From assembly GCA_015039465.1 (NCBI GenBank), contig MU130299.1, positions 53,231 to 117,230 on the forward strand: 64,000 nucleotides of DNA. Direction: 5' to 3'. The first letter of the stretch is position 1; every line of letters begins with the position of its first letter. The position numbers and the translations under genes were made by a program. Source of the DNA: Phlegmacium glaucopus. Taxonomy: Eukaryota; Basidiomycota; Agaricomycetes; Agaricales; Cortinariaceae. The notes beneath the pieces are model-generated. The model was not told the DNA's origin, did not search any database, and saw only the letters and a list, made by a program, of their open reading frames with translations. Of this stretch, positions 1 through 64,000 are shown piece by piece.

Positions 1-916
1 GAGAGCAGTACCATTGGGAGCAGTAGGGATTTGTTGGGCAGTAAGTGTAGATGTGAGTTCGTTCACAATAAATAAAATGCCGTCTATTCATGGATGAGGG
101 TAGTGTGTAGATTTCAGTGAAAATTTCGAGTTTACCTCGGATAGCCATATGACGCGGCCCATTACCAGGAGCAACATCAATTTGACCTTGGACCTTGAAT
201 TTTCCAGGTGCACCATCGTTTACCAGTCGCCAAATTTTGTCAGCGCCCTAATACAACAACAAATTCTCAGCAACATTGGAAAGAATTGAGGACGGGCCGG
301 GAAATATAATTTACCAGATCAGAAACGAAAACTTCGCCGTTATGTTCCAATGACATGTGAGGGTTAGATGCATCACCATTAACAGGGAAGTTTACGACTG
401 GTGAATCCTTCTGGAAGTGGAGAGGATCATCTAATGTTGTAGCGACAAGTGAACAATTAGCGGAACCAAACTGTATAGTTTTGAGGGTTATTGAGAACAG
501 ATGCATTGGAAGGATTTGGACTGACGTTCATAGCCGTCACTTCTCCTGTCGAAAGTGGGTTGGTAAAAGTAGGTCCATTGCCACCAGTTGAAACGGTATC
601 AACTAAGGTCAACCCGCCATTGCTATCAACAATAAAAGACTGTAGATTTCCGGTCGGGTTCTCATTGACAGCACTTGATGAGAATCAAGCAAAAATACCA
701 CCAACATTGAGCAAATTCAAACGAGGCACGTTGAAAGCTTGAAAGAGAAGTTGCTCACTAGAGAATGCTGGAATTGCGAGGATGCGAGGCGATCCAAGAA
801 GGGTTCTCTCCTGTTGGATTCTGCTTGGTCAAAAGCAGAGAAGATGCATCCGAGTCAAAAACGTAAGTTGCAATGAACGTTGAGAATCCTCCGGCGAGAA
901 TGGTGAAATTGACCAT
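1..916 (-). CDS. Lactonase-type seven-bladed beta-propeller protein, 5' part only
   Basis: Fungal relative of 6-phosphogluconolactonase / carboxy-cis,cis-muconate cyclase (lactonase family, PF10282 type). The role is inferred from the family; the substrate is unknown. The start is the ATG at 914-916, opening MVNFTILAGG. Exon 1 runs 916-759, then a GT-AG intron restores the YAVNENP-type junction at 673. A further short intron inside exon 2 joins TAMN to FGSANC. Another intron follows the EVFVSDL segment near 315. The reading frame is still open at base 1 (segment ending NELTSTLTAQQIPTAPNG), so the C-terminal blades lie outside the window. It aligns along its whole visible length with the gene at 17360-18647, so the two are paralogues. 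The ATG is the same as in the paralogue (MVCFTILAGG), which supports the start choice. Confidence 0.82.
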
Positions 917-1304
917 GATGCGCAAGCAAGGGTGGACTTGGGTTGGGATCTGGATAATACAAAGGAATGGAAGTAAAATGGCGCTGCCTGCCTGAGGCCT
1001 AGTGGTGGAAAAAAGATGTCGATACAGCTGAAAGAAAGAATGAAGATACAGAGATGAAATCAGGGTAAAGACAAGAAGAAAGAAAACAATAAAATTTAGA
1101 AACAATGCCATGAGTCAATACGGCATTCATGTACACGTACATGAGGCGCAGTTTATTCGTTCCATGCACAGTTTAATAGATAAGAAAGTCTGTGATTTGC
1201 CCAGTTCATTAGATAACAACGTCTGTGTCACTATACTACTTGGTATCAAAATAGTCCATTGGTTCAGTGCTACTGATTGAAATAAGTAAACGAATGTTCG
1301 AGCT

Positions 1305-3028
1305 TCACACCTGAACCTTCCTTTTCGACAGGTCAACTACTCCTTCTCCGTGCTTTCCAGCTCTCTCCTTTCCGACTTCTCTGTCATGTTTTGACTTCAC
1401 CCGCTTCAGCAACCAGAAGCTATAGATTGCCGTCAATATTCCAAGCACGCCAGTAGACGCACCAGTAACGATAATGGTAACCTTGCTGCTAGACGAAAAT
1501 CCTCCACCCTGGACGCCAAAAACGTTGGCTACAGTTGATAAAAACCCTGCAAGTGAATTCATTGCACCAGGTCTAGAAATAAAATAATCTGTGAGCGACT
1601 CTTCACACTTGATCTAGCCCTTTTTGTAATGGCTCCACGCACAAGAAAATTTTATTTAAAGTCCAAATGTAGTTCCTCCTCCATCTCCACCAAAGCCACA
1701 GCATTCCTGCGGCCCCAATTCCAGTACAAAGCCAACCGATTACGAGTCTAACGAAAAGTACAATCAGCAATCTGTCAGCCTTGTTTTCCCTCATGGTACA
1801 CTCCGAATCAACGGTACAATCACACCGTCCGTCAATCGGCCCCAAGACAAGAAATACACACGTAGAGTTCAGTGGTTCTTACTCACAGGGGAATACTTGT
1901 AACCACACGCACCAACCGCTGTCCAATCTGATTGGAAGTATCAAGGCTCTTCAAGCTTGTGAATGTACCCGGCAGAAGGATGAAACCGGCCAAAAAGATC
2001 CAGCTGAAGAACCCCGCGAACAAATTATACATTGTCGGGATATCATCGAGTGCTAATAACATATTGACATATTGTGTATCCATTTGACTGGGAGTTCCGT
2101 GCATAAGATGTGGTCGGGTATCTGTTTTGCTAGCGTCCGTGCCGCGGTCTTGACCTTGATCCTGAGTTGGTAGGGAGGTAGGGTGCTCGACATGATCCTG
2201 GGGTTTATTGACATTTGAGGAGGCTTGAGGTTGAGAGTGCGTCCAAGAGTAGTTAGATTGACTTGGATCTTGAATCGGAAGTGAAGATTTCAAAGGAGGT
2301 TCGATGCGGACCCGGGGTTTATTAGTACTGGAGGGGATTTCTGTCTCTTGTGGTTGTTGAATCTGTATGCGCGTCGGAGCATACTTGGATTTATTTCGTT
2401 CTTCCGTCGGTACTGAAGGTATCGAAAGAGGTTCGACAAAGTCCTGAGGCTTAGTATTAGCAACACTATACGAGCCTTGTGTCGCTTGCGGGTGTTGAAG
2501 TTGTGGGCCACTGTTGGACGAACTTATATCTTGAGTCGGTACCGGAGGAAGGTCATCGTTACGCTTTCGGGGTTCACTACCACCATAAGGGAGTCCCGTC
2601 GCTGGAGGGTATTGAGGTTGTCGACGGTTGTAAGTGCGATTGGACGGACTTCGATCCTGAGTTGGAACTGAAGATATTTTGTTTTCGATACTGTTTTCCG
2701 ATTCACGTTCACCGGAATTATATGAGAGTTGTGTTTTTCCTGGATATCGAGGTTGAGTCGGCGGAACTGAAGTTGTTGAGAGGTCGTCGCGATTATTTCG
2801 AGATACGTTGGGACTATAGGAACGGTTGGTCTCCGGTACATATCGAGACGGCTGGCTAACCGATTTGGATGGTCCTTTGGTAGAAACCTGGGTTATCTGT
2901 TCATGATCAACACTATTCTGGAGGCCTTGAGACAGATATGTCTCTAGTGGTTGTAGACCTTGGGAGCCTGTGTAATCGCACTCAGCGCAGTAACATACTG
3001 GGGATGGTTTCCAAGTCACTGAACTCAT
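1305..3028 (-). CDS. Disordered N-terminus plus multi-helix membrane domain, conserved fungal protein of unknown function
   Basis: Three exons: 3028-1887, 1747-1643 and 1572-1305. The splice sites (GTGAGT/TAG and GTGCGT/TAG) rebuild one continuous frame through IPLLVIGWLCTGIGAAGM and KIFLPGAMNSLAG. I chose the ATG at 3028 (MSSVTWKP) because the open frame 5' of it has no ATG. About 300 residues of Ser/Pro/Gln/Thr-rich, low-complexity sequence are followed by a membrane domain with about four helices: FAGFFSWIFLAGFILLPGTF, IPLLVIGWLCTGIGA, a segment around MLWLWWRWRRNYIW, and VTIIVTGASTGVLGILTAIY. A short charged tail ends near RKVQV. I recall a similar membrane domain in many uncharacterised ascomycete and basidiomycete proteins but can name no function. 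The last ORF alone (85 residues) could be mistaken for a small separate gene; the splice continuity argues against that. Confidence 0.72.
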
Positions 3029-3407
3029 CGTCGCCGGAGGTGAGAACAACTAATTCTCTTGGCACGCAATATCATGTGGTGTGGTGTACGGTAATTCTAA
3101 AGCCGACGTGTATATTCGTAAATCGTAAATCGTGACACCTAATGATACAAATTTTATCTTCTCCGCTGTATGCCCCCACGCTTTTACATATCGTGATCAG
3201 CCTGAGAGGAAGCTGATGTGAACATTGACGCTCCAATGGTCAATGCAGCACATTGTCGCACGCAGGTTCTGCGCCAGCGGTCGCTACCTCAAACCTGATA
3301 TTACGGCGCTAATATGAGAACCGTCGCTCGCCATCCAGCAAGCCTAAACGATCCCCAGCTCCGACCCGATGTTATTATCAAGCAGGGAATGATATATGAT
3401 TCCCCAC

Positions 3408-4962
3408 TCATGGAACCCCGTACTCCTCATCCTCGTTCGTCCGAGAGCGTAATCCAGATAATCTACTTGTCCTTGGATTCGTGAGAGAGAAAGTCAAAGG
3501 AGGTAACATCGGTGAAGCAGGCGGTGATATGGGAGGTGGAGGTCCCGTTGGCGGTGAATCATATCTATGGTCACACGTTGATGTAAATTCCCTTGTATCA
3601 GACCGCACTGTGTCCGCAGTTGTGTCGACATCATAAGAATCACGACCAAGTCCGATCTGGACTATAATGAGCGTCGGGACAATTCCCTGGAACGAACACC
3701 TTGCAGTTAGTACCAGAAGATGTAATCAAATTAAGGAATAAAAATTACCACAACTTGGGCTAGCCCCGCGTCAAGGATGAGCTTGTGTAAATCAAGTTAG
3801 TCACAACAAATCATGCCAAGAACCTGCTACACACATCAGGAAAGACCACATCCAGTACGACATATATCGAATAAATAATGCTCGATTCCACTCTGGTGGA
3901 GCACGTAAGAAGGTTTAAGCTGGACCATGAAAAGCTCCCGAAACACAAACCACATACATGATTGCAATCATAGTATTGTATTTAGAAGAGAGTCGAGGCC
4001 CTAAAATAGAGCGGGCCTTCCGCGCAATCCACCAGATGCGACCGGCTAAAAACTCTTTCATGAGCCTGGAAAAGAACTGGAGTGGTGGGAAAAACACACC
4101 CATGAGTATAGTCACCAACAGATTCAAAGCGACAGTGGTAAACAGGAAAGCCACCAGTAGGGGTCGAAAGCGATATTCTTCTGTCGAGAGAGCAATGAAA
4201 GTATATCCACAGACTAGGGTTTAGGTATTAGCTAAATAGAAGTGTAGTATTAGAGGAGAGGTTACCGGATCCGCCAAGGAGCAAGAGGCAAGGAATGACG
4301 ATCACACGTTTACTATGATTCCATATCGTATGACAACGGTAGATCTGACGGCAGACAATGAGCAAAGGACCGTTAAGATTCTCGGAAAACATACCACCAG
4401 GCTGTCAGCAATAACGCTGGAGTTCGAAAATCTCTCATTGAGCAAACATCAACTGAGGTGAAAATAGTAGTTCACTTACTTGCTTGTAATATAGATAAGA
4501 AATTTGAAGTGCAGATCTGCCTCTGGTATACTGTTCTTTTTGGCGACGAACCAGAAAAGAAAGCTGAGCTCCAAGACGACGTCCACGGTGGCAAGAGCGA
4601 ACATCATCATAGCACAAGCTATCAACACTTTCCTTGTCGTTCTTTTGTTTCTTAGGAGAACACGAATGCAAATGGCAAAGAGAGTCGAGTAAATCCCTAC
4701 ATGTCGAATCGTCAGCACATGCAAATGAAAGGCTCTTCCTCAAAGATTTACCATATAGGAAAACTTCAAACTGTTCAACATACGTCAGACTCTACCCTAA
4801 GCGTTCAAGTGGGGCCGGCAGATAACGCACCATACATGCAGCACTATACTGATTCAAGGAATAATATTCTGAATCGTCATCTGCATTAGAAATGGCGATG
4901 GCTAAAGCGCCAAGGCGACCAGCAGACGCCTTGTAGTACTGCTTCAGCATGAATGTTGCCAT
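3408..4962 (-). CDS. Seven-helix membrane protein, tandem copy 1
   Basis: Member of an expanded, uncharacterised agaricomycete family of seven-transmembrane proteins (receptor-like topology, function unknown). The ATG at 4962 opens MATFMLKQYY. Exon 1 ends in a split His codon and continues at 4789 as LTYVEQFEVFLYG. Later exons give GIYSTLFAICIRVLL (TM), ALATVDVVLELSFLFWF (TM), VIADSL, IYRCHTIWNHSKRVIVIPC (TM), VCGYTFIALSTEE, the LLVAFLFTTVALNLLVTI helix, LAGRIWWIARKAR, ESSIIYSIYVVLDVVF, LILDAGLAQVV and GIVPTLIIVQIGLGR. The cytosolic tail is Pro/Ser-rich and ends EDEEYGVP. Family hallmarks are the IYRC motif after TM3, the GRIWW motif before TM6 and PTLIIVxxGLGR at the end of TM7. Two more copies follow in the same orientation, with introns at the same places, so this is a tandem array. 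Confidence 0.78.
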
Positions 4963-5152
4963 CGTCAAAAGAAATTTTGGGCAAGTGCCCTTGGGGAATG
5001 GTCGTTGTCAGGAAAGAAAGAAAAGGGGTGTTATCGTCTGTGAGAAAACAGCTCGGCTCAATGAACTAATTTTAGCATGAGCAAGTTTGTTCATGTTTGG
5101 CGCACACAAAGGTCTATCAGGTGCACACTGCACTTATAATACACGTCATAGG

Positions 5153-6599
5153 TCATTTCTTTGCAGATGGTTGGTCGGTGACCGTGACAACGACAGGAGC
5201 GGTACTACTAGTTCGCATATCCAATTGTGTAGGTACTGCTGTCGTGCTAAAGGTGGTGTTGTCCGAGTCATCAAATGCTTCACGGTGCAAGTTCCGTAAA
5301 ATGATAGTGGTAGCTGTGATGCCCTGGTTGACCTATGGTCAAATAGAGAAGGGAGTGACCTGATCTTACTCACCGCTATTTGGGTTAGACAAGCAGCTAA
5401 AACAAGCTGGAAATAAACTATCAGACTTTCAACAGAAACCAGGATGGGAACCCGACCACTGACTGAATGGAAAAGCAAGTAGAGAAAAATCGATACGCTA
5501 TATATTGCGCCTGAATCAAGACTTGCATAAAAATTGCGATCAGGCGACTGTCATTTGGAGTATCATAAATCGTCAACATACATCAAAGATATCACCAAGT
5601 TATTTATGGCGAACAGATCCATTCTCATAGGTGATCGAAATTTTCGCGAAGACCACCACATTCGAGTGACTAAATAACAACCAAAATTTGAGATGAACAG
5701 ACGGACAAATTTTCAAAAAAATAATCTTTCACCAATCAAAAGAGTTACAGAAAGATTTGCTGCCGCGGAGGTGATGAAGCTGGCTGCTAGAAGTCGGTCT
5801 CCAAGCTGAATAGCTGGTATAGATGCAAAGCTGACGACTGCAACTATGAGAACTATCGAGCTATCTTTGGGTAACAAGTCATACCAGTGCCACATATAGC
5901 TAACGCAATTGGAGCGATAAGGATGGGTTTATTCTTCCAAAAAGTATAACATCGACTGATCTGGAAGATATTCGGGGCGCTGAGACCTCGGCAGACCTTT
6001 GTTAGGGGACTCTCTTACCAGTAGACCACTGGCGATCGCACTGTCGAAGCTATCAGACGGTCAAATACCACAGAGACCACCGATACGTACTTGGCGAGAA
6101 TATATAGACCAAATTTGTACATCAGCGTCGTACTCCACGGATGGTGATGGTGTGGTACTCTATCACTTTGATTTTGTGTCGTTCCGTTGGATGCTGAATC
6201 CGAATCCGAGTCCGAATCGGAAGAAAGTGCATATTGGAAGAAGTAAAAATGACTGATGGCGATGTCTGCTGATGCAAGTAGAAATAGGGCGATTACAGCA
6301 CCCAGAAGCATTTTATTGACAAGTTTGCGCTTCAAGTTCGCAAGTATGATGGTGCAGTAACCGAACAGGACCACATAGACCCCTGATGCGAAGAAAAAGT
6401 TAAGCCTTAAACTTTCGAGATGAGAGACGATGAACTTAACCATAAAGGTATGTATCTACCTGAAAGAAACAAAAACTTTGATTAGGGTAATTCAACAGAC
6501 ACGCGGGGAAATTTTACACACCAGAATTGCTGGATATTTTGACTTGGAGGTCCATGGTTCCTTAAGAAATGGTATTAACGGTCGGGACGCCATTGCCAT
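5153..6599 (-). CDS. Seven-helix membrane protein, tandem copy 2
   Basis: Same family and exon plan as the neighbour at 3408-4962. The start is at 6599 (MAMASRP) or the second ATG at 6593. Exon 1 ends in phase 0 after PAIL. A 19-base exon (6441-6459, coding VDTYLYG with the next base) then leads into GVYVVLFGYCTIIL. Between the second and third helices there is an acidic-serine run (SDSDSDSDSA) in the loop. Further exons give the FDSAIAS segment, ISRCYTFWKNKPILIAP, FITSAAANLSVTLLIG, a diverged RMWW-type loop, ESLIVYFQLVLAACLTQIA and VNQGITATTIILRNLHREAF. The tail is Thr-rich and ends DQPSAKK. The last helix motif is less conserved than in copies 1 and 3 (TTIILRN instead of PTLIIVxxGLG). Ligand and signalling role are unknown. 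Confidence 0.75.
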
Positions 6600-7392
6600 A
6601 ACGAACAGTGGGCCGTGCACGTGGAGGCAACACTTGCCAGTGGAAGTAGGATGTAAGTGAGTCTAAAATCACCAATGACTAAAAACAAGCATTGTCTAAT
6701 GCCAAGTGCTGCGCGTAGGATAAACATAGACTACACAACGCTTAGTCCTCACAACGTTAAGTTGTGAAGAGAATCATTGATCCTAAATAGTAAACCGTTT
6801 CTAAAACGTGGGGAAGGGGTTAAGTTTAGTTGGAGCGTGTGATAATGACTAGATATAGCTTAACGGTAGTTAACGGTTCTCTGAAAGGCCGGCTTGGCGT
6901 GTTGGACTCGAGACTTGAAAAGAGAGTTCCTTGTGAACTCACACCTACAGCCAAAGCCCGCATATTACGGGCCTGTTTTCCCGATTTCCAAAACGGTCCA
7001 CCGGAAAGGTTGTAAACCATCAAGGTTGTCATCGATTGCCACCTATATATTGCCACTCATCATCAAACGCTTAGAGTTTAGTGCCTGACAATTGGGTGAC
7101 TTTCCATACAGTACCCCGCTTCCATGAGCGGGAGGTACGTTGGCATTTGGAAAACCTTGAATTACGTTAGCTGCATGATTGAGTCTTGGATATAAATCTT
7201 ACCCGACTCCAGTGCCAAGTTTGAGTTATTTATATGGGAGAGATAAGACGGGGAAGTTACTCTGCACAACATGACTGCGTTTTTGCGTTCCTGGTTTACA
7301 ACTTTGGGGGAGGATGAACTTGGAAGCCGATTGTGAATCACCTTTTTCTGCGAATATTCATGGTAGGCTTAGAGACAAGATTCAGTTCAATT

Positions 7393-8797
7393 CTATAAAG
7401 CATTGTCCCTTTCTATACAGGAAGATGTTTGCGCATTATTGAAAGCGGTAGGCTGCTCGGTTACAGGTGCTGCCCCGACGCTGCTGAAAATCGAGTCCAA
7501 TACTGGGGTGCTCGATTGCCTCTCTTCCTCACGATGAAGGGTGATGATCGTTTCAGCATCCAAGGTACATCTTCCCAGCCCAACTCGAATGATAATTAAT
7601 GTGGGGACGATACCCTTCCATGATAATTCTTGAACAAAGAGGTCTCTTCAAGTAAAGATAACTCACCACTACTTGAATGAGACCTGCATCCAAAACGACC
7701 TATGTAGTTCATTAAAAACAGACAACTCGATATAGTTAGTTATAACTTAGCTCACCGTAGGAACGAGCAAATCTAGTAGTATATACATCGAAAGTATAGC
7801 TCCGGACTCTATGCTGAAATGATGATTAGTCCGATTGACAGCGTCGATCATGGATGTCGCTTACATGACGGCAGAATATGAATAATACCTCCCAGCCATC
7901 TCGGAGCCAAGTATTGACCGAATTTGTCGAGCGTTCCAAATTATTTTGCCGGCTAAATGGTTCATTAGCACAGATAAAAATTATGAATTGAGTTTACCTG
8001 TAAGAATGGTGAGAGATGCATTGAGCGCAAAAACCAGCCACAGGTAGACAGGAAGCAGATCGTTGATGTCGTCGGAACGGGATATCACGAATAGATATCC
8101 ACACACTTGAGAAGTCAGTAAGTTTGCTTTCAAGAATAAATCACGATTCTTACTTGTTGAAAAGAGCAAAGCGATACATGGGATGATAATAAGGATTTTT
8201 TTGTAGCGCCATACAACATAACAACGATATAGCTATTTGAGGAGGAATGCATTTGAGTATAGTCTTGAAGCAGAGGACCGATTAGACCTTACAATTAGTG
8301 AATCGGCAATGACACTAGAATATTATGAGCCGCATCTCCATGACTTAAGAGGAAAATACGCACTTATTGGTAACATAAAATAGGTATTTGGGATACGCAT
8401 GATAGACGGGAAGTTCTTGTTGCGGGAACACATAGTGGAAGGCATAATATATTGTCATGCTGATGTCAGCTGTTGTAATGGCGAACATAGCCACAGTAAC
8501 CGCGAGGAAGAACCATTTTGAAGGTTTCCTGTTGGCCAAGAGCAGATAAACGGAAAATACAAAGAGAACATTGTATGCGCCTGCACCAAGGGAGTGGATA
8601 GTTAAGTGAAAGCGTCAGGATGGACAGTCGGAGGGCAGTCACCATATAACAAGATCTCAAACTTCAGAAACAGACATTTACTCTGAGCTAAGAGAACATG
8701 GAATAAAAGGTTGGACTTTTACCATATACGACGCAACATACTCCGAAAGACTTTTAGGATATTTCACGTCGTCGATGTCCAGTGTTTCTCCCGCCAT
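7393..8797 (-). CDS. Seven-helix membrane protein, tandem copy 3
   Basis: Third paralogue of the array. The ATG at 8797 opens MAGETLDIDDVKYP. Exon 1 ends after VASYM and joins a short exon SKCLFLKFEILLYG. The following exons encode AYNVLFVFSVYLLLANRKP (TM1), FFLAVTVAMFAITTADIS (TM2), VIADSLI (TM3), LYRCYVVWRYKKILIIIPC, VCGYLFVISRS, VYLWLVFALNASLTILTG, AGKIIWNARQIRSILGSE, SIESGAILSMYILLDLLVPT, VVLDAGLIQVV and GIVPTLIIIRVGLGR. The tail of about 50 residues ends CIERDNAL. It matches copy 1 more closely than copy 2 in the last helices. The matching intron positions in all three point to tandem duplication of an already intron-rich gene. Confidence 0.76.
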
Positions 8798-11700
8798 TGT
8801 AAATACGCAAGCTGAAAGGAATGGATAGTAGGAAAGGGCTTATCAGGCAACACAGTGACGGTAGGAGAGAATTATCCCCCACTGGCGGGACCCTTCTAGT
8901 GTTACCGAACAAATAGCACCGCCGACATTGGCAGGTCCAGTGCCGCACTGATTATGTATATGGGGCCTAGACTCAGGGATAGTTGTTAGCCATGACCTGC
9001 ATGAATGCACGGTGGCGTACTTTGTGAGTCGGTAACCTAGTCTGTTTTCACCTGCAGGGTAGTCTCCGACCTAATGATAATCATCACTAACAGGGGTCGA
9101 ATCGAATATTCGGGTCACAATAGACTCACGTGAGTTGGCCAAACTCAACCAAGCAATCACATTAATTAACGCGACGCGTGTACTGTACCGCTCATAACTA
9201 CTTTTCTTGGACTCGTTCGTCTGTAATATGCACATAATCTTTATTATTATCTATAAAACACACTCCTTCAAGTTTCCCAACCATCTTAGAAAAACCTTCT
9301 CTCTATGATAGCCCTGCAGGGCACAACTCATTCACAACATCCTGGCTCAAAGTTAACCAATACCCGTTGAACCGTGGTGTGGCTGGGTACTCTGGAGATG
9401 AAATATAGAAGTTGACATGATTGGCATTCCATGAGGGAGAGGTAGAAAATCCAAGGAGATTCACGCGATATGCTCGTTGATCTATACGGTTCGAGGTTAC
9501 ATCTGAACGTCAGCGTGCTACTTCACGCGATCACGACTGGCTAGCGAGGCTAGGTTCGAGGGGCGCGTGTGAAATCAGACTTAGATCTCAAATGACGGTC
9601 AAGAAGCTCAGTCCCTCATAGTACAGGTCCCACAGACGTATTCCAGAGGCAGTAGTTAGTGTCTTTCAAGTTGTAGTTACCAGTTTTGGCATGGTGGCCA
9701 AACCCCCAAAAATGTTCCCTTCATTCAGTTTAAATTGAATGATTCCATTTGTAAAAAGGAACCTCTTGGCAAGGCAGATATGAACCTGATCTGTTTATAT
9801 TCAAGTTGACTGGCGGTGGTTGAACGTTTGACGTGCAAGCTCATAGATACTCTGTTGGAATTTATTGAACTCAGGGATTAAGTATTTGATAATACGATTC
9901 ACGTTTGGCCAGCGCGGGTCGAGCGCCTTGCAAACGAGTGAGTAAAACGGTACACTACTACTACTACTCATATCCTATCGTGCTTACTAATCATTCCTAA
10001 TCGGGAAGACCTTTTCTAATGCTCGAAAATATTCAACATACTCCACGTAGAACAAGGTGCAGTCAAACCATAAGTACCTCTCAGTGGATGCCTGAGTCAT
10101 GTTGAGAGGCAACTTTTAGTGCAAAAGCCCTCAAAAGAAAAGTCTCTACGTCCACTGGCCCGTTATTTCGAATTGAGCGTGACTTGTATTGTGTGTCATT
10201 GTTTGGTTTGTGTACACGTTATTTTTGGAAAAATCTCTTTGCAATGAACCACCACCACCACGAACCCAGCTCTCGATTCTATACATACTTGAATATTTGA
10301 CTTTTCAAGCCCTCATCGCTCCAGGCACTCCTCCACTCGTATCAGCAGGTTTTCCCCTGGGGTCAATACCACCTCGGCCAACATGATCCACTTCTACGTA
10401 GAAGTGGTACCTAACCCTAAGTTTTTCGTGGACCACGGTTCTTTCCTCCTTTGCTCAAAGGGATACACTGGTGATATTTCGGTTTTGGAGCGACAACCGT
10501 CGACGGGTGATAGGATAGTAGCGTCAGAACCCCGATGCCAACTCGCGTCTTTGTTTCATGTCGGTGCCACAAGAGGCTTTCACTTCTGATGACGTCTTCG
10601 CCTTCTTCCTTAATCGCCTCTCCGGAAAGTGTTGGAGTTTGGTTACCTCTTTCCTGCGCCTCGGCTACAAACAGATCCATGTCTGCGTTGCCTCGGGACC
10701 CCCGTTCTCGCAATGTGCCACCTCATGAAATATGCACAGGACGCTGTGGCATGGAGCCCTCTGCATCCTCGCAAGATGTTTTGAGCCTTGTCGTATGCTT
10801 CCATATCATGTTGGTGGTATTTTTTTGCTTGATAAAGGGAAGGTGACGCCGGAAACACATTGGATCCATCGCCCTGATGCGAGAATTTGCGGACACAGCA
10901 CCAGAGAGGCGTCGCGGTACAGCCTATGGAAGATAGGTCGAAAATTGAAGAGGTCACGCACACTCTTAGCATACGAGTATGGCATACGTGTTTCCTGGGC
11001 CTCCGCACAGATCTTTTCGTGAGATCACATCTGCCCAAGGTCACTCCCTCATGCACTTGGTTCCTCGATGCCGATATCTACCGACATCGTCCATCCTACA
11101 CCCCGACAGAATATCACCTAGTTACCTCCCTACCATCTTTCGAGATGTCCAGAGCCTGCATACAGGAAGAGTGTGGTCTGGGCCTTTGGCTCTTTCCCTA
11201 GGACAACGATTGTCACCCTCGTGGTGGTAAGCGGATATCCTAAATCCCGGCAATGTTTCCGAAAATTCCATTTGCCGTGGACTACTGTGGTTCTTGTTGT
11301 CTCTCTTCGGAGAAGCGTGTCGAGAAAGGCTGCTGGTGAAGTTCAGAAGCGTCGGCGAGCGCATTGAAATTTTCATGGCTTACGTGGTCAAACTCCCGGG
11401 AACCAGGAATCCATGCTGAACGAACTGGGTATGGAGACAGACAGAAAAGTAAATATTGTCAGGTCCCTGAAGAACTTGAGCCACGAGGCGGACGCTTTGG
11501 TACAGCGATGCGTTCAAAGCGCAGAGGTTTGGCCACTGTGGTCTCCCATATTTCCTCCTTACTTGATTTTCCATGGGTCACTTTTCGTTTTGGATGTTCC
11601 CTGCGCCCCCAACATCGAATCTTTCAAAACAGGAAGATCGACCGTGAATGCTTTCTCTGGATGTTACTCAACTCTCGCTGCGGTTGGTTTTCTTGACCTC

Positions 11701-12914
11701 CTGTCCGGTAGCGGTCTCTGCGGAGGATTCTGTACCACTTGGGGCACCACGGACGAGTCCTACTTTTGTTTAGACCTCGCTACCGATTGTCAGCCAAGAC
11801 CCCAGCGTTATTCTTTATTGAGATACCTCCGTAATCCTTCAAATCATTGGCTTGCTTTCTGTCCAATTAAACTCCCTGGATTGCGCCGGCATCCTATGAT
11901 TCACGTCGACTTGACCTCGGTTCTATTGTCAAGTCCGCTCACTTCAAGCTGACCTCTGTACGTTGTTCCCTCTGTGGATGACTGAAGTTGTGACTCCTTC
12001 GGGAAAAAGGTGTTCCTATGGGATGCCCGTTGCAACAGAGATTTGTTCTCGAGTTCAGTTGTTTGTGGATCAAGGGATCGACTACTTGAGGTTATGCCTT
12101 GTTGTGGGGTTCCCTTGGGAATGGATGAGACACCTAGATCTAGGGCTCGTACGTTGATGAGGGTGTCCGTATTTGCTAGGTGCAGTTGATTGGATTGCAG
12201 TCATATGCACGCACAAGAAAATGAAAGAGGTGGCTCATTTAGGTCACGCTTGGCGAGCGGACCAGTGTACGCCTTTGCGAGAGGTTCTGGACCTAGTAGA
12301 ATATCTCAAACCCGGCCCAAGAAGGATTCCTCTCGTATCTATATTCGCCTGGGCTCATTGAGCAAGCAGAAAGGGATGACAGGAAGCCAGCCGTAGTGGC
12401 GGTATATCCCACAGTTGTAATGAACATGGGTTAACCATGGAGCAAGGTTGAGCCAACATTCAGAGGTGTTTCATGGCGGGGGAAGCCTTTGAGCTTCGAG
12501 AGTGCATGATTCGTCTTGAATTTGATCCCTCTGTTTACCAAGTCGGAAGTAAACCTCATCGAATTTTTTCCCCACCTACATCTTCGTGATGTTTTTTTTT
12601 TCCTCAGCTCGAACCAAACTGAGGTTGGTTCAATGGAGTAGATCTCAGTGATGTGTCAATCTAATAGTAACGGCATCAAATGGCTAAGATTGGGCGATAA
12701 CTCTCAGGATGGCGGAGATTTGATCAGAATGTACTCACATGGCCACCAGCGTAATAAATAAAGAAATCCTTGTATAATATCCGATTGGGATGCCGATGTG
12801 ACGCATTGATGATGGACCCTGATCGAAATAATGTCCAACTTCATGACCTAACGAATTCTGGATGCCGCCATTTTAAAGTTGGACGTTGAGCGCTTGAGCG
12901 TTAAACGTTGACCA
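8798..12914. other. 4.1-kb stretch without an intact gene; probably decayed repeat DNA
   Basis: I find no gene with supported splice sites here. 8.8-10.2 kb looks like ordinary AT-moderate spacer. Between about 10.4 and 12.4 kb the base composition rises and long overlapping open frames appear on both strands (plus 11413-11952 is the longest, 180 codons). None shows a recognisable motif. On the minus strand one hydrophilic frame is open for long stretches but is broken by scattered TGA and TAA codons, as expected of an old, decayed element. I cannot assign a class. Confidence 0.4.
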
Positions 12915-15035
12915 ATGTTGCTCTCCAGGTCGAGAAGGTCCTCATTGTGTTTTCTGCTTATCACCGCTATCCTATTCATCTTCTTTCAACGGTTCCGTGA
13001 ACCCGAATTGGAACTTGAAGATGAAATAGCGCTGCCTCATTTTGAACACCCTCCTCCTGTGGGGTCAGATACTTCAGTGGATACTCCAGTTCTTGAATGG
13101 AAACCTGCTCCTGAGCGGAAACCTCAGCCAGTCCAAGGAAAACATAAACTCCGTTCAGATGGTTTGATGCAGGTCAACATGGACGGAGCTCATCCCATCT
13201 ACGAGTTGATATCCAGGGCGGAGATAGAATGGGAGGAGAAGCTACAACGTGCAAGCAAGTCCTTTGAGCAGGTTGTGCAAGAATACAAGGCAAGGTATCA
13301 TCGCGCGCCTCCAAAAGGTTTTGATCTATGGTAAATATGTCCTGAGCCTTCTTATCACCGGATAACAATCTCATGGGACCTACGTAGGTGGGACTACGCG
13401 GTTGAACACAATGTCCAGCTACCGGACGAGTATGACCAAATCTACCATGACCTAGAGCCGTTCTGGGGCATTGAACCAGCGGATCTCATCAAGATACACG
13501 AGGAAAACGAATTAAAGAAGGACTCTTATACGATTGGAAAGAACGAAACCGGCCAAGTAGAAATTTTGACATACGCATTCGCGGAAGGCAAATATGATCA
13601 ATTAATAGTAGGCACTCGAAAAATCCTCGAAATGTTCAAGGATATACAGCAACATTTACCCCCCTTTCGTATGACCATATCACCTCATGATAGCCCCAAT
13701 CGGATGACGGATTATGGCGTCAAGAATGCTGCTCTTGAAGCCGCAGCCAGCCAAACGTGTGAGTTATCCTGCCTAATGACAATGAATTCTGACTTACTTT
13801 CAGCAGATATCGACCGAGCCTCATTGCCAAAAACAAATAATATAGGCTGGGTATCTGCTTGCCCCCCGAATTCCCCCGCCCGTCGGAAACCCATCAACTT
13901 CGACAGCCCACCCGTTCGTCCCACAACAAAGACATTCATATCGGACCACCTCCGGAGCATGGACCCTTGTAATCACCCAAGCCACTTCTACCACCACGGA
14001 CAATTTCTATCACACCACATCGGTCCTAGCCCACAGCCTGTCTTAGTACCTGAATTCTCTTATTGTTCGACGATGCTACACCACAACATCCGCATCCCAG
14101 TACCCTACGCATGGGTAGAAGATATCTACCCACGGTCGGACGATCCGGAATGGGAGGACAAGATCGACGAGCGTTTGTTATGGCGTGGGAGCAATACAGG
14201 AATATTCCACAGCTCAACATCGCGATGGGAGCACTCACATCGGAATTTTCTCGTGGACTTCGCTAATGATCTGGGGGGAATTTTGGATATACTTCCACCT
14301 GATAGATCTAGGAATGAGAAGTTGGTTGAGATGATAGAGATGAGGAAGGCGAGAATCAATCCTGCTGTTATGGATGTTGCATTTGCAGGGCAGCCAAATT
14401 CGTGTGCACCCGATGTTTGTGACATTTTGAAGGATGCTTATCCATGGCGCGAGAGACAGAGTAACAAGCACGCGGGGAATTATAAGTATGTCATCGATGT
14501 GAGTATCTCTTCTGTCCTTTTCGGATTTCACAGATTGACATTATGATATCAAGGTGGACGGAAATGGCTGGTCAGGTCGTTTCAAGAGACTCATGACATC
14601 TAACTCTTTAATATTCAAATCCACAATATACCCCGAATGGTTAGCATCATAATCCAGCTGTTTGTGTCCTTTGAACTCTATGTACTCAGATTCATGGTCT
14701 GCCAGGTATGCTGATCGTGTTGCCCCTTGGGTACACTATATCCCTATCCAAATTGACCTTTCTGATCTTCACGATGCATTGCTCTTCTTTCGAGGGGATG
14801 CAAATGGGGTCGGCTCACACGAATACGTGGCCCGTAAAATAGCTTCAGCAGGACGACAGTGGAGTAAGCGGTTTTGGCGGAAGGAGGATTTGGTGTCGTA
14901 TTTCTTCAGGTAATCCAAATTTATCCACATATTTATCGTATCACTTATCCTGGTAGGCTTACGCTGGAATATGCTCGACTGATGAGCGTCAATCGGGAAT
15001 CAATGACTTATCAGGGGGACGGAATATCTATCTAA
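12915..15035 (+). CDS. GT90 (CAP10-like) glycosyltransferase, type II membrane protein
   Basis: Glycosyltransferase family 90 protein, the family of cryptococcal Cap59-associated CAP10 and animal protein O-glucosyl/xylosyltransferases. It is likely Golgi-resident. Five or six exons: 12915-13330, 13388-13758, about 13804-14498, 14554-14639, 14706 onward, and a last exon after an intron near 14911, ending at TAA 15033-15035. N-terminus: short basic stretch, then a signal anchor (LCFLLITAILFIFFQRF). A Pro-rich acidic stem follows, then the catalytic region. Family landmarks: LLWRGSNTGIF followed by a His/Arg-rich RWEHSHRNFLVDFAND; YKYVIDVDGNGWSGRFKRLM (sugar-nucleotide region); SLIFKSTIYPEW joined to YADRVAPWVHYIPIQIDLSD; then ALLFFRGD. 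All expected blocks are present and in order, so the gene looks intact. Donor sugar and acceptor are unknown. Confidence 0.88.
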
Positions 15036-15277
15036 TGGCATGGAGTGCCGCTCATGGAATGTACAAGCCCAGAATCCCTGGCGTAGGTCGGGGCGGGGGG
15101 AGCGGATCCCCGTGCACGTAGGCACGAGTTCAGTATGTAAATAGATGTAATAGTAGCACGTATGTCCAAAGATTAGAATACTTTGAAAGGAAAGCCGTTG
15201 AATGGCATCTCAAAGGGTCGGTAGCCAGTGTATGTTCCATTTAACATGACTCGAGTCAAGTTGAATTTGAATTACAC

Positions 15278-16387
15278 ATGCCTTCTTACCGTCGTCTTCA
15301 ACAGTACGCACTTGCAATTAGTGTTGTTAGCATCATATATAATGGATTAGAGGGAGGCCTCTCCATCGGCTTCGGGGCAGAGTCCGGCTCACGATCTCTC
15401 ATATTCTTTGGCGTTCAATCCGGGATCGAAGTAATCTCTGCGATATTAGTTCTTTGGCGTTTTCGCAAGGTCGCAAAGCCCGGCGAAGAAAGGAGTAGCG
15501 CATTGAACGAAGCCGACCTTAGGTCAGTCAATATTATATGAAATTTAATATTCGATACCAACACTGGTTCTGCTCAGAGTCGAGAAGTTAGGAACTTTTG
15601 GGATTGGGATTCTTCTCATCGCGCTGGCGCTTGGCACTGCGGGGAGTGCAGTGGCCTTGCTAGTGTTGCACCAAGAACCCACTACGTCCAATGCATCGCT
15701 CATCATATCTGCTTCAGCGCTGGTCATCATGATCTTAATCTGGTTACCCAAACGCTATCTGGCAAAAGCGCTTGATAGTAGCACCATGCGAGGCGAAGCT
15801 ACATGCAGTCTTAGCTGCATCCAAATTACCTGTGTTCTCTTCGTTGGAAGCTTGCTATTCAGAGTATGGCGTGGTGGATGGTGGGTCGACGGCGCGACAT
15901 CCATTGTGTTGAGCATACTATTTGGGTGGGAGGGTTTCAAGATGGTGAAGTGGGCATCTAGCGCTCAATTTACTGGCGGATGTTGCCAGAGTTGTCGGAT
16001 TGTAACCCCAACAAGTGGAAGTACAGAGCTGGGAGAAGTCTACAGGGACATTTGCAACTGTTGCTCAGAGAAGGAGAGTTGCCGTAACTCTGACGAATGC
16101 AAGTGCCCTCCTGACAGTGCCAGCCATGAAATAAATGTGATTTCATATTCATATCAACATATATTTCCAAATTTTGACGTTGCTCTCCACAGGGAGGGGC
16201 TCAGTGTTGTACCCCAACGGTCGCAACAGGAACGAAGTGTTGCACTAGGGAAATAATTCGGGCCCCTCATACAGCGACGGCACTGAATCCTGAAGCAACT
16301 ACTCAACAAATTGTGGGCACGACTGCATGTTCGACCGAACCGACCAGCAAGAAAAGTTGCTGCGCTGGGTGCAGTCCAAACAGTTAG
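15278..16387 (+). CDS. Cation-efflux-like (CDF/TMEM163-type) membrane protein with cysteine-rich C-terminal tail
   Basis: Three exons: 15278-15522, 15578-16136 and 16193-16387. Each junction restores a clean frame (ADLR|VEKLG and SHEIN|GGAQCC). About six helices are visible. The first two carry the cation-diffusion-facilitator style signature: EGGLSIGFGAESGS, then FFGVQSGIEVISAILVLWRF. Later helices include GIGILLIALALGTAGSA, ASLIISASALVIMILIWLP and CIQITCVLFVGSLLF, and the segment WWVDGATSIVLSILFGWEG. From about residue 210 the protein becomes a soluble tail with 17 cysteines in about 115 residues, many as CC or CxC pairs (GGCCQSC, CNCCSEKESC, CKCPP, QCCTP, KCCTRE, SCCAGC). This resembles metallothionein. 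Family membership suggests transport or handling of Zn or another divalent metal; the tail as metal ligand is my inference. The last exon is easily missed because reading through the second intron also gives an open frame to 16256. Confidence 0.8.
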
Positions 16388-17359
16388 GCAGAAGGAAAAA
16401 CAGACCTGGGACCACAACTGTCAATTCCTGTAATTTTGTAAAGTAAACGAGCGAGGGGTGTGTGGTTTTGAAGAAAGAATATGCGTCGTTGTCATGTGAC
16501 ATGGATAAATAAAACGCTTCGTTAATCCTCGCTCGTCGTTGATTGTTTCAATATACTCCTACTTTCTTCTCTACAATTCATTATTTTTCGCCCGCTGCTC
16601 ACCTGCCACACTCTAATTATTGCTGCTCAGCGCTCATTAGTCATTCGAGGTCGCGAGGTGAATTATTTACTAAAGCATAGTAGCTTAGCACCATCGGATG
16701 AGTGGAGATATGATTTTGTTTGGGACCTATTATTGTATGGCACACGACCTCATCTACAACCCGGGCGGGAGTGGGCGGGCCTCTTTATCCGTACGGAATC
16801 GTTGGTCACGGTCCTGAATGAAGCTCAGCCGGGTGACGTCTCCTATCCGCTGCTCTCTCCTCCATACTTAAGCTGGTGCCCTCCCTTTTTCAGTCTCAAA
16901 ATCTCCGATACTTTGGTTCTAAGTACACCAGCGTGTGCATAGTACTACTTCATGAGGCCATAGATCTCGCATTCCAGAGTCCGGACCATCCAAACTCCGG
17001 GTGATTTAACAACAGAACCTCCACTTGCCATCCACATCCTTAACATTTCCTTACAGACTGGCCCGTAGTTTTGCTATGACAGCTGCAGCCGCCGGTCCGT
17101 ATTCGTTTAAACCGAATAGCAGCTAGTATGGATTCGTAGCAGCTGGACATTGAGGAATTTGAATGAGGAAGCATAATTCATGTGCATTCGCGATCATGGT
17201 ATTTGTGACACATACGTACGGCATACGTGAATAGTACGTGCTAGTTGGAAACCTATAAAGAACAACTAGATTGATCTCGTCTCCCATTCTCGCCCGCCAA
17301 CAGCTGAATTTCAAATCTGTTTCACCCTGGTACGCGTCCTCCGAAGTTACCCCTCTGAC
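16388..17359. other. Spacer between the efflux-like gene and the second lactonase
   Basis: This is the 3' region of the efflux-like gene followed by the 5' region of the lactonase. Short open frames here (for example 16658-16942) have no supporting features. I see no repeat or RNA gene. Confidence 0.4.
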
Positions 17360-18647
17360 ATGGTCTGCTTTACTATTCTTGCTGGAGGCTACGACGTTTT
17401 TGTCGCCACCTATCTGTTCAACTCTCTAACATCCTCTCTTACTCTCCAAAGCAAATCTCCAACAGGAGCAAACCCTTCCTGGATAACCTTGGATCCCTAC
17501 AACCGAGATCTCTTATAGTAAGCGTAGCTTCATTCCTCACAACTCAACTTGCGCTTTCGTCCTCCACGAATCTTGTTAATCTCTTTTCATACGTCACAGC
17601 GCCGTTAATGAAAACCCTGTTGGCGCACTCCAGTCGTTCTTGATCAACGGGAACGGAACCCTTTCCAACGTCATTGACACCGTACCATCAGATGGTAATA
17701 GCCCCGCCTTCACCGCCGCGCTCTCAACTGGCGCAGTTGCCGTCATGAATTACGGCTCGGGAAACGGGCGCATCATATCCACCAAGTCCCAGGGAGAAAC
17801 CTTCGACCAATCTGCACCAATCGTCACCTTCCCTCCACCTGCAGGCGGCGTCTCGCACCCCCATATGGCGTTGGAGTACCGCCATGAAATCTTTGTCCCG
17901 GATTTGGTGAGTAATCTGAATAGCCCAAAACGTTGTTTTCGGCTATCGGCGTGTCAAGAGCGTTTCTGATTCGTTGGTCTTATGATAGGGTGGCGACGTG
18001 ATTTGGCGCCTCAAGGAGCAGAATGGTTATCAGATTCAAGGGTCAATTCCCCAGCCAAAGGGAAGCGGTCCCAGGCACATCGCCATTCACAGTATGATTC
18101 CTTCTGCATTCCGAAAAACCTTTCACTAATCAACCGAGTTTCAGATAACCGCCTCTTCACTGTGCATGAATTAGCTTCAACGCTCTCCGTTCAGTCCATC
18201 CCGCCTCCTCCGAACGGCACAGCAACCACTTTCGCAACCGTCTCCATCATCCCTGCCAATCGACCTCCAGGAGCTGTCTACGCAGCCGCCGAAATTCTTA
18301 TCCCACCACCTTGCTTCAAATTCCCAAAGCCTTACATCTACGTCTCCAACCGAAACACGGGCGCGGAAACCCCAGAAGGAGACTCAATTGCGATCTTTGA
18401 GCATGTAAACCAAGGTCTACCTAATGAAGGTCTGGTTTTGATAAACCAAGTTTTCACTGGGTTGAATCAAATTCGGGGTATGGAATTTGGAAGTGCGGAG
18501 AATGGTGGAGAAGAATTCTTGATGGCTGGTGGTGTGGTTGGAACAGGGGGAGTGATTGTTCTGCGAAGGACAGAGGAGGGTCGGAACTTGACGATTGTGG
18601 CTAGAAACCAGGATATATCCACCCGGACTAGCTTTGTGTGGCTCTGA
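17360..18647 (+). CDS. Lactonase-type seven-bladed beta-propeller protein (paralogue of the gene at 1-916)
   Basis: Four exons: 17360-17517, 17600-17906, 17989-18091 and 18145-18647. It starts MVCFTILAGGYDVFVATYLF. Splicing rebuilds LLYAVNENPVGALQSF, HPHMALEYRHEIFVPDLGGDVIWRL and GPRHIAIHNNRLFTVHELAS, which are the repeated blade motifs of the PF10282 lactonase family (6-phosphogluconolactonase / muconate cyclase relatives). The C-terminal part contains PYIYVSNRN and GDSIAIFEHV, the strongest family motifs. There is no signal peptide, so it is probably cytosolic. The exact lactone or cyclase substrate cannot be told from sequence. Compared with the partial paralogue on the opposite strand, the second exon is uninterrupted here where that gene has an extra intron. 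Confidence 0.88.
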
Positions 18648-21175
18648 TGTTTCGGTAAAAATGGTTTTTGTGTTTATCATTATTACTCTCGAAGACATGG
18701 AGTTGGATGGTGCATCTTTTTTCTCTGGGAGATAAAGACTATAAAGTTCACCTTGGAACTCAAGTCGCCGCTTAGAGTTTGACAAGGTGTGTGGATGCAC
18801 GAGGATGCACGCTGCCTGCATATTATAAACATTGGCATGTTGGCGACTACTTAATTGATGGCTACTGCTTCGACCAGGTTTGAGTCGCATAGCATGCACT
18901 GTTGGCAAAACTAATCCTTCTGGATTGTCCAAAAATGGCGAACTCGGCGATCGACGGACGTCCGAGCTTAAGCTAGGGGTTTTACCTGGCATTGAACTCC
19001 CAAACCTGTGCGTCTTGATTCCAACCTAAGTGCCAGATCCTTTCTTTTGAATTAGGTCCAGACTCGGATCTATCTTTTTGGTGCGCTGCAACCTGACCGC
19101 AGCTGCACCGACGAGGACACAGCAAAAATCCTGTAAGCGCCCAAGTTACCTTGGGGCGAGCTCTGACTTGCCTCGATTGGGATAAATTGTTCATCAGTGC
19201 GATGACTGTATGTCAGTCTTCGACGACAACATGATAAATACATGTTGAAGAAGAAGGCTATTATAGTGCTATTATATGTGTTATTAACGTTGACTCGGAG
19301 TTTGAGTTTGACATAATGTCATGTCAAGTTTCTGATTTTCGCTTTGTTGTGGTTTGCACTGGTTTGCGGTATTAATTGGGATCTACGATCTTAGAACATA
19401 CCTGAGAAAGGGGTGAAAGGTTCGACAGAGAACAAGGAATCCGGTGCTAACCGTTTGAGTTTCGATAAACTGAACAGTATTTGACATGTGACAATTTTTT
19501 CAAATCTGGCCAGTACAGATTTCTGAACGTGCCAGGCAATGATTCGAGAAGATTCGAGGGCGGATATCTGAAGAGTTGTTGGAAGGTAAAGACTGCAGTT
19601 TAATTCGAGGTGTGCAATATGGACATAGTAGGCACTATACTAGTGTGCAGTTACAGCATGGCTCAGATCTCGGGAAGCGTGATGATGGTCACATACATAT
19701 GTCAGAAAACAAAGGAACTGTAGTATGCGATAAATGTGACCCTTTGTTTTGCTAATGAGGGTGCTACAGTCGTGCACAAAGTCAACAAATTTGATATCTC
19801 TGCAACCAATCAATTTTTTGGCAATATGATTTCGGTCCGATTCTTGTTCGGCTTGTTGAAAAACACAACTAAAACACGCCTAAAAATATTTTTCCCACGA
19901 GTTAGATCGACCAAAATGACATTTTAGGTACCTCAGTTGGGTTGATGATGCTCTGAGAAACTGTGAGTACATGTGTGAATGACCCTCTTGCTTGCGCACT
20001 GCCCATGCGACAGGTTTGCTGCGCAGTGGAATCCAATCCTCATCTGGAAGGTTATTATCTCTAATCTCGATTGCCAACATGCAATCCATCCTTTTCCACT
20101 GCAATAACCTCATCTTTGACATCACCATCATCCTCATCTATGCCTATCCTGATCCCATCTTTCACCATTATCTGATTGTTGATTCCATGTCTGTATGGAT
20201 CACGGCGCCATCATTCATTGAGGTCTCCATGGCTTCAGTGCTGTTATCAGGTGCTTCTTCAAACATGAGAAGTTGTCTTCAACTTATGTTTCGCTTCCGT
20301 CTCTTCTTTGCTATACAACAATCAATCAATCGGGAAGGTAAACTTGGGGATTTCTTTGTGGAACGATTGCTCGATAAAAATTCACCAAACTTTGCCCCTG
20401 GAGGGTCACTCCGCTCTTCGAAAAAAAAAAGTAATTGCACTATTTTTCATTTTTAAAAGGGTCCGACCAATAGTTTTCAATAAATAGTAATTTAAAAGAG
20501 AATGGCTGAATAGAATGAGCTGAAACTTGGCCAGGAGGCTGAGTTTCTATCGATTCTGGTGGTTTTCGGAGGCATCAGAATTTTGCTTCTTTTTTGTTGA
20601 CTTTGCTTGTAGACCAAAAAAGGGGCTTATAGCAAAAGATCCGGTTCTGAAAAACAAATATCAGCAAATAGACCCTGATGCTGATACGCGGCACTGAGCG
20701 CTGTGTTGTGAGTATCTTAGATACGGTGACATGATTTCGTGACAGTCTAACTGAAGGGTCTCTTGATGGGCGATCCGACGAAGACGGTGAAGGATTGGAA
20801 TGCATCTGCCTAAGACTGTGATATTCACCAAGGATTATTTAAGTATGGGTGAGGGTAAAGTATGCAGAAGAGTAGTACTACTTTGCCTTAGGTATGAGCG
20901 ATACAAATTATAATTCAATTTTGCGGTCACATATGTTATGGCGGTCAACTTGATGGTTATTGACAAATATGGAATAGTGCGGCTCGCACCTTTATTGAAT
21001 TCTAGTTCGAAGCGAGATTCATAGATGTAGCCGAACCTGGATGTATGGGGTTCCAATAAAAGCCCGTCACCCACTTTTTTAACCTGCATAATACGTTTTT
21101 GCCCCGTGCCTTCTTTCCTGCTTGTTAAATAATCCAAACCTCTCCATTCTTTACTTTCATACCACCATCACCACA
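18648..21175. other. 2.5-kb spacer, no supported gene
   Basis: Only short frames with no recognisable motif and no splice-linked continuation (largest 19992-20456 plus). The part from about 19.2 to 20.5 kb is AT-richer. The 100 bases before 21176 hold the short pyrimidine-rich leader typical of the downstream transporter gene. I see no RNA gene. Confidence 0.4.
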
Positions 21176-22093
21176 ATGGCCCATATCGATCTCGAAAAAT
21201 CTACCCAAGCACGCCCTTCCCGCATAGGAAACCCTGGCGCACTGTAAGCGTCCCCTCGAGCGTTTTTTTTTTCCATTCAACTAAAAGTATGACCACAGTG
21301 GTCTGTTCTCTTTCGCCTCGACGACTTTCATGTTGTCGTTGTACAACCTTCAAACACGAAGCATCACCCACCCGAACATTGTAGTTGGAATGGCCATCTT
21401 TGTCGGTGGTCTTGCCCAGCTACTCGCTGGCATGTGGGAGTTCCCTAGAGGAAACGTCTTCGGCGCTACAGGTGAGCCGCGTTCATCGCGATGGACTCGC
21501 CTTTCTCGGGATTGTCCCACATATTGCTCCATTCGTGGCAATTAAAGTCTTTTTTTAACTACATAGCCGAAGCTCGCGACTGATGCTAACATTCATTCTC
21601 CCTTATAGCATTCACATCATACGGAGCTTTCTGGATGTCCTATGCCACAATTCTCATTCCAGGCAGCGGTGTCCTCAGTGCATTCACCGATCCCAAAGAA
21701 ATTCACAGTGCTCTTGGAATTTACCTGATCACCTGGTTCATGGTCACTTTCTTCTTGCTGTAAGTTGTTTTTCCCATCCATGTGTACAAACTCTAAATTA
21801 TTTTTTTCACACGGTTAGCATCGGCTCACTTAGGAAGAACGTGGGCCTCGTTGTCCTCTTCGCCTTCTTGTCCATCACTTTCCTCCTCTTGGCTGTTGGT
21901 GAATTCACAAACATCCTATCGTACGTTTAATTTCGGCCCTTCAAATAATGTCATGATACTGACCATAGCTCACAGAGTTACAAAAGCTGGAGGTGCTTTG
22001 GGCGTTATCACTGCATTCGTCGCCTACTACGTTGGCTTGAGCGACCTCCTCGCCGCAGATAACATCAATCTCCCCGTTGGAAAATTCGACTAG
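21176..22093 (+). CDS. Acetate/ammonia transporter family protein (GPR1/FUN34/YaaH)
   Basis: Five exons: 21176-21243, 21299-21471, 21609-21759, 21819-21920 and 21976-22093. The protein is about 200 residues with six helices, the usual length for the GPR1/FUN34/YaaH family (yeast Ady2/Ato proteins, bacterial SatP). The family signature NPGALGLFSFASTTFML lies at the start of helix 1 after a short cytosolic head (MAHIDLEKSTQAR). Further helices: VGMAIFVGGLAQLLAGMWEF with the following GNVFGAT loop, SYGAFWMSYATILIPG, IYLITWFMVTFFLLIGSLR, VVLFAFLSITFLLLAVGEF, and GGALGVITAFVAYYVGLSD. These proteins act in the plasma membrane, moving acetate (or succinate) with protons, and have been linked to ammonium export in yeast. 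Which substrate this one prefers is not visible. The last exon acceptor is set by the VTKAGGALG continuation. Confidence 0.9.
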
Positions 22094-22858
22094 TCATCCA
22101 GATCTCCTCTCTGTTGTCTCTCTTTCCCTAATGATTTCCGGATTGCACTCAGACGATGACATCTTTATTGTTACTTTTCGTTGTTTTCCTGTTACTTTCG
22201 AGATTCCTATTGCAATCGACGAAACTATGTATACCCTTCCATTTTGCCTATTTGTTGTACATTCATAATAGGCATGTAACGTGTTGCGTAGGAAAAGAGG
22301 TAATAGTGATGTCAAAAATCGCGCTCGTGACTGGCGTTTGGTCATGTTTGTAGTAGACCTCTCTCCAAAACTGAAGTCCTTATGTAACGTGCTTAGAGTA
22401 AGCTTCCATCCTTGATCGACTGAATAGTCAATCAGTCGGGTATGTTCTCGGTGTGTTCGAACAGGGCTTTCTCAGCCCTTTTGAGATGCTTTCTTGTGTT
22501 ACTCTTCGGAATAAGCAATGGATTGATCTTGTAAGTAGGTGCGACAAAGCTTCACGGAAAAACCAGAATCAACATGATTCAGGTTGACTAAATTGGCCAC
22601 TGTTCACGGTACATATCTACTCTCCACTATGTTGCGAGGGGCCACCCAGGCATGCATGCATGGCCAAGGGCCTCCAGTTGTATGGCTGCACAATAGGAAA
22701 CTGCGCTTGGTAACTTCCCATCTTTGGCTTTCGCGCTTTTCGCAACGGCCTGACGCTTTGGCCATCGTTCTCGCTTTTGCTAAATGATCGCCCTTGCGTT
22801 GCGCCTTCCGTGGTCTATAAAATGAAGACCACCACCCCTGTCAACAACTTGATTACCC
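22094..22858. other. Spacer between transporter and unknown gene
   Basis: 3' region of the transporter and promoter region of the next gene. No coding or repeat feature seen. Confidence 0.4.
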
Positions 22859-24211
22859 ATGTCTCAATTATCTGGATCTCGAACAGCTTTCTCGTCCTGG
22901 GAGGAATCTTGTTTCTACTACGCGGAAGCATCCCACCAGACACTCACATCCCACCGGTTCCCTGTTCTTCGATATATAGAAACATGTGGTTTACCTCTTG
23001 TTCATGTAAGAGGCCAACCTTCTCTTCAACAACTGGACAAACCCCGGTATACCCTCAATTGGCCAAAGTTTCATAACCTCAGACGCACGCCTGGTGTTCG
23101 GCTTCTGACAGAGGTCGTTTCACCAGGTTCAGCGAATGATCTAGCTAGGATTGTCAAGACCTGTCAGTCCTCCCTTCTCTCTATATATATTCCCCTGTCC
23201 CTCTTCTCAGATTTTTCTCAAACCAGATCTTCGGAAATTCACTGCAGACAAACTGCAACAACAAAGTCCCGCCGAAGGAGAGTTCGACGGCTTCCTCTTT
23301 CTCCCATGCAAGAACATGAAATCATACAATAAAACCGAGAAGCATTTTTTAGCCAACATTCAAAACGAAGACGATTTCGTCAGGATCGTACAACAATTTG
23401 TTTTGGGGACTATAACTGAACTCGTTCGCATTATGGAGCGTCTGCCCATCAGATCTCCTCTTGCGCAGGATCTGAAGTTCAAGCTTGCTAATAGACTTTG
23501 TCCGGCGCATCACGCGCGCTGGGATCTATTCACTCTGGTGAGTGGAATAATGCAACATGTGCGGATGGACAAATTGATTACTCTTTTTTTCTCTGGCTGT
23601 ATTATAGCCTCAAGACCCTGATAACGAGATTCCGTTGTTGGTGATCTTCGTCCCTCCTTGGCATTTTGGTCATGACGACATGAAGCGGTTCGCTTCAGTA
23701 CAGCAGGTATTCGTCCATTTTTCCGTTCCATCAGCCAACCGAACTTCATGGGCATTTACAGTTTGACGATGGTGTCCTCGACACTCTCGACACCAGACGC
23801 CACAATGCCTCCGACATAGTTTGGGCCATAGTAAGTTGATAATACCACTACATTTACATATTCTGACCATCGTGATATTATCTACGCCATTTCAGATATA
23901 CGATGTATTAAAGGACAGAGGTTATCAGTTCATACTCACAAACTACAATAGATGGGTCTTGGGAACTCTCAACCAAGGTAAATTCACACTTTCTCCTTCT
24001 CTCCTCCCAAACAGGCGTTGCTTGCTGACTCACGGTTGTTCAATTTTTTGATCTAGACTATACTATGGCAAGCGTTACTGAGCCATATCAGGCAAACATC
24101 TTGGATCACAATTTCGTTTCGCCAGACATCACTTATAAGGGCTGCAGCGTCGTGGAGCTGTTGGTCTACTGGACACAGCAAGCTCGTTCAACGAAAGTTC
24201 GGAACCTCTAA
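22859..24211 (+). CDS. Conserved agaricomycete protein of unknown function
   Basis: I do not recognise a named domain. The ATG at 22859 opens MSQLSGSRTAFSSW. Exon 1 covers about 100 residues and ends near 23162 (LARIVKTC). An intron leads to DLRKFTADKLQQQSPAEGEFDGF, an acidic/helical stretch through FLANIQNEDDFVRIVQQFVLG. Later exons give HARWDLFTL|PQDPDNEIPLLVIFVPPW, the FDDGVLDTLDTRRHNASDIV segment, IYDVLKDRGYQFILTNYNRW and finally PDITYKGCSVVELLVYWTQQA, ending at TAA 24209-24211. The order (an Ile-tyr-asp block, then an FxLTxYxxWVxG block, then a ...VELLVYW... ending) is one I recall from many uncharacterised mushroom proteins, often present in multiple copies. No membrane helix or signal peptide. 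Exon boundaries before 23220 are the least certain. Confidence 0.6.
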
Positions 24212-24662
24212 CCGATGGTCTGGAACCGTAGCCTACAGTTGGACGTTCGCATACGTCGTTCGATTGACCAGTGACTAGCTCCCTGTTTCGCCGATGGAGA
24301 TGCTAGCATGCTCTCTCTTCGATTTAACCCGCTGCTACGACTTTAAATGACTCTTGATGTCCTTTCTTCGCGACGAAAGCTTGGAACGAGAATTTTCTAA
24401 ACCTTTATCATTATTTGATGACCCTTAACGACCCCTGATATAATTCCTCTCCTTCACTTACTTTTTTATACGTGTCGTTTTTAGCATGCACTTAGTTGCC
24501 TCGTCTGACAAAGGGCCATTCGAACCTCGGCAAATGGCCCTTTTAGTAACCTCCAAAAGAATATACCTTTAGACCTTCGGGTTATTCGATAAATGCTGAA
24601 GTTAAATGTTGTCCGTCCAAAAGGAACGCTCATATACCTCGAGAAACTATTAAATACATCAG
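24212..24662. other. Spacer between two convergent genes
   Basis: Shared 3' region. A short inverted repeat around 24507-24544 (gggccatt ... aatggccc) could form a hairpin between the two gene ends. Nothing else seen. Confidence 0.35.
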
Positions 24663-25340
24663 TCAATGTCGCCACATCACTTCATGTCCATTTTCCATGT
24701 AGGGCTCAACAAACCCTCGAAATATCCATGGACGATCGTCTTTAGATGCGTCATCTCCTTCACGATCACCACGATCCTGAGACCATCGCATGCCATATCC
24801 TTCGGCAACTCGTACTTCGTAGACCAATACCTGGTGCGGTAACCAATGAAGATTTCTCCAGGTCGCGGCGTTCATGACTTTCCAGAACAACGCCGTGGAA
24901 TTATCGTTAATAGCTGGGATAGGGCCAGAAGCAGTGCCCCACCACCCAGCACTGTGTTCCTGCTTGACTCTTTCGGATTCGTCTGAAACTCGGGGTTGAG
25001 ATCGGTGAGAATGTTTTGACCAGGCGCGAGAGCCCGCAGTCAGCCCGACGGTATTTGGTAAAAGATAAGCCGATAAACAGACGGAGATGGAGGGAGGTGT
25101 TGAACCGAGAGCTGAGCCTATTGTGTAGGCTAGACCGTGTGCGAGATGGACGAACAGTGAGGAGGACTCGAATTCATCATTCGGGGTCGCGATGACAGTG
25201 TGGGTATTTCTCTTTCTACGCCAGCGCAGGATATCGGCGACGCGTGCACGTTGTTGCTTTGCAGTAGGGAGCTCCTCCATGCCCAAGCATACGGGATTTT
25301 CTAGACTTTCCAGTGATTCTACTAGTTGTGAAGCAATCAT
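24663..25340 (-). CDS. Conserved fungal protein of unknown function, single exon
   Basis: Open frame of 225 codons from the ATG at 25340 (MIASQLVESLESLENPVCLG). The open frame extends 42 bases further 5' but contains no ATG there, only a GTG, so the internal ATG is the realistic start. The N-terminal third is charged and helical (TAKQQRARVADILRWRRKRN). A Gly/Ser-rich middle follows. The well-formed C-terminus runs HQVLVYEVRVAEGYGMRW, then an acidic insert (DRGDREGDDASKDD), then FRGFVEPYMENGHEVMWRH. This C-terminal block resembles a module I recall in other fungal orphan proteins, but I cannot name a function. It is convergent with the gene at 22859. The frame is free of introns, unusual for this window. 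Confidence 0.6.
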   Translation of the reverse strand: MIASQLVESLESLENPVCLGMEELPTAKQQRARVADILRWRRKRNTHTVIATPNDEFESSSLFVHLAHGLAYTIGSALGSTPPSISVCLSAYLLPNTVGLTAGSRAWSKHSHRSQPRVSDESERVKQEHSAGWWGTASGPIPAINDNSTALFWKVMNAATWRNLHWLPHQVLVYEVRVAEGYGMRWSQDRGDREGDDASKDDRPWIFRGFVEPYMENGHEVMWRH

Positions 25341-26035
25341 TACAGTTGTAATTGGCGAGCATTCCTGTTCATCATCGGGCACGCTGGTTCAATTGTATAT
25401 GCATATCCGAGTCCGTTCATTGGTTTGGAAAGTTAGTGCGGCCATCCTAATAAAATAATTTCCGCCATCAAAACATATACAGGCACCAATATTACGCTAT
25501 CAATTTCAAGCTTCGCATCGACTGTCTTTTGTGTGAAACTTCAACTCGTTTGACTAAGTGAGTCCGTCACTTCCTTGACACCTGACGACGACAGCGTAGA
25601 ATTTTTCCGATTTAATTTTGGCAAAAACCCGCCAAAAGAAGAATCTTACGTAAATATTTCACTCTTTTTTGGTGGTTAAAAGACAAAATTCATTGTTTCA
25701 CGTTTTCTGGTCTCAAAAATCCAATTTCCCGTTTGCCTTGAAAAGCACCGTACACCCTAAAATATAGATGGATTTGTTCCAAATCCGGTAGTACGGGCCA
25801 GGTTGACGCGTGTACGATATTACATAAAATGGCTGCTCTAGTCCGGACTCCGATGTACTCCTTCTGTCATGCCTTGCAGTATGTATATATATTTATGTAA
25901 GAACAAAGCTACTATCGCCCATTCTCTTCTATAACATTCCAATCCTCGACGTGTCGGGTTACATTCCTTTAACATTCAAATATTCATTCCTTTCATTTTA
26001 ACAACAACTTCTGTGAAGTTCAAGTTTCTGACTCG
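25341..26035. other. Divergent promoter region between the 24663 and 26036 genes
   Basis: Includes a run of short AT-rich and pyrimidine-rich blocks. The stretch 25985-26035 just before the next ATG is the pyrimidine-rich leader of the secreted-protein gene. No specific site identified. Confidence 0.35.
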
Positions 26036-26945
26036 ATGTCAATCTCTCTTCTAATCACCCTGGCTCTTGCTGCCACTGCTCTCGCTGCTCCTCGTCATTA
26101 CAATGCAGTCCAACATTGTGACATTTCGAAAGTGCAACTGTCCCTTCCTCCTAATCGAACAGCGTTTTCAACGCCGACCAGTCCGCTTTCATTTCTTATG
26201 CTTGGTGTTGGCGTCCAAAACTACACCTGTTCAACCGCTGGAACCTACACGTGAGATAACTACATTTTTTTCTACCGTGACATTTCTCCTCTCTAAATTT
26301 TCTTCCTTCGCAGGTCAGCTGGAGCTGTCGCGTCCTTGTACGACCTCTCTTGCATATCACAATCTCCAATATTCGACGACGTGCAGGACATGGCTTATAT
26401 GCTATGGAAAGCCTCTCCTGAAAATGGGCACCCGCCCGAGGTAGCCTCGTTTATGGGTAGTCACTTCTTCATCACATCGCCATCTGGTACAGGAATTAGC
26501 CCTGTCTGGGACTTCAGAGCGGGGGCAGCAAAGGGAAATCCAAACGCATACGTGCTTGCGGCCAAAATTGCTGACGTGCCAGCTCCAACTGGCCCTCAAG
26601 ATGTTGACTGGCTTCAACTAAAGTCCGTTTCGGGATCATTAGCAACTCAGGTATGTGCTTCGTTCTGTGATGCATCGTATCTGTTGAAGCTGATGCATTG
26701 TATACAGATTTACCGAACTGATACTAGGGAAGGTAGTGCACCTACTTCAGTAAGATGCCAGCTTATGTGTGCAACGTTGCTCTCAATTGATCATGGCCCA
26801 CTTGTAGTGTACGCCAGGGTCGGCACCTATCTCCTTGAGATATGTCGCAAAATACTGTAAGCCTTAGATCCATTAGCCCCATTATCCATCTTATCCTATC
26901 ATCTTTTTTTTCAAAGGGCTCTATGGCGGAAATGTGACGGTTTAG
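26036..26945 (+). CDS. Secreted DUF3455 protein
   Basis: Five exons: 26036-26250, 26314-26650, 26708-26749, 26808-26856 and 26917-26945. It starts with a signal peptide (MSISLLITLALAATALAAP). The mature part shows the DUF3455 pattern: LMLGVGVQNYTCSTAGTYT near the N-terminus, ASLYDLSC, GSHFFITSPSGTGISPVWDF, VDWLQLKSVSGSLATQIYRT, and a conserved Cys-containing C-terminus, SCTPGSAPISLRYVAKYWLY. About 220 residues, the usual length. The family is widespread in fungi and bacteria and sometimes mislabelled malate dehydrogenase; its function is not established. Three of the five exons are under 50 bases but are needed for the conserved C-terminus. Probably a secreted, possibly carbohydrate- or surface-related protein. 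Confidence 0.85.
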
Positions 26946-29484
26946 TTGTTGTCTTCACCTTGATTCTTATCTGCTGGCGAGAGTCGGCCTATAACTTATT
27001 TTTGTTAATTTCTATATTTGTTACCTGACTCCTGAGTGGTCGTCTTTTTATAACTGCCTAAGATGAGAGCCACTTTCTATTTCTTCCTCCACATGGACTG
27101 GGGAAAAACAAGCCCTCCTAAGTAAAGGCCGTCCGAATGGAGCATTCCTCCGTGTCGGGTACCCTCAAGTAGCTCTGCGAGACCGTCGAGGTTGTCAAGG
27201 TGAAGCACACATGGCGATATATTGGATAAATTCTGCACCCGTGTAACCGACGTTGTTCCTATTGGCAGAAAATTCTAATTGTGAGATGTCTATTTAGGAA
27301 AGATGTCTATTTCGAGACATGATAAAGCTGAAGTTTTTGAACGCTCTAGCGGCCTAGGTCCACGAAAGCGTGCCCGTTGATTGAGAGCAACCCTTGGATA
27401 GAGTTGAGTTGGTTTTCCGATATTTTCCCGCTTCTGTCAAATCAGAAATTCAGCTCAGGCTGACGACAAAACTTCCAACGGACGATTTTTTGACCGGTGG
27501 GGCGCACTCACAAGTAGCTCTTCATCGGCATACGGGACGAGTCTGTCCCAGTAATGCCAGTGAGAACAGGTTTGCGCCAATTGCGGCAAGCCAAGGCTGG
27601 AGCGAAAGGACACAAATTGCCCTCAAACCACGCTCCACCTAACACTCCGGCCAAGCCAATATGGACTCGCTCTTGCGACTCAGCAAAGTGTAGCAAGACT
27701 TTGGTGCTGTTCACTTAGCTACCACCAACTTTGTGCAAACGGTTTTGCACACTCAAAAAAAGGATGTGCCTTATCATCCTCTGGTAACATCACTTTAATA
27801 TACATTATGAACAAATCGCTCTAGCAGGATTTTTTGGCGTAAAAACTGTGCAAGATATTTCCATCAACTACACTCAATTTAACCACCATACTGCAGCAGG
27901 CAGGTGCTTAATTCAAAGCACGAGCAACAACCTCTGGAATGCGTCGGTGAGACTTGTACTTGGTAGAACTGTACCTTAGAAATCCAGTTCCTCTCCTTCC
28001 ATAGGCTCACCAATCTACTCAGACTCGGTATCACTGACATCGGACTATGGATTGTCCACATTATTTCCCTCATCAGGTGTAATTGATACCGTCTATCTGA
28101 TTCGTCGTCAATGAATATGACTTTGGGCTCCATAGTGACTTCAATAGAAGCAAGTTGGATGGGGTTTTTCACAGTCATTGCCTATCCCTTTGTCCGGCAC
28201 GCGGCTTTTTCCTTATCTTTCTTGCCCGTCGTGTAAAAGGGTGGGGAAGGTATAATGTACTGAGAATGTGCAAAAAAATTAGTCGCTTACAGTGACAGGT
28301 CCTATCATGTGATCATGCGTAAACTCTGTAAAGCGGGACTTGCCGGCTCGTGTCGCGCGCTATGATCGAAAATGGGGTCTTCGGGCATCACTGACGCTCT
28401 GTGAAAAGTAAAAGGAAGGTATATTCTAGCTTCAATCCGTCTGAAACTGCTCTGCAGAGTCGTGTAAAGGTACATTTTCTTGTTGTTTATAAAGCTTAGC
28501 TCGGAAAGATGGATTTTGAGGCGTTGTGTATGCCAAACGGTGAGAGGAGGAGTGAAAGAGTGACCGTCATCGACATTCTGTCGCAGCTCTCTCAGAGCTC
28601 TCTGCTAAAATGTACCTTCCTATTTAGGGTCTTTTACTTTTCACAGAGTGTCGGTGATGGCCGAAGACCCCTTTGATCATAGCGTGGATAGCGCGCGACA
28701 CGAGCCGGCAAGTCCCGCTTTTCCAGTCCTTATATCGATTCTCACTCATATAAGGACTGGTCACGAGTCTAACTTACAGCAAGCTAATTTGAAAAAAAAA
28801 ACCTTATTATATGTTACCTTTACGGCACTATCACAGGGTTAGGAATTGTCAAAATTTTCAGGTCAACCACACAAATTTGGTGGTACCTAAGTGACACCAT
28901 ATGTAGCTCCAATGGCATGATGGCCGGTGCCTGAACTTAGACAACTGTAAAAGTTTGTCAGTTTAATACATATAACTGACATATGTCTTACAGCAGCTTA
29001 CTAAAGAAAATCGACAGATCATAGCTTGAAGGTTTGAACACCTGATTACAACGTACATCTGTAGAAGTTTATATACTGATCTCTTCTCTGGGTCAAAGAT
29101 TCAGAATAACCTTACCCCATTTGGTAGATAAGAAACTTTCTAAACCAGCCTACGACTTCAGTAGATTCAAGGAAAGAAAGGTGTGCTAGAATTTGAAACT
29201 TTCAGATTTGCAGTTGGTGGTCAGTACTGGTCAGTTACGACGGGTTTGGACAAATAAATTTGATTACATAAACTTTGGCCTGTTGAATTCATGCTTCACG
29301 GTGATTGAGCGATCCCCACGCACGCTTATGGAGCAGGACTTGTTAGCTTCCCCACGTACGGGAGATGAACTTTGGAGTGCAGTGTAACCCTTTCATCTTC
29401 TAAGTTCGGCTTGTCTAGTCTACAGGATACGAATTTCCAAGCCCTCAGCCAACTGGGACCTGTAAATGGACAGTGACTGTTCTG
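26946..29484. other. 2.5-kb spacer with an inverted-repeat element inside
   Basis: No supported gene. Short frames at 27394-27642 and 27879-28178 have no motif. Holds the inverted-repeat element listed at 28325-28727, directly followed by a small palindrome (28728-28762, tccttatat ... atataagga). The rest appears to be unremarkable intergenic DNA. Confidence 0.4.
28325..28727. mobile_element. Inverted-repeat (MITE-like) element with about 100-bp terminal arms
   Basis: The left arm (about 28325-28430) and right arm (about 28612-28727) are reverse complements with a few mismatches and small insertions. Outer parts read aaagcgggacttgccggctc on the left and gagccggcaagtcccgcttt on the right; inner parts share ttttacttttcacagag. 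About 180 bases of non-coding DNA lie between. No transposase. I see no clear target-site duplication, so the class is open. Confidence 0.6.
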
Positions 29485-29545
29485 CTTATCTTGTATGTTG
29501 TGCGGAAACTCTCGCTTGGCGCCACTTGTCTTATCTATAGATAAG
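29485..29545 (+). promoter_or_regulatory. Cluster of GATA-factor sites upstream of the urea transporter
   Basis: A perfect 16-base palindrome, cttatctatagataag at 29530-29545, contains two head-to-head GATA cores. Another CTTATC lies at 29485-29490. They sit 110-170 bp before the DUR3-type start codon. Fungal nitrogen regulators of the AreA/Nit2 GATA family bind such sites and are known to control urea permease genes, so nitrogen-repressed expression is a reasonable inference. Confidence 0.55.
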
Positions 29546-29654
29546 AACTTTGATAGTATTTAACGTCCACTCTCCTTCTTCTGAACCATCTCGCGCGTGG
29601 TCTTAGAGCAGTGGGTTCTGGCCCCTTTTAGTACTATTTCCAGTACAGGTAAAA

Positions 29655-32600
29655 ATGAGCTCTGGAACCGTTCTTCCTCAAGGCGCCGGGTACGGAGTGG
29701 GTGAGTCATGACTTCTTGATTTCCCGAGTTTTCGATTAAACACTTTCCTTAGTCGCTGGTAAACGCATATAACCCCTTCTACCCATACTTTAAATTTATA
29801 CAGCTCGCCAGGGATTGGTCTATTTTTCAGCGCGTTTATGATATGCTTGACTGCTCTTCAATCACGATACACCGGCTTCTCGCCCAAGAACTCTGAAGAA
29901 TTTACCAGCGCATCACGGAGCGTCAAACCAGGTCTGATTGCTTCTGGGATTGTCTCCGCTTGGACATGGGCAGCTACTCTGGTAAGTTTCGGTGTCAAAT
30001 AATGGTACCAAGTATTGATATCCTACAAGTTACAAAGTTCTGCTGTGGCTTATAAATATGGTTCGTTTCATTTCTGTTCGAGCCCATCAATGCCTTCAAT
30101 TGTTTCTCATATTCTGCGTAGGCATCAGTGGTCCCTGGTGGTATGGAGGTAGAGATTTCACATCTTTTTCCCTTTTCTAGCTCACAGATTCTTGCAGCTG
30201 GTGCAACGGTTCAAATTCTTCTCTTTGCTATGGTAAGTACGTTTTTGTTGTTCGAGCCTTAAGTGCTGACTACTCCCCCTGTTAGTTGGCAGCCAAGCTT
30301 AAACTTAATGCACCTTACGCGCATACGTGGCTTGAGATTATCGGTACTAGATGGGGAAAGATGGCTCATCTTGTTTTCATGTTCTTCGGGTTAGAATATT
30401 GCTCATGCATCTATTGATATGAATTCACCAATTCAGTTTAGTCTTGCGACCAACATTATTGTCAGTTCTATGTTGATTTTGGGTGGATCTGCAACTGTAA
30501 CGGATTTGACGGGCATGAACACAATTGCTGTGGGTATTCTCATGGTCTCATGTTGCACTTACTTAATTGCGAGTCACAGGCTTGTTTCCTCATTCCTCTT
30601 GGCGTCGCTATCTACGTGGTAGTTGGTGGCATGCGTTCCACATTGCTTTGCGACTAGTATGTTGGAAGCCTGAATATCAGCCGAGTTACAAGCTGATGTC
30701 TAATTCTTATGCGTCTAGCACACATACTACTGTGCTCTTTGCCATCATCCTGGTATGCTCAAAATGAAAAATGTCTGTAAGGCTTCTGATTTCTCTTGCA
30801 GACCTTTGTTTTCTGTGTGTATGCAACTAGCGAAAAAATCGGCAGCCCATCAAAAATGCACGAGCTACTTACCGCAGCCTCCGCTGTCGCTCCTATTTCT
30901 GGCAATGCTAAAGGATCGTATCTCACGATGCGATCCAAGAATGGATTGATTTTTGGTGTTATCAACATCATTGGTAATTTCGCCACAGTTTTCCAGGATC
31001 AAGCGTACTGGCAACGCGCTATCGCCAGTCGTCCTGCCTCTACAGTTAAGGCCTACCTTCTTGGTGGTCTAGCATGGTTGGTTCTTTATCTATCCAGTTT
31101 ATGAGAAATCTAATTACGAACATCAATAGGTTCGCTATCCCTTTCACTTTAGCGACCACACTTGGTCTAGCTGCTGTCGCGCTTAGGGGTGATCCCGCTA
31201 TGAGAGTTTTGAGCGCTGCTGATGTATCTGCTGGTCTGCCAGCCGCGGCAGCTGCAGCTGCCTTGCTTGGGAAAGCCGGGGCTGTTGCTTTGCTTGTTCT
31301 TCTCTTCTTGGCCGTCACAAGCGCTTGCTCTGCCGAATTAATTGCAGTCTCATCTATCCTGACATATGATGTCTACAAAGTAAGTGTTTGAGAAATTCTC
31401 TATAGTTGATATACCCATCCTTGATTAACAGACATATATTAATCCTAAAGCTACCGAAGATCAAATCTTACGCGTAGGACATGCAGCAGTACAGTCTTTG
31501 ATTTCCATCCAATCTAGCACATCTGATCACAACTATAAAGGTCGCTTTCTACGCTGTTGTTTGCGGCCTTGCAGGCTTGATATTTTTCTACATTGGCGTC
31601 TCTATGGGTTGGCTATATGTAGGCCATCTTCACAACAGTTTGGGGGAGTGCTCATTGTTGTACTGTAGACTTTCATGGGTGTCATTCTGGGATCCGCCGT
31701 AGCGCCCATTGCCCTCGGCATTACTTGGAGCAGAGCGAATAAGTGGGGATGTATATGGGGGTCCATAGCCGGCTTTTTCGCTGGAATTATCGCCTGGTTG
31801 GTCACTACTTCTACGCTTAACCATGGTGTCATCAATGTAGTGGTATGTACTAATCTGCTTTCAACTTTGAGCAACTAACTGTTGGCGTCTATTCTACAGA
31901 CTAGCGGAGGTATGCTATGAAATCATGCACGTCAATTTCGACATTGATCTATGCTTCTATTAGGTGATTTTGAAATGTTGGCAGGAAACCTTGCATCGAT
32001 CGGCGTTGGTGCAATCATTGCCACTGTATCATCGTTAATCGTATGTGTCATCTTTTACAGTTCTCATTCGGTCTTGCTTATGTTTGTGATGCAGTGGCCA
32101 GACAATTTCGATTGGGAAACTACCCGTGCTATCAACAAGCCGTGTTCTACGTCAGAGAAGACAAATCAGGAGAAATCAGATTCCGACAGCGACAACAAGC
32201 AGGCCGATGTTTCTGTCAAGGGAGCAGCATCTATTGCGGGTGATTCCTACGAAGATGAACTTGATCGTGTGGCTTTAAATAAAGCTTTCAAGTTTGCAGC
32301 TGCTTCGTCTGTTGCATTGGTCAGTTTTTGATTTCATCTAAACCTTAAAATTTTAACTTTTACATTTTATTCCGTGAAGTTCGTCATCCTCATCCTGGTC
32401 ATTCCTCTGCCTTTATTTTTCTCTCAACATATCTATGATGTTGGTGATTTGACGGGCTGGGTGGTCGTTGGAATCGCCTGGACATTCTTGTCTGCAATTT
32501 CAGTCGTCATCTACCCATTGTGGGAGAGCCGACGGGCCTTGTTGCAGATTGCGAGTGGTGTTTACAAAGTGCGATCTTCAAACCATTGTCTGGATAATGT

Positions 32601-32690
32601 TGTGTTTTAATCCACTTCCAATCACAGGATCTTTTTACCAAGGGCAGTGGCAAATATGTAAAGACTCTTAGTCCTACATCTGCTGCATGA
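29655..32690 (+). CDS. DUR3: Urea/polyamine transporter, DUR3 type (sodium:solute symporter family)
   Basis: Plasma-membrane active urea transporter of the SSS superfamily. About 12 or more exons; start MSSGTVLPQGAGYGV at 29655, stop TGA 32688-32690 after LSPTSAA. Landmarks in order: GLFFSAFMICLTALQSRYTG with the FSPKNSEEFTSASRSVKPGL block, ASGIVSAWTWAATLLQSS (core symporter motif), AYKYGISGPWWYGAGATVQI, APYAHTWLEIIGTRWGK, MLILGGSATVTDLTGMN, GVAIYVVVGGMRST, NIIGNFATVFQDQAYWQRAI, SACSAELIAVSSILTYDVYK, LGITWSRANKWGCIWGSIAG and the C-terminal QHIYDVGDLTGWVVVG region. About 680 residues, the family norm. The intron near 30391 uses a TTTAG acceptor just after an alternative AG, which restores FGLATNIIV. 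The urea assignment rests on family signatures; polyamine uptake is also known for this family. Confidence 0.9.
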
Positions 32691-35539
32691 AATCTCCCAC
32701 GAGCTACGCTTTCTTTCGGTCAATAGGCCCTCACAATATGCATTTTTCCTCTCTTATTCTTCCTTCCTGATTTATTATTGCTTCACGGAGATAGTATTTG
32801 TACTCTCCCAGCTATGTATAGGATGAACCAGAGACGGCTTACATTAATAAGCCTTAAATAGTCGACATCTGGAGCAATGCTATGGTCGTTCCACTTGTGA
32901 TCGTGCCTAGATGCTGCTACACTTGTTCAAATCAACATCTAATCAATGGTTTATGTAAGCAACTTGCCGCTGATACGCGCAACCCCTTTGCAGAAACGTA
33001 GACTCTTTCTTGATGATAGCAATATTCACTACGCCACATGGATCGATCATCCCAGCTATTTTTCGTTATCTATCATTTTGCACATGCTTGTCTGTCACTT
33101 CATTTCATTTCTCAGGCTCGTGGGTGGCGCTTTGACGATTTAACATCAATGGCACTGCCAGCTTACTCGGAGAAAAACTCTGCCGGCGCCTCTTCATGTC
33201 ACTTCATTGTGAATTCATGACATCTATCTTGTCCATCCCACGTTAATATCAGTTCTTATTGCGGTTAGTTGATTGTTTTCATTTTCACATCTTCATTTCT
33301 AGCTGCCAGTGGTCATATCACCTGCTTGGGAACGTAAGCATTCCACTAGGTTCTCCGCCACAAGTTTAGAAGGATGACTTCAGTGTTTACATGCTTTCAG
33401 GGAGAATAATCTTCCAACTCTGCCACTATGGATTTGCAGCAGCGTCTTCAATTCATACAGTGCCGCTGGCACCCCTTAATCGCATCCACCGTGTGGGATC
33501 TCTCGAGACTCGAGCTCCATAAAAATCCGAATATTTCGGGAGTCTAATTCTGAGCTCGTCTCTCTTTTTAATTAATGTCTCGGTCTTTTATTTCGGTAGT
33601 GTGGGGCTGAGTCGGCTGTTTGATGCAATTGGGAAAATAGTGGAATATCGTGACCTTCTTTCATTTGAACCCGTAAAGTTATCTCGTCATGTTAACTTGC
33701 TGGCGGGTTTTTGGATGGCCATATGATCGTTATTAGAAGTTATTTTTTTAGTGCAAGAAGGCTCGAACCCAATTTTCATTGGTATCTTTACTATTGCTTT
33801 CTGGTTATACTTAGATGATCTTGATAGCTTGATGCCGCTCTGCACCCATGGATCATTTATAACTGGAGGGGTAATATGAAATGGGATCGAAGCATGAGTA
33901 GATCTTCATAGTTCAGTGTGTTGATTTATGATAATCTCAATCATGATAATGTGAAGAGTAAAGGCCCGGCTCGATCGCGTGCATGGTTGCCTCGACTGCA
34001 ACTTCTTACGACAAACGCTTTACTTGTCCACTTTATAAGACACTCTAGTTAGAACTTTGAGTATAGTATAAACCTCCAGATCAACATTATGATTAACGTA
34101 TTTTTTGGTTTACAATTTGCGTGCAGCGATGTCGATTCAGTGCAGTAAATGCCCTAGAGTCTTTGAAGCCGCTGCCAGTGCGATGCCAATTAGACTAGCT
34201 ATAAATAGTCTTTAGGTTAAGGTGGTTTTTGTCAAGTTGAGCTTGATAATACTGCCTAAGTTCGTCCGATGTAAATAGGAGGTCGAATCGATCAGAGCAA
34301 GCTTTTCGCAGGTTATAGTGAGGATGATGATATGTAGATAGTATAACCTTGGGGGGTGGGATTTCGGAATAACTTGGGGTATGTCGCCTGACGCTGTAAG
34401 GAAGGATACTTGTACGCATAAGCGCTCCAGATGCACTGATCTTCGACGTGAGAGGGTACTATTATATCGAATGGTGATCAGTAAGTATAAACTTGCAGAT
34501 TTATAGACTGACTAACGTAACGAATTGTGTAAAAAGGTAATTGAGCGTATGTAGTGGTTGTATAGCGGACGGTGCGCTGTCGCAGATAACAGTCCGTTAA
34601 GTGCGCCTTGTCTGTCCGCTAGGTAAAGTAGTAGGAGGTTAGAATACGCAGCTACCGCCGTCGGCCGAGTTTCGGGGCCGGTGTAAAGTTAAAGAACGCG
34701 CTCATCGCGATATGAATGCAAGTACTCCGTGGAGGATGAAGATAATCATGCAAAGGATTACAGTCATCACTGACCTTCTATTACGAGAGGGTCGTGTCGG
34801 ACCGGATCGCGTGACTGCCTGAAAGGACCTGGTTAGTGACAACTGACAGTGACATTATGATTGATGGTTAATGTAGGGCGATATGCCGTTATTGCTCCAC
34901 CGCCTAGGCTTAGCTGTGCTTCAGCGCCTGCGGCGGTTTGGCATATAGGGTACATTTCATTAAGCCACCAACGGAAAAGATGATACTGAGGAGGGGATGT
35001 TCCCAGGAACATTACCGGGGGCCGCCTCTTCCAATGGGTACTTAACATGCTACTTGGATGAAAATCAGTGGCAACCGATACCGCAGGAGGTGATTTCAAG
35101 CTATTGTCGCCACGGCATTATTACGATAGTTTATACGATCAAAGGTTTTTTTGATGCCAGTGGGGCTCTGCGTTTTAAATGGTGGTGGAATTCTTTAAAG
35201 AAGTTTTTCTTTTCTGGAAATTAGGCCAGCTCATCGTGGTTAGGGTCGGCGGGATGGCACAAGGAAAGAGACGAAAAGAAGCAGAACAAGGGGAGATGTA
35301 TATATAGATCCCATGATGTCGGAACTATATTACCAATTTAGTCTTGGGTTTATCCAGATAAGGACCCTTTAACATTCAGTACTCAGTACCAGTCCCAAAT
35401 TGTCTTCTCTTTTTTGCATATCCCAATAAAATAAAATAAACATGCCAAAAATCCCATAAGACACTTCATATACTGTCAGATTTCTCTCTCCCCCTTTCTC
35501 TCTCCCTCATTCCCTTCCATCCCTTTCGCTCCCCCTCTA
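32691..35539. other. 2.8-kb spacer, no supported gene
   Basis: Open frames here (for example 34195-34436 minus, 34997-35224 plus) are short and lack motifs. The first 150 bases are the transporter 3' region. The last 100 bases before 35540 are strongly C/T-rich, a likely core promoter feature of the P450 gene. I see no repeat pair or RNA gene. Confidence 0.4.
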
Positions 35540-37848
35540 ATGTCTACCACCTCCATCTCGGTCGTTCTCGCCAGTCTTCTCACCGTTCTTTTCTTTTGGT
35601 TCCGAAAGCCTAAAGTTTCCCGGGCATCTTTACCACCTGGCCCGAAGCCCCTCCCATTATTGGGCAATATTACAGATCTTTCCTTGAAAGAGCTCTGGCT
35701 ACCAGCTATCCAGTGGGCTAAACAATATGGTACGAGTTTATTGTATCATTAACCATTTGTCAAGTCGCGTTAAAACTCTTGTCATTAGGGGATGTTGTAT
35801 ATCTACACGTCTTAGGACAAGGTCTTGTCTTCCTCAACAGCCCAGAGGCGGCCTTCGACTTGTTGGACAAGCGTGGTTCAATCTATTCCGACAAGCCTTC
35901 CTTCGTCATGGTGGGGGAGTTGTGGGTATCTCCTTTCGTCTCAACTGTCATGACTATGTGCTTAATCATTATCAACCTTCCGACAGATGCGGTTGCAAAA
36001 ACATGGTGAGCTTCTGCTGTCCTTGTCTCCATCGTCTTGGAAATGATGTCGCCATTTTCTTTTGCTCACTCGTCCATTTTTTCTTCGTCTTCCTTACTCG
36101 ATTCTTCTCATCATCATGCATCATTCTCATAAACGCTTCAGATGGCGTTCACATCTTATGGCAATCAATCAAAACGTCAACGTAGAATCGCCCACAAGGC
36201 ATTCGGTGCTCCAATTATCCCGTCATACCATCCTCTCATTTTGACAGGAACCCACGCTTTCCTCAAGCGCCTCGTCGTGGACCCAGCAGAATATATGAGG
36301 CACGTCCGCCGATACGCAGGTGGTCTCACGCTCTCTGTTGTGTACGGCTATGAGGCAGTTTCAAATGAAGACCAGTTTCTGGGGCTTGCTGAAGAATGTG
36401 TCGACCTACTGGCTAACCGCATCGCTTCAGGTGGAGGCATCTGGCCTGTGGACATCTTCCCCTTTTTGAGGCATATTCCACTATGGATGCCCGGCTCGGG
36501 TTTCAAGAAGAACGCGATAATTTGGAAGAAAAAAATGGAAGAGTTCGTAGATAGGCCTTTCGAATACGTGAAGACTAGTATGGTGGGTGCTTCTTCTGAT
36601 ATTGGTAATTACTCGCGCATATATATCTACTCTAAACAGAAATCTGGTTCATACAAACCTTCTTTCTGCTCAACCCTCCTCGAAGATGAAAGTATGAAAG
36701 GCGTGGACCAAATCGAATTCGATCTCAAATGGGTAGCCAACTCGATGTATTCTGCCAGTATAGACACGGTACGTCAAATTATCTTCTAAAAAAGCGCATA
36801 TATCTGCTATTTCTAATCCCTCGGTGTTTCAATTTATCTCAATTTCCGAAACAGACTATCGCCATGGTCTCTAACTTCATGCTTGCCATGGTTTTCCACC
36901 CTGACGCCCAACGGAAAGCACAACGAGAGATTGATGATATTGTTGGCCAAGACCGTCTACCAACATTTGCAGATCGGGCTTCCCTCCCTTTCGGTACGTA
37001 TATAAGCATAGGGACTCTGAAGATATTTACTTACCAAGATACCAAATCAGTTGAAGCCGTATATAAAGAGTCCCTGCGTTGGGCTTCTCCTTTGCCTTTA
37101 AGTACGTTGATTGCCTGAAGTCATTGAACCGCGTGTACTGAAGTTTTGGTTTCAGGTCTCCCACATCGATTAATGGAGGATGATGTTTACCAGGGTATGC
37201 ATATACCTAAGGGGTCCTTGATTTTCGGAAATATTTGGTATGTACTATTGCTGATGCCTTCTCTATTTTATTCTTGTCCCCGGTTCGCCGCCCATATTTC
37301 TGCTACAAATTTGTTCATATTCCTTCGGTCGGGTCGCCCACAATGCCCATTTCTTACTCCATGCCTACAGGGCGATGACCCGCAATGAAACGATGTATCC
37401 GGATGCTGCTTCCTTCCGTCCTGAACGGTTTATGGAGCCAGCTACACCTGAGATGGGACGCAAGATGGATCCAAAGAATTTTGTCTTTGGATTTGGCCGA
37501 AGGTGAGTTCTAGGTTTTTGGTTTGATTTCTTTTATTCATGGACTCTATTACTAGACAATGCCCGGGCACACACCTCGTCGAATCGTCCGCCTGGCTACT
37601 CATCGCATCGGTGCTTGCCACCTTGAAAATCTCCAAAGCTGTCGACGAGCATGGGAATATTGTTGAACCTGTGGTACAATATGATAACTCTATCTTCAGG
37701 TATGAAATATCATTTCAGTCCGCATAGACTAATTAATCTGTTTTTAAAAAATTTGTTATATAGATCGCCTAATCGATTTGATTGCGATATTCGACCGCGG
37801 TCAGAAAAAGCCCTTTCTCTTATTAGACAGTCTGAGCTCCCTGCATGA
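35540..37848 (+). CDS. Cytochrome P450 monooxygenase
   Basis: Membrane-anchored haem-thiolate monooxygenase, probably in the ER. N-terminal anchor SISVVLASLLTVLFFWF, then the Pro-rich hinge LPPGPKPLPLLGN. Exons 35540-35729, 35788-35921, a 19-base exon at 35987-36005 (CGCKNM), then the main exon from about 36142 (AFTSYGNQSKRQRR, the C-helix region). I-helix SASIDTT replaces the common AGxDTT. The ExxR motif is in KESLRW, the PERF-type motif is FRPERF, and the haem loop FGFGRRQCPGTH holds the cysteine ligand. The C-terminus ends RQSELPA at TGA 37846-37848. All catalytic elements are present, so I see no sign of decay. It resembles the large O-demethylase-like/CYP5000-series agaricomycete P450s, but I cannot give a CYP family or substrate. 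Confidence 0.88.
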
Positions 37849-40800
37849 GTCTTCTCTTCCCCGCCGTGGTCATTCAGTTACCGCAGCAACAGGTCTAATC
37901 TCATCTTTGAAGCATGATGTGAGCCTTTGTGCTCTGTCCACTCTTTTATTCTGTTTTTATTTTCTTCTCTCTTTGTTTAGCCTGATAGACTACCCGCAAC
38001 ACACAACCTGGGATCAGGTTTTGTTGGTTATTACTATTATAAACATATTACCTTTCTCAAAATCCTTCCGGTAATTCCGTCATACAAGTCTCTTTCTCTT
38101 CGCTTCTCTGCTTTGATTCATCTTCCCTTACCCTCCTTTGGCAAACAGTCGATGCGTATTCAACAAGAATTGGACGCTACTGGTAAACCGGTTACAATCA
38201 TACATCCACACCTCTTTTTCCCTTCCTTCAAGTTCAACTGTATTGATAATTGTAATTGAATCTCCTCTTTATTACTTATAGGTAATATACAGTGCGCCCG
38301 CATCCATCGACGATCATCTGATCGACTGCGTTATCATGAATGACGAATGCCGTGTGAATGTTGACACTTTCAGTGATGTTATACTACTTCTGTGTAAATG
38401 TCATCTGAATGCTGTAACGACGACCTTGAGAAATTTATTCTTTTCAATTATTCAGATATCTAATCATTTTTGCCATTGCAGCAGTGCACTATTGAGACAT
38501 TCACACGACATTCACTCGTTCCTGAATATCATGAGTCGACTAGTGCTTTATTGGTTAGTGTTTTGAACTTGAGCGCCCCTTCTAATTCAACTATTATCTA
38601 TTCTTACTTAGGTTCGATGCATGACGCTTCTAGCACTAGCTGACTTCTTCGAGTCGCATTAATCTCAAGCTTACATAAATCAAGGATTTCGATATTAGTC
38701 GGGGGACAATTACTTACTAGCTGGAGACCAGTATTGTGGATTATATTGCGGAGATCATGTCGGATTTGTGATGATAATGTCAGTCGTCCTTTTTATTCCC
38801 TTTGATTTTGTTTTTCCCTTTGAGATCGATGAAACTATTTGAGATAATCACATCTGACCCTTAAAGTTAGTATCCACCTGGTGGAAAGAAAAGTTATCGG
38901 TGAGTAACGAAATCCTGAGGCGCTGATAACTTTGAATTAAGTTAATTTTATGTGATTAAGTTTTTTGTTTCCCATTCATTAATTTTAAAACGGCTGTCTG
39001 CTGTTTTATTAATTGTGTGGAGACTTTGTGATTACTATATAGTATTCACCCGAATATCCGTTTGTATTGAATTTTTTTAAAGGCTTAATATTTTTTTCTT
39101 TTCTTCAAATTTTCCCTATGCATTCATTAATTTTTCATGTGTCGTTTTTCTTCTTCTTCTCGTTGTACTAATATATATGTAAGTAATTATATCTGTATCA
39201 TAATACAGTACGAGCGGGTCGGACCCCTTACGATTTTTTTTAAGAGAAGGACTTCACTTCGAATCACTTGAGCCACAGTTCCATCTTGTTTTCTCATCTA
39301 GAAAGTGCAAAACAACCTTTGGAGTATTCGGAGTTTGAATTTCCTTTACGGCTGGGTAGCAACTGGTAGCAACAGAATACTTCTCGAGCTCCTTCCAAGT
39401 TACGGAATCCAATTGTCGAGATTTTGAAGTTTTGACGAGAGACTTGATCGAGATCAGATGTTATTATTAGCGCATTCGACACGTGGTGTTCTGTTTATTA
39501 TTGGTTTCTCGTTACCATTAACTAAGCCTCCGACCATTAGGCTCTCGAATGCTAGGCTTTCGTCCATCAGGTTTTCGTCCATGATAGCCTTACGAGATAT
39601 AAGACCAAGACGAGTCGAGATACCTCCAATAACATCACTAATACTCTTGGCGGCCTTTCTAACAGCTGGTTGACATTTGCATAGTGCCGTTAAGAACTTG
39701 AATTCCCGGCGCGTATTGCCATTCTGCGAGGTCATACAGGGTTCTAGGCTTGTGAAGTTGGCCCTCCGTAAGGGGTGAGAGATGGGTTGGTGTAGATCGT
39801 AACTCCGCGCAATGAATTCCTTTAAAAGTTAGACTCGGACTTGAGGCCTTGAGGCTTGGAAAAGCAGAGTACCGTCCAGAGCGTACCGGCGTAGAAGAGT
39901 TCTGGTTACGATGACATCCCCAGGTGACAGCCTTTTTCCTGCCAAATTGTGCCAATGAGCCACCACCCGGGGAAGCAAAGCACAACCCTTGCATGCAGGC
40001 AGTCTCAACCTGATTCCGTCTGGCATCCGTTATGTCGGCCGACGTCAAGATATCGATTGTTTCGATTCTTTTCAAGGTGACTTCTTAAACGTTCGAGTTC
40101 ATTTTCACCGTCTAATCTTTGCACATAATTAGTTCAAGCAGCTTTAAGCTAAGAAATTTCTTAGCCTTAGTCTCCCTTGCAGAGTCCGATAAACGGGACG
40201 GAGATGATGGATCACGAAATTTCACATACATTCTGAGAACGTGAGTACTCCTGAGTACTGTTTTTTTTTGCAACGACGATGGGAATATCTATACACCAAC
40301 GATAATTTCAATAGGTTCCAATGTCATAATCGTCGAGTTCGGCCGTTACGATGGCTACTTAGACGGCTTGCTACACGGAGGATAAGTACTGACGATATCA
40401 AGCTTCTGGCCTGAAAAGACCTGAAACTGCCTGCAAGCGTCAACTCAAAACACCAAAAAAAAAAACTTTCATAGATTCTTGTCGCAGGGTGACTCAAAGG
40501 GGAACGATGAATGTTGAAACGTTGAAACGTTAAAAGGGTCATCCACCCACCTGCACAGCATCACACCCCCCACCTTGCCCCACCAAGATCATCACTCTTG
40601 TCATTTACGGTGTTTGACGGGCGCTCTCTCACATACTTTATGTTTTTGGTCCAATATATCATACCCTTAAAGTAAAATTTTCAGGGGAAAGAATATATTT
40701 CCCAGTATTTGTGACTATAAATATCCGCAACAGGACACTGATTGATGATCTGATTGATACCAACGATACTGCCGGATTGGGCGCTGTCGCCGTTGTAATA

Positions 40801-40911
40801 ATCCCGTTACTTCCTGAATGAAGCTTGGTTGCCCTTTTCCTTGTGGCTCAGGCCGCCAGCGTTCCAACAGCGTTCACACCTCTCTCCATACAGCTAGCTA
40901 GCCCTCTCAGC
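37849..40911. other. 3-kb spacer, AT-rich, no supported gene
   Basis: 37.9-39.2 kb is AT-rich with T-runs and many stops. Overlapping open frames at 39.45-40.08 kb on the minus strand (for example 39659-40075) have no motif. 40.6-40.9 kb is promoter-like DNA for the next gene. Nothing RNA-like was recognised. Confidence 0.4.
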
Positions 40912-42916
40912 ATGTCTGCTACCCCTTCTACCCCAAAGGTCGACAATACTCTTGGGGCTCTCCTCTTGGGAGGGTTATTTGCTATGGCGTTCGTACTTCA
41001 GTCGCATCATGGGAATGCCAATTACTAAGTCTTCATTATAGATTGTGGGGTGTAACGTGCTCCCAAACATATTCCTATTTCATGTATCCCTTCAGGGATC
41101 CACGGCACATGAAGCTCATGGTAGATACGCTACATCACGAACGTATTTTATTTTATTTTTGACTCTTGAACTCAGGTTGTGCTCTTGTGGTATATTTACC
41201 GCCTATTTTTAACCTATTCCTGTTGACCTTTTTTTTGTTGAATCTCAAGGCTTCTTGATACATTGGATTCGGCGTTGAACGCCCATATCTTATACTGCTA
41301 TATGGTCAGAAACTTTTGGAACCAGTTCGCAATGTATAAACCAACTTGGTACGTTTTCAACGACATCCGACGACAATACAGAATGCCTCACCCACGTTAA
41401 ACCGCTACACAGGAGCGTCAATGTAAGTCATTCTACATATATTGCCAATACTCATTTACGAGGAGACATCGGTAGATTCATGTTGCCATGACTGTACGTA
41501 TTGCCTACATGATCTCCTCCGGAAATACTAAATTTTACCCAGACGATCACAAATTTCATAATCCGCACAATGTTCATGGAGAAAGTATACTTCTGTGTGT
41601 ATTCCTCGCCCTTCCGAGGTGCTGTTATTGACAACATGTCTCTGTTAGTGAGCGACCGCAATATTTGTTTGACCGCAGGGCTTGTACGCCGATTCGCTGT
41701 TCGATCTCCATTGTATCTAATCATTCCTGTATTTAGATGGCGATTTCCATCACTGATTTAGGTCAGTTTACATTCCAACGTTTCTTCCCATCGATCGAGC
41801 AAATTTTAATTTGAACCTGCCAGTGGTGGGACTTGGTGCGTTTGCAGCCTCCTCCGCGTTCAATACATTTTAGCTTAACTCGTAATACTTCCAGTGGTCA
41901 CTGTCAAAGCGTGAGCTGCGAAAAAGTCATCCATAACAAATCGTTTCATTGATGTATCTCTTAAGGTTCGGTATAACATCGTTTCTAGACATCGATGACT
42001 TGTCGGTAAGCTGCATCTATTTACCCCAATATAACATCAGTCATGGCTCATGGCCAACCCGGAATTGAAGAACCTCTTTTACCTCATGTTTGCTCTCGGT
42101 ATTGCCGGCGATCTTAGCCTTGCGGTGACTTTGTGTTTGCTTTTTCGTCGAAACAGAACGGGATTCCAGGGGTAAGTGTATCGTCCTCTCTTCTCATATA
42201 AATATGAAATGAATATGGGATGACTCTAGGACAGATTCTATGATATCTTCGCTAGTGTTGTACGCAGTGAATACCGGAGTTATTGTTGTGTGAGTTGTCC
42301 CCAGGATCCTCATTACTAAAACCAGCACTAAAACCTTCCATAGGATCAACGCGTCGCTTGGAATGATCATGTATATTTTGATGCCCAATAACTTGATTTT
42401 CCTTGGTATGTTTTTTTCCCTCTCATCTTGATTATATTCCTCAAGACTTTATTCCATAGCATTTTATCTGTTGCAGAGCAAATGTATGTCACCTCTCCCG
42501 AATGAACAGTATGGGCCACATTATTGACTCTCCGTGTCTCCAGTGTATCTAAATGCGTATCTAGCAACGTATGTTCATTGATCTCTTGATTAGATTGATT
42601 AGAATCTAACTTAATTCACCAGGCTCAATGGACGAGTCAAGCTACGTTCCGGAAAGGGGGGTAGGGTATCCATCCACCTTTCTCAAATATCAAACTGCCA
42701 GTACGCAGTAGAAAGCTCTTCGCCTACCTTCGAAAAGGTTGGCCCAGAGATCGCTGCTTTTCTGATCATTGATTGATTTTATTTCATATTTTATAGGAAA
42801 GCAATGGCATGTCTCAAGTTGACATCCACGAGAAGCCAGCGTCAATATACATAAGGCAACCACATGACAGTACGGTTGATGATGGACTAGGCTCGTCGTC
42901 AACTCATCTGGCCTAG
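40912..42916 (+). CDS. Seven-helix membrane protein, DUF6534 type
   Basis: Typical agaricomycete membrane protein family (DUF6534), function unknown. Exons recovered from frame continuity: 40912-40988 (MSATPSTPKVDNTLGALLLGGLFAMA), 41042-41120 (LWGVTCSQTYSYFMYPFRD), a 14-base exon 41176-41189, then 41250-41348 (LLDTLDSALNAHILYCYMV ... MYKPTW). Later exons give FIIRTMFMEKVYFLSDRN, VVTVKAFGITSFLDIDD, ALGIAGDLSLAVTLCLLFRR, TDSMISSLVLYAVNTGVIV, INASLGMIMYILMPNNLIFL, and SKLYLNAYLATLNGRVKLRSG. The last exon encodes a soluble tail ending SSSTHLA at TAG 42914-42916. Intron borders between 41350 and 42050 are approximate. The order of helices and the NGRxxLR motif after helix 7 match the family. Confidence 0.75.
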
Positions 42917-43439
42917 ACCTTGTTCTTTCGAAATCCATTCACAACCCGGATACCAAGGGGCCACTTATAGCGTACTATTATGAAGTTATGAAGTGGATTG
43001 ATCCTGGTGGAAGAATGCTACTGGTTGAGCCAATCAGAAGCTGGCGTTTGATAGCGTGATATCGTCACGCTCCCCGCCAAAGTCTTTGACTGACCGAAAT
43101 GTAGGGCCTTGAAGTTGTGCGTAGCATCCAGGATGGTTACTTATTCAAGTTAAAATTATATTATTATATTATTATAGTGTCACGTACATTTTGATCAGTG
43201 ACGCTTTAGCGTTGTGACAAAAATGGAACGCGCTCTGAAACAGCTCCGCAGGACCTCGAATCGAGCATTTTCCTCATTCCCTGGCGTTATAGTCACGAGT
43301 AACCACAGTTAACCGACCAAGTTACCACAGGTCGACCCGTTTATGAGCTTACATCATCGGGAAGCGCTCACTTTCGAGAGAACCCACAGCATCGATGCAA
43401 ACGCACGCATGTGCAAATTGAGTCTGTTGAAAAGCAGGA

Positions 43440-43825
43440 ATGCAAGAGGCCCTCAATGCGGATATTGAACGTTTGCAGAGTAAGATTCGAAGCTATCACG
43501 GTGCTAGTGAGTGTCGAGTCCGGAGTTTTCTGTTTTTCATGAAACCAATTTTCCAGACATCTCTGCGTCGAGTAAGTGATCCTCCAATACTAGCAGCAAA
43601 CTCCAACTCGCCGTCAGTAATTTTGGTAAGCACCCAGATTGCTGCTTCCGTATCGCGCGTCATGCGATGGCCAGTTGCAAACGGCCCTTGGCCATATACA
43701 AATTAAGCAGCCTACAGGAGGTCGTTGACGTTGAGCAAAGTCCAGAGGCGACTCATCGAGCTGACTTGTCACAATGTTGGGACATTGTCGTACGGGACAA
43801 GGGCAGAGTTGGAAGCGATGAATAA
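43440..43825 (+). CDS. Possible small protein with an N-terminal coiled coil
   Basis: Weakly supported. ATG at 43440 opens MQEALNADIERLQSKIRSYHG, a heptad-like coiled-coil start. A good donor (GTGAGT at 43507) and acceptor (before 43559) join it to NISAS. Further on, a long open frame reads SKLQLAVSNFGKHPD ... GRVGSDE and stops at 43823-43825, but I could not find a junction that joins the last two parts cleanly. It may be one small gene or a gene remnant. No family recognised. It lies just before the Atg27-like gene, in the same orientation. Confidence 0.28.
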
Positions 43826-44079
43826 AATACGATTCAAAGTCAGACATACCGCCCAAACTAAAAGGGACAATTTCCGGAGGACTTGATAAGAGGTTCTGCC
43901 AGGTAAACCTCGAAACGGAACTCCTTGCTGTGCCTTTGACTTGCCTTGGTAGCCATAAAAGTTCAGTAGAGGCCTGCCAGGATCCGATTGTCATGTGCAT
44001 ATAGTGTATATTTTTAGTCCTGGTGCACAGTCGTGCACAAGCCTCCTTCCGGTGGAGCCCTTTGACCCATACTACATTC

Positions 44080-45653
44080 ATGGAGCTCTTGCCTCCATCG
44101 TCGCCTGTAAACATCCTACTACTAACGACTTTCCTCTTAATATCGCATTTGCCGATATATGGTCATGCAAGGGTCAGAACACTGTCCCATATTGTTGCTG
44201 ACAAAGGCTTTCAAACCGATTGTGCCTTTGATTTGGGCGACTATAATTTTAATCTATGTCCACTCGCGGGAACTGCAACAACAACTACCAAGTCCAGCAG
44301 AGACTATCTTGTAAAGAATGGGGACATCATAGAGGGACCGAGTTCAGGAACGAGGCTTTACGAAATTACCTTGGGAGGCATACCTCCGGAGAGTTTAGGA
44401 CTACCCGCCTCAGTAAGCTCGTTCACTCTTTGGAGATATTCAAAACTCATATCAATCCCCTTCAGTGTGATAGAGACACCTGGGTGTGTATGACAGGTGT
44501 GTGTAAAAAATGATTCATCAGATGCGAAACGACCAGCTAACTTGGGTACTGATTTGTCCACGAACCTTTGTTTATCCAGGTAGAGTGTCCATTGAAACCC
44601 AAGGCAGGGAACACGAGCATGGCTTTCTTTCCGAGAACACGTCGCGGCGGAATTGGAAGACAAGAGTGATACCCGTTGCGAGGAAACAGGGAGCTAATAC
44701 CCACCATGGCAAAATCCTTGCATCTCTCGTTATCAAAGACACAGAAAGTATTGGTGGGTGTCATTGTTGGTAGCGCTCTTGCATGGGAACTGATTGTCTC
44801 TGGTTACAATACGAAGGATTTTCCTCGCTGCAACTATCCCTAGATGGTGGAGAGGCAGAAGGGCGTCCTCAATCCGCCGAGATTGAGATGATCTGTGATT
44901 CTAACGTCGACTCCTACCTAAAGTTCATTAATGAACGTGATGGAATCCATTCGTTCCGATGGACGACACGACATGGGTGCCCTACAAATCTGTATATGCA
45001 ATCTTCGAGATTATCAACAACAGCGGATGAAAATGACGACAAGTCCGAAAAAACCGAAGGTGACGATGAACTACTCCCGCCGAAAGGGCAGAGTACAACT
45101 AGACGCTGGATGGCTGTAATCCTTGTCGTTGTCGTGTGAGCCTCTTTCTCCTTTTGCAATGCGAAAGAACTAAGAAAGCTGATTTTCTTAATCCAGGATG
45201 AGTGTCCTATGTTCCTATTTGTTTTTAGCATCTCCCCGCGCACGACATGTCGCAGGCGAAACCGTACAATCACTTTCTCATTCACTGATACCGATACTTT
45301 CAACTGCAGCCATAAAACTTCGTCCATTAGGAGGGTCCATAATGGCGCTTATTCCCCAATCGTTCCTTCGTGGAGTTGGAAAGCCGTTTAGACAAGGAAG
45401 TAATCAGCTTGTGAGGTGGGCAGAGGAAGACATGGCGTTACGTGAAGCTGGCGACATGATGGTCAATGGACCATATGGAAATGATGAGGAAGAGAGCTGG
45501 AATGGGGTTGAGTTCAGCGAATATATTCCGCTGACCCCCAATCCAAAGCATGGGAGGGGCAAGGATTTCAAGTCATATGGAACAACGCCCGATGTTGAAA
45601 CCTTTGAGCAGAGGGGAATCATAGGTGGCATCGGTCGGCTTTTCGGTAAATGA
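44080..45653 (+). CDS. Atg27-like MRH-domain type I membrane protein
   Basis: Resembles yeast Atg27, a single-pass protein with a lumenal mannose-6-phosphate receptor homology (MRH) domain that helps traffic Atg9 membranes. The ATG at 44080 gives a signal peptide (around NILLLTTFLLISHLPIYG); the frame is open upstream but lacks an earlier ATG. Lumenal part: DCAFDLGDYNFNLCPLAG, TRLYEITLGG, then after an intron CDRDTWVCMT, RVIPVARKQGAN, SSLQLSLDGGEAEGRPQSAE with ICD, and HSFRWTTRHGCP, the final MRH cysteine block. A long linker follows. A hydrophobic segment straddles an intron near 45140 (MAVILVVVV|MSVLCSYLFLA). The cytosolic tail carries GVEFSEYIPLTPNPK and ends GIGRLFGK. Six or so cysteines are placed as in MRH domains. 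Tail longer than in yeast. Convergent with the NYN gene. Confidence 0.7.
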
Positions 45654-45839
45654 AGGGTCACGATGACGCCCCTCTGAAAAACAATGTAAATCGTAATCAC
45701 AATCCTAGTGTTGATTTATGTAGATAGCTTATGTATATCTTTGCTTGTACGTAGTGTGTAATATACCTGTATTAACTTCTGAGGCATTGATCAAATATTC
45801 ATCAGGTATACACAGCTTGCCATGTCAGGTCCTCGAGTA

Positions 45840-48800
45840 CTACTGATCGATAACTTCAACCAAACTACCAGCGAACTGCTCCATGCCAATGACGCGGAAC
45901 ATTCCCTTTCGACCCCACTCAGTACCTTCACCAAATTCACGTCGCCAAGCACGACCTAAGAAGGGTAAGTAAGAAGAAAAGCACAAGTCGGCTTTCGACA
46001 CTCACTTAGACCATCTTCCCATGCATACAGCTCCACTTTCCAACCACGTCTCAGCGCCGTTCTAACAGGACCTGTCATTGGAACAAATGGTCAGTTGTAG
46101 AGCTTGAGGAAGAGAGACAAAATCTTATACCAAGGAAACCTTCTTCATTGAACTCCCCCATGTTTCCATCGCCAGTAGCGAGCACAATGGTCGAGCCCTC
46201 AGGTACATCATCGGTAGCTGCCAATGCTTGATGTAATTTCAATTGCAATAATTCATCCACGCCTTGCTCCCGATACTTGATCTTCCCTTGCGGTGGAATA
46301 TTGTTTGTGATTCCATAGTAAGGGTGTAGATTGCCTGCACCACCAGAAGCATTTCCTGATCCACCACCACTTTCGGCGCTCGTGTTGCCAGAGACTCGGC
46401 GGACATGGCCCAACATCTCCATCTTATTCTTCGCAGATTGTAACGAGACTGCGTTAGAGGGGCCTGACTGAGCATTCTTGCCTCCGCTGAAAGACGAAGT
46501 GCTGTCCCTACGTCGGTCACGGTCCATACCGGTACCTTGAAGAATGATCATAAGAATCTGAGCACTTGAAACAGAATCAAGCAAGTGAAGGTCCATACCG
46601 AGATCAGGCACTCTGACATAAACGCGTAATTCATAACCTAGTTGTTCCATTCCATCCATAGGTTGGTAAAGAGGACTGGATGTGACGACCACACGACCTA
46701 TAGTAACAAAACAAAAAGGGGGGGTCAACTTCACTTCGGATAAATTCAAAGTAGCACGCACGAGTTACAGATCTGCCTCTTTCTAGCAACAGTACCAAGG
46801 CAGCATGCCATAGGTGCTTTAAGGGCTTTTTTCCCTTTTCCTTAGGCTTCCAGGCCTCAGCAAGGGAAGTAATTTGCCTCAAATCATCAACATCTTCGTC
46901 CTCGCCTTGAGAGTGGTATTCACAACTGTCCGAATGTACATCCTTTTCTTCAATTTGTGATCCATCATCATTGTCTGCCAGGTATTCATTCAAAACCGAT
47001 CTACTCGGAAGGGAACACGACATGGTCGCAAAGGAGGGAAGGGGTATAGGATGATGGCGATCACCTGGCACCACGATAGGGATGGAAGATGATGACGATG
47101 ATGATGGAGTATTGGCACTGGCTTTGCCATTTCCATTTGTTATTGGGTTGGGGTTGGGCAAAGGACGTGCAATTGTAGGTTTAACTGCAGCAAATGCTAA
47201 TGCAGATGTTGTTACATGGCTCATACTAACGGTCGGCGTCGCTTTTGCAGGAAAGGTCGGAAGAGGGCGACCTCGCTTCGTCCCATGTGATGGAGAAAAT
47301 CGCCTCAGATGTGAGAGTAAGCCGATAAGAATATTTGAGCTGAATTTAGAATCTAGTTAGCGAAAAATGGTAAAATAAACTAAAGCATGGCTAATAAACT
47401 CAACTGATCAATGAAAACGTGAACCAACACGTCACTTTTTTTAGGTGGACGACCTCTCGGATCCAATTCTTCTTCATCTTCTTCGTCTATCTCGGGCATA
47501 CCATCTACATTGGCTCCATCTCCACCTTGAAGGGAGTCATCATCTATGTCAGCACTGGCACTCTCGCTCCCAGCACTATAGGGGATACTACGGTTGGACT
47601 TCCGAATAGATTTCGGTGAGGATTTTGCTGTCAATTGGGCTGATCCACCACCGGGCTGGAGGGCATTCTTGCCCTTCCCTCTGGGGTCCATACCCTGCTT
47701 CTTAAATCGTACAGTGACCCTGCGAAGCTCCTGATGCTGTTCCGGAAAGGACTCGCGCAACTTCTTTGCCAAAGTGATCAAACGACTCCGTTTAGTCTGA
47801 GGTTGATCCATATCCAGCGGATCCATGTCACCACCGCCATTGAGCGCAGGAGCAAGAGCAGGAGCTAATGCTGCCGCTACTGCTTTTAACTTGGCTTTCT
47901 TTGATTTGAATTTGCCCGGTGTAACCGTAACCGTCTCTTCAGTTGCATGCAGTACAGGTTCTTCCGGCCCCGACTTCATTTGAGGTACAGACCTAACGCG
48001 GACCAATACCTTAGGTCGTTTCTTTGGGGTCCGTTTCTTGACAATCGATCCATCTGGAACTGTAACACCACGACCGCTACCATCCGCATGATCATCCACA
48101 TTCTCATCGCCCAGCGACTCGTGTCCACGCCCATGGATATCATCAAACTCATGCCGTTTTTTCGGCGAACCAGGTGTACTCTTATAAGCTCCACCTCCTG
48201 CAATACCAGCCCTGCTGTGGATATGTGCGATGTCTTTTCCTTTTCTTCTACGGCTAGGATCACGTCTGCTATGTGGTGGTTGAAGGATAGTGAGATCGTT
48301 GAGGCTGCTGTCGCCTTCGGCTGAGAGGTCACCGTGTGAGAAGGCGTCATCCTCGTCGTCATCCTCGTCGTTGTCGCCCTCGTTGTCATGATCTTCATAC
48401 TCAACATCACCAACAGCACGTCCACGATTTGTCACCTTGCCACTAACTTCCTTCCCTCTCAACAAATCTTTCCTCACTCTTTCCCTCTCCCTCTCTTTCT
48501 TCCCCAACTTCTTTCCGCGCCTTCCAGACAAATTCATGGACGCGGTATTGACAGGTCCAAACACATCTTCGACAACACCACCACCGCCACTAGTCAGCAT
48601 CTGACCTCCATCCTTATCTTGTTTACCGAAACCTTGCTCTTTACTATTCAACAGTTCACCGGGCCCACTACGCGAAAGCACACCACCTGCACCACCAGCT
48701 ACAGCAGGTTGATCTCTTTCGCCTTGAACTAAAATAGCAGGAGACAAAAGTGGCGGACGCGCAGAAGAATCCAAAGGAGGTTGAGAAGGAGGAGGAGCAA

Positions 48801-51800
48801 TCAGAAACTCCTTTTCCTTCCCCTTATTATTATTGCTCCCATTTTTCTTCTTCGCAGGCGACCAAGACAAAGATCTAGCCTTTTTCCTTTTAGTGGAAGA
48901 TGTCGAAGTAGATGGACCTCCTCCATCCTCATCTGCAGTATGTGAAGCGTTTAAGGGTGCGGCGTTAGGTGGCGGTGCTTCCGGTAACCTTGGGTTAGAG
49001 CTGGATAAGTGTTGTTGTTGTTGCCATCTTGGAGGTCGTTTTCGGCGACGTTTACGTTTTGGGGTATCCATGTCATAATCTGAAGAAAATAGGGAGGGAG
49101 GGGAAGGAGTTTTCATTCAACTGTGGTTAGTCGGTTGATTTGTTGATATGGTTATAAAAAAAAAGGGAGGAAGAGAAGAAAATTATGTGTTGGTTCATGG
49201 ACATTCGCGCATGAAGACCCAAAAAAAAGGAAGGAAAAACCCATAAAATGGATGCAAAAAAAAAAACGAAGAGAGACAACCTACCAAGAATTTTCCAATC
49301 CTCCGTCCTCTTCCCCCCTCCCTCTCCTCCTTTTGTAACCTCCGCACCAGCACTCCCACTCCCACTAGCCACCCCTTCCCTCGCAGCACTCCACTTAGCT
49401 CTCTCAGCAGCGATAAAACTCAACGCTTCATCCAAATACCCCAACGAAGGCAACAACGCATCACTACCAGCATCATTACCAGCATCACCTCCCTCTGTAC
49501 CTCCAAATTGTCGCACTGTACCAACAGAAACCCCAATATCACCACCACCACTTAAATCATCATCCAACTCAGACCCTGTCGTATCCTCCATATGCGCCAC
49601 ATGTGAATCAGAATGATATGGACAGTGGGAGTGTTTGGAGTGGTTCGAGTTGGTGCGAGTGTGAGGTTTTGGATTTGGATTTGGATTTGGGTTTGGGTTT
49701 GGAATTGAGTGTGCGATGGAATGTGGAATGGATGGTTGAGAGTCGGTAGTTTTAGATATGGTTATGATTGTAATTGGAGCGGTCGTTATGGTCGTAGTTG
49801 TTTGTAGTTCTGAAACTAAGACACTAGCGCCAACAGTACTCGTACCCTCTCTCTCAGATCCACCAGAATCAGATTCAACATGAGGTCGTGCCTGTACATC
49901 ACTCTGCTGAAATTGAAGTTCAAGTTGACGACGTTGCTGTTGCTGCTTGAACTGTTTCATTGATGGGTGCTTTGTTAATAGTTGTTGCTGCTTCGTTAAC
50001 AGTGACTGTTGTACCTTGGGAGATGGTTGACCAAGATCAAGATCCACAACCGACCCCGACCCCACACCCAATCCCGAACCACCAGCAGACCCCAGACCAC
50101 CACCACCACCACCACCAGTGCCAACGTTCGAACTCCTCCCAGAAATAGAAACACGTTCATATTCTTCCAAATCCACACATTCCCAACCCGCTCTCTCAGG
50201 TTTATCTTCAGGTTTACCAAGGTTATCAGTCATCTCAGCCTTGTCAGGCTCTAAAACCTTCTCGATCGTTTTCGAGAGCAAAGCAGACGGTGACGATACA
50301 GAGGAAGGAGAGGGCGGAGGAGGAAGACCATCTTTGTTGTACGATGACGACGATAATAATGGGGAATGATTGTGATGTTGATTCGCCACCCCGCTTTGGC
50401 CTTGATGACTATTAGAATAAGATGAAGAAGTAGGACCGGAAGGAGACATAGACGCAGCAGCAGAAGGTAGAGGAACAGAATTAGATACAAGTACAACAGA
50501 TGGAGGAATAGACACAGCAGCAGCAGATGGAGGAAGAGACGGAGGAAGAGACACAGGTACAAGAGCAGTCGTAGTGGCAGTCGTCATCGTCGTCGATGAA
50601 TAAAAAGATAAACCTTGAATTTGAGTCGATAAATAAGAAGAGTTGGGGTGAGATGTCTGAGCTTGAGCTGGCGAAAGCGATTGCTGCGGCTGCGACTGCG
50701 AATGCTGCGAAAACGGCTGCAGCTGTAGCTGCAATTGCATTGACACCGGCAACTGCGTTTGCATTTGCGTTTGAGGTTGAATCAATACATAATCTCGTTG
50801 GATAGGCGAAAGTTCAATATGAGAATAAGAAGGAGAGGAAGAAGTCGGAACTGGAGACATCGAGGAATGGGAGGAACGGGAATAGATATCTCTGTCTCTT
50901 CTATCTTGAGAAAAAGGACGAGCATGAGGACGAGGGTAAGGGTCGGGATAAGCTTGAAGATCAAGATGATGATGAGAATATAGTTGTTGCTGATGGGGGT
51001 CATCTTCTGCATAAGAGTGAGGATGAACAGGGGGTTGGGAATGATCATGAGCAAGATCACGCAAACCCTCCATCGAAGTCTGTGTCTGAGTCTGTCCTAT
51101 CGACTGTTGCTGTGGTGGTGGAGGTAGTGGAGGTGGGTGACTCGGCAACACACCTCGAGGCAACGTATGAGATTGAGAATGAAACCTGCCACGATAACGA
51201 CGAAAATGGGAGAATGAATCTTCCTCATCATCTCGATCTTGGTCCTCGTCATCATACTGGTAGTGTTCAGCTATATCTGAATGTATATTTGAATCCTCGT
51301 TATCTTCGTTTTGAGGTTCCAAACGAGTTGATCTACCACCCTTCATCTCAGATGATTTTCGAGCTCGAAAAGAAGATTGTGAACCCTCTATTCAAAACAT
51401 ATAAAACCACACAAATGAGTTGAAAAAGGTTTCAGCTCGAGTTTCAACGTACCATAATTCGACGTATACCCAGAAACATGTCTCTGCTGCACGCGGGCAA
51501 ACCCGAACCCTAGGCCATATCCATAGGCACGACCTCTCTTCTCCGCCTCCGCTTCCTGCTCTTCACGATCATCATCAACAGGTCTAAACCCACCGCCATT
51601 CCTCCCGCCTCTCTTCCAGTCAACCGCAAACGATTCAGGGGTTTGATCTGGGGTGCTTAAATCGTCGACTATGATCGTTCCTCGCCCACCACCAATATCT
51701 ATGCCTCGGGTAAGTGAAAATGTGGAGGTGGACGTTTCGATACCCAACCTAGGAGGTTGGGAAGGTGGCAAGGAGGCGGAAGGCGGCTGTTGTTGAGGTA

Positions 51801-52698
51801 GATAAGGATTTGGATTTGGATTAGTAGGAATGGACGGGTTGTTTAGTGGGGGCAGTGATAAATGGGATACGGAAGCGTCGTCAGATATTGTCTGTGTTGG
51901 GGGGTGAATGAGTACGGTTCGATGTTGTTGTTGTACAGGAGGACAAAAAGTAGTCGTAGACACAGAGTTATAAGATCTTTGTGACTTTAAAGACCCAGAA
52001 GTTGGAACTGTTCTTTGCGACTTTAAAGACCCAGAAGTTGGAACCGTTCGTTGTGCCAGTACCTGATCAGGCTCACTTATATCTGGGATCTGATAGGACA
52101 AGGTTGAGGAATAGGATAGAGGGTTGAGAGCAGAGGAGTCAGAGACGAGAGGGACAGGTACGGCGACATCTGGATCCTGTGGTTGTAGTGAAGGGACGGA
52201 GCTCAAACGGTCGTCAAAGGATAATTCGGAGTTAATCTCGACAGTACGCCCTCCTTCCGTTGATCCCACAGAATTGTCATCCTCATCTCTAATCCTTTCA
52301 ATATTAGGGCTATACAAGTATGATGCAATTGGTGCATGATTCCATACTGTGGATTCTTCCTGAAGAACACTGCTGCTCGGTGGTCGAGTAAAAGAGGAGG
52401 TGGATGGTGGATGGGCTGGTGGTTGACTACTATTTTGAAAATCACTATCCACCACACTTTGATCAGGCTGGAAAGTCGTAGTCGTCGAGGTCGTTGGGGA
52501 GTGTATCTGAACTGGTATTCTAGGAGGTGGTTGGAGATACGTCCATGCCCGTAGAACTGTCGTAAAAGCACCCAGATCTGGTTGCTCATCTGAAGTCGGT
52601 TCTGATTGAGGAGCTGAATCGGTAGAGGACATAGAGGAGGATGGGGAGAGAGGGTGTAAGTGTACGGATGGAGGCGACGTTGTGTCGCTCATTGTCAT
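45840..52698 (-). CDS. Very large NYN-domain protein with long disordered N-terminus
   Basis: One gene of about 2,000 codons, shown by clean splice joins between its large open frames: exons 52698-51453, 51387-49285, 49079-47405, 47339-46762, from 46697, and final exons to 45840. The joins rebuild TSNYEGSQSSF, DWKILDYDMDTPKRK, VFIDHSNILIG and SVTRRVVVTSSP. The start is MTMSDTTSP (ATG 52698). The first about 1,350 residues are low complexity: Ser/Pro/Gln/Thr runs, poly-Q, KRKRRRKRPPRW and other basic nuclear-signal-like stretches. The C-terminal part is a split NYN (PIN-like ribonuclease fold) domain: VFIDHSNIL strand with acidic residue, GTGMDRD insert, STIVLATGDGNMGEFNEEGF with the conserved Asp, then ALRRGWKVELYAWEDGL and SRAWRREFGEG. 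The acidic catalytic-type residues are present, so RNA cleavage or binding is plausible by family. Substrate unknown. Confidence 0.8.
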
Positions 52699-52924
52699 AG
52701 AGTTAAGAAAGAGCGTGACTCGGACGGACTCGCGTACAGTAATCCAATGGTCCACCTGTCCTCTGTACCACTTTTATTTGGCCTCCTCCTTCGTGTAAGT
52801 TTCTCGCTTTCCCTGGCAAATGCACTCTGAAGGGGTGGGAAACCAAATTTGGCCAGTCGCGGCACCAGTAATTCAACTCTGAGCGCTCGCTCCTGGCTCT
52901 CGATCTTGGCTCTCGAATTGCAGC
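52699..52924. promoter_or_regulatory. 226-bp divergent promoter between the NYN gene and ATG12
   Basis: The two start codons face away from each other with only 226 bases between them, so the core promoters must overlap. No specific operator recognised; several repeated ctctc/gagcgctcg blocks are visible near 52870-52910. Confidence 0.45.
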
Positions 52925-53535
52925 ATGGCTCAAACGGCCGGGGCCCCTGACTTGACTCCTCGACAGGGTACTCGCGCTCTTCCAACGTGGAATATGAATG
53001 ATGAGTTGGAAGATGAAACACTAAAGCTATTTGAAACGTACAAGAGAAAGGATTCTTCCAAGGGTATGCGAATATCTGGCGCCTATTTCCTGATAAGCTT
53101 TAAATAATTGTCCATATAGTTGTTGTGCGCTTCAAAGGCGTCGGGAACGCGCCAATCATGAAACAGAACATGTACAAGATTACGGCTACCAATCGATTTC
53201 AAGCTGTGATTCAATTCTTGAGAAGAGAACTGGGGTGGCAAAGTGGAGAGCCCCTAGTACGTTCATGATTCACGCTTTCGACACCATGAATGAAGAACTA
53301 TTGTTGCGCCAGTTTCTATATATTAATTCCACCTTTTCGCCGGCTCCAGATGATACTGTATTGAACCTCTTTAAGGTCGGTGGTTTACTTCTTCATTGCT
53401 CTCGTTCTTTATTAACAAATCTAGTCTTTTTCAACTGAGGGTTATCTCATTGTCAATTACAGGTGAACGCCATCTTATCTCATTGACTTTGTTCATACTG
53501 ATTCTACGTTCAGTACGACGCCTGCTTGGGGGTAA
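52925..53535 (+). CDS. ATG12: Autophagy ubiquitin-like protein Atg12
   Basis: Ubiquitin-like modifier conjugated to Atg5 for autophagosome formation. Five exons: 52925-53063, 53120-53256, 53313-53375, 53425-53462 and 53514-53535, all joining in frame. N-terminal extension MAQTAGAPDLTPRQGTRALP, then the beta-grasp fold starting KVVVRFKGVGNAPIMKQNMY, followed by ITATNRFQAVIQFLRRELGW and PLFLYINSTFSPAPDDTVLNLF. It ends FSTEGYLIVNYSTTPAWG with the essential terminal glycine directly before TAA. About 130 residues, a normal size for fungi. The last exon is only 22 bases, including the stop, and encodes the STTPAWG end; missing it would lose the conjugating glycine. Expressed away from the NYN gene from a 226-bp shared intergenic region. 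Confidence 0.92.
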
Positions 53536-53572
53536 TCATCTCAGGATCCACAATATTCATTTACGAGGAGGA

Positions 53573-55183
53573 TTAGACGCAGCAGCAGAAGGTAGAGGAA
53601 CAGAATTGGATACAAGTGCAACGAATGGAGCAACGAATGGAGGAAGAGACACAGGTACAAGAAGAGCAGTCGCAGTGGCAGTCGTCGTGAATAAAAAAAT
53701 AAACTTTTGAATTCGAGTCGATAAATAAGAAGAGTTGGGGTGAGATGTCCAAGCTTAGGCTTGCGAAAGCGATTGCCGCAGCTGCGACTGTGGATACTGC
53801 GAAAACGGCTGCAGCTGTAGTTGCTAATAGACTTGCTATGAGAATAGGGAGAGGAAGAAGTCGGAGCTGAAGACATCGAGGACTGTCCTATCGACTGCTG
53901 CGGCGGTGGTGGTAGCTGAATCGGCAACACACCTCAAGGTGGTGTATGGGTTTGAGAATGAAACCTGCCACGATAATGACGATAATGGAGAATGAATAAC
54001 TGTCCCCCTCTTCCTCATCATCTCGGTCTTGATCGATGATCCTCGTGATCATACTGATAGTGTTCAGCTATATCTGAATGTATATTTGAATCCTCGTTAT
54101 CTTCGTTTTGAGGTTCCAAACGAGTTGATCTACCACCTTACATCTCAGATGATTTTCGAACTCGAAAAGAAGATTGTGAACCTCTATTCAAAACGTATAA
54201 AACCACACAAATGAGGTGAAAAGGTCTCAGCTAAAGTTTCAACGTACCGTAACTCGACGTATACCCAGAAACATCTCTGCTGCACGCGGCCAAACTGAGA
54301 CAGAAGCTGTAAGACCTAAAGGCCGCAGGAAGCTGTGTCATATTGACGTGTAGAGTTGGAAGGTGAGAGTGATGAGAGTCGGAAGATGGCCCAGAACCCA
54401 CAGCAGTGTCAGATGAAGTTCGCTAAGCTATATCCATACGCATGACTTCTCTTGTCCGCCTCCTCTTCCTCCTGCTCGTCACGATCATCATCAACAGGTC
54501 TAAACCTGCCGCCACTCCTCCCGCCTCTCTTCCAGTTAACCAAAAACGATTCAGGGGCTTGATCTGGGGTGCTCGTTCCTCGCCCACCGTCAATATATAT
54601 GCCTCTGGTAAGTGAAAATGTGGAGGTGAACGTTGGAATTTGGATTTGGATTAGTAGGAACGGGCGGATCGTTTAGTGGAGTGATCAATGAGATACAGAA
54701 GCGTCATCAGATATTGTCTGTGTTGGGGGGTGAATGAGTACAGTTCGATGTTGTTGAACAGTAGGACAAAAGTAGTCGTAGACGCAGACTTATAAGACCT
54801 TTGGTGACTTTAAAGACCCAGAAGTTGGAACTGTTCGTTGTGCCAGTACCTGATCAGGCTCACTTATATCTGGGATCTGATAGGACAAGATTGAAGAATA
54901 GGATGGAGGGTTGAGAGCAGAGGAGTCAGAGACGAGAGGGAAAGGTACGGCGATATCTGGATCCTGTGGTTGTGGTGAAGGGACGGAACTCAAAGAACGG
55001 TCGTCGAATGACAATTCGGAGTTAATCTCCCTCCTTCCGTTGATCCCACAGAATTATCATCCTCATCTGTAATCCTTTCAATACTAGGCTATACAAGTAT
55101 GATGCGATTGGTGCATGATTCCATGCTGTGGATTCTTCATGAAGAACACTGCTGCTCGGTGGTCGAGTAAAAGAGGAGGTGGA
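53573..55183 (-). pseudogene. Truncated, decayed duplicate of the 5' part of the NYN-protein gene
   Basis: The interval matches 50449-52404 of the intact NYN gene in the same orientation and order, including the splice region around 51390-51450 (at about 54185-54250). It carries deletions (1,611 bases versus about 1,956), point changes, and a 130-base insertion near 54295-54426 with no counterpart. The reading frame is repeatedly broken, the start region and the whole NYN domain are absent, so it cannot make the protein. It begins 37 bases after the ATG12 stop codon. Confidence 0.85.
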
Positions 55184-58100
55184 CGATATTATGGTTGACT
55201 AAGTACTATTAAGTACATCTTTTTGTCGCCGATCAAATATCTTCAGAATGACTACATGTCTTGCTTAGTATTTGCAGGGGACCTGCTGGCTTTCATCCAC
55301 TTAAATAATATTTTCAGAATTTTTACCAAGTTATTTGAAGCTACAGAGTAAAAAGTTGAAATTGATCAGCTTGCATTACTAGTTGAAACCTGGAAACTAG
55401 AAAACTCGGAAACCTATGTCCAATTGCTTGGGATATAAATTCTACAAAGAAATCTCTACCATGTAGTAGTTACTCTAGCATTGGTGTTTCTGGGTTTCTG
55501 GGTTTCTAGGTTTCCTGAAGCCCGAAGCCAATGAAAAAAATGCTGATGCTGATTGGGGGCCCAAAGTCAAAAGGTTTTCCAAAAGTGCCTGGATGCTATT
55601 TTACTAAATTACGGACAATAATAAGGGTACCAATCAATACCAGGCATCAATTTTGAGTTGCCAGTTAGACGTTAGGGGTTTAGAACTTGAACATGGGAAC
55701 TATAAAAGTTACATGTAACCCTAGAAAAGCGTCACGCTCATCCATCGATGCATCTATCATAGTTCAATTTGTCATAGCTTCAGAGGTATCACTCTCTGAA
55801 CCAAGCTCAGATCATTTAAAATTCCTCTAGGACGAGTCAATGTGCACCGAACCTGCTAGATATTTGACTTCCTTGGGCTTTGGCAACATCGCGCAAGAAA
55901 CCCTTCTTCGTCACCTTTGACCCAGTCATCTGGTTAATTTCAAGACCTCTTCCAAATTCTCATGTTCATTTCCAAGCTCCTAGAAGATTCGAAACCCGTC
56001 ACTGGGCCTTTGATCAGGTCAAATGCTCACCAATCCACGTACCACACTGGCAACCTAAGAACGAGATAACGTCAAGAATTCTGAAGAAGATTCATATTGA
56101 ACTTTGCTACCTCGACTTCCTTGGAAGAAGCCCTCTACCACTTTCTTCAACTTTGACCCAGCCATTTGGTCGCTCTCATCACTTCTTATGTTCATTCAAA
56201 GCTCCTAGAAGGTTCGAAACCCGGTCACCAGTAGGCCTTAAACCAGGTCAAATACCTGTTAATCCCCATACTACCATTTACAACCGGAAGAGTGGAAGTG
56301 ACCCTGCTCATGACATACTGTTTCTAGAGATCCGCGATGCCACAAGACGAGAATTCGAATTACAATGGCACCTCAAACAATCTAAATGGTAATAACTATG
56401 TATGTATCTCATGCAGGCAGGCCACAGGCCGCATCATCTGATAGGACCAGCTGTATATATTTAAGGTTTGTCACTGTCCGGCTTATTGGCTTATAATAAA
56501 CGTTCCATTGTCTAGGCTTGAGCTTGACAGTTTTGGTTTGAGCTTGACAGTTTTGGTTGACAATTCAGTGGTCCTCCATGTCTTTTGAGATAGGATACAA
56601 GCTAAGCGGTATGCTCAGGTTATTGCAGTTTGCAAACTTATTTTCTGTCTCCTAATTAACTCATTGACTTCTTTCGTTGCTCTCACAGATACAAAAAAAA
56701 CTGCACCTTCTCGGACTTCTTTCACCTTTTTCGGTCATCTCCGAATATTCCCGCCCGCGAAATATAACAGTTACAAGTTCTCACTTTTCGCCGAAATATT
56801 AGGAAGCCCCTCATACCCCGCTATGGATACTTATTTCATGACAGGCATGACGCGTGATGGTATGAGCATATGTTTTACTTGTTGGATGCTCCCCAAGTCG
56901 CAATCTGGTGGCGAGGATTTCAATTACTCTTGTCATCCTTGCCTGTGACCTGTGAAATATGTCCTATACATTGGATTGCGCCATTTTGAGATGCTCACCA
57001 TTCTCGTAAACGATCCGTCTCAGTGTTCACGCACCTGGAGGAATCAAGTGACCTTCATCTCTCGCGGGTTGAAGCGAAGCCTTACGTATAGCCATCCCCC
57101 CAGGCTAAACCTCGCTGTCGACTTAGACTACCGATGTCAAATGGCCATTTATGCGCAACCTAAGTATCAACCCTTACCACTATTCTAGGGGGCTTGGCAG
57201 GTCCATTTTCTGAGCCGTCATGAATGGCGACCCAGACCGACGGGCCTTCGTAAGCTACGAGTTTTTTTTGTTCATAGTGCCTTTTTAAACCCTCCAAGCC
57301 GGTTTTGTAGATCATCGATGGTCTCACCAGCGCCCGGGGCACCCTGGTTCTTTTTTTCGGGGCCCGCTCTTTCATTCCATTCCACTTTCTATCTATGTGG
57401 GCCGTGCTGGCATACAATTAGAATGTTACTTCACCGCAGTACTTGACCACGTAACGGCGCCGCGGCTACATGCATTGTTATAACGCCGCTATGTATGTCA
57501 ATGGATCCATCAGTGTAGCAATAAGTCCCGAGTATCGTGATGATTGGATAGTTGGAAGACTCCGAGTTATGAATATCTTTTGCCAAACCTTGGCGTTGAA
57601 TCGCTCTGCCAACTACAGTATTCATGCGGCCTTCGGCACTCAGTGCTTGAGGCTAACACTTACGTTTTAGACCTGTAATTTTTTGATATACCTGTTGTTT
57701 ACAGCTGTTCTCATATCTGTAGACGTTTTCAAATTTTCGCCTTTGTTTGTGACAAACACCCAAAAATAGTATGCCTTCACACTCCACTACGCCCCAATAT
57801 CCAATGCTAGCCTCGGAGGGGATTCGTCATGCCGGGCGTAGCCACGGCCCACACCTCAAGTTCAATCATATATGGTAACTGGCACTGCTGACAACTACTC
57901 CACTGTGCAAGGGGGCCCAAGGATCTTAAAAATGACATGGGGTCAGTAAATTTTTTTAAGCCATTTGGAGGGACCCCCCTCCCCCTCTTATGCCCAAATA
58001 TGGATATGTCAGACCAAAAATGGTAATTCCAAGAAAAACATATCATATTTTTAAAATTTGCAAGGTATCTATGGACACATGAAGGCCAGCAATGAGCCTG

Positions 58101-58979
58101 CAGTCTGTGTTGGCTTCTTCATTGCACTCAGGACAACATGTGATTATTGTATTACCTTGTAGTGTCATATTTTATATTTTTATTTTACTGGTAAATGAAC
58201 AGTAAATTTCATTTCTTCCACTACTACAGTGTCCCTGAGGCCTTTAAATGAAGCTCAGTGTCTATCTCAACAAGTATGGCAATCTAATTGTTGCTACAGG
58301 GCATTAAAAATATACTTTTATCTTTTTGTAGTAAATTTTTTTAACTCTATGGAGACCCCTCCCCCCCCCCTACCCCCAGTTCGGGATTCCAATCCCGGGG
58401 CCCCCTTGCCACTGTGGAGACCAATCTACCTAGGCTAGTTTGTAAGCACAGGCACACAATGCGAAATTTCGAGAACATTTACAGATATGAGAACAGCTGT
58501 AAATTATGTACAAGTAATATACTTTACGACTACCTACAAAATGCTACGCCGTTTCGAGAGTTTCTTTCAGTGTATGCTTGTGTTTGGTGTAAACATCTTG
58601 GTAAAGTGCAGGAGACTTGGTTGCTATATTTCAGCCCTACACTCCCCTCTTCTCGCTCACAGCCTCCCTCTTCTGAATACAATAACCATGTCATAGTAAT
58701 ATATGCAGTGGTCAACAGGAACTCTTCGAGATTTACGGTCCTGTCGTCTGAGTAGGACCTAACAAAGTTGATGTTTCGACTATACAGAACTATATTCCAT
58801 CCACAAATTCAATAAGTGCAATTTTTATAAGGGTCTATTGACGTATGTCACCCCTATGCCTCAGATTCAGCCAAAACAAACCCTATTTTACTGTTCATAG
58901 CAATGACAGTAATCATGCATGCGTACAACAGTGAATATATGCGCCTTTTTCAGGTTCAAATAATTTGTTTATCTTCAGA
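55184..58979. other. 3.8-kb repeat-rich region, no intact gene
   Basis: AT-rich DNA with short tandem tracts (for example tttctgggtttctgggtttc around 55490) and homopolymer runs (C-tracts near 57975 and 58355). Contains the direct repeat pair listed separately. Short frames (56664-56948, 57470-57670) lack motifs. The feel is of decayed transposon DNA, but no domain is readable. Confidence 0.4.
55866..56290. repeat. Two diverged direct repeats of about 160 bases
   Basis: Units at about 55866-56035 and 56108-56265 share the same order of blocks: cttctt...ctttgacccag, then catctgg/catttgg, then ttcattt/ttcatt, then aagctcctagaag.ttcgaaacc and aggtcaaat. The repeat gives the overlapping open frame (plus 55880-56392) its doubled APRRFETR motif. 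That frame starts with TTG and has no ATG at its head, so I do not call it a gene. Confidence 0.6.
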
Positions 58980-59366
58980 ATGACCACACTGGACATGCCT
59001 GTTGAAATTAGGGGTCAGATTGAAGAACAAAGACTCGACTGGTTACTAGACACAAGGCAGGAACTAGTGAGAGCGGGGATACAAAATGTATTGGTTCAAT
59101 CCGATGAGGGTTACCACCCCCAAGGGACTAGAATATATACAAAAGTACAACGAGGCTGTGTATTAAGACAGTGCTACGATAACGAGGACATTCCGCTATT
59201 GGTCAGTATCCAGCTGGCTCATGATGATGCAATATGGTGTGATAACAACATGATTAGATTGAATATTCCAACAATGCCAACCATTCTATTCAACGGAAGT
59301 CATATGCTCTTCACTGTACACACAACAATGTTGCTCAATTTCAAGCTGAAATGCACAAATAGCTAA
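58980..59366 (+). CDS. Isolated open frame of unknown function, possibly from a mobile element
   Basis: 128 codons from the ATG at 58980 (MTTLDMPVEIRGQIEEQRLD) to TAA at 59364-59366. The composition is protein-like, with a charged amphipathic N-terminus, a VLVQSDEGYHPQG segment, and a C-terminal run LLVSIQLAHDDAIWCDNNM. I recognise no family. A TTTTTCAG-type acceptor lies just upstream (near 58953), so it may be a downstream exon. It sits among transposable-element remains. Low confidence that it is a host gene. Confidence 0.3.
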   Translation: MTTLDMPVEIRGQIEEQRLDWLLDTRQELVRAGIQNVLVQSDEGYHPQGTRIYTKVQRGCVLRQCYDNEDIPLLVSIQLAHDDAIWCDNNMIRLNIPTMPTILFNGSHMLFTVHTTMLLNFKLKCTNS

Positions 59367-59627
59367 TAAATGTAAGAATTTTACTTCATTTTCTGCCCAA
59401 GGCTGACTATAACATTGAAATCCAAGAATTTTGGAAGGTATTTGTGGAAAAACAATTGTTGAATGTTTAGCCCTATTCCAACATCTTTCAGTCAATGTAG
59501 TGGTTTCTTCGTTTAGTTATTGCCTCAGAGCAGTGGGCCATGGATGTGGAGGACCCCCCTTCCACAGCAATAAACAACTTCCCTAGATGTGCATCAGCAA
59601 ACTCCAATTTTTGTCATAGTGAGTTAT

Positions 59628-59715
59628 AGCAAAATATAGTAAAGTATAGCATGGGTCCCTATCTCTGTAGTGCTACAGAGACAGGGACCCATGCTATACC
59701 TTACTATATTTTGCT
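59628..59715. repeat. Near-perfect 88-bp hairpin
   Basis: Arms 59628-59670 and 59673-59715 are reverse complements over about 43 bases with one mismatch and a single-base gap. Two bases form the loop. Inner arm ends are ctctgtag and ctacagag; outer ends are agcaaaatatagt and actatattttgct. It could be a tiny MITE or a transcript hairpin. Confidence 0.85.
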
Positions 59716-60216
59716 GATGTGGCATTCTTGTAAACATCCAAACCACACTCTGTAACTTTCCTTTGACTAAACTTTACTCACTTGTTCCTAGCGTAGCTGT
59801 TAGGGCAACTGTGACACTGACTTAGTCAAGCTAGCAGGGGATCCAAAGTTAATAATATTTCAGAAAAGATATCTACAAGTGACTTACCTAGCAGGGGATC
59901 CAAAGAGGAAAGGATGGGGATCCCTGCTAGGCTGGGGGTGTTTAAGTACTAATATGGACATAATGGAGATATAAAATAAATAAAGGAATGATATGATAAT
60001 AATTAATTAATTAAATAAGAAGTGGTGTGATGTGAAAAATAGAAATAAAAGACAGAGTGAAATGGAGGATCAGAGTCGGAGCAGAACTACGGGGTTCCAG
60101 AGTAAACCGGTGACGGAAGCGGAGTTGGACGGAAGGTCGGAGGTCGTCAGAAAGGCGGGATGTATGATTCTGAGGTTGAGGTTTGGGTTGAAGTTGGGTG
60201 TCCCCTAACAGTAGCT

Positions 60217-60315
60217 GTGACGAAAAGATACACAAGTGATGGTTAGGTAGCTGGTGTAACATTTTAGTCACACAAGAGTTCAACAGACAGTTTAAACAAT
60301 GTGAATTTCACTAAA
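60217..60315. repeat. Copy 1 of a 100-bp direct repeat (partner 61203-61302)
   Basis: Shares tgatgaaaagatacacaagtg-type sequence and aggtagctggtgtaacattt with 61203-61302 at roughly 90% identity, in the same orientation. The pair flanks about 900 bases including a hAT-like element. Possibly parts of one older element that was duplicated. Confidence 0.7.
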
Positions 60316-60348
60316 GAAAAACTATCTAAATTCTGTGCTGCTTTTATA

Positions 60349-60841
60349 TAGTGTTTGGAAGTCCAGTTGCAGGACTGGAAAAAGACCAATCTTTGGTCCT
60401 AGGACTGGTCTGAACCAATAGTTTTGTAGCCCTTATTTTTTCCTTTGAAACAATATAAAGACCATATTTATTGGTCAAATATTCACCGAGAAAAAAATAA
60501 AACAGTAAAAATGTACACAAAATAGTAGGAAACAAATAATATCATCATAACATTGTCAATTCCCAACAGAATTTAACATTCCTGGGCTTATTCTAAAGGT
60601 ATAGATTACATCTACATATTTGTTTGATGTTATATATGAAAATATGACCAGTATTTGTCAAAAGTCCGGTCCTGGACAGTCTTGGACCAGGACTGGTCCA
60701 GGACTGCAAAAAACTGATGTGGACCGGTCCCAATCGGTCCAGTCTGGTCTTTTGACCTTCTAGAAGCTTAGTGGACCGGTTTCAGTCCCCGTCCTGTCCA
60801 AAAATACCAAAAAACCGACTGGACTGGACTTCCAAACACTA
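60349..60841. mobile_element. Non-autonomous hAT-like element (MITE) with 8-bp target duplication
   Basis: Terminal inverted repeats tagtgtttggaagtccagt (60349-60367) and actggacttccaaacacta (60823-60841) are perfect reverse complements. The element is flanked by cttttata at 60341-60348 and again at 60842-60849, a perfect 8-bp target-site duplication as made by hAT transposases. Sub-terminal ggactgg/ccagtcc motifs recur inside, another hAT habit. 493 bases with no transposase frame, so it would need a transposase from elsewhere. Confidence 0.9.
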
Positions 60842-61202
60842 CTTTTATACTAAAAACAAGGTGTAGTTATCACATGAAAATAAGGAATGTGATAATAAAA
60901 AGGAGGTCCATAAATTCCTATCAACAAGGGGTAAAATTTAGGGAGTGAGATCAGGCATTCCAGAAACATGTAGGATAATGCAAAGGTAAAAGATAAGTAG
61001 AATAAAAATAGAGAATAAAGAATGATGCAACAATGTTACGGATTGTTACACTTGCCCTCCAAATTGCCTTCTGGGGCAATTTTACTCTTGCATATTGTCG
61101 ACGAGGGTGCTAACCTTCGAGGTGCATCCATTGGTCTTCTTATGAGTAGAAGTAGAACCCATAGTGACAGTAGAACCACTAGTAGCTCCATTGTTGGTAG
61201 AT

Positions 61203-61302
61203 GTGATGAAAAGATACACAAGTGATGGTTAGGTAGCTGGTGTAACATTTTAGTCACACAAGAGCTCAACAGAGGGTTTAAACAATGTAAATTCTGCTAA
61301 AT
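61203..61302. repeat. Copy 2 of a 100-bp direct repeat (partner 60217-60315)
   Basis: Same orientation as copy 1 and about 90% identical; see partner. Upstream of it (61040-61200) a cysteine-poor coding-like stretch with no domain is visible. Confidence 0.7.
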
Positions 61303-62009
61303 TGGAAAGTACAGGGTATGCACCTTTTTTCCTAAAGCATGGCCAAATGCCAAGAGTGATGATTTGGAATTCCCCCAAGCCTACTGAATATTCAAATGTA
61401 AGAGTTTTTGCACAGAAGAGAAAATTAGCCTTGATCTCAGTTGTTACATTCCATTATATGTGACTCCGGTCCAGCTCCGTCGGAGTTGTCTCCGGTACTC
61501 TGTACTCTGTTCCAGTGTCTTCCCTTGTTTCTGGATCTACTCTTCCTACGTCCAACTCCGAGACTTCTCCATATTATTCTGGCTCTTCCGACGATACTCC
61601 AAACTCATTACCACATCTTTGACATAACAACTATTTCTTTATCATCACTTTCCCACTATCAGTCATCACACCCACTATGGATTATTCACCCAAGAATGCA
61701 GGACCTTCCAGGAGCAGAACGCAGCACTTAATATTTATCTTTTATATTTTGGTTGCTATTCCTTTTATTATTTAAGTATTCGAAACTTGTATGTATTCCT
61801 CAGTTCAAATATCAACTTAGTTTCCTCCTCCTATTCTTCCTCTAAGTTCCTGCAACTTCCGGTTCCACTCCGTTCTGTTCTTACTCTGAAAATTAGGACA
61901 TGAAGGTTTAGGGTAGCACAGCACATACACTGAGGCTAAAGTCCTTATCTGTTCCGTGGTTCCGTTCCAATCAAACTCTGTCCGATACTCCGGAACAGAG
62001 TTTCCAAAC

Positions 62010-62250
62010 TTAACATCAGTGCACAATAGCATAATTGCCACATGTGTGAAACAATCCAGGAATGCAAATCGAGAAAGACAGATAGTACCTTTGAAAGAAG
62101 GAGACTTTGTGTATTTGTCTACCAAGAATATTACCTTCACAAAAGGACTAGCTATAAAATTAATACCAAAATACATAGGTCCATATAAGATTTTGGAAGA
62201 TTTCAATAATCAGTCATTTAGAATTGATTTACCATCACATCTCACATCAG
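62010..62250 (+). pseudogene. Ty3/gypsy retrotransposon polyprotein fragment (end of integrase region)
   Basis: The plus-strand frame reads ANRERQIVPLKEGDFVYLST then KNITFTKGLAIKLIPKYIGP and FRIDLPSHL. This is the GPF/GPY-like end of a gypsy integrase (EGDxVYLSTKN ... KxxPKYIGPYKILE). The 5' part of the element is missing or replaced by unrelated DNA before about 62000. The frame is then interrupted at 62245 by the hairpin element. A continuing part of the same polyprotein is present only in the back-to-front segment at 63390-63703. A dead fragment either way. Confidence 0.8.
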
Positions 62251-62334
62251 AAAAAAATAACCTTGGCCTGGCTGGCTCTGGCTGCCCTGGCCAGCCCTGG
62301 CCAGCCCTGAACATCTTTGGCTAGGTTTAAAAAT
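62245..62334. repeat. Left arm of a foldback element, matched by a parallel (non-reversed) complement at 63704-63793
   Basis: Begins catcagaaaaaaataacc, is rich in ggccagccctgg blocks and ends ctaggtttaaaaat. All 90 bases are complementary, in the same left-to-right order, to 63704-63793. Natural inverted repeats are antiparallel, so this relation signals that one of the two copies has been turned back to front. In the true sequence this is probably one end of a long hairpin element of about 390 bases inserted in the gypsy fragment. Confidence 0.85.
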
Positions 62335-64000
62335 TCTAACTAACGAAACAACATAGTGATCGGTTCCCTGTTTGCCTACCATCTACAATTCCTCGTACAG
62401 CTATCACATTTACTATCTGTTGTATCACCTTCTGTAACTCCTATACTACTCGCTACTCCTACAATAGCAACTTGCTTACCAAAACAACTGGTCCTTGCGC
62501 TAAGTCCCGGCGAAGGTTTTATCCATTCGTTTAAGTTTCAGGCGAATAAAAGTACTACCGCTGAAAATTCGAAAGAAGAGTACGATGGTTAGTCATAACC
62601 ACGTGTTGTCGCGGGCTTATTCAACACCACGGATAGAAGTGCAACGACCTTCACAAGTACGAAGAAGACCAAAAACTTTCGAACTCTCCATCGTATCAGA
62701 AGTTTATGTTTACGAACAAGAAGGCATTCTAACAATGTTACTCCTCCACGGTTCGGTGTGACAAGACCTCACTATATTTTTAGAAGCTCCTGTTGTCCCA
62801 GCAGTCTAAATTACTACACCAGTGGGCATCTCGACCCTTACTTTGAACTCTACGACTACAAACCGTACACCTATCCAAGGCCACAACTTTCGTCACTGTT
62901 TCAACTACATAGGGTAACCTTATGGACCTTTTAACAGTTCCAACAGTGGTAGTGTTTCTTGGAACAACTTCCGGTCCATTAAGTACTAAACAGGACGTAC
63001 TTGTATGGTCGTTGTTGCCTCTAGACCTGACAACTATCGTATGAGCCATACCGACTCTACATTTTTTACTCCCACAACCTACGGCCCATTTATTCCGTAC
63101 CATCTCAGTTCCCATAACTCTTACGTTTTTTCCATCGCGTTACTGGACATCAAGACTCCCTTATACCTTTCCTTCTTACCTATTTCTTATTTTCCTTACG
63201 GTTACAGATATATGTTTCAAGGACAACACAAAGGACTATTCTATTACCACAAAAAACCTATCCTAAAGTACCCCACACTAAAACAACTATTCCTCTTTAC
63301 CTCTTACCTTACGTCACCTCACAACCTCATACCTCCCGGTGTACTTTCTATACACCGGGGATCCTTCTGAACTCCCAGAAGGGCTCCACCTAACGACGTA
63401 GGATGTCCGTTAAGACGATACGATAATTGTGGGTTATTTGATTTTATAAGGAGATCGCGGACGTCTACGAAATAAACCATTATACCGTAGGTTCAGTGTA
63501 GTGGGCTAAAGGTGAAATAAAGTTTTTAGTGTAAAAGTGGGTTAAGTCGTACACTAAATTAATTGAGATGTCGGGTAAGTAAAAGATATAGGTCTAATAG
63601 TGGATAAACCCATAGGTAACTAGGGCCTTTGTCAACCAGTAGTAATCCATGTACATAAGAATTGTTCCTTCTTACCTTATGTGATACGTGGGGGGAGACG
63701 AACGTAGTCTTTTTTTATTGGAACCGGACCGACCGAGACCGACGGGACCGGTCGGGACCGGTCGGGACTTGTAGAAACCGATCCAAATTTTTAGACTTTT
63801 TTTACATTGTTTAGTGTCTTTATAAATATCATGGGTTAAGGTTTTTTTTCATTTGTTAATGTATTCTGTCTACGACTCTATAAGTTCTATAATTTAACAA
63901 ATTTTTATAACTTATAGAGTCGTAGACAGAATACATTAACAAATGAAAAAAACCTTAACCCATGATATTTATAAAGACACTAAACAATCTGAAAAAAGTC
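62335..64000. other. 1,666-bp terminal segment written back to front without complementing (artefact)
   Basis: No sensible frame exists on either strand. When the string is simply reversed, the base after 62334 becomes ctgaaaaaagtc, exactly the continuation the hairpin partner demands. Read that way, a gypsy polyprotein tail appears: coding-like KQRGVHSVFHSSLLRI and VPNDDQLFPG, then NEWAVELIKSH and IFEIKWKSGDVTWMPYYQI (roughly 63703 back to 63390). Another open frame of about 97 codons follows (MPYLPGIQHPHFLHLSH..., back to about 62800). The segment ends exactly at the window edge. Open frames listed in the normal orientation here, such as 63005-63370, are meaningless. Confidence 0.88.
63794..64000. 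repeat. Antiparallel inverted repeat at the window end (centre of the foldback element)
   Basis: 63794-63897 and 63898-64000 are reverse complements with few mismatches (outer blocks around gactttttt/aaaaaagtc, inner actctataagt/acttatagagt). They form the middle of the hairpin element: the full hairpin in corrected order is the 90-base left arm, then these two arms, then the 90-base right arm, about 390 bases in all. No coding content. Confidence 0.85.

Follow-up and report, generated by a model that had tools for sequence, protein, structure and literature searches.

Ordinary inversion misassemblies put true sequence into the wrong form between sharp ends, and in this they resemble the block described here, positions 62335–64000 of a 64-kb stretch of Phlegmacium glaucopus DNA (the window). 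An inversion misassembly, however, keeps its strand polarity and aligns to its relatives, whereas this block aligns only after its letters are reversed as a string. Errors of long-read and graph-based gap filling (PBJelly, FGAP; AllPathsLG combined with PBJelly) likewise lie at contig ends, scaffold gaps and repeats. The available text on a related agaric describes AllPathsLG assemblies into which PBJelly had patched error-corrected PacBio data (PMC12923307), which indicates that gap-patching steps are in use, and lenient gap filling can give incorrect sequence, as an excerpt of another study states (PMC6733440). In contrast to our block, the gap-filling errors covered in the available portions of this literature include no backwards-written fills, and those portions tie none of the programs to the present assembly. 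The same string operation appears in the excerpted methods of an alignment study, where reversed, non-complemented sequence serves as a negative control (PMC3242753); that control, as far as the excerpt goes, is deliberate and without true homology, whereas our block sits in an assembly and yields matches of 92–99% upon reversal. The genome search used for this analysis includes a control column of the same kind. Within the accessible text of the open-licence literature, no report of backwards-written gap fills was found, and the phrase 'reversed but not complemented' leads to reporter assays.

The window corresponds to bases 53231–117230 of contig C105 in an assembly of 60.5 Mb and 259 contigs. 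We propose, with a probability of about 0.97, that its last 1,666 bases are a systematic assembly error, namely a gap fill written reversed, rather than biology. Direct comparison within the window confirmed the claim of the initial annotation that 62245–62334 is the exact same-direction complement of 63704–63793 (90 of 90 bases), a match that is not extendable by one base at either end. This pair is the sole parallel-complement match of at least 16 bases in the 64-kb window, with four 16-base rows all falling inside it, and by hand arithmetic the chance of a 90-base match of this type in 64 kb is far below 1e-40. Natural inversion, duplication and transposition were rejected, because each preserves strand polarity and what we see is a parallel complement instead of a direct or reverse-complement match. 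Neither replication nor repair nor transposition is known to include a reaction that joins strands with the wrong polarity.

The block also stands out by composition. We used a strand-symmetric 6-mer log-ratio, in which each word is set against its reversed form and counted on both strands. In a two-fold held-out scoring, 36 ordinary chunks of 1,666 bases all scored at least -0.004, while the segment scored -0.133 and -0.114. A two-state model trained on bases 1–62000 called a single reversed block in the window, at 62320–64000, the first 62,000 bases being in-sample; in an in-sample test, spiked reversals of 1,666 bases were found 100 times out of 100, and the called starts were off by 28 bases in the median.

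The seam at 62334/62335 cuts through a 387-bp palindromic, MITE-like element. Its first 90 bases are correctly written on the plus strand at 62245–62334, and the other 297 bases lie backwards, on neither strand, at 63704–64000, with the far arm at 63704–63793 and the centre at 63794–64000. Aligned to its own reverse complement, the element is identical in 374 of 389 columns; CA stands on both sides of it in the window, and a single CA is present at the empty site on contig C145. The element is short, has inverted ends, a CA target duplication and many copies, as in a palindromic MITE, for which no coding capacity is needed.

Reversal of the block and its complementation in place yield the same duplex, and the 90-base identity alone cannot separate them. 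The two readings differ over the seam, where the question is whether the far end rather than the near end of the segment belongs at 62335, and ordinary copies of the palindrome elsewhere in the assembly bear on this directly. With the block reversed in place, the copies at six of six loci aligned over all 387 positions through the seam; with the block complemented in place, none of the same six crossed it. The segment as written was rejected on the same count (0/6). In both failing models the first 90–91 positions of the palindrome matched by themselves, and at two loci the remainder matched separately as well. The join at 62334 is thus seamless once the block is read backwards, as had been claimed. 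An ordinary copy of the surrounding retrotransposon on C145 (L025), which lacks the palindrome, shows the order as well: the counterpart of window 62016–62244 (96% over 229 bases) is followed directly by the reversed string from its position 298 onward (92%), an order and orientation of the tail that agrees with reversal. Complementation in place is therefore very improbable, and the operation proposed in the initial annotation, reversal without complementing, is borne out by the parallel complement, by the order of the C145 copy and by all six palindrome copies.

Read backwards, the whole block has ordinary counterparts. The reversed string matched ordinary genomic copies over its full length in three pieces, at reversed positions 1–297, 298–1392 and 1389–1666. 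For the first piece, the best of the matches listed were 95–98% identical; the second was 92% identical to the C145 copy and, from position 435, 87% identical to a copy on C113; for the third, ordinary copies reached 99%. The third piece corresponds to an interspersed repeat, about 278 bp long and common in the assembly, that stands backwards at 62335–62612 with no strand assignable, and the second to the tail of a gypsy-type retrotransposon, likewise backwards and strandless, at 62609–63703 (92% over 1,100 aligned positions to the ordinary copy on C145).

On the correctly written side of the seam, a piece of the gypsy integrase C-terminal domain (Pfam SH3_Tf2-1, PF24626) lies on the plus strand at 62025–62249 and scores 45.1 bits (cut-off 30), which places a gypsy-type pol domain at the locus. 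It covers profile positions 1–48 of 64 and is cut at 62245 by the palindrome; in the C145 copy the same domain scores 61.4 bits and extends over profile positions 1–61 of 64. The initial annotation had described a proper gypsy polyprotein tail in the reversed block. This holds at the level of DNA similarity to ordinary copies, on which the identity of the retrotransposon tail rests, since a Pfam search of the 158-residue reversed reading returned no gypsy domain, only an unrelated sub-threshold match (14.2 bits, cut-off 27). The same search of the three as-written frames of the segment returned no domain. Immediately upstream, window 61501–62016 holds another dispersed repeat, roughly 515 bases long, whose copies in the assembly number in the dozens and are about 90% alike.

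The block ends exactly at the last base of the window, which had been pointed out before and which could suggest a change planted in, or made during preparation of, the window alone. A search of the assembly itself, however, retrieved segment 62335–64000 with the same letters. From base 117231 of contig C105, directly after window position 64000, the contig reads N for 2,418 bases, so the coincidence is true and its cause is the edge of the N run. We read this run as an assembly gap, although a gap and withheld sequence look alike in the letters; runs of 100 N at two other loci (L021, L035) resemble assembly gaps. Together with the backwards copies on many other contigs, the N run at the next base and the presence of the block in the assembly leave a window-only change with hardly any probability. 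For the same reasons, the suggestion of a deliberate insertion found no support. The attribution to an artefact, by contrast, was upheld by the restored seam, the adjoining N run and the return of the error elsewhere in the assembly, each of them directly observed.

Searching the assembly with the segment as written gave 44 match rows (42 candidates, of which 40 were scored). The window itself accounts for two of these rows, and three others are second hits at places that are palindromic, so that by our own count 39 other match places are left; most of the matches listed are 87–99% alike. This ran against the forecast that the as-written segment would match nothing. Taken literally, it is also the kind of genomic match that the initial annotation had held to speak against its reading, but the examined matches turned out to sit within backwards-written sequence in all 11 regions inspected. 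These regions contain 13 of the 39 places, and in 13 of 13 the match lay inside a block that the composition model called reversed; it is on this ground that the as-written matches indicate a recurring error. As the regions were chosen for their as-written match, the 13 of 13 speaks to larger backwards blocks around the matches and not to how frequent such blocks are. At 15 loci with ordinary copies, nine of which belonged to the training set, one reversed call was made (125 bases, away from the match), at the only one of the 15 that has N. Parallel complements of at least 20 bases were found in 6 of the 11 as-written regions versus none of the 15 ordinary-copy loci.

N runs are present in 9 of the 11 regions. 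The fetched stretches of C226 and C206 contain no N, and there the link to a gap depends on supposing that the gap has been closed.

Backwards copies are a minority among the sites of both repeats in the block. A 39-base pattern from the palindrome had 141 ordinary and 6 backwards sites out of 147 (palindromic copies being counted up to twice, and the window copy included), and for the 278-bp repeat a 41-base pattern, with up to 3 mismatches, had 257 ordinary and 18 backwards sites out of 275 (window copy included). These 4–7% are not a genome-wide rate, because gap fills can be expected to contain more than their share of repeats. Among random 10-kb stretches (6 of 60 drawn, about 50 kb of letters, a sample too small for a rate) there was no true backwards block, the stretch next to a run of 100 N (L035) included, and the lone call (L034) fell in a stretch with 9,850 N out of 10,000 and had a mean score of -0.001. 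A 37-base pattern from the repeat at 61501–62016 was too specific, giving 1 ordinary and 0 backwards sites. An 18S rRNA pattern had 0 ordinary and 0 backwards sites in the assembly and hence offered no check independent of repeat families, and two reversed 16S rRNA patterns had 0 matches in the genome_contigs collection, a search that had no forward control and has little bearing on how prevalent the error is in prokaryotes.

Copies of the as-written form at several dozen places, 39 besides the window and mostly 87–99% alike among those listed, might be expected of a real, spreading biological family of reversed, non-complemented sequences. Against such a family stands the polarity argument from general knowledge given above. 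The ordinary form is also far commoner (141 versus 6 and 257 versus 18 sites), the reversed string has ordinary copies that are 97–99% alike, N adjoins in 9 of 11 regions, and the position at which the palindrome breaks varies from place to place. We regard a biological family as the least credible of the alternatives, with next to no probability.

To compare these breaks, we expressed their coordinates in the 387-bp register of the element; the palindrome gives a second register, and the one in which the parts are consecutive was chosen. The correct and backwards parts meet at 90/91 in the window, at about 46/50 on C171, at 282/283 on C240 and at about 248/251 on C6. On C120, the backwards part runs to 113 and the correct part resumes from 224, past a 100-N run, and on C138 the backwards part holds palindrome positions 1–99. 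Such differing breaks fit arbitrary contig ends inside a hairpin and not one mobile unit. The near-perfect 387-bp palindrome has many copies in the genome, and contigs end within it at several places.

The largest parallel complement that we found lies on C240 (L019, C240:495000-504900), where the fill at 4743–7423 and the flank to its right, 7424–9901, are parallel complements around the palindromic element, 99.8% identical and ungapped over 2,478 bases and reaching the end of the fetched stretch. Here, extension seems to have passed the hairpin and returned on the opposite strand before being written backwards. Since this fill folds back onto the flank beside it, some fills are wrong in content as well as in form. 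On C226 (L023, C226:180000-189900), 4–1106 and 3862–4968, as well as 247–1106 and 1106–1967, are parallel complements of the same flank, 92–93% alike with small gaps and with no N in the stretch, and a direct repeat of 97.6% over 1,278 bases lies between the two blocks. Our guess is that this is a closed, repeated, backwards fill.

In the reading that we prefer, a reversed gap fill, the contig of the window would have ended inside the 90-base arm of the palindromic transposon; gap filling would then have appended, as a reversed string, the true sequence of the next 1,666 bases downstream, and the remainder of the gap would have been left as N. An equivalent wording is that a minus-strand reading was complemented without being reversed, and the error would be the same whichever edge of a gap was filled. 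The block probably stems from a gap filler or a contig-end extender, and one strand-handling coding error in that step may have produced all such blocks. That a silent coding error in gap filling wrote many fills backwards, and that such fills stand unnoticed in further public assemblies that went through this step, is conceivable, with the odds slightly against it; for the two repeats counted here, backwards sites amount to a few percent. Segment 62335–64000 has no biological significance, and its significance is one of data quality. At the edges of gaps, blocks of this type ruin genes and repeats; they add to what is counted as 'unique' or 'orphan' sequence and escape checks based on alignment. 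Ordinary alignment cannot find them, but scans for parallel complements and for reversed k-mers can, as they did here.

Elsewhere in the window, an open frame on the plus strand at 13335–14546 encodes a glycosyltransferase of family 90 (CAP10-like). The protein, which by its matches places the DNA in an agaric mushroom, is 77% identical to an unnamed metagenome protein, 67% to proteins of Galerina marginata and Crassisporium, and 66% to those of Pholiota, Gymnopilus and Flammula.
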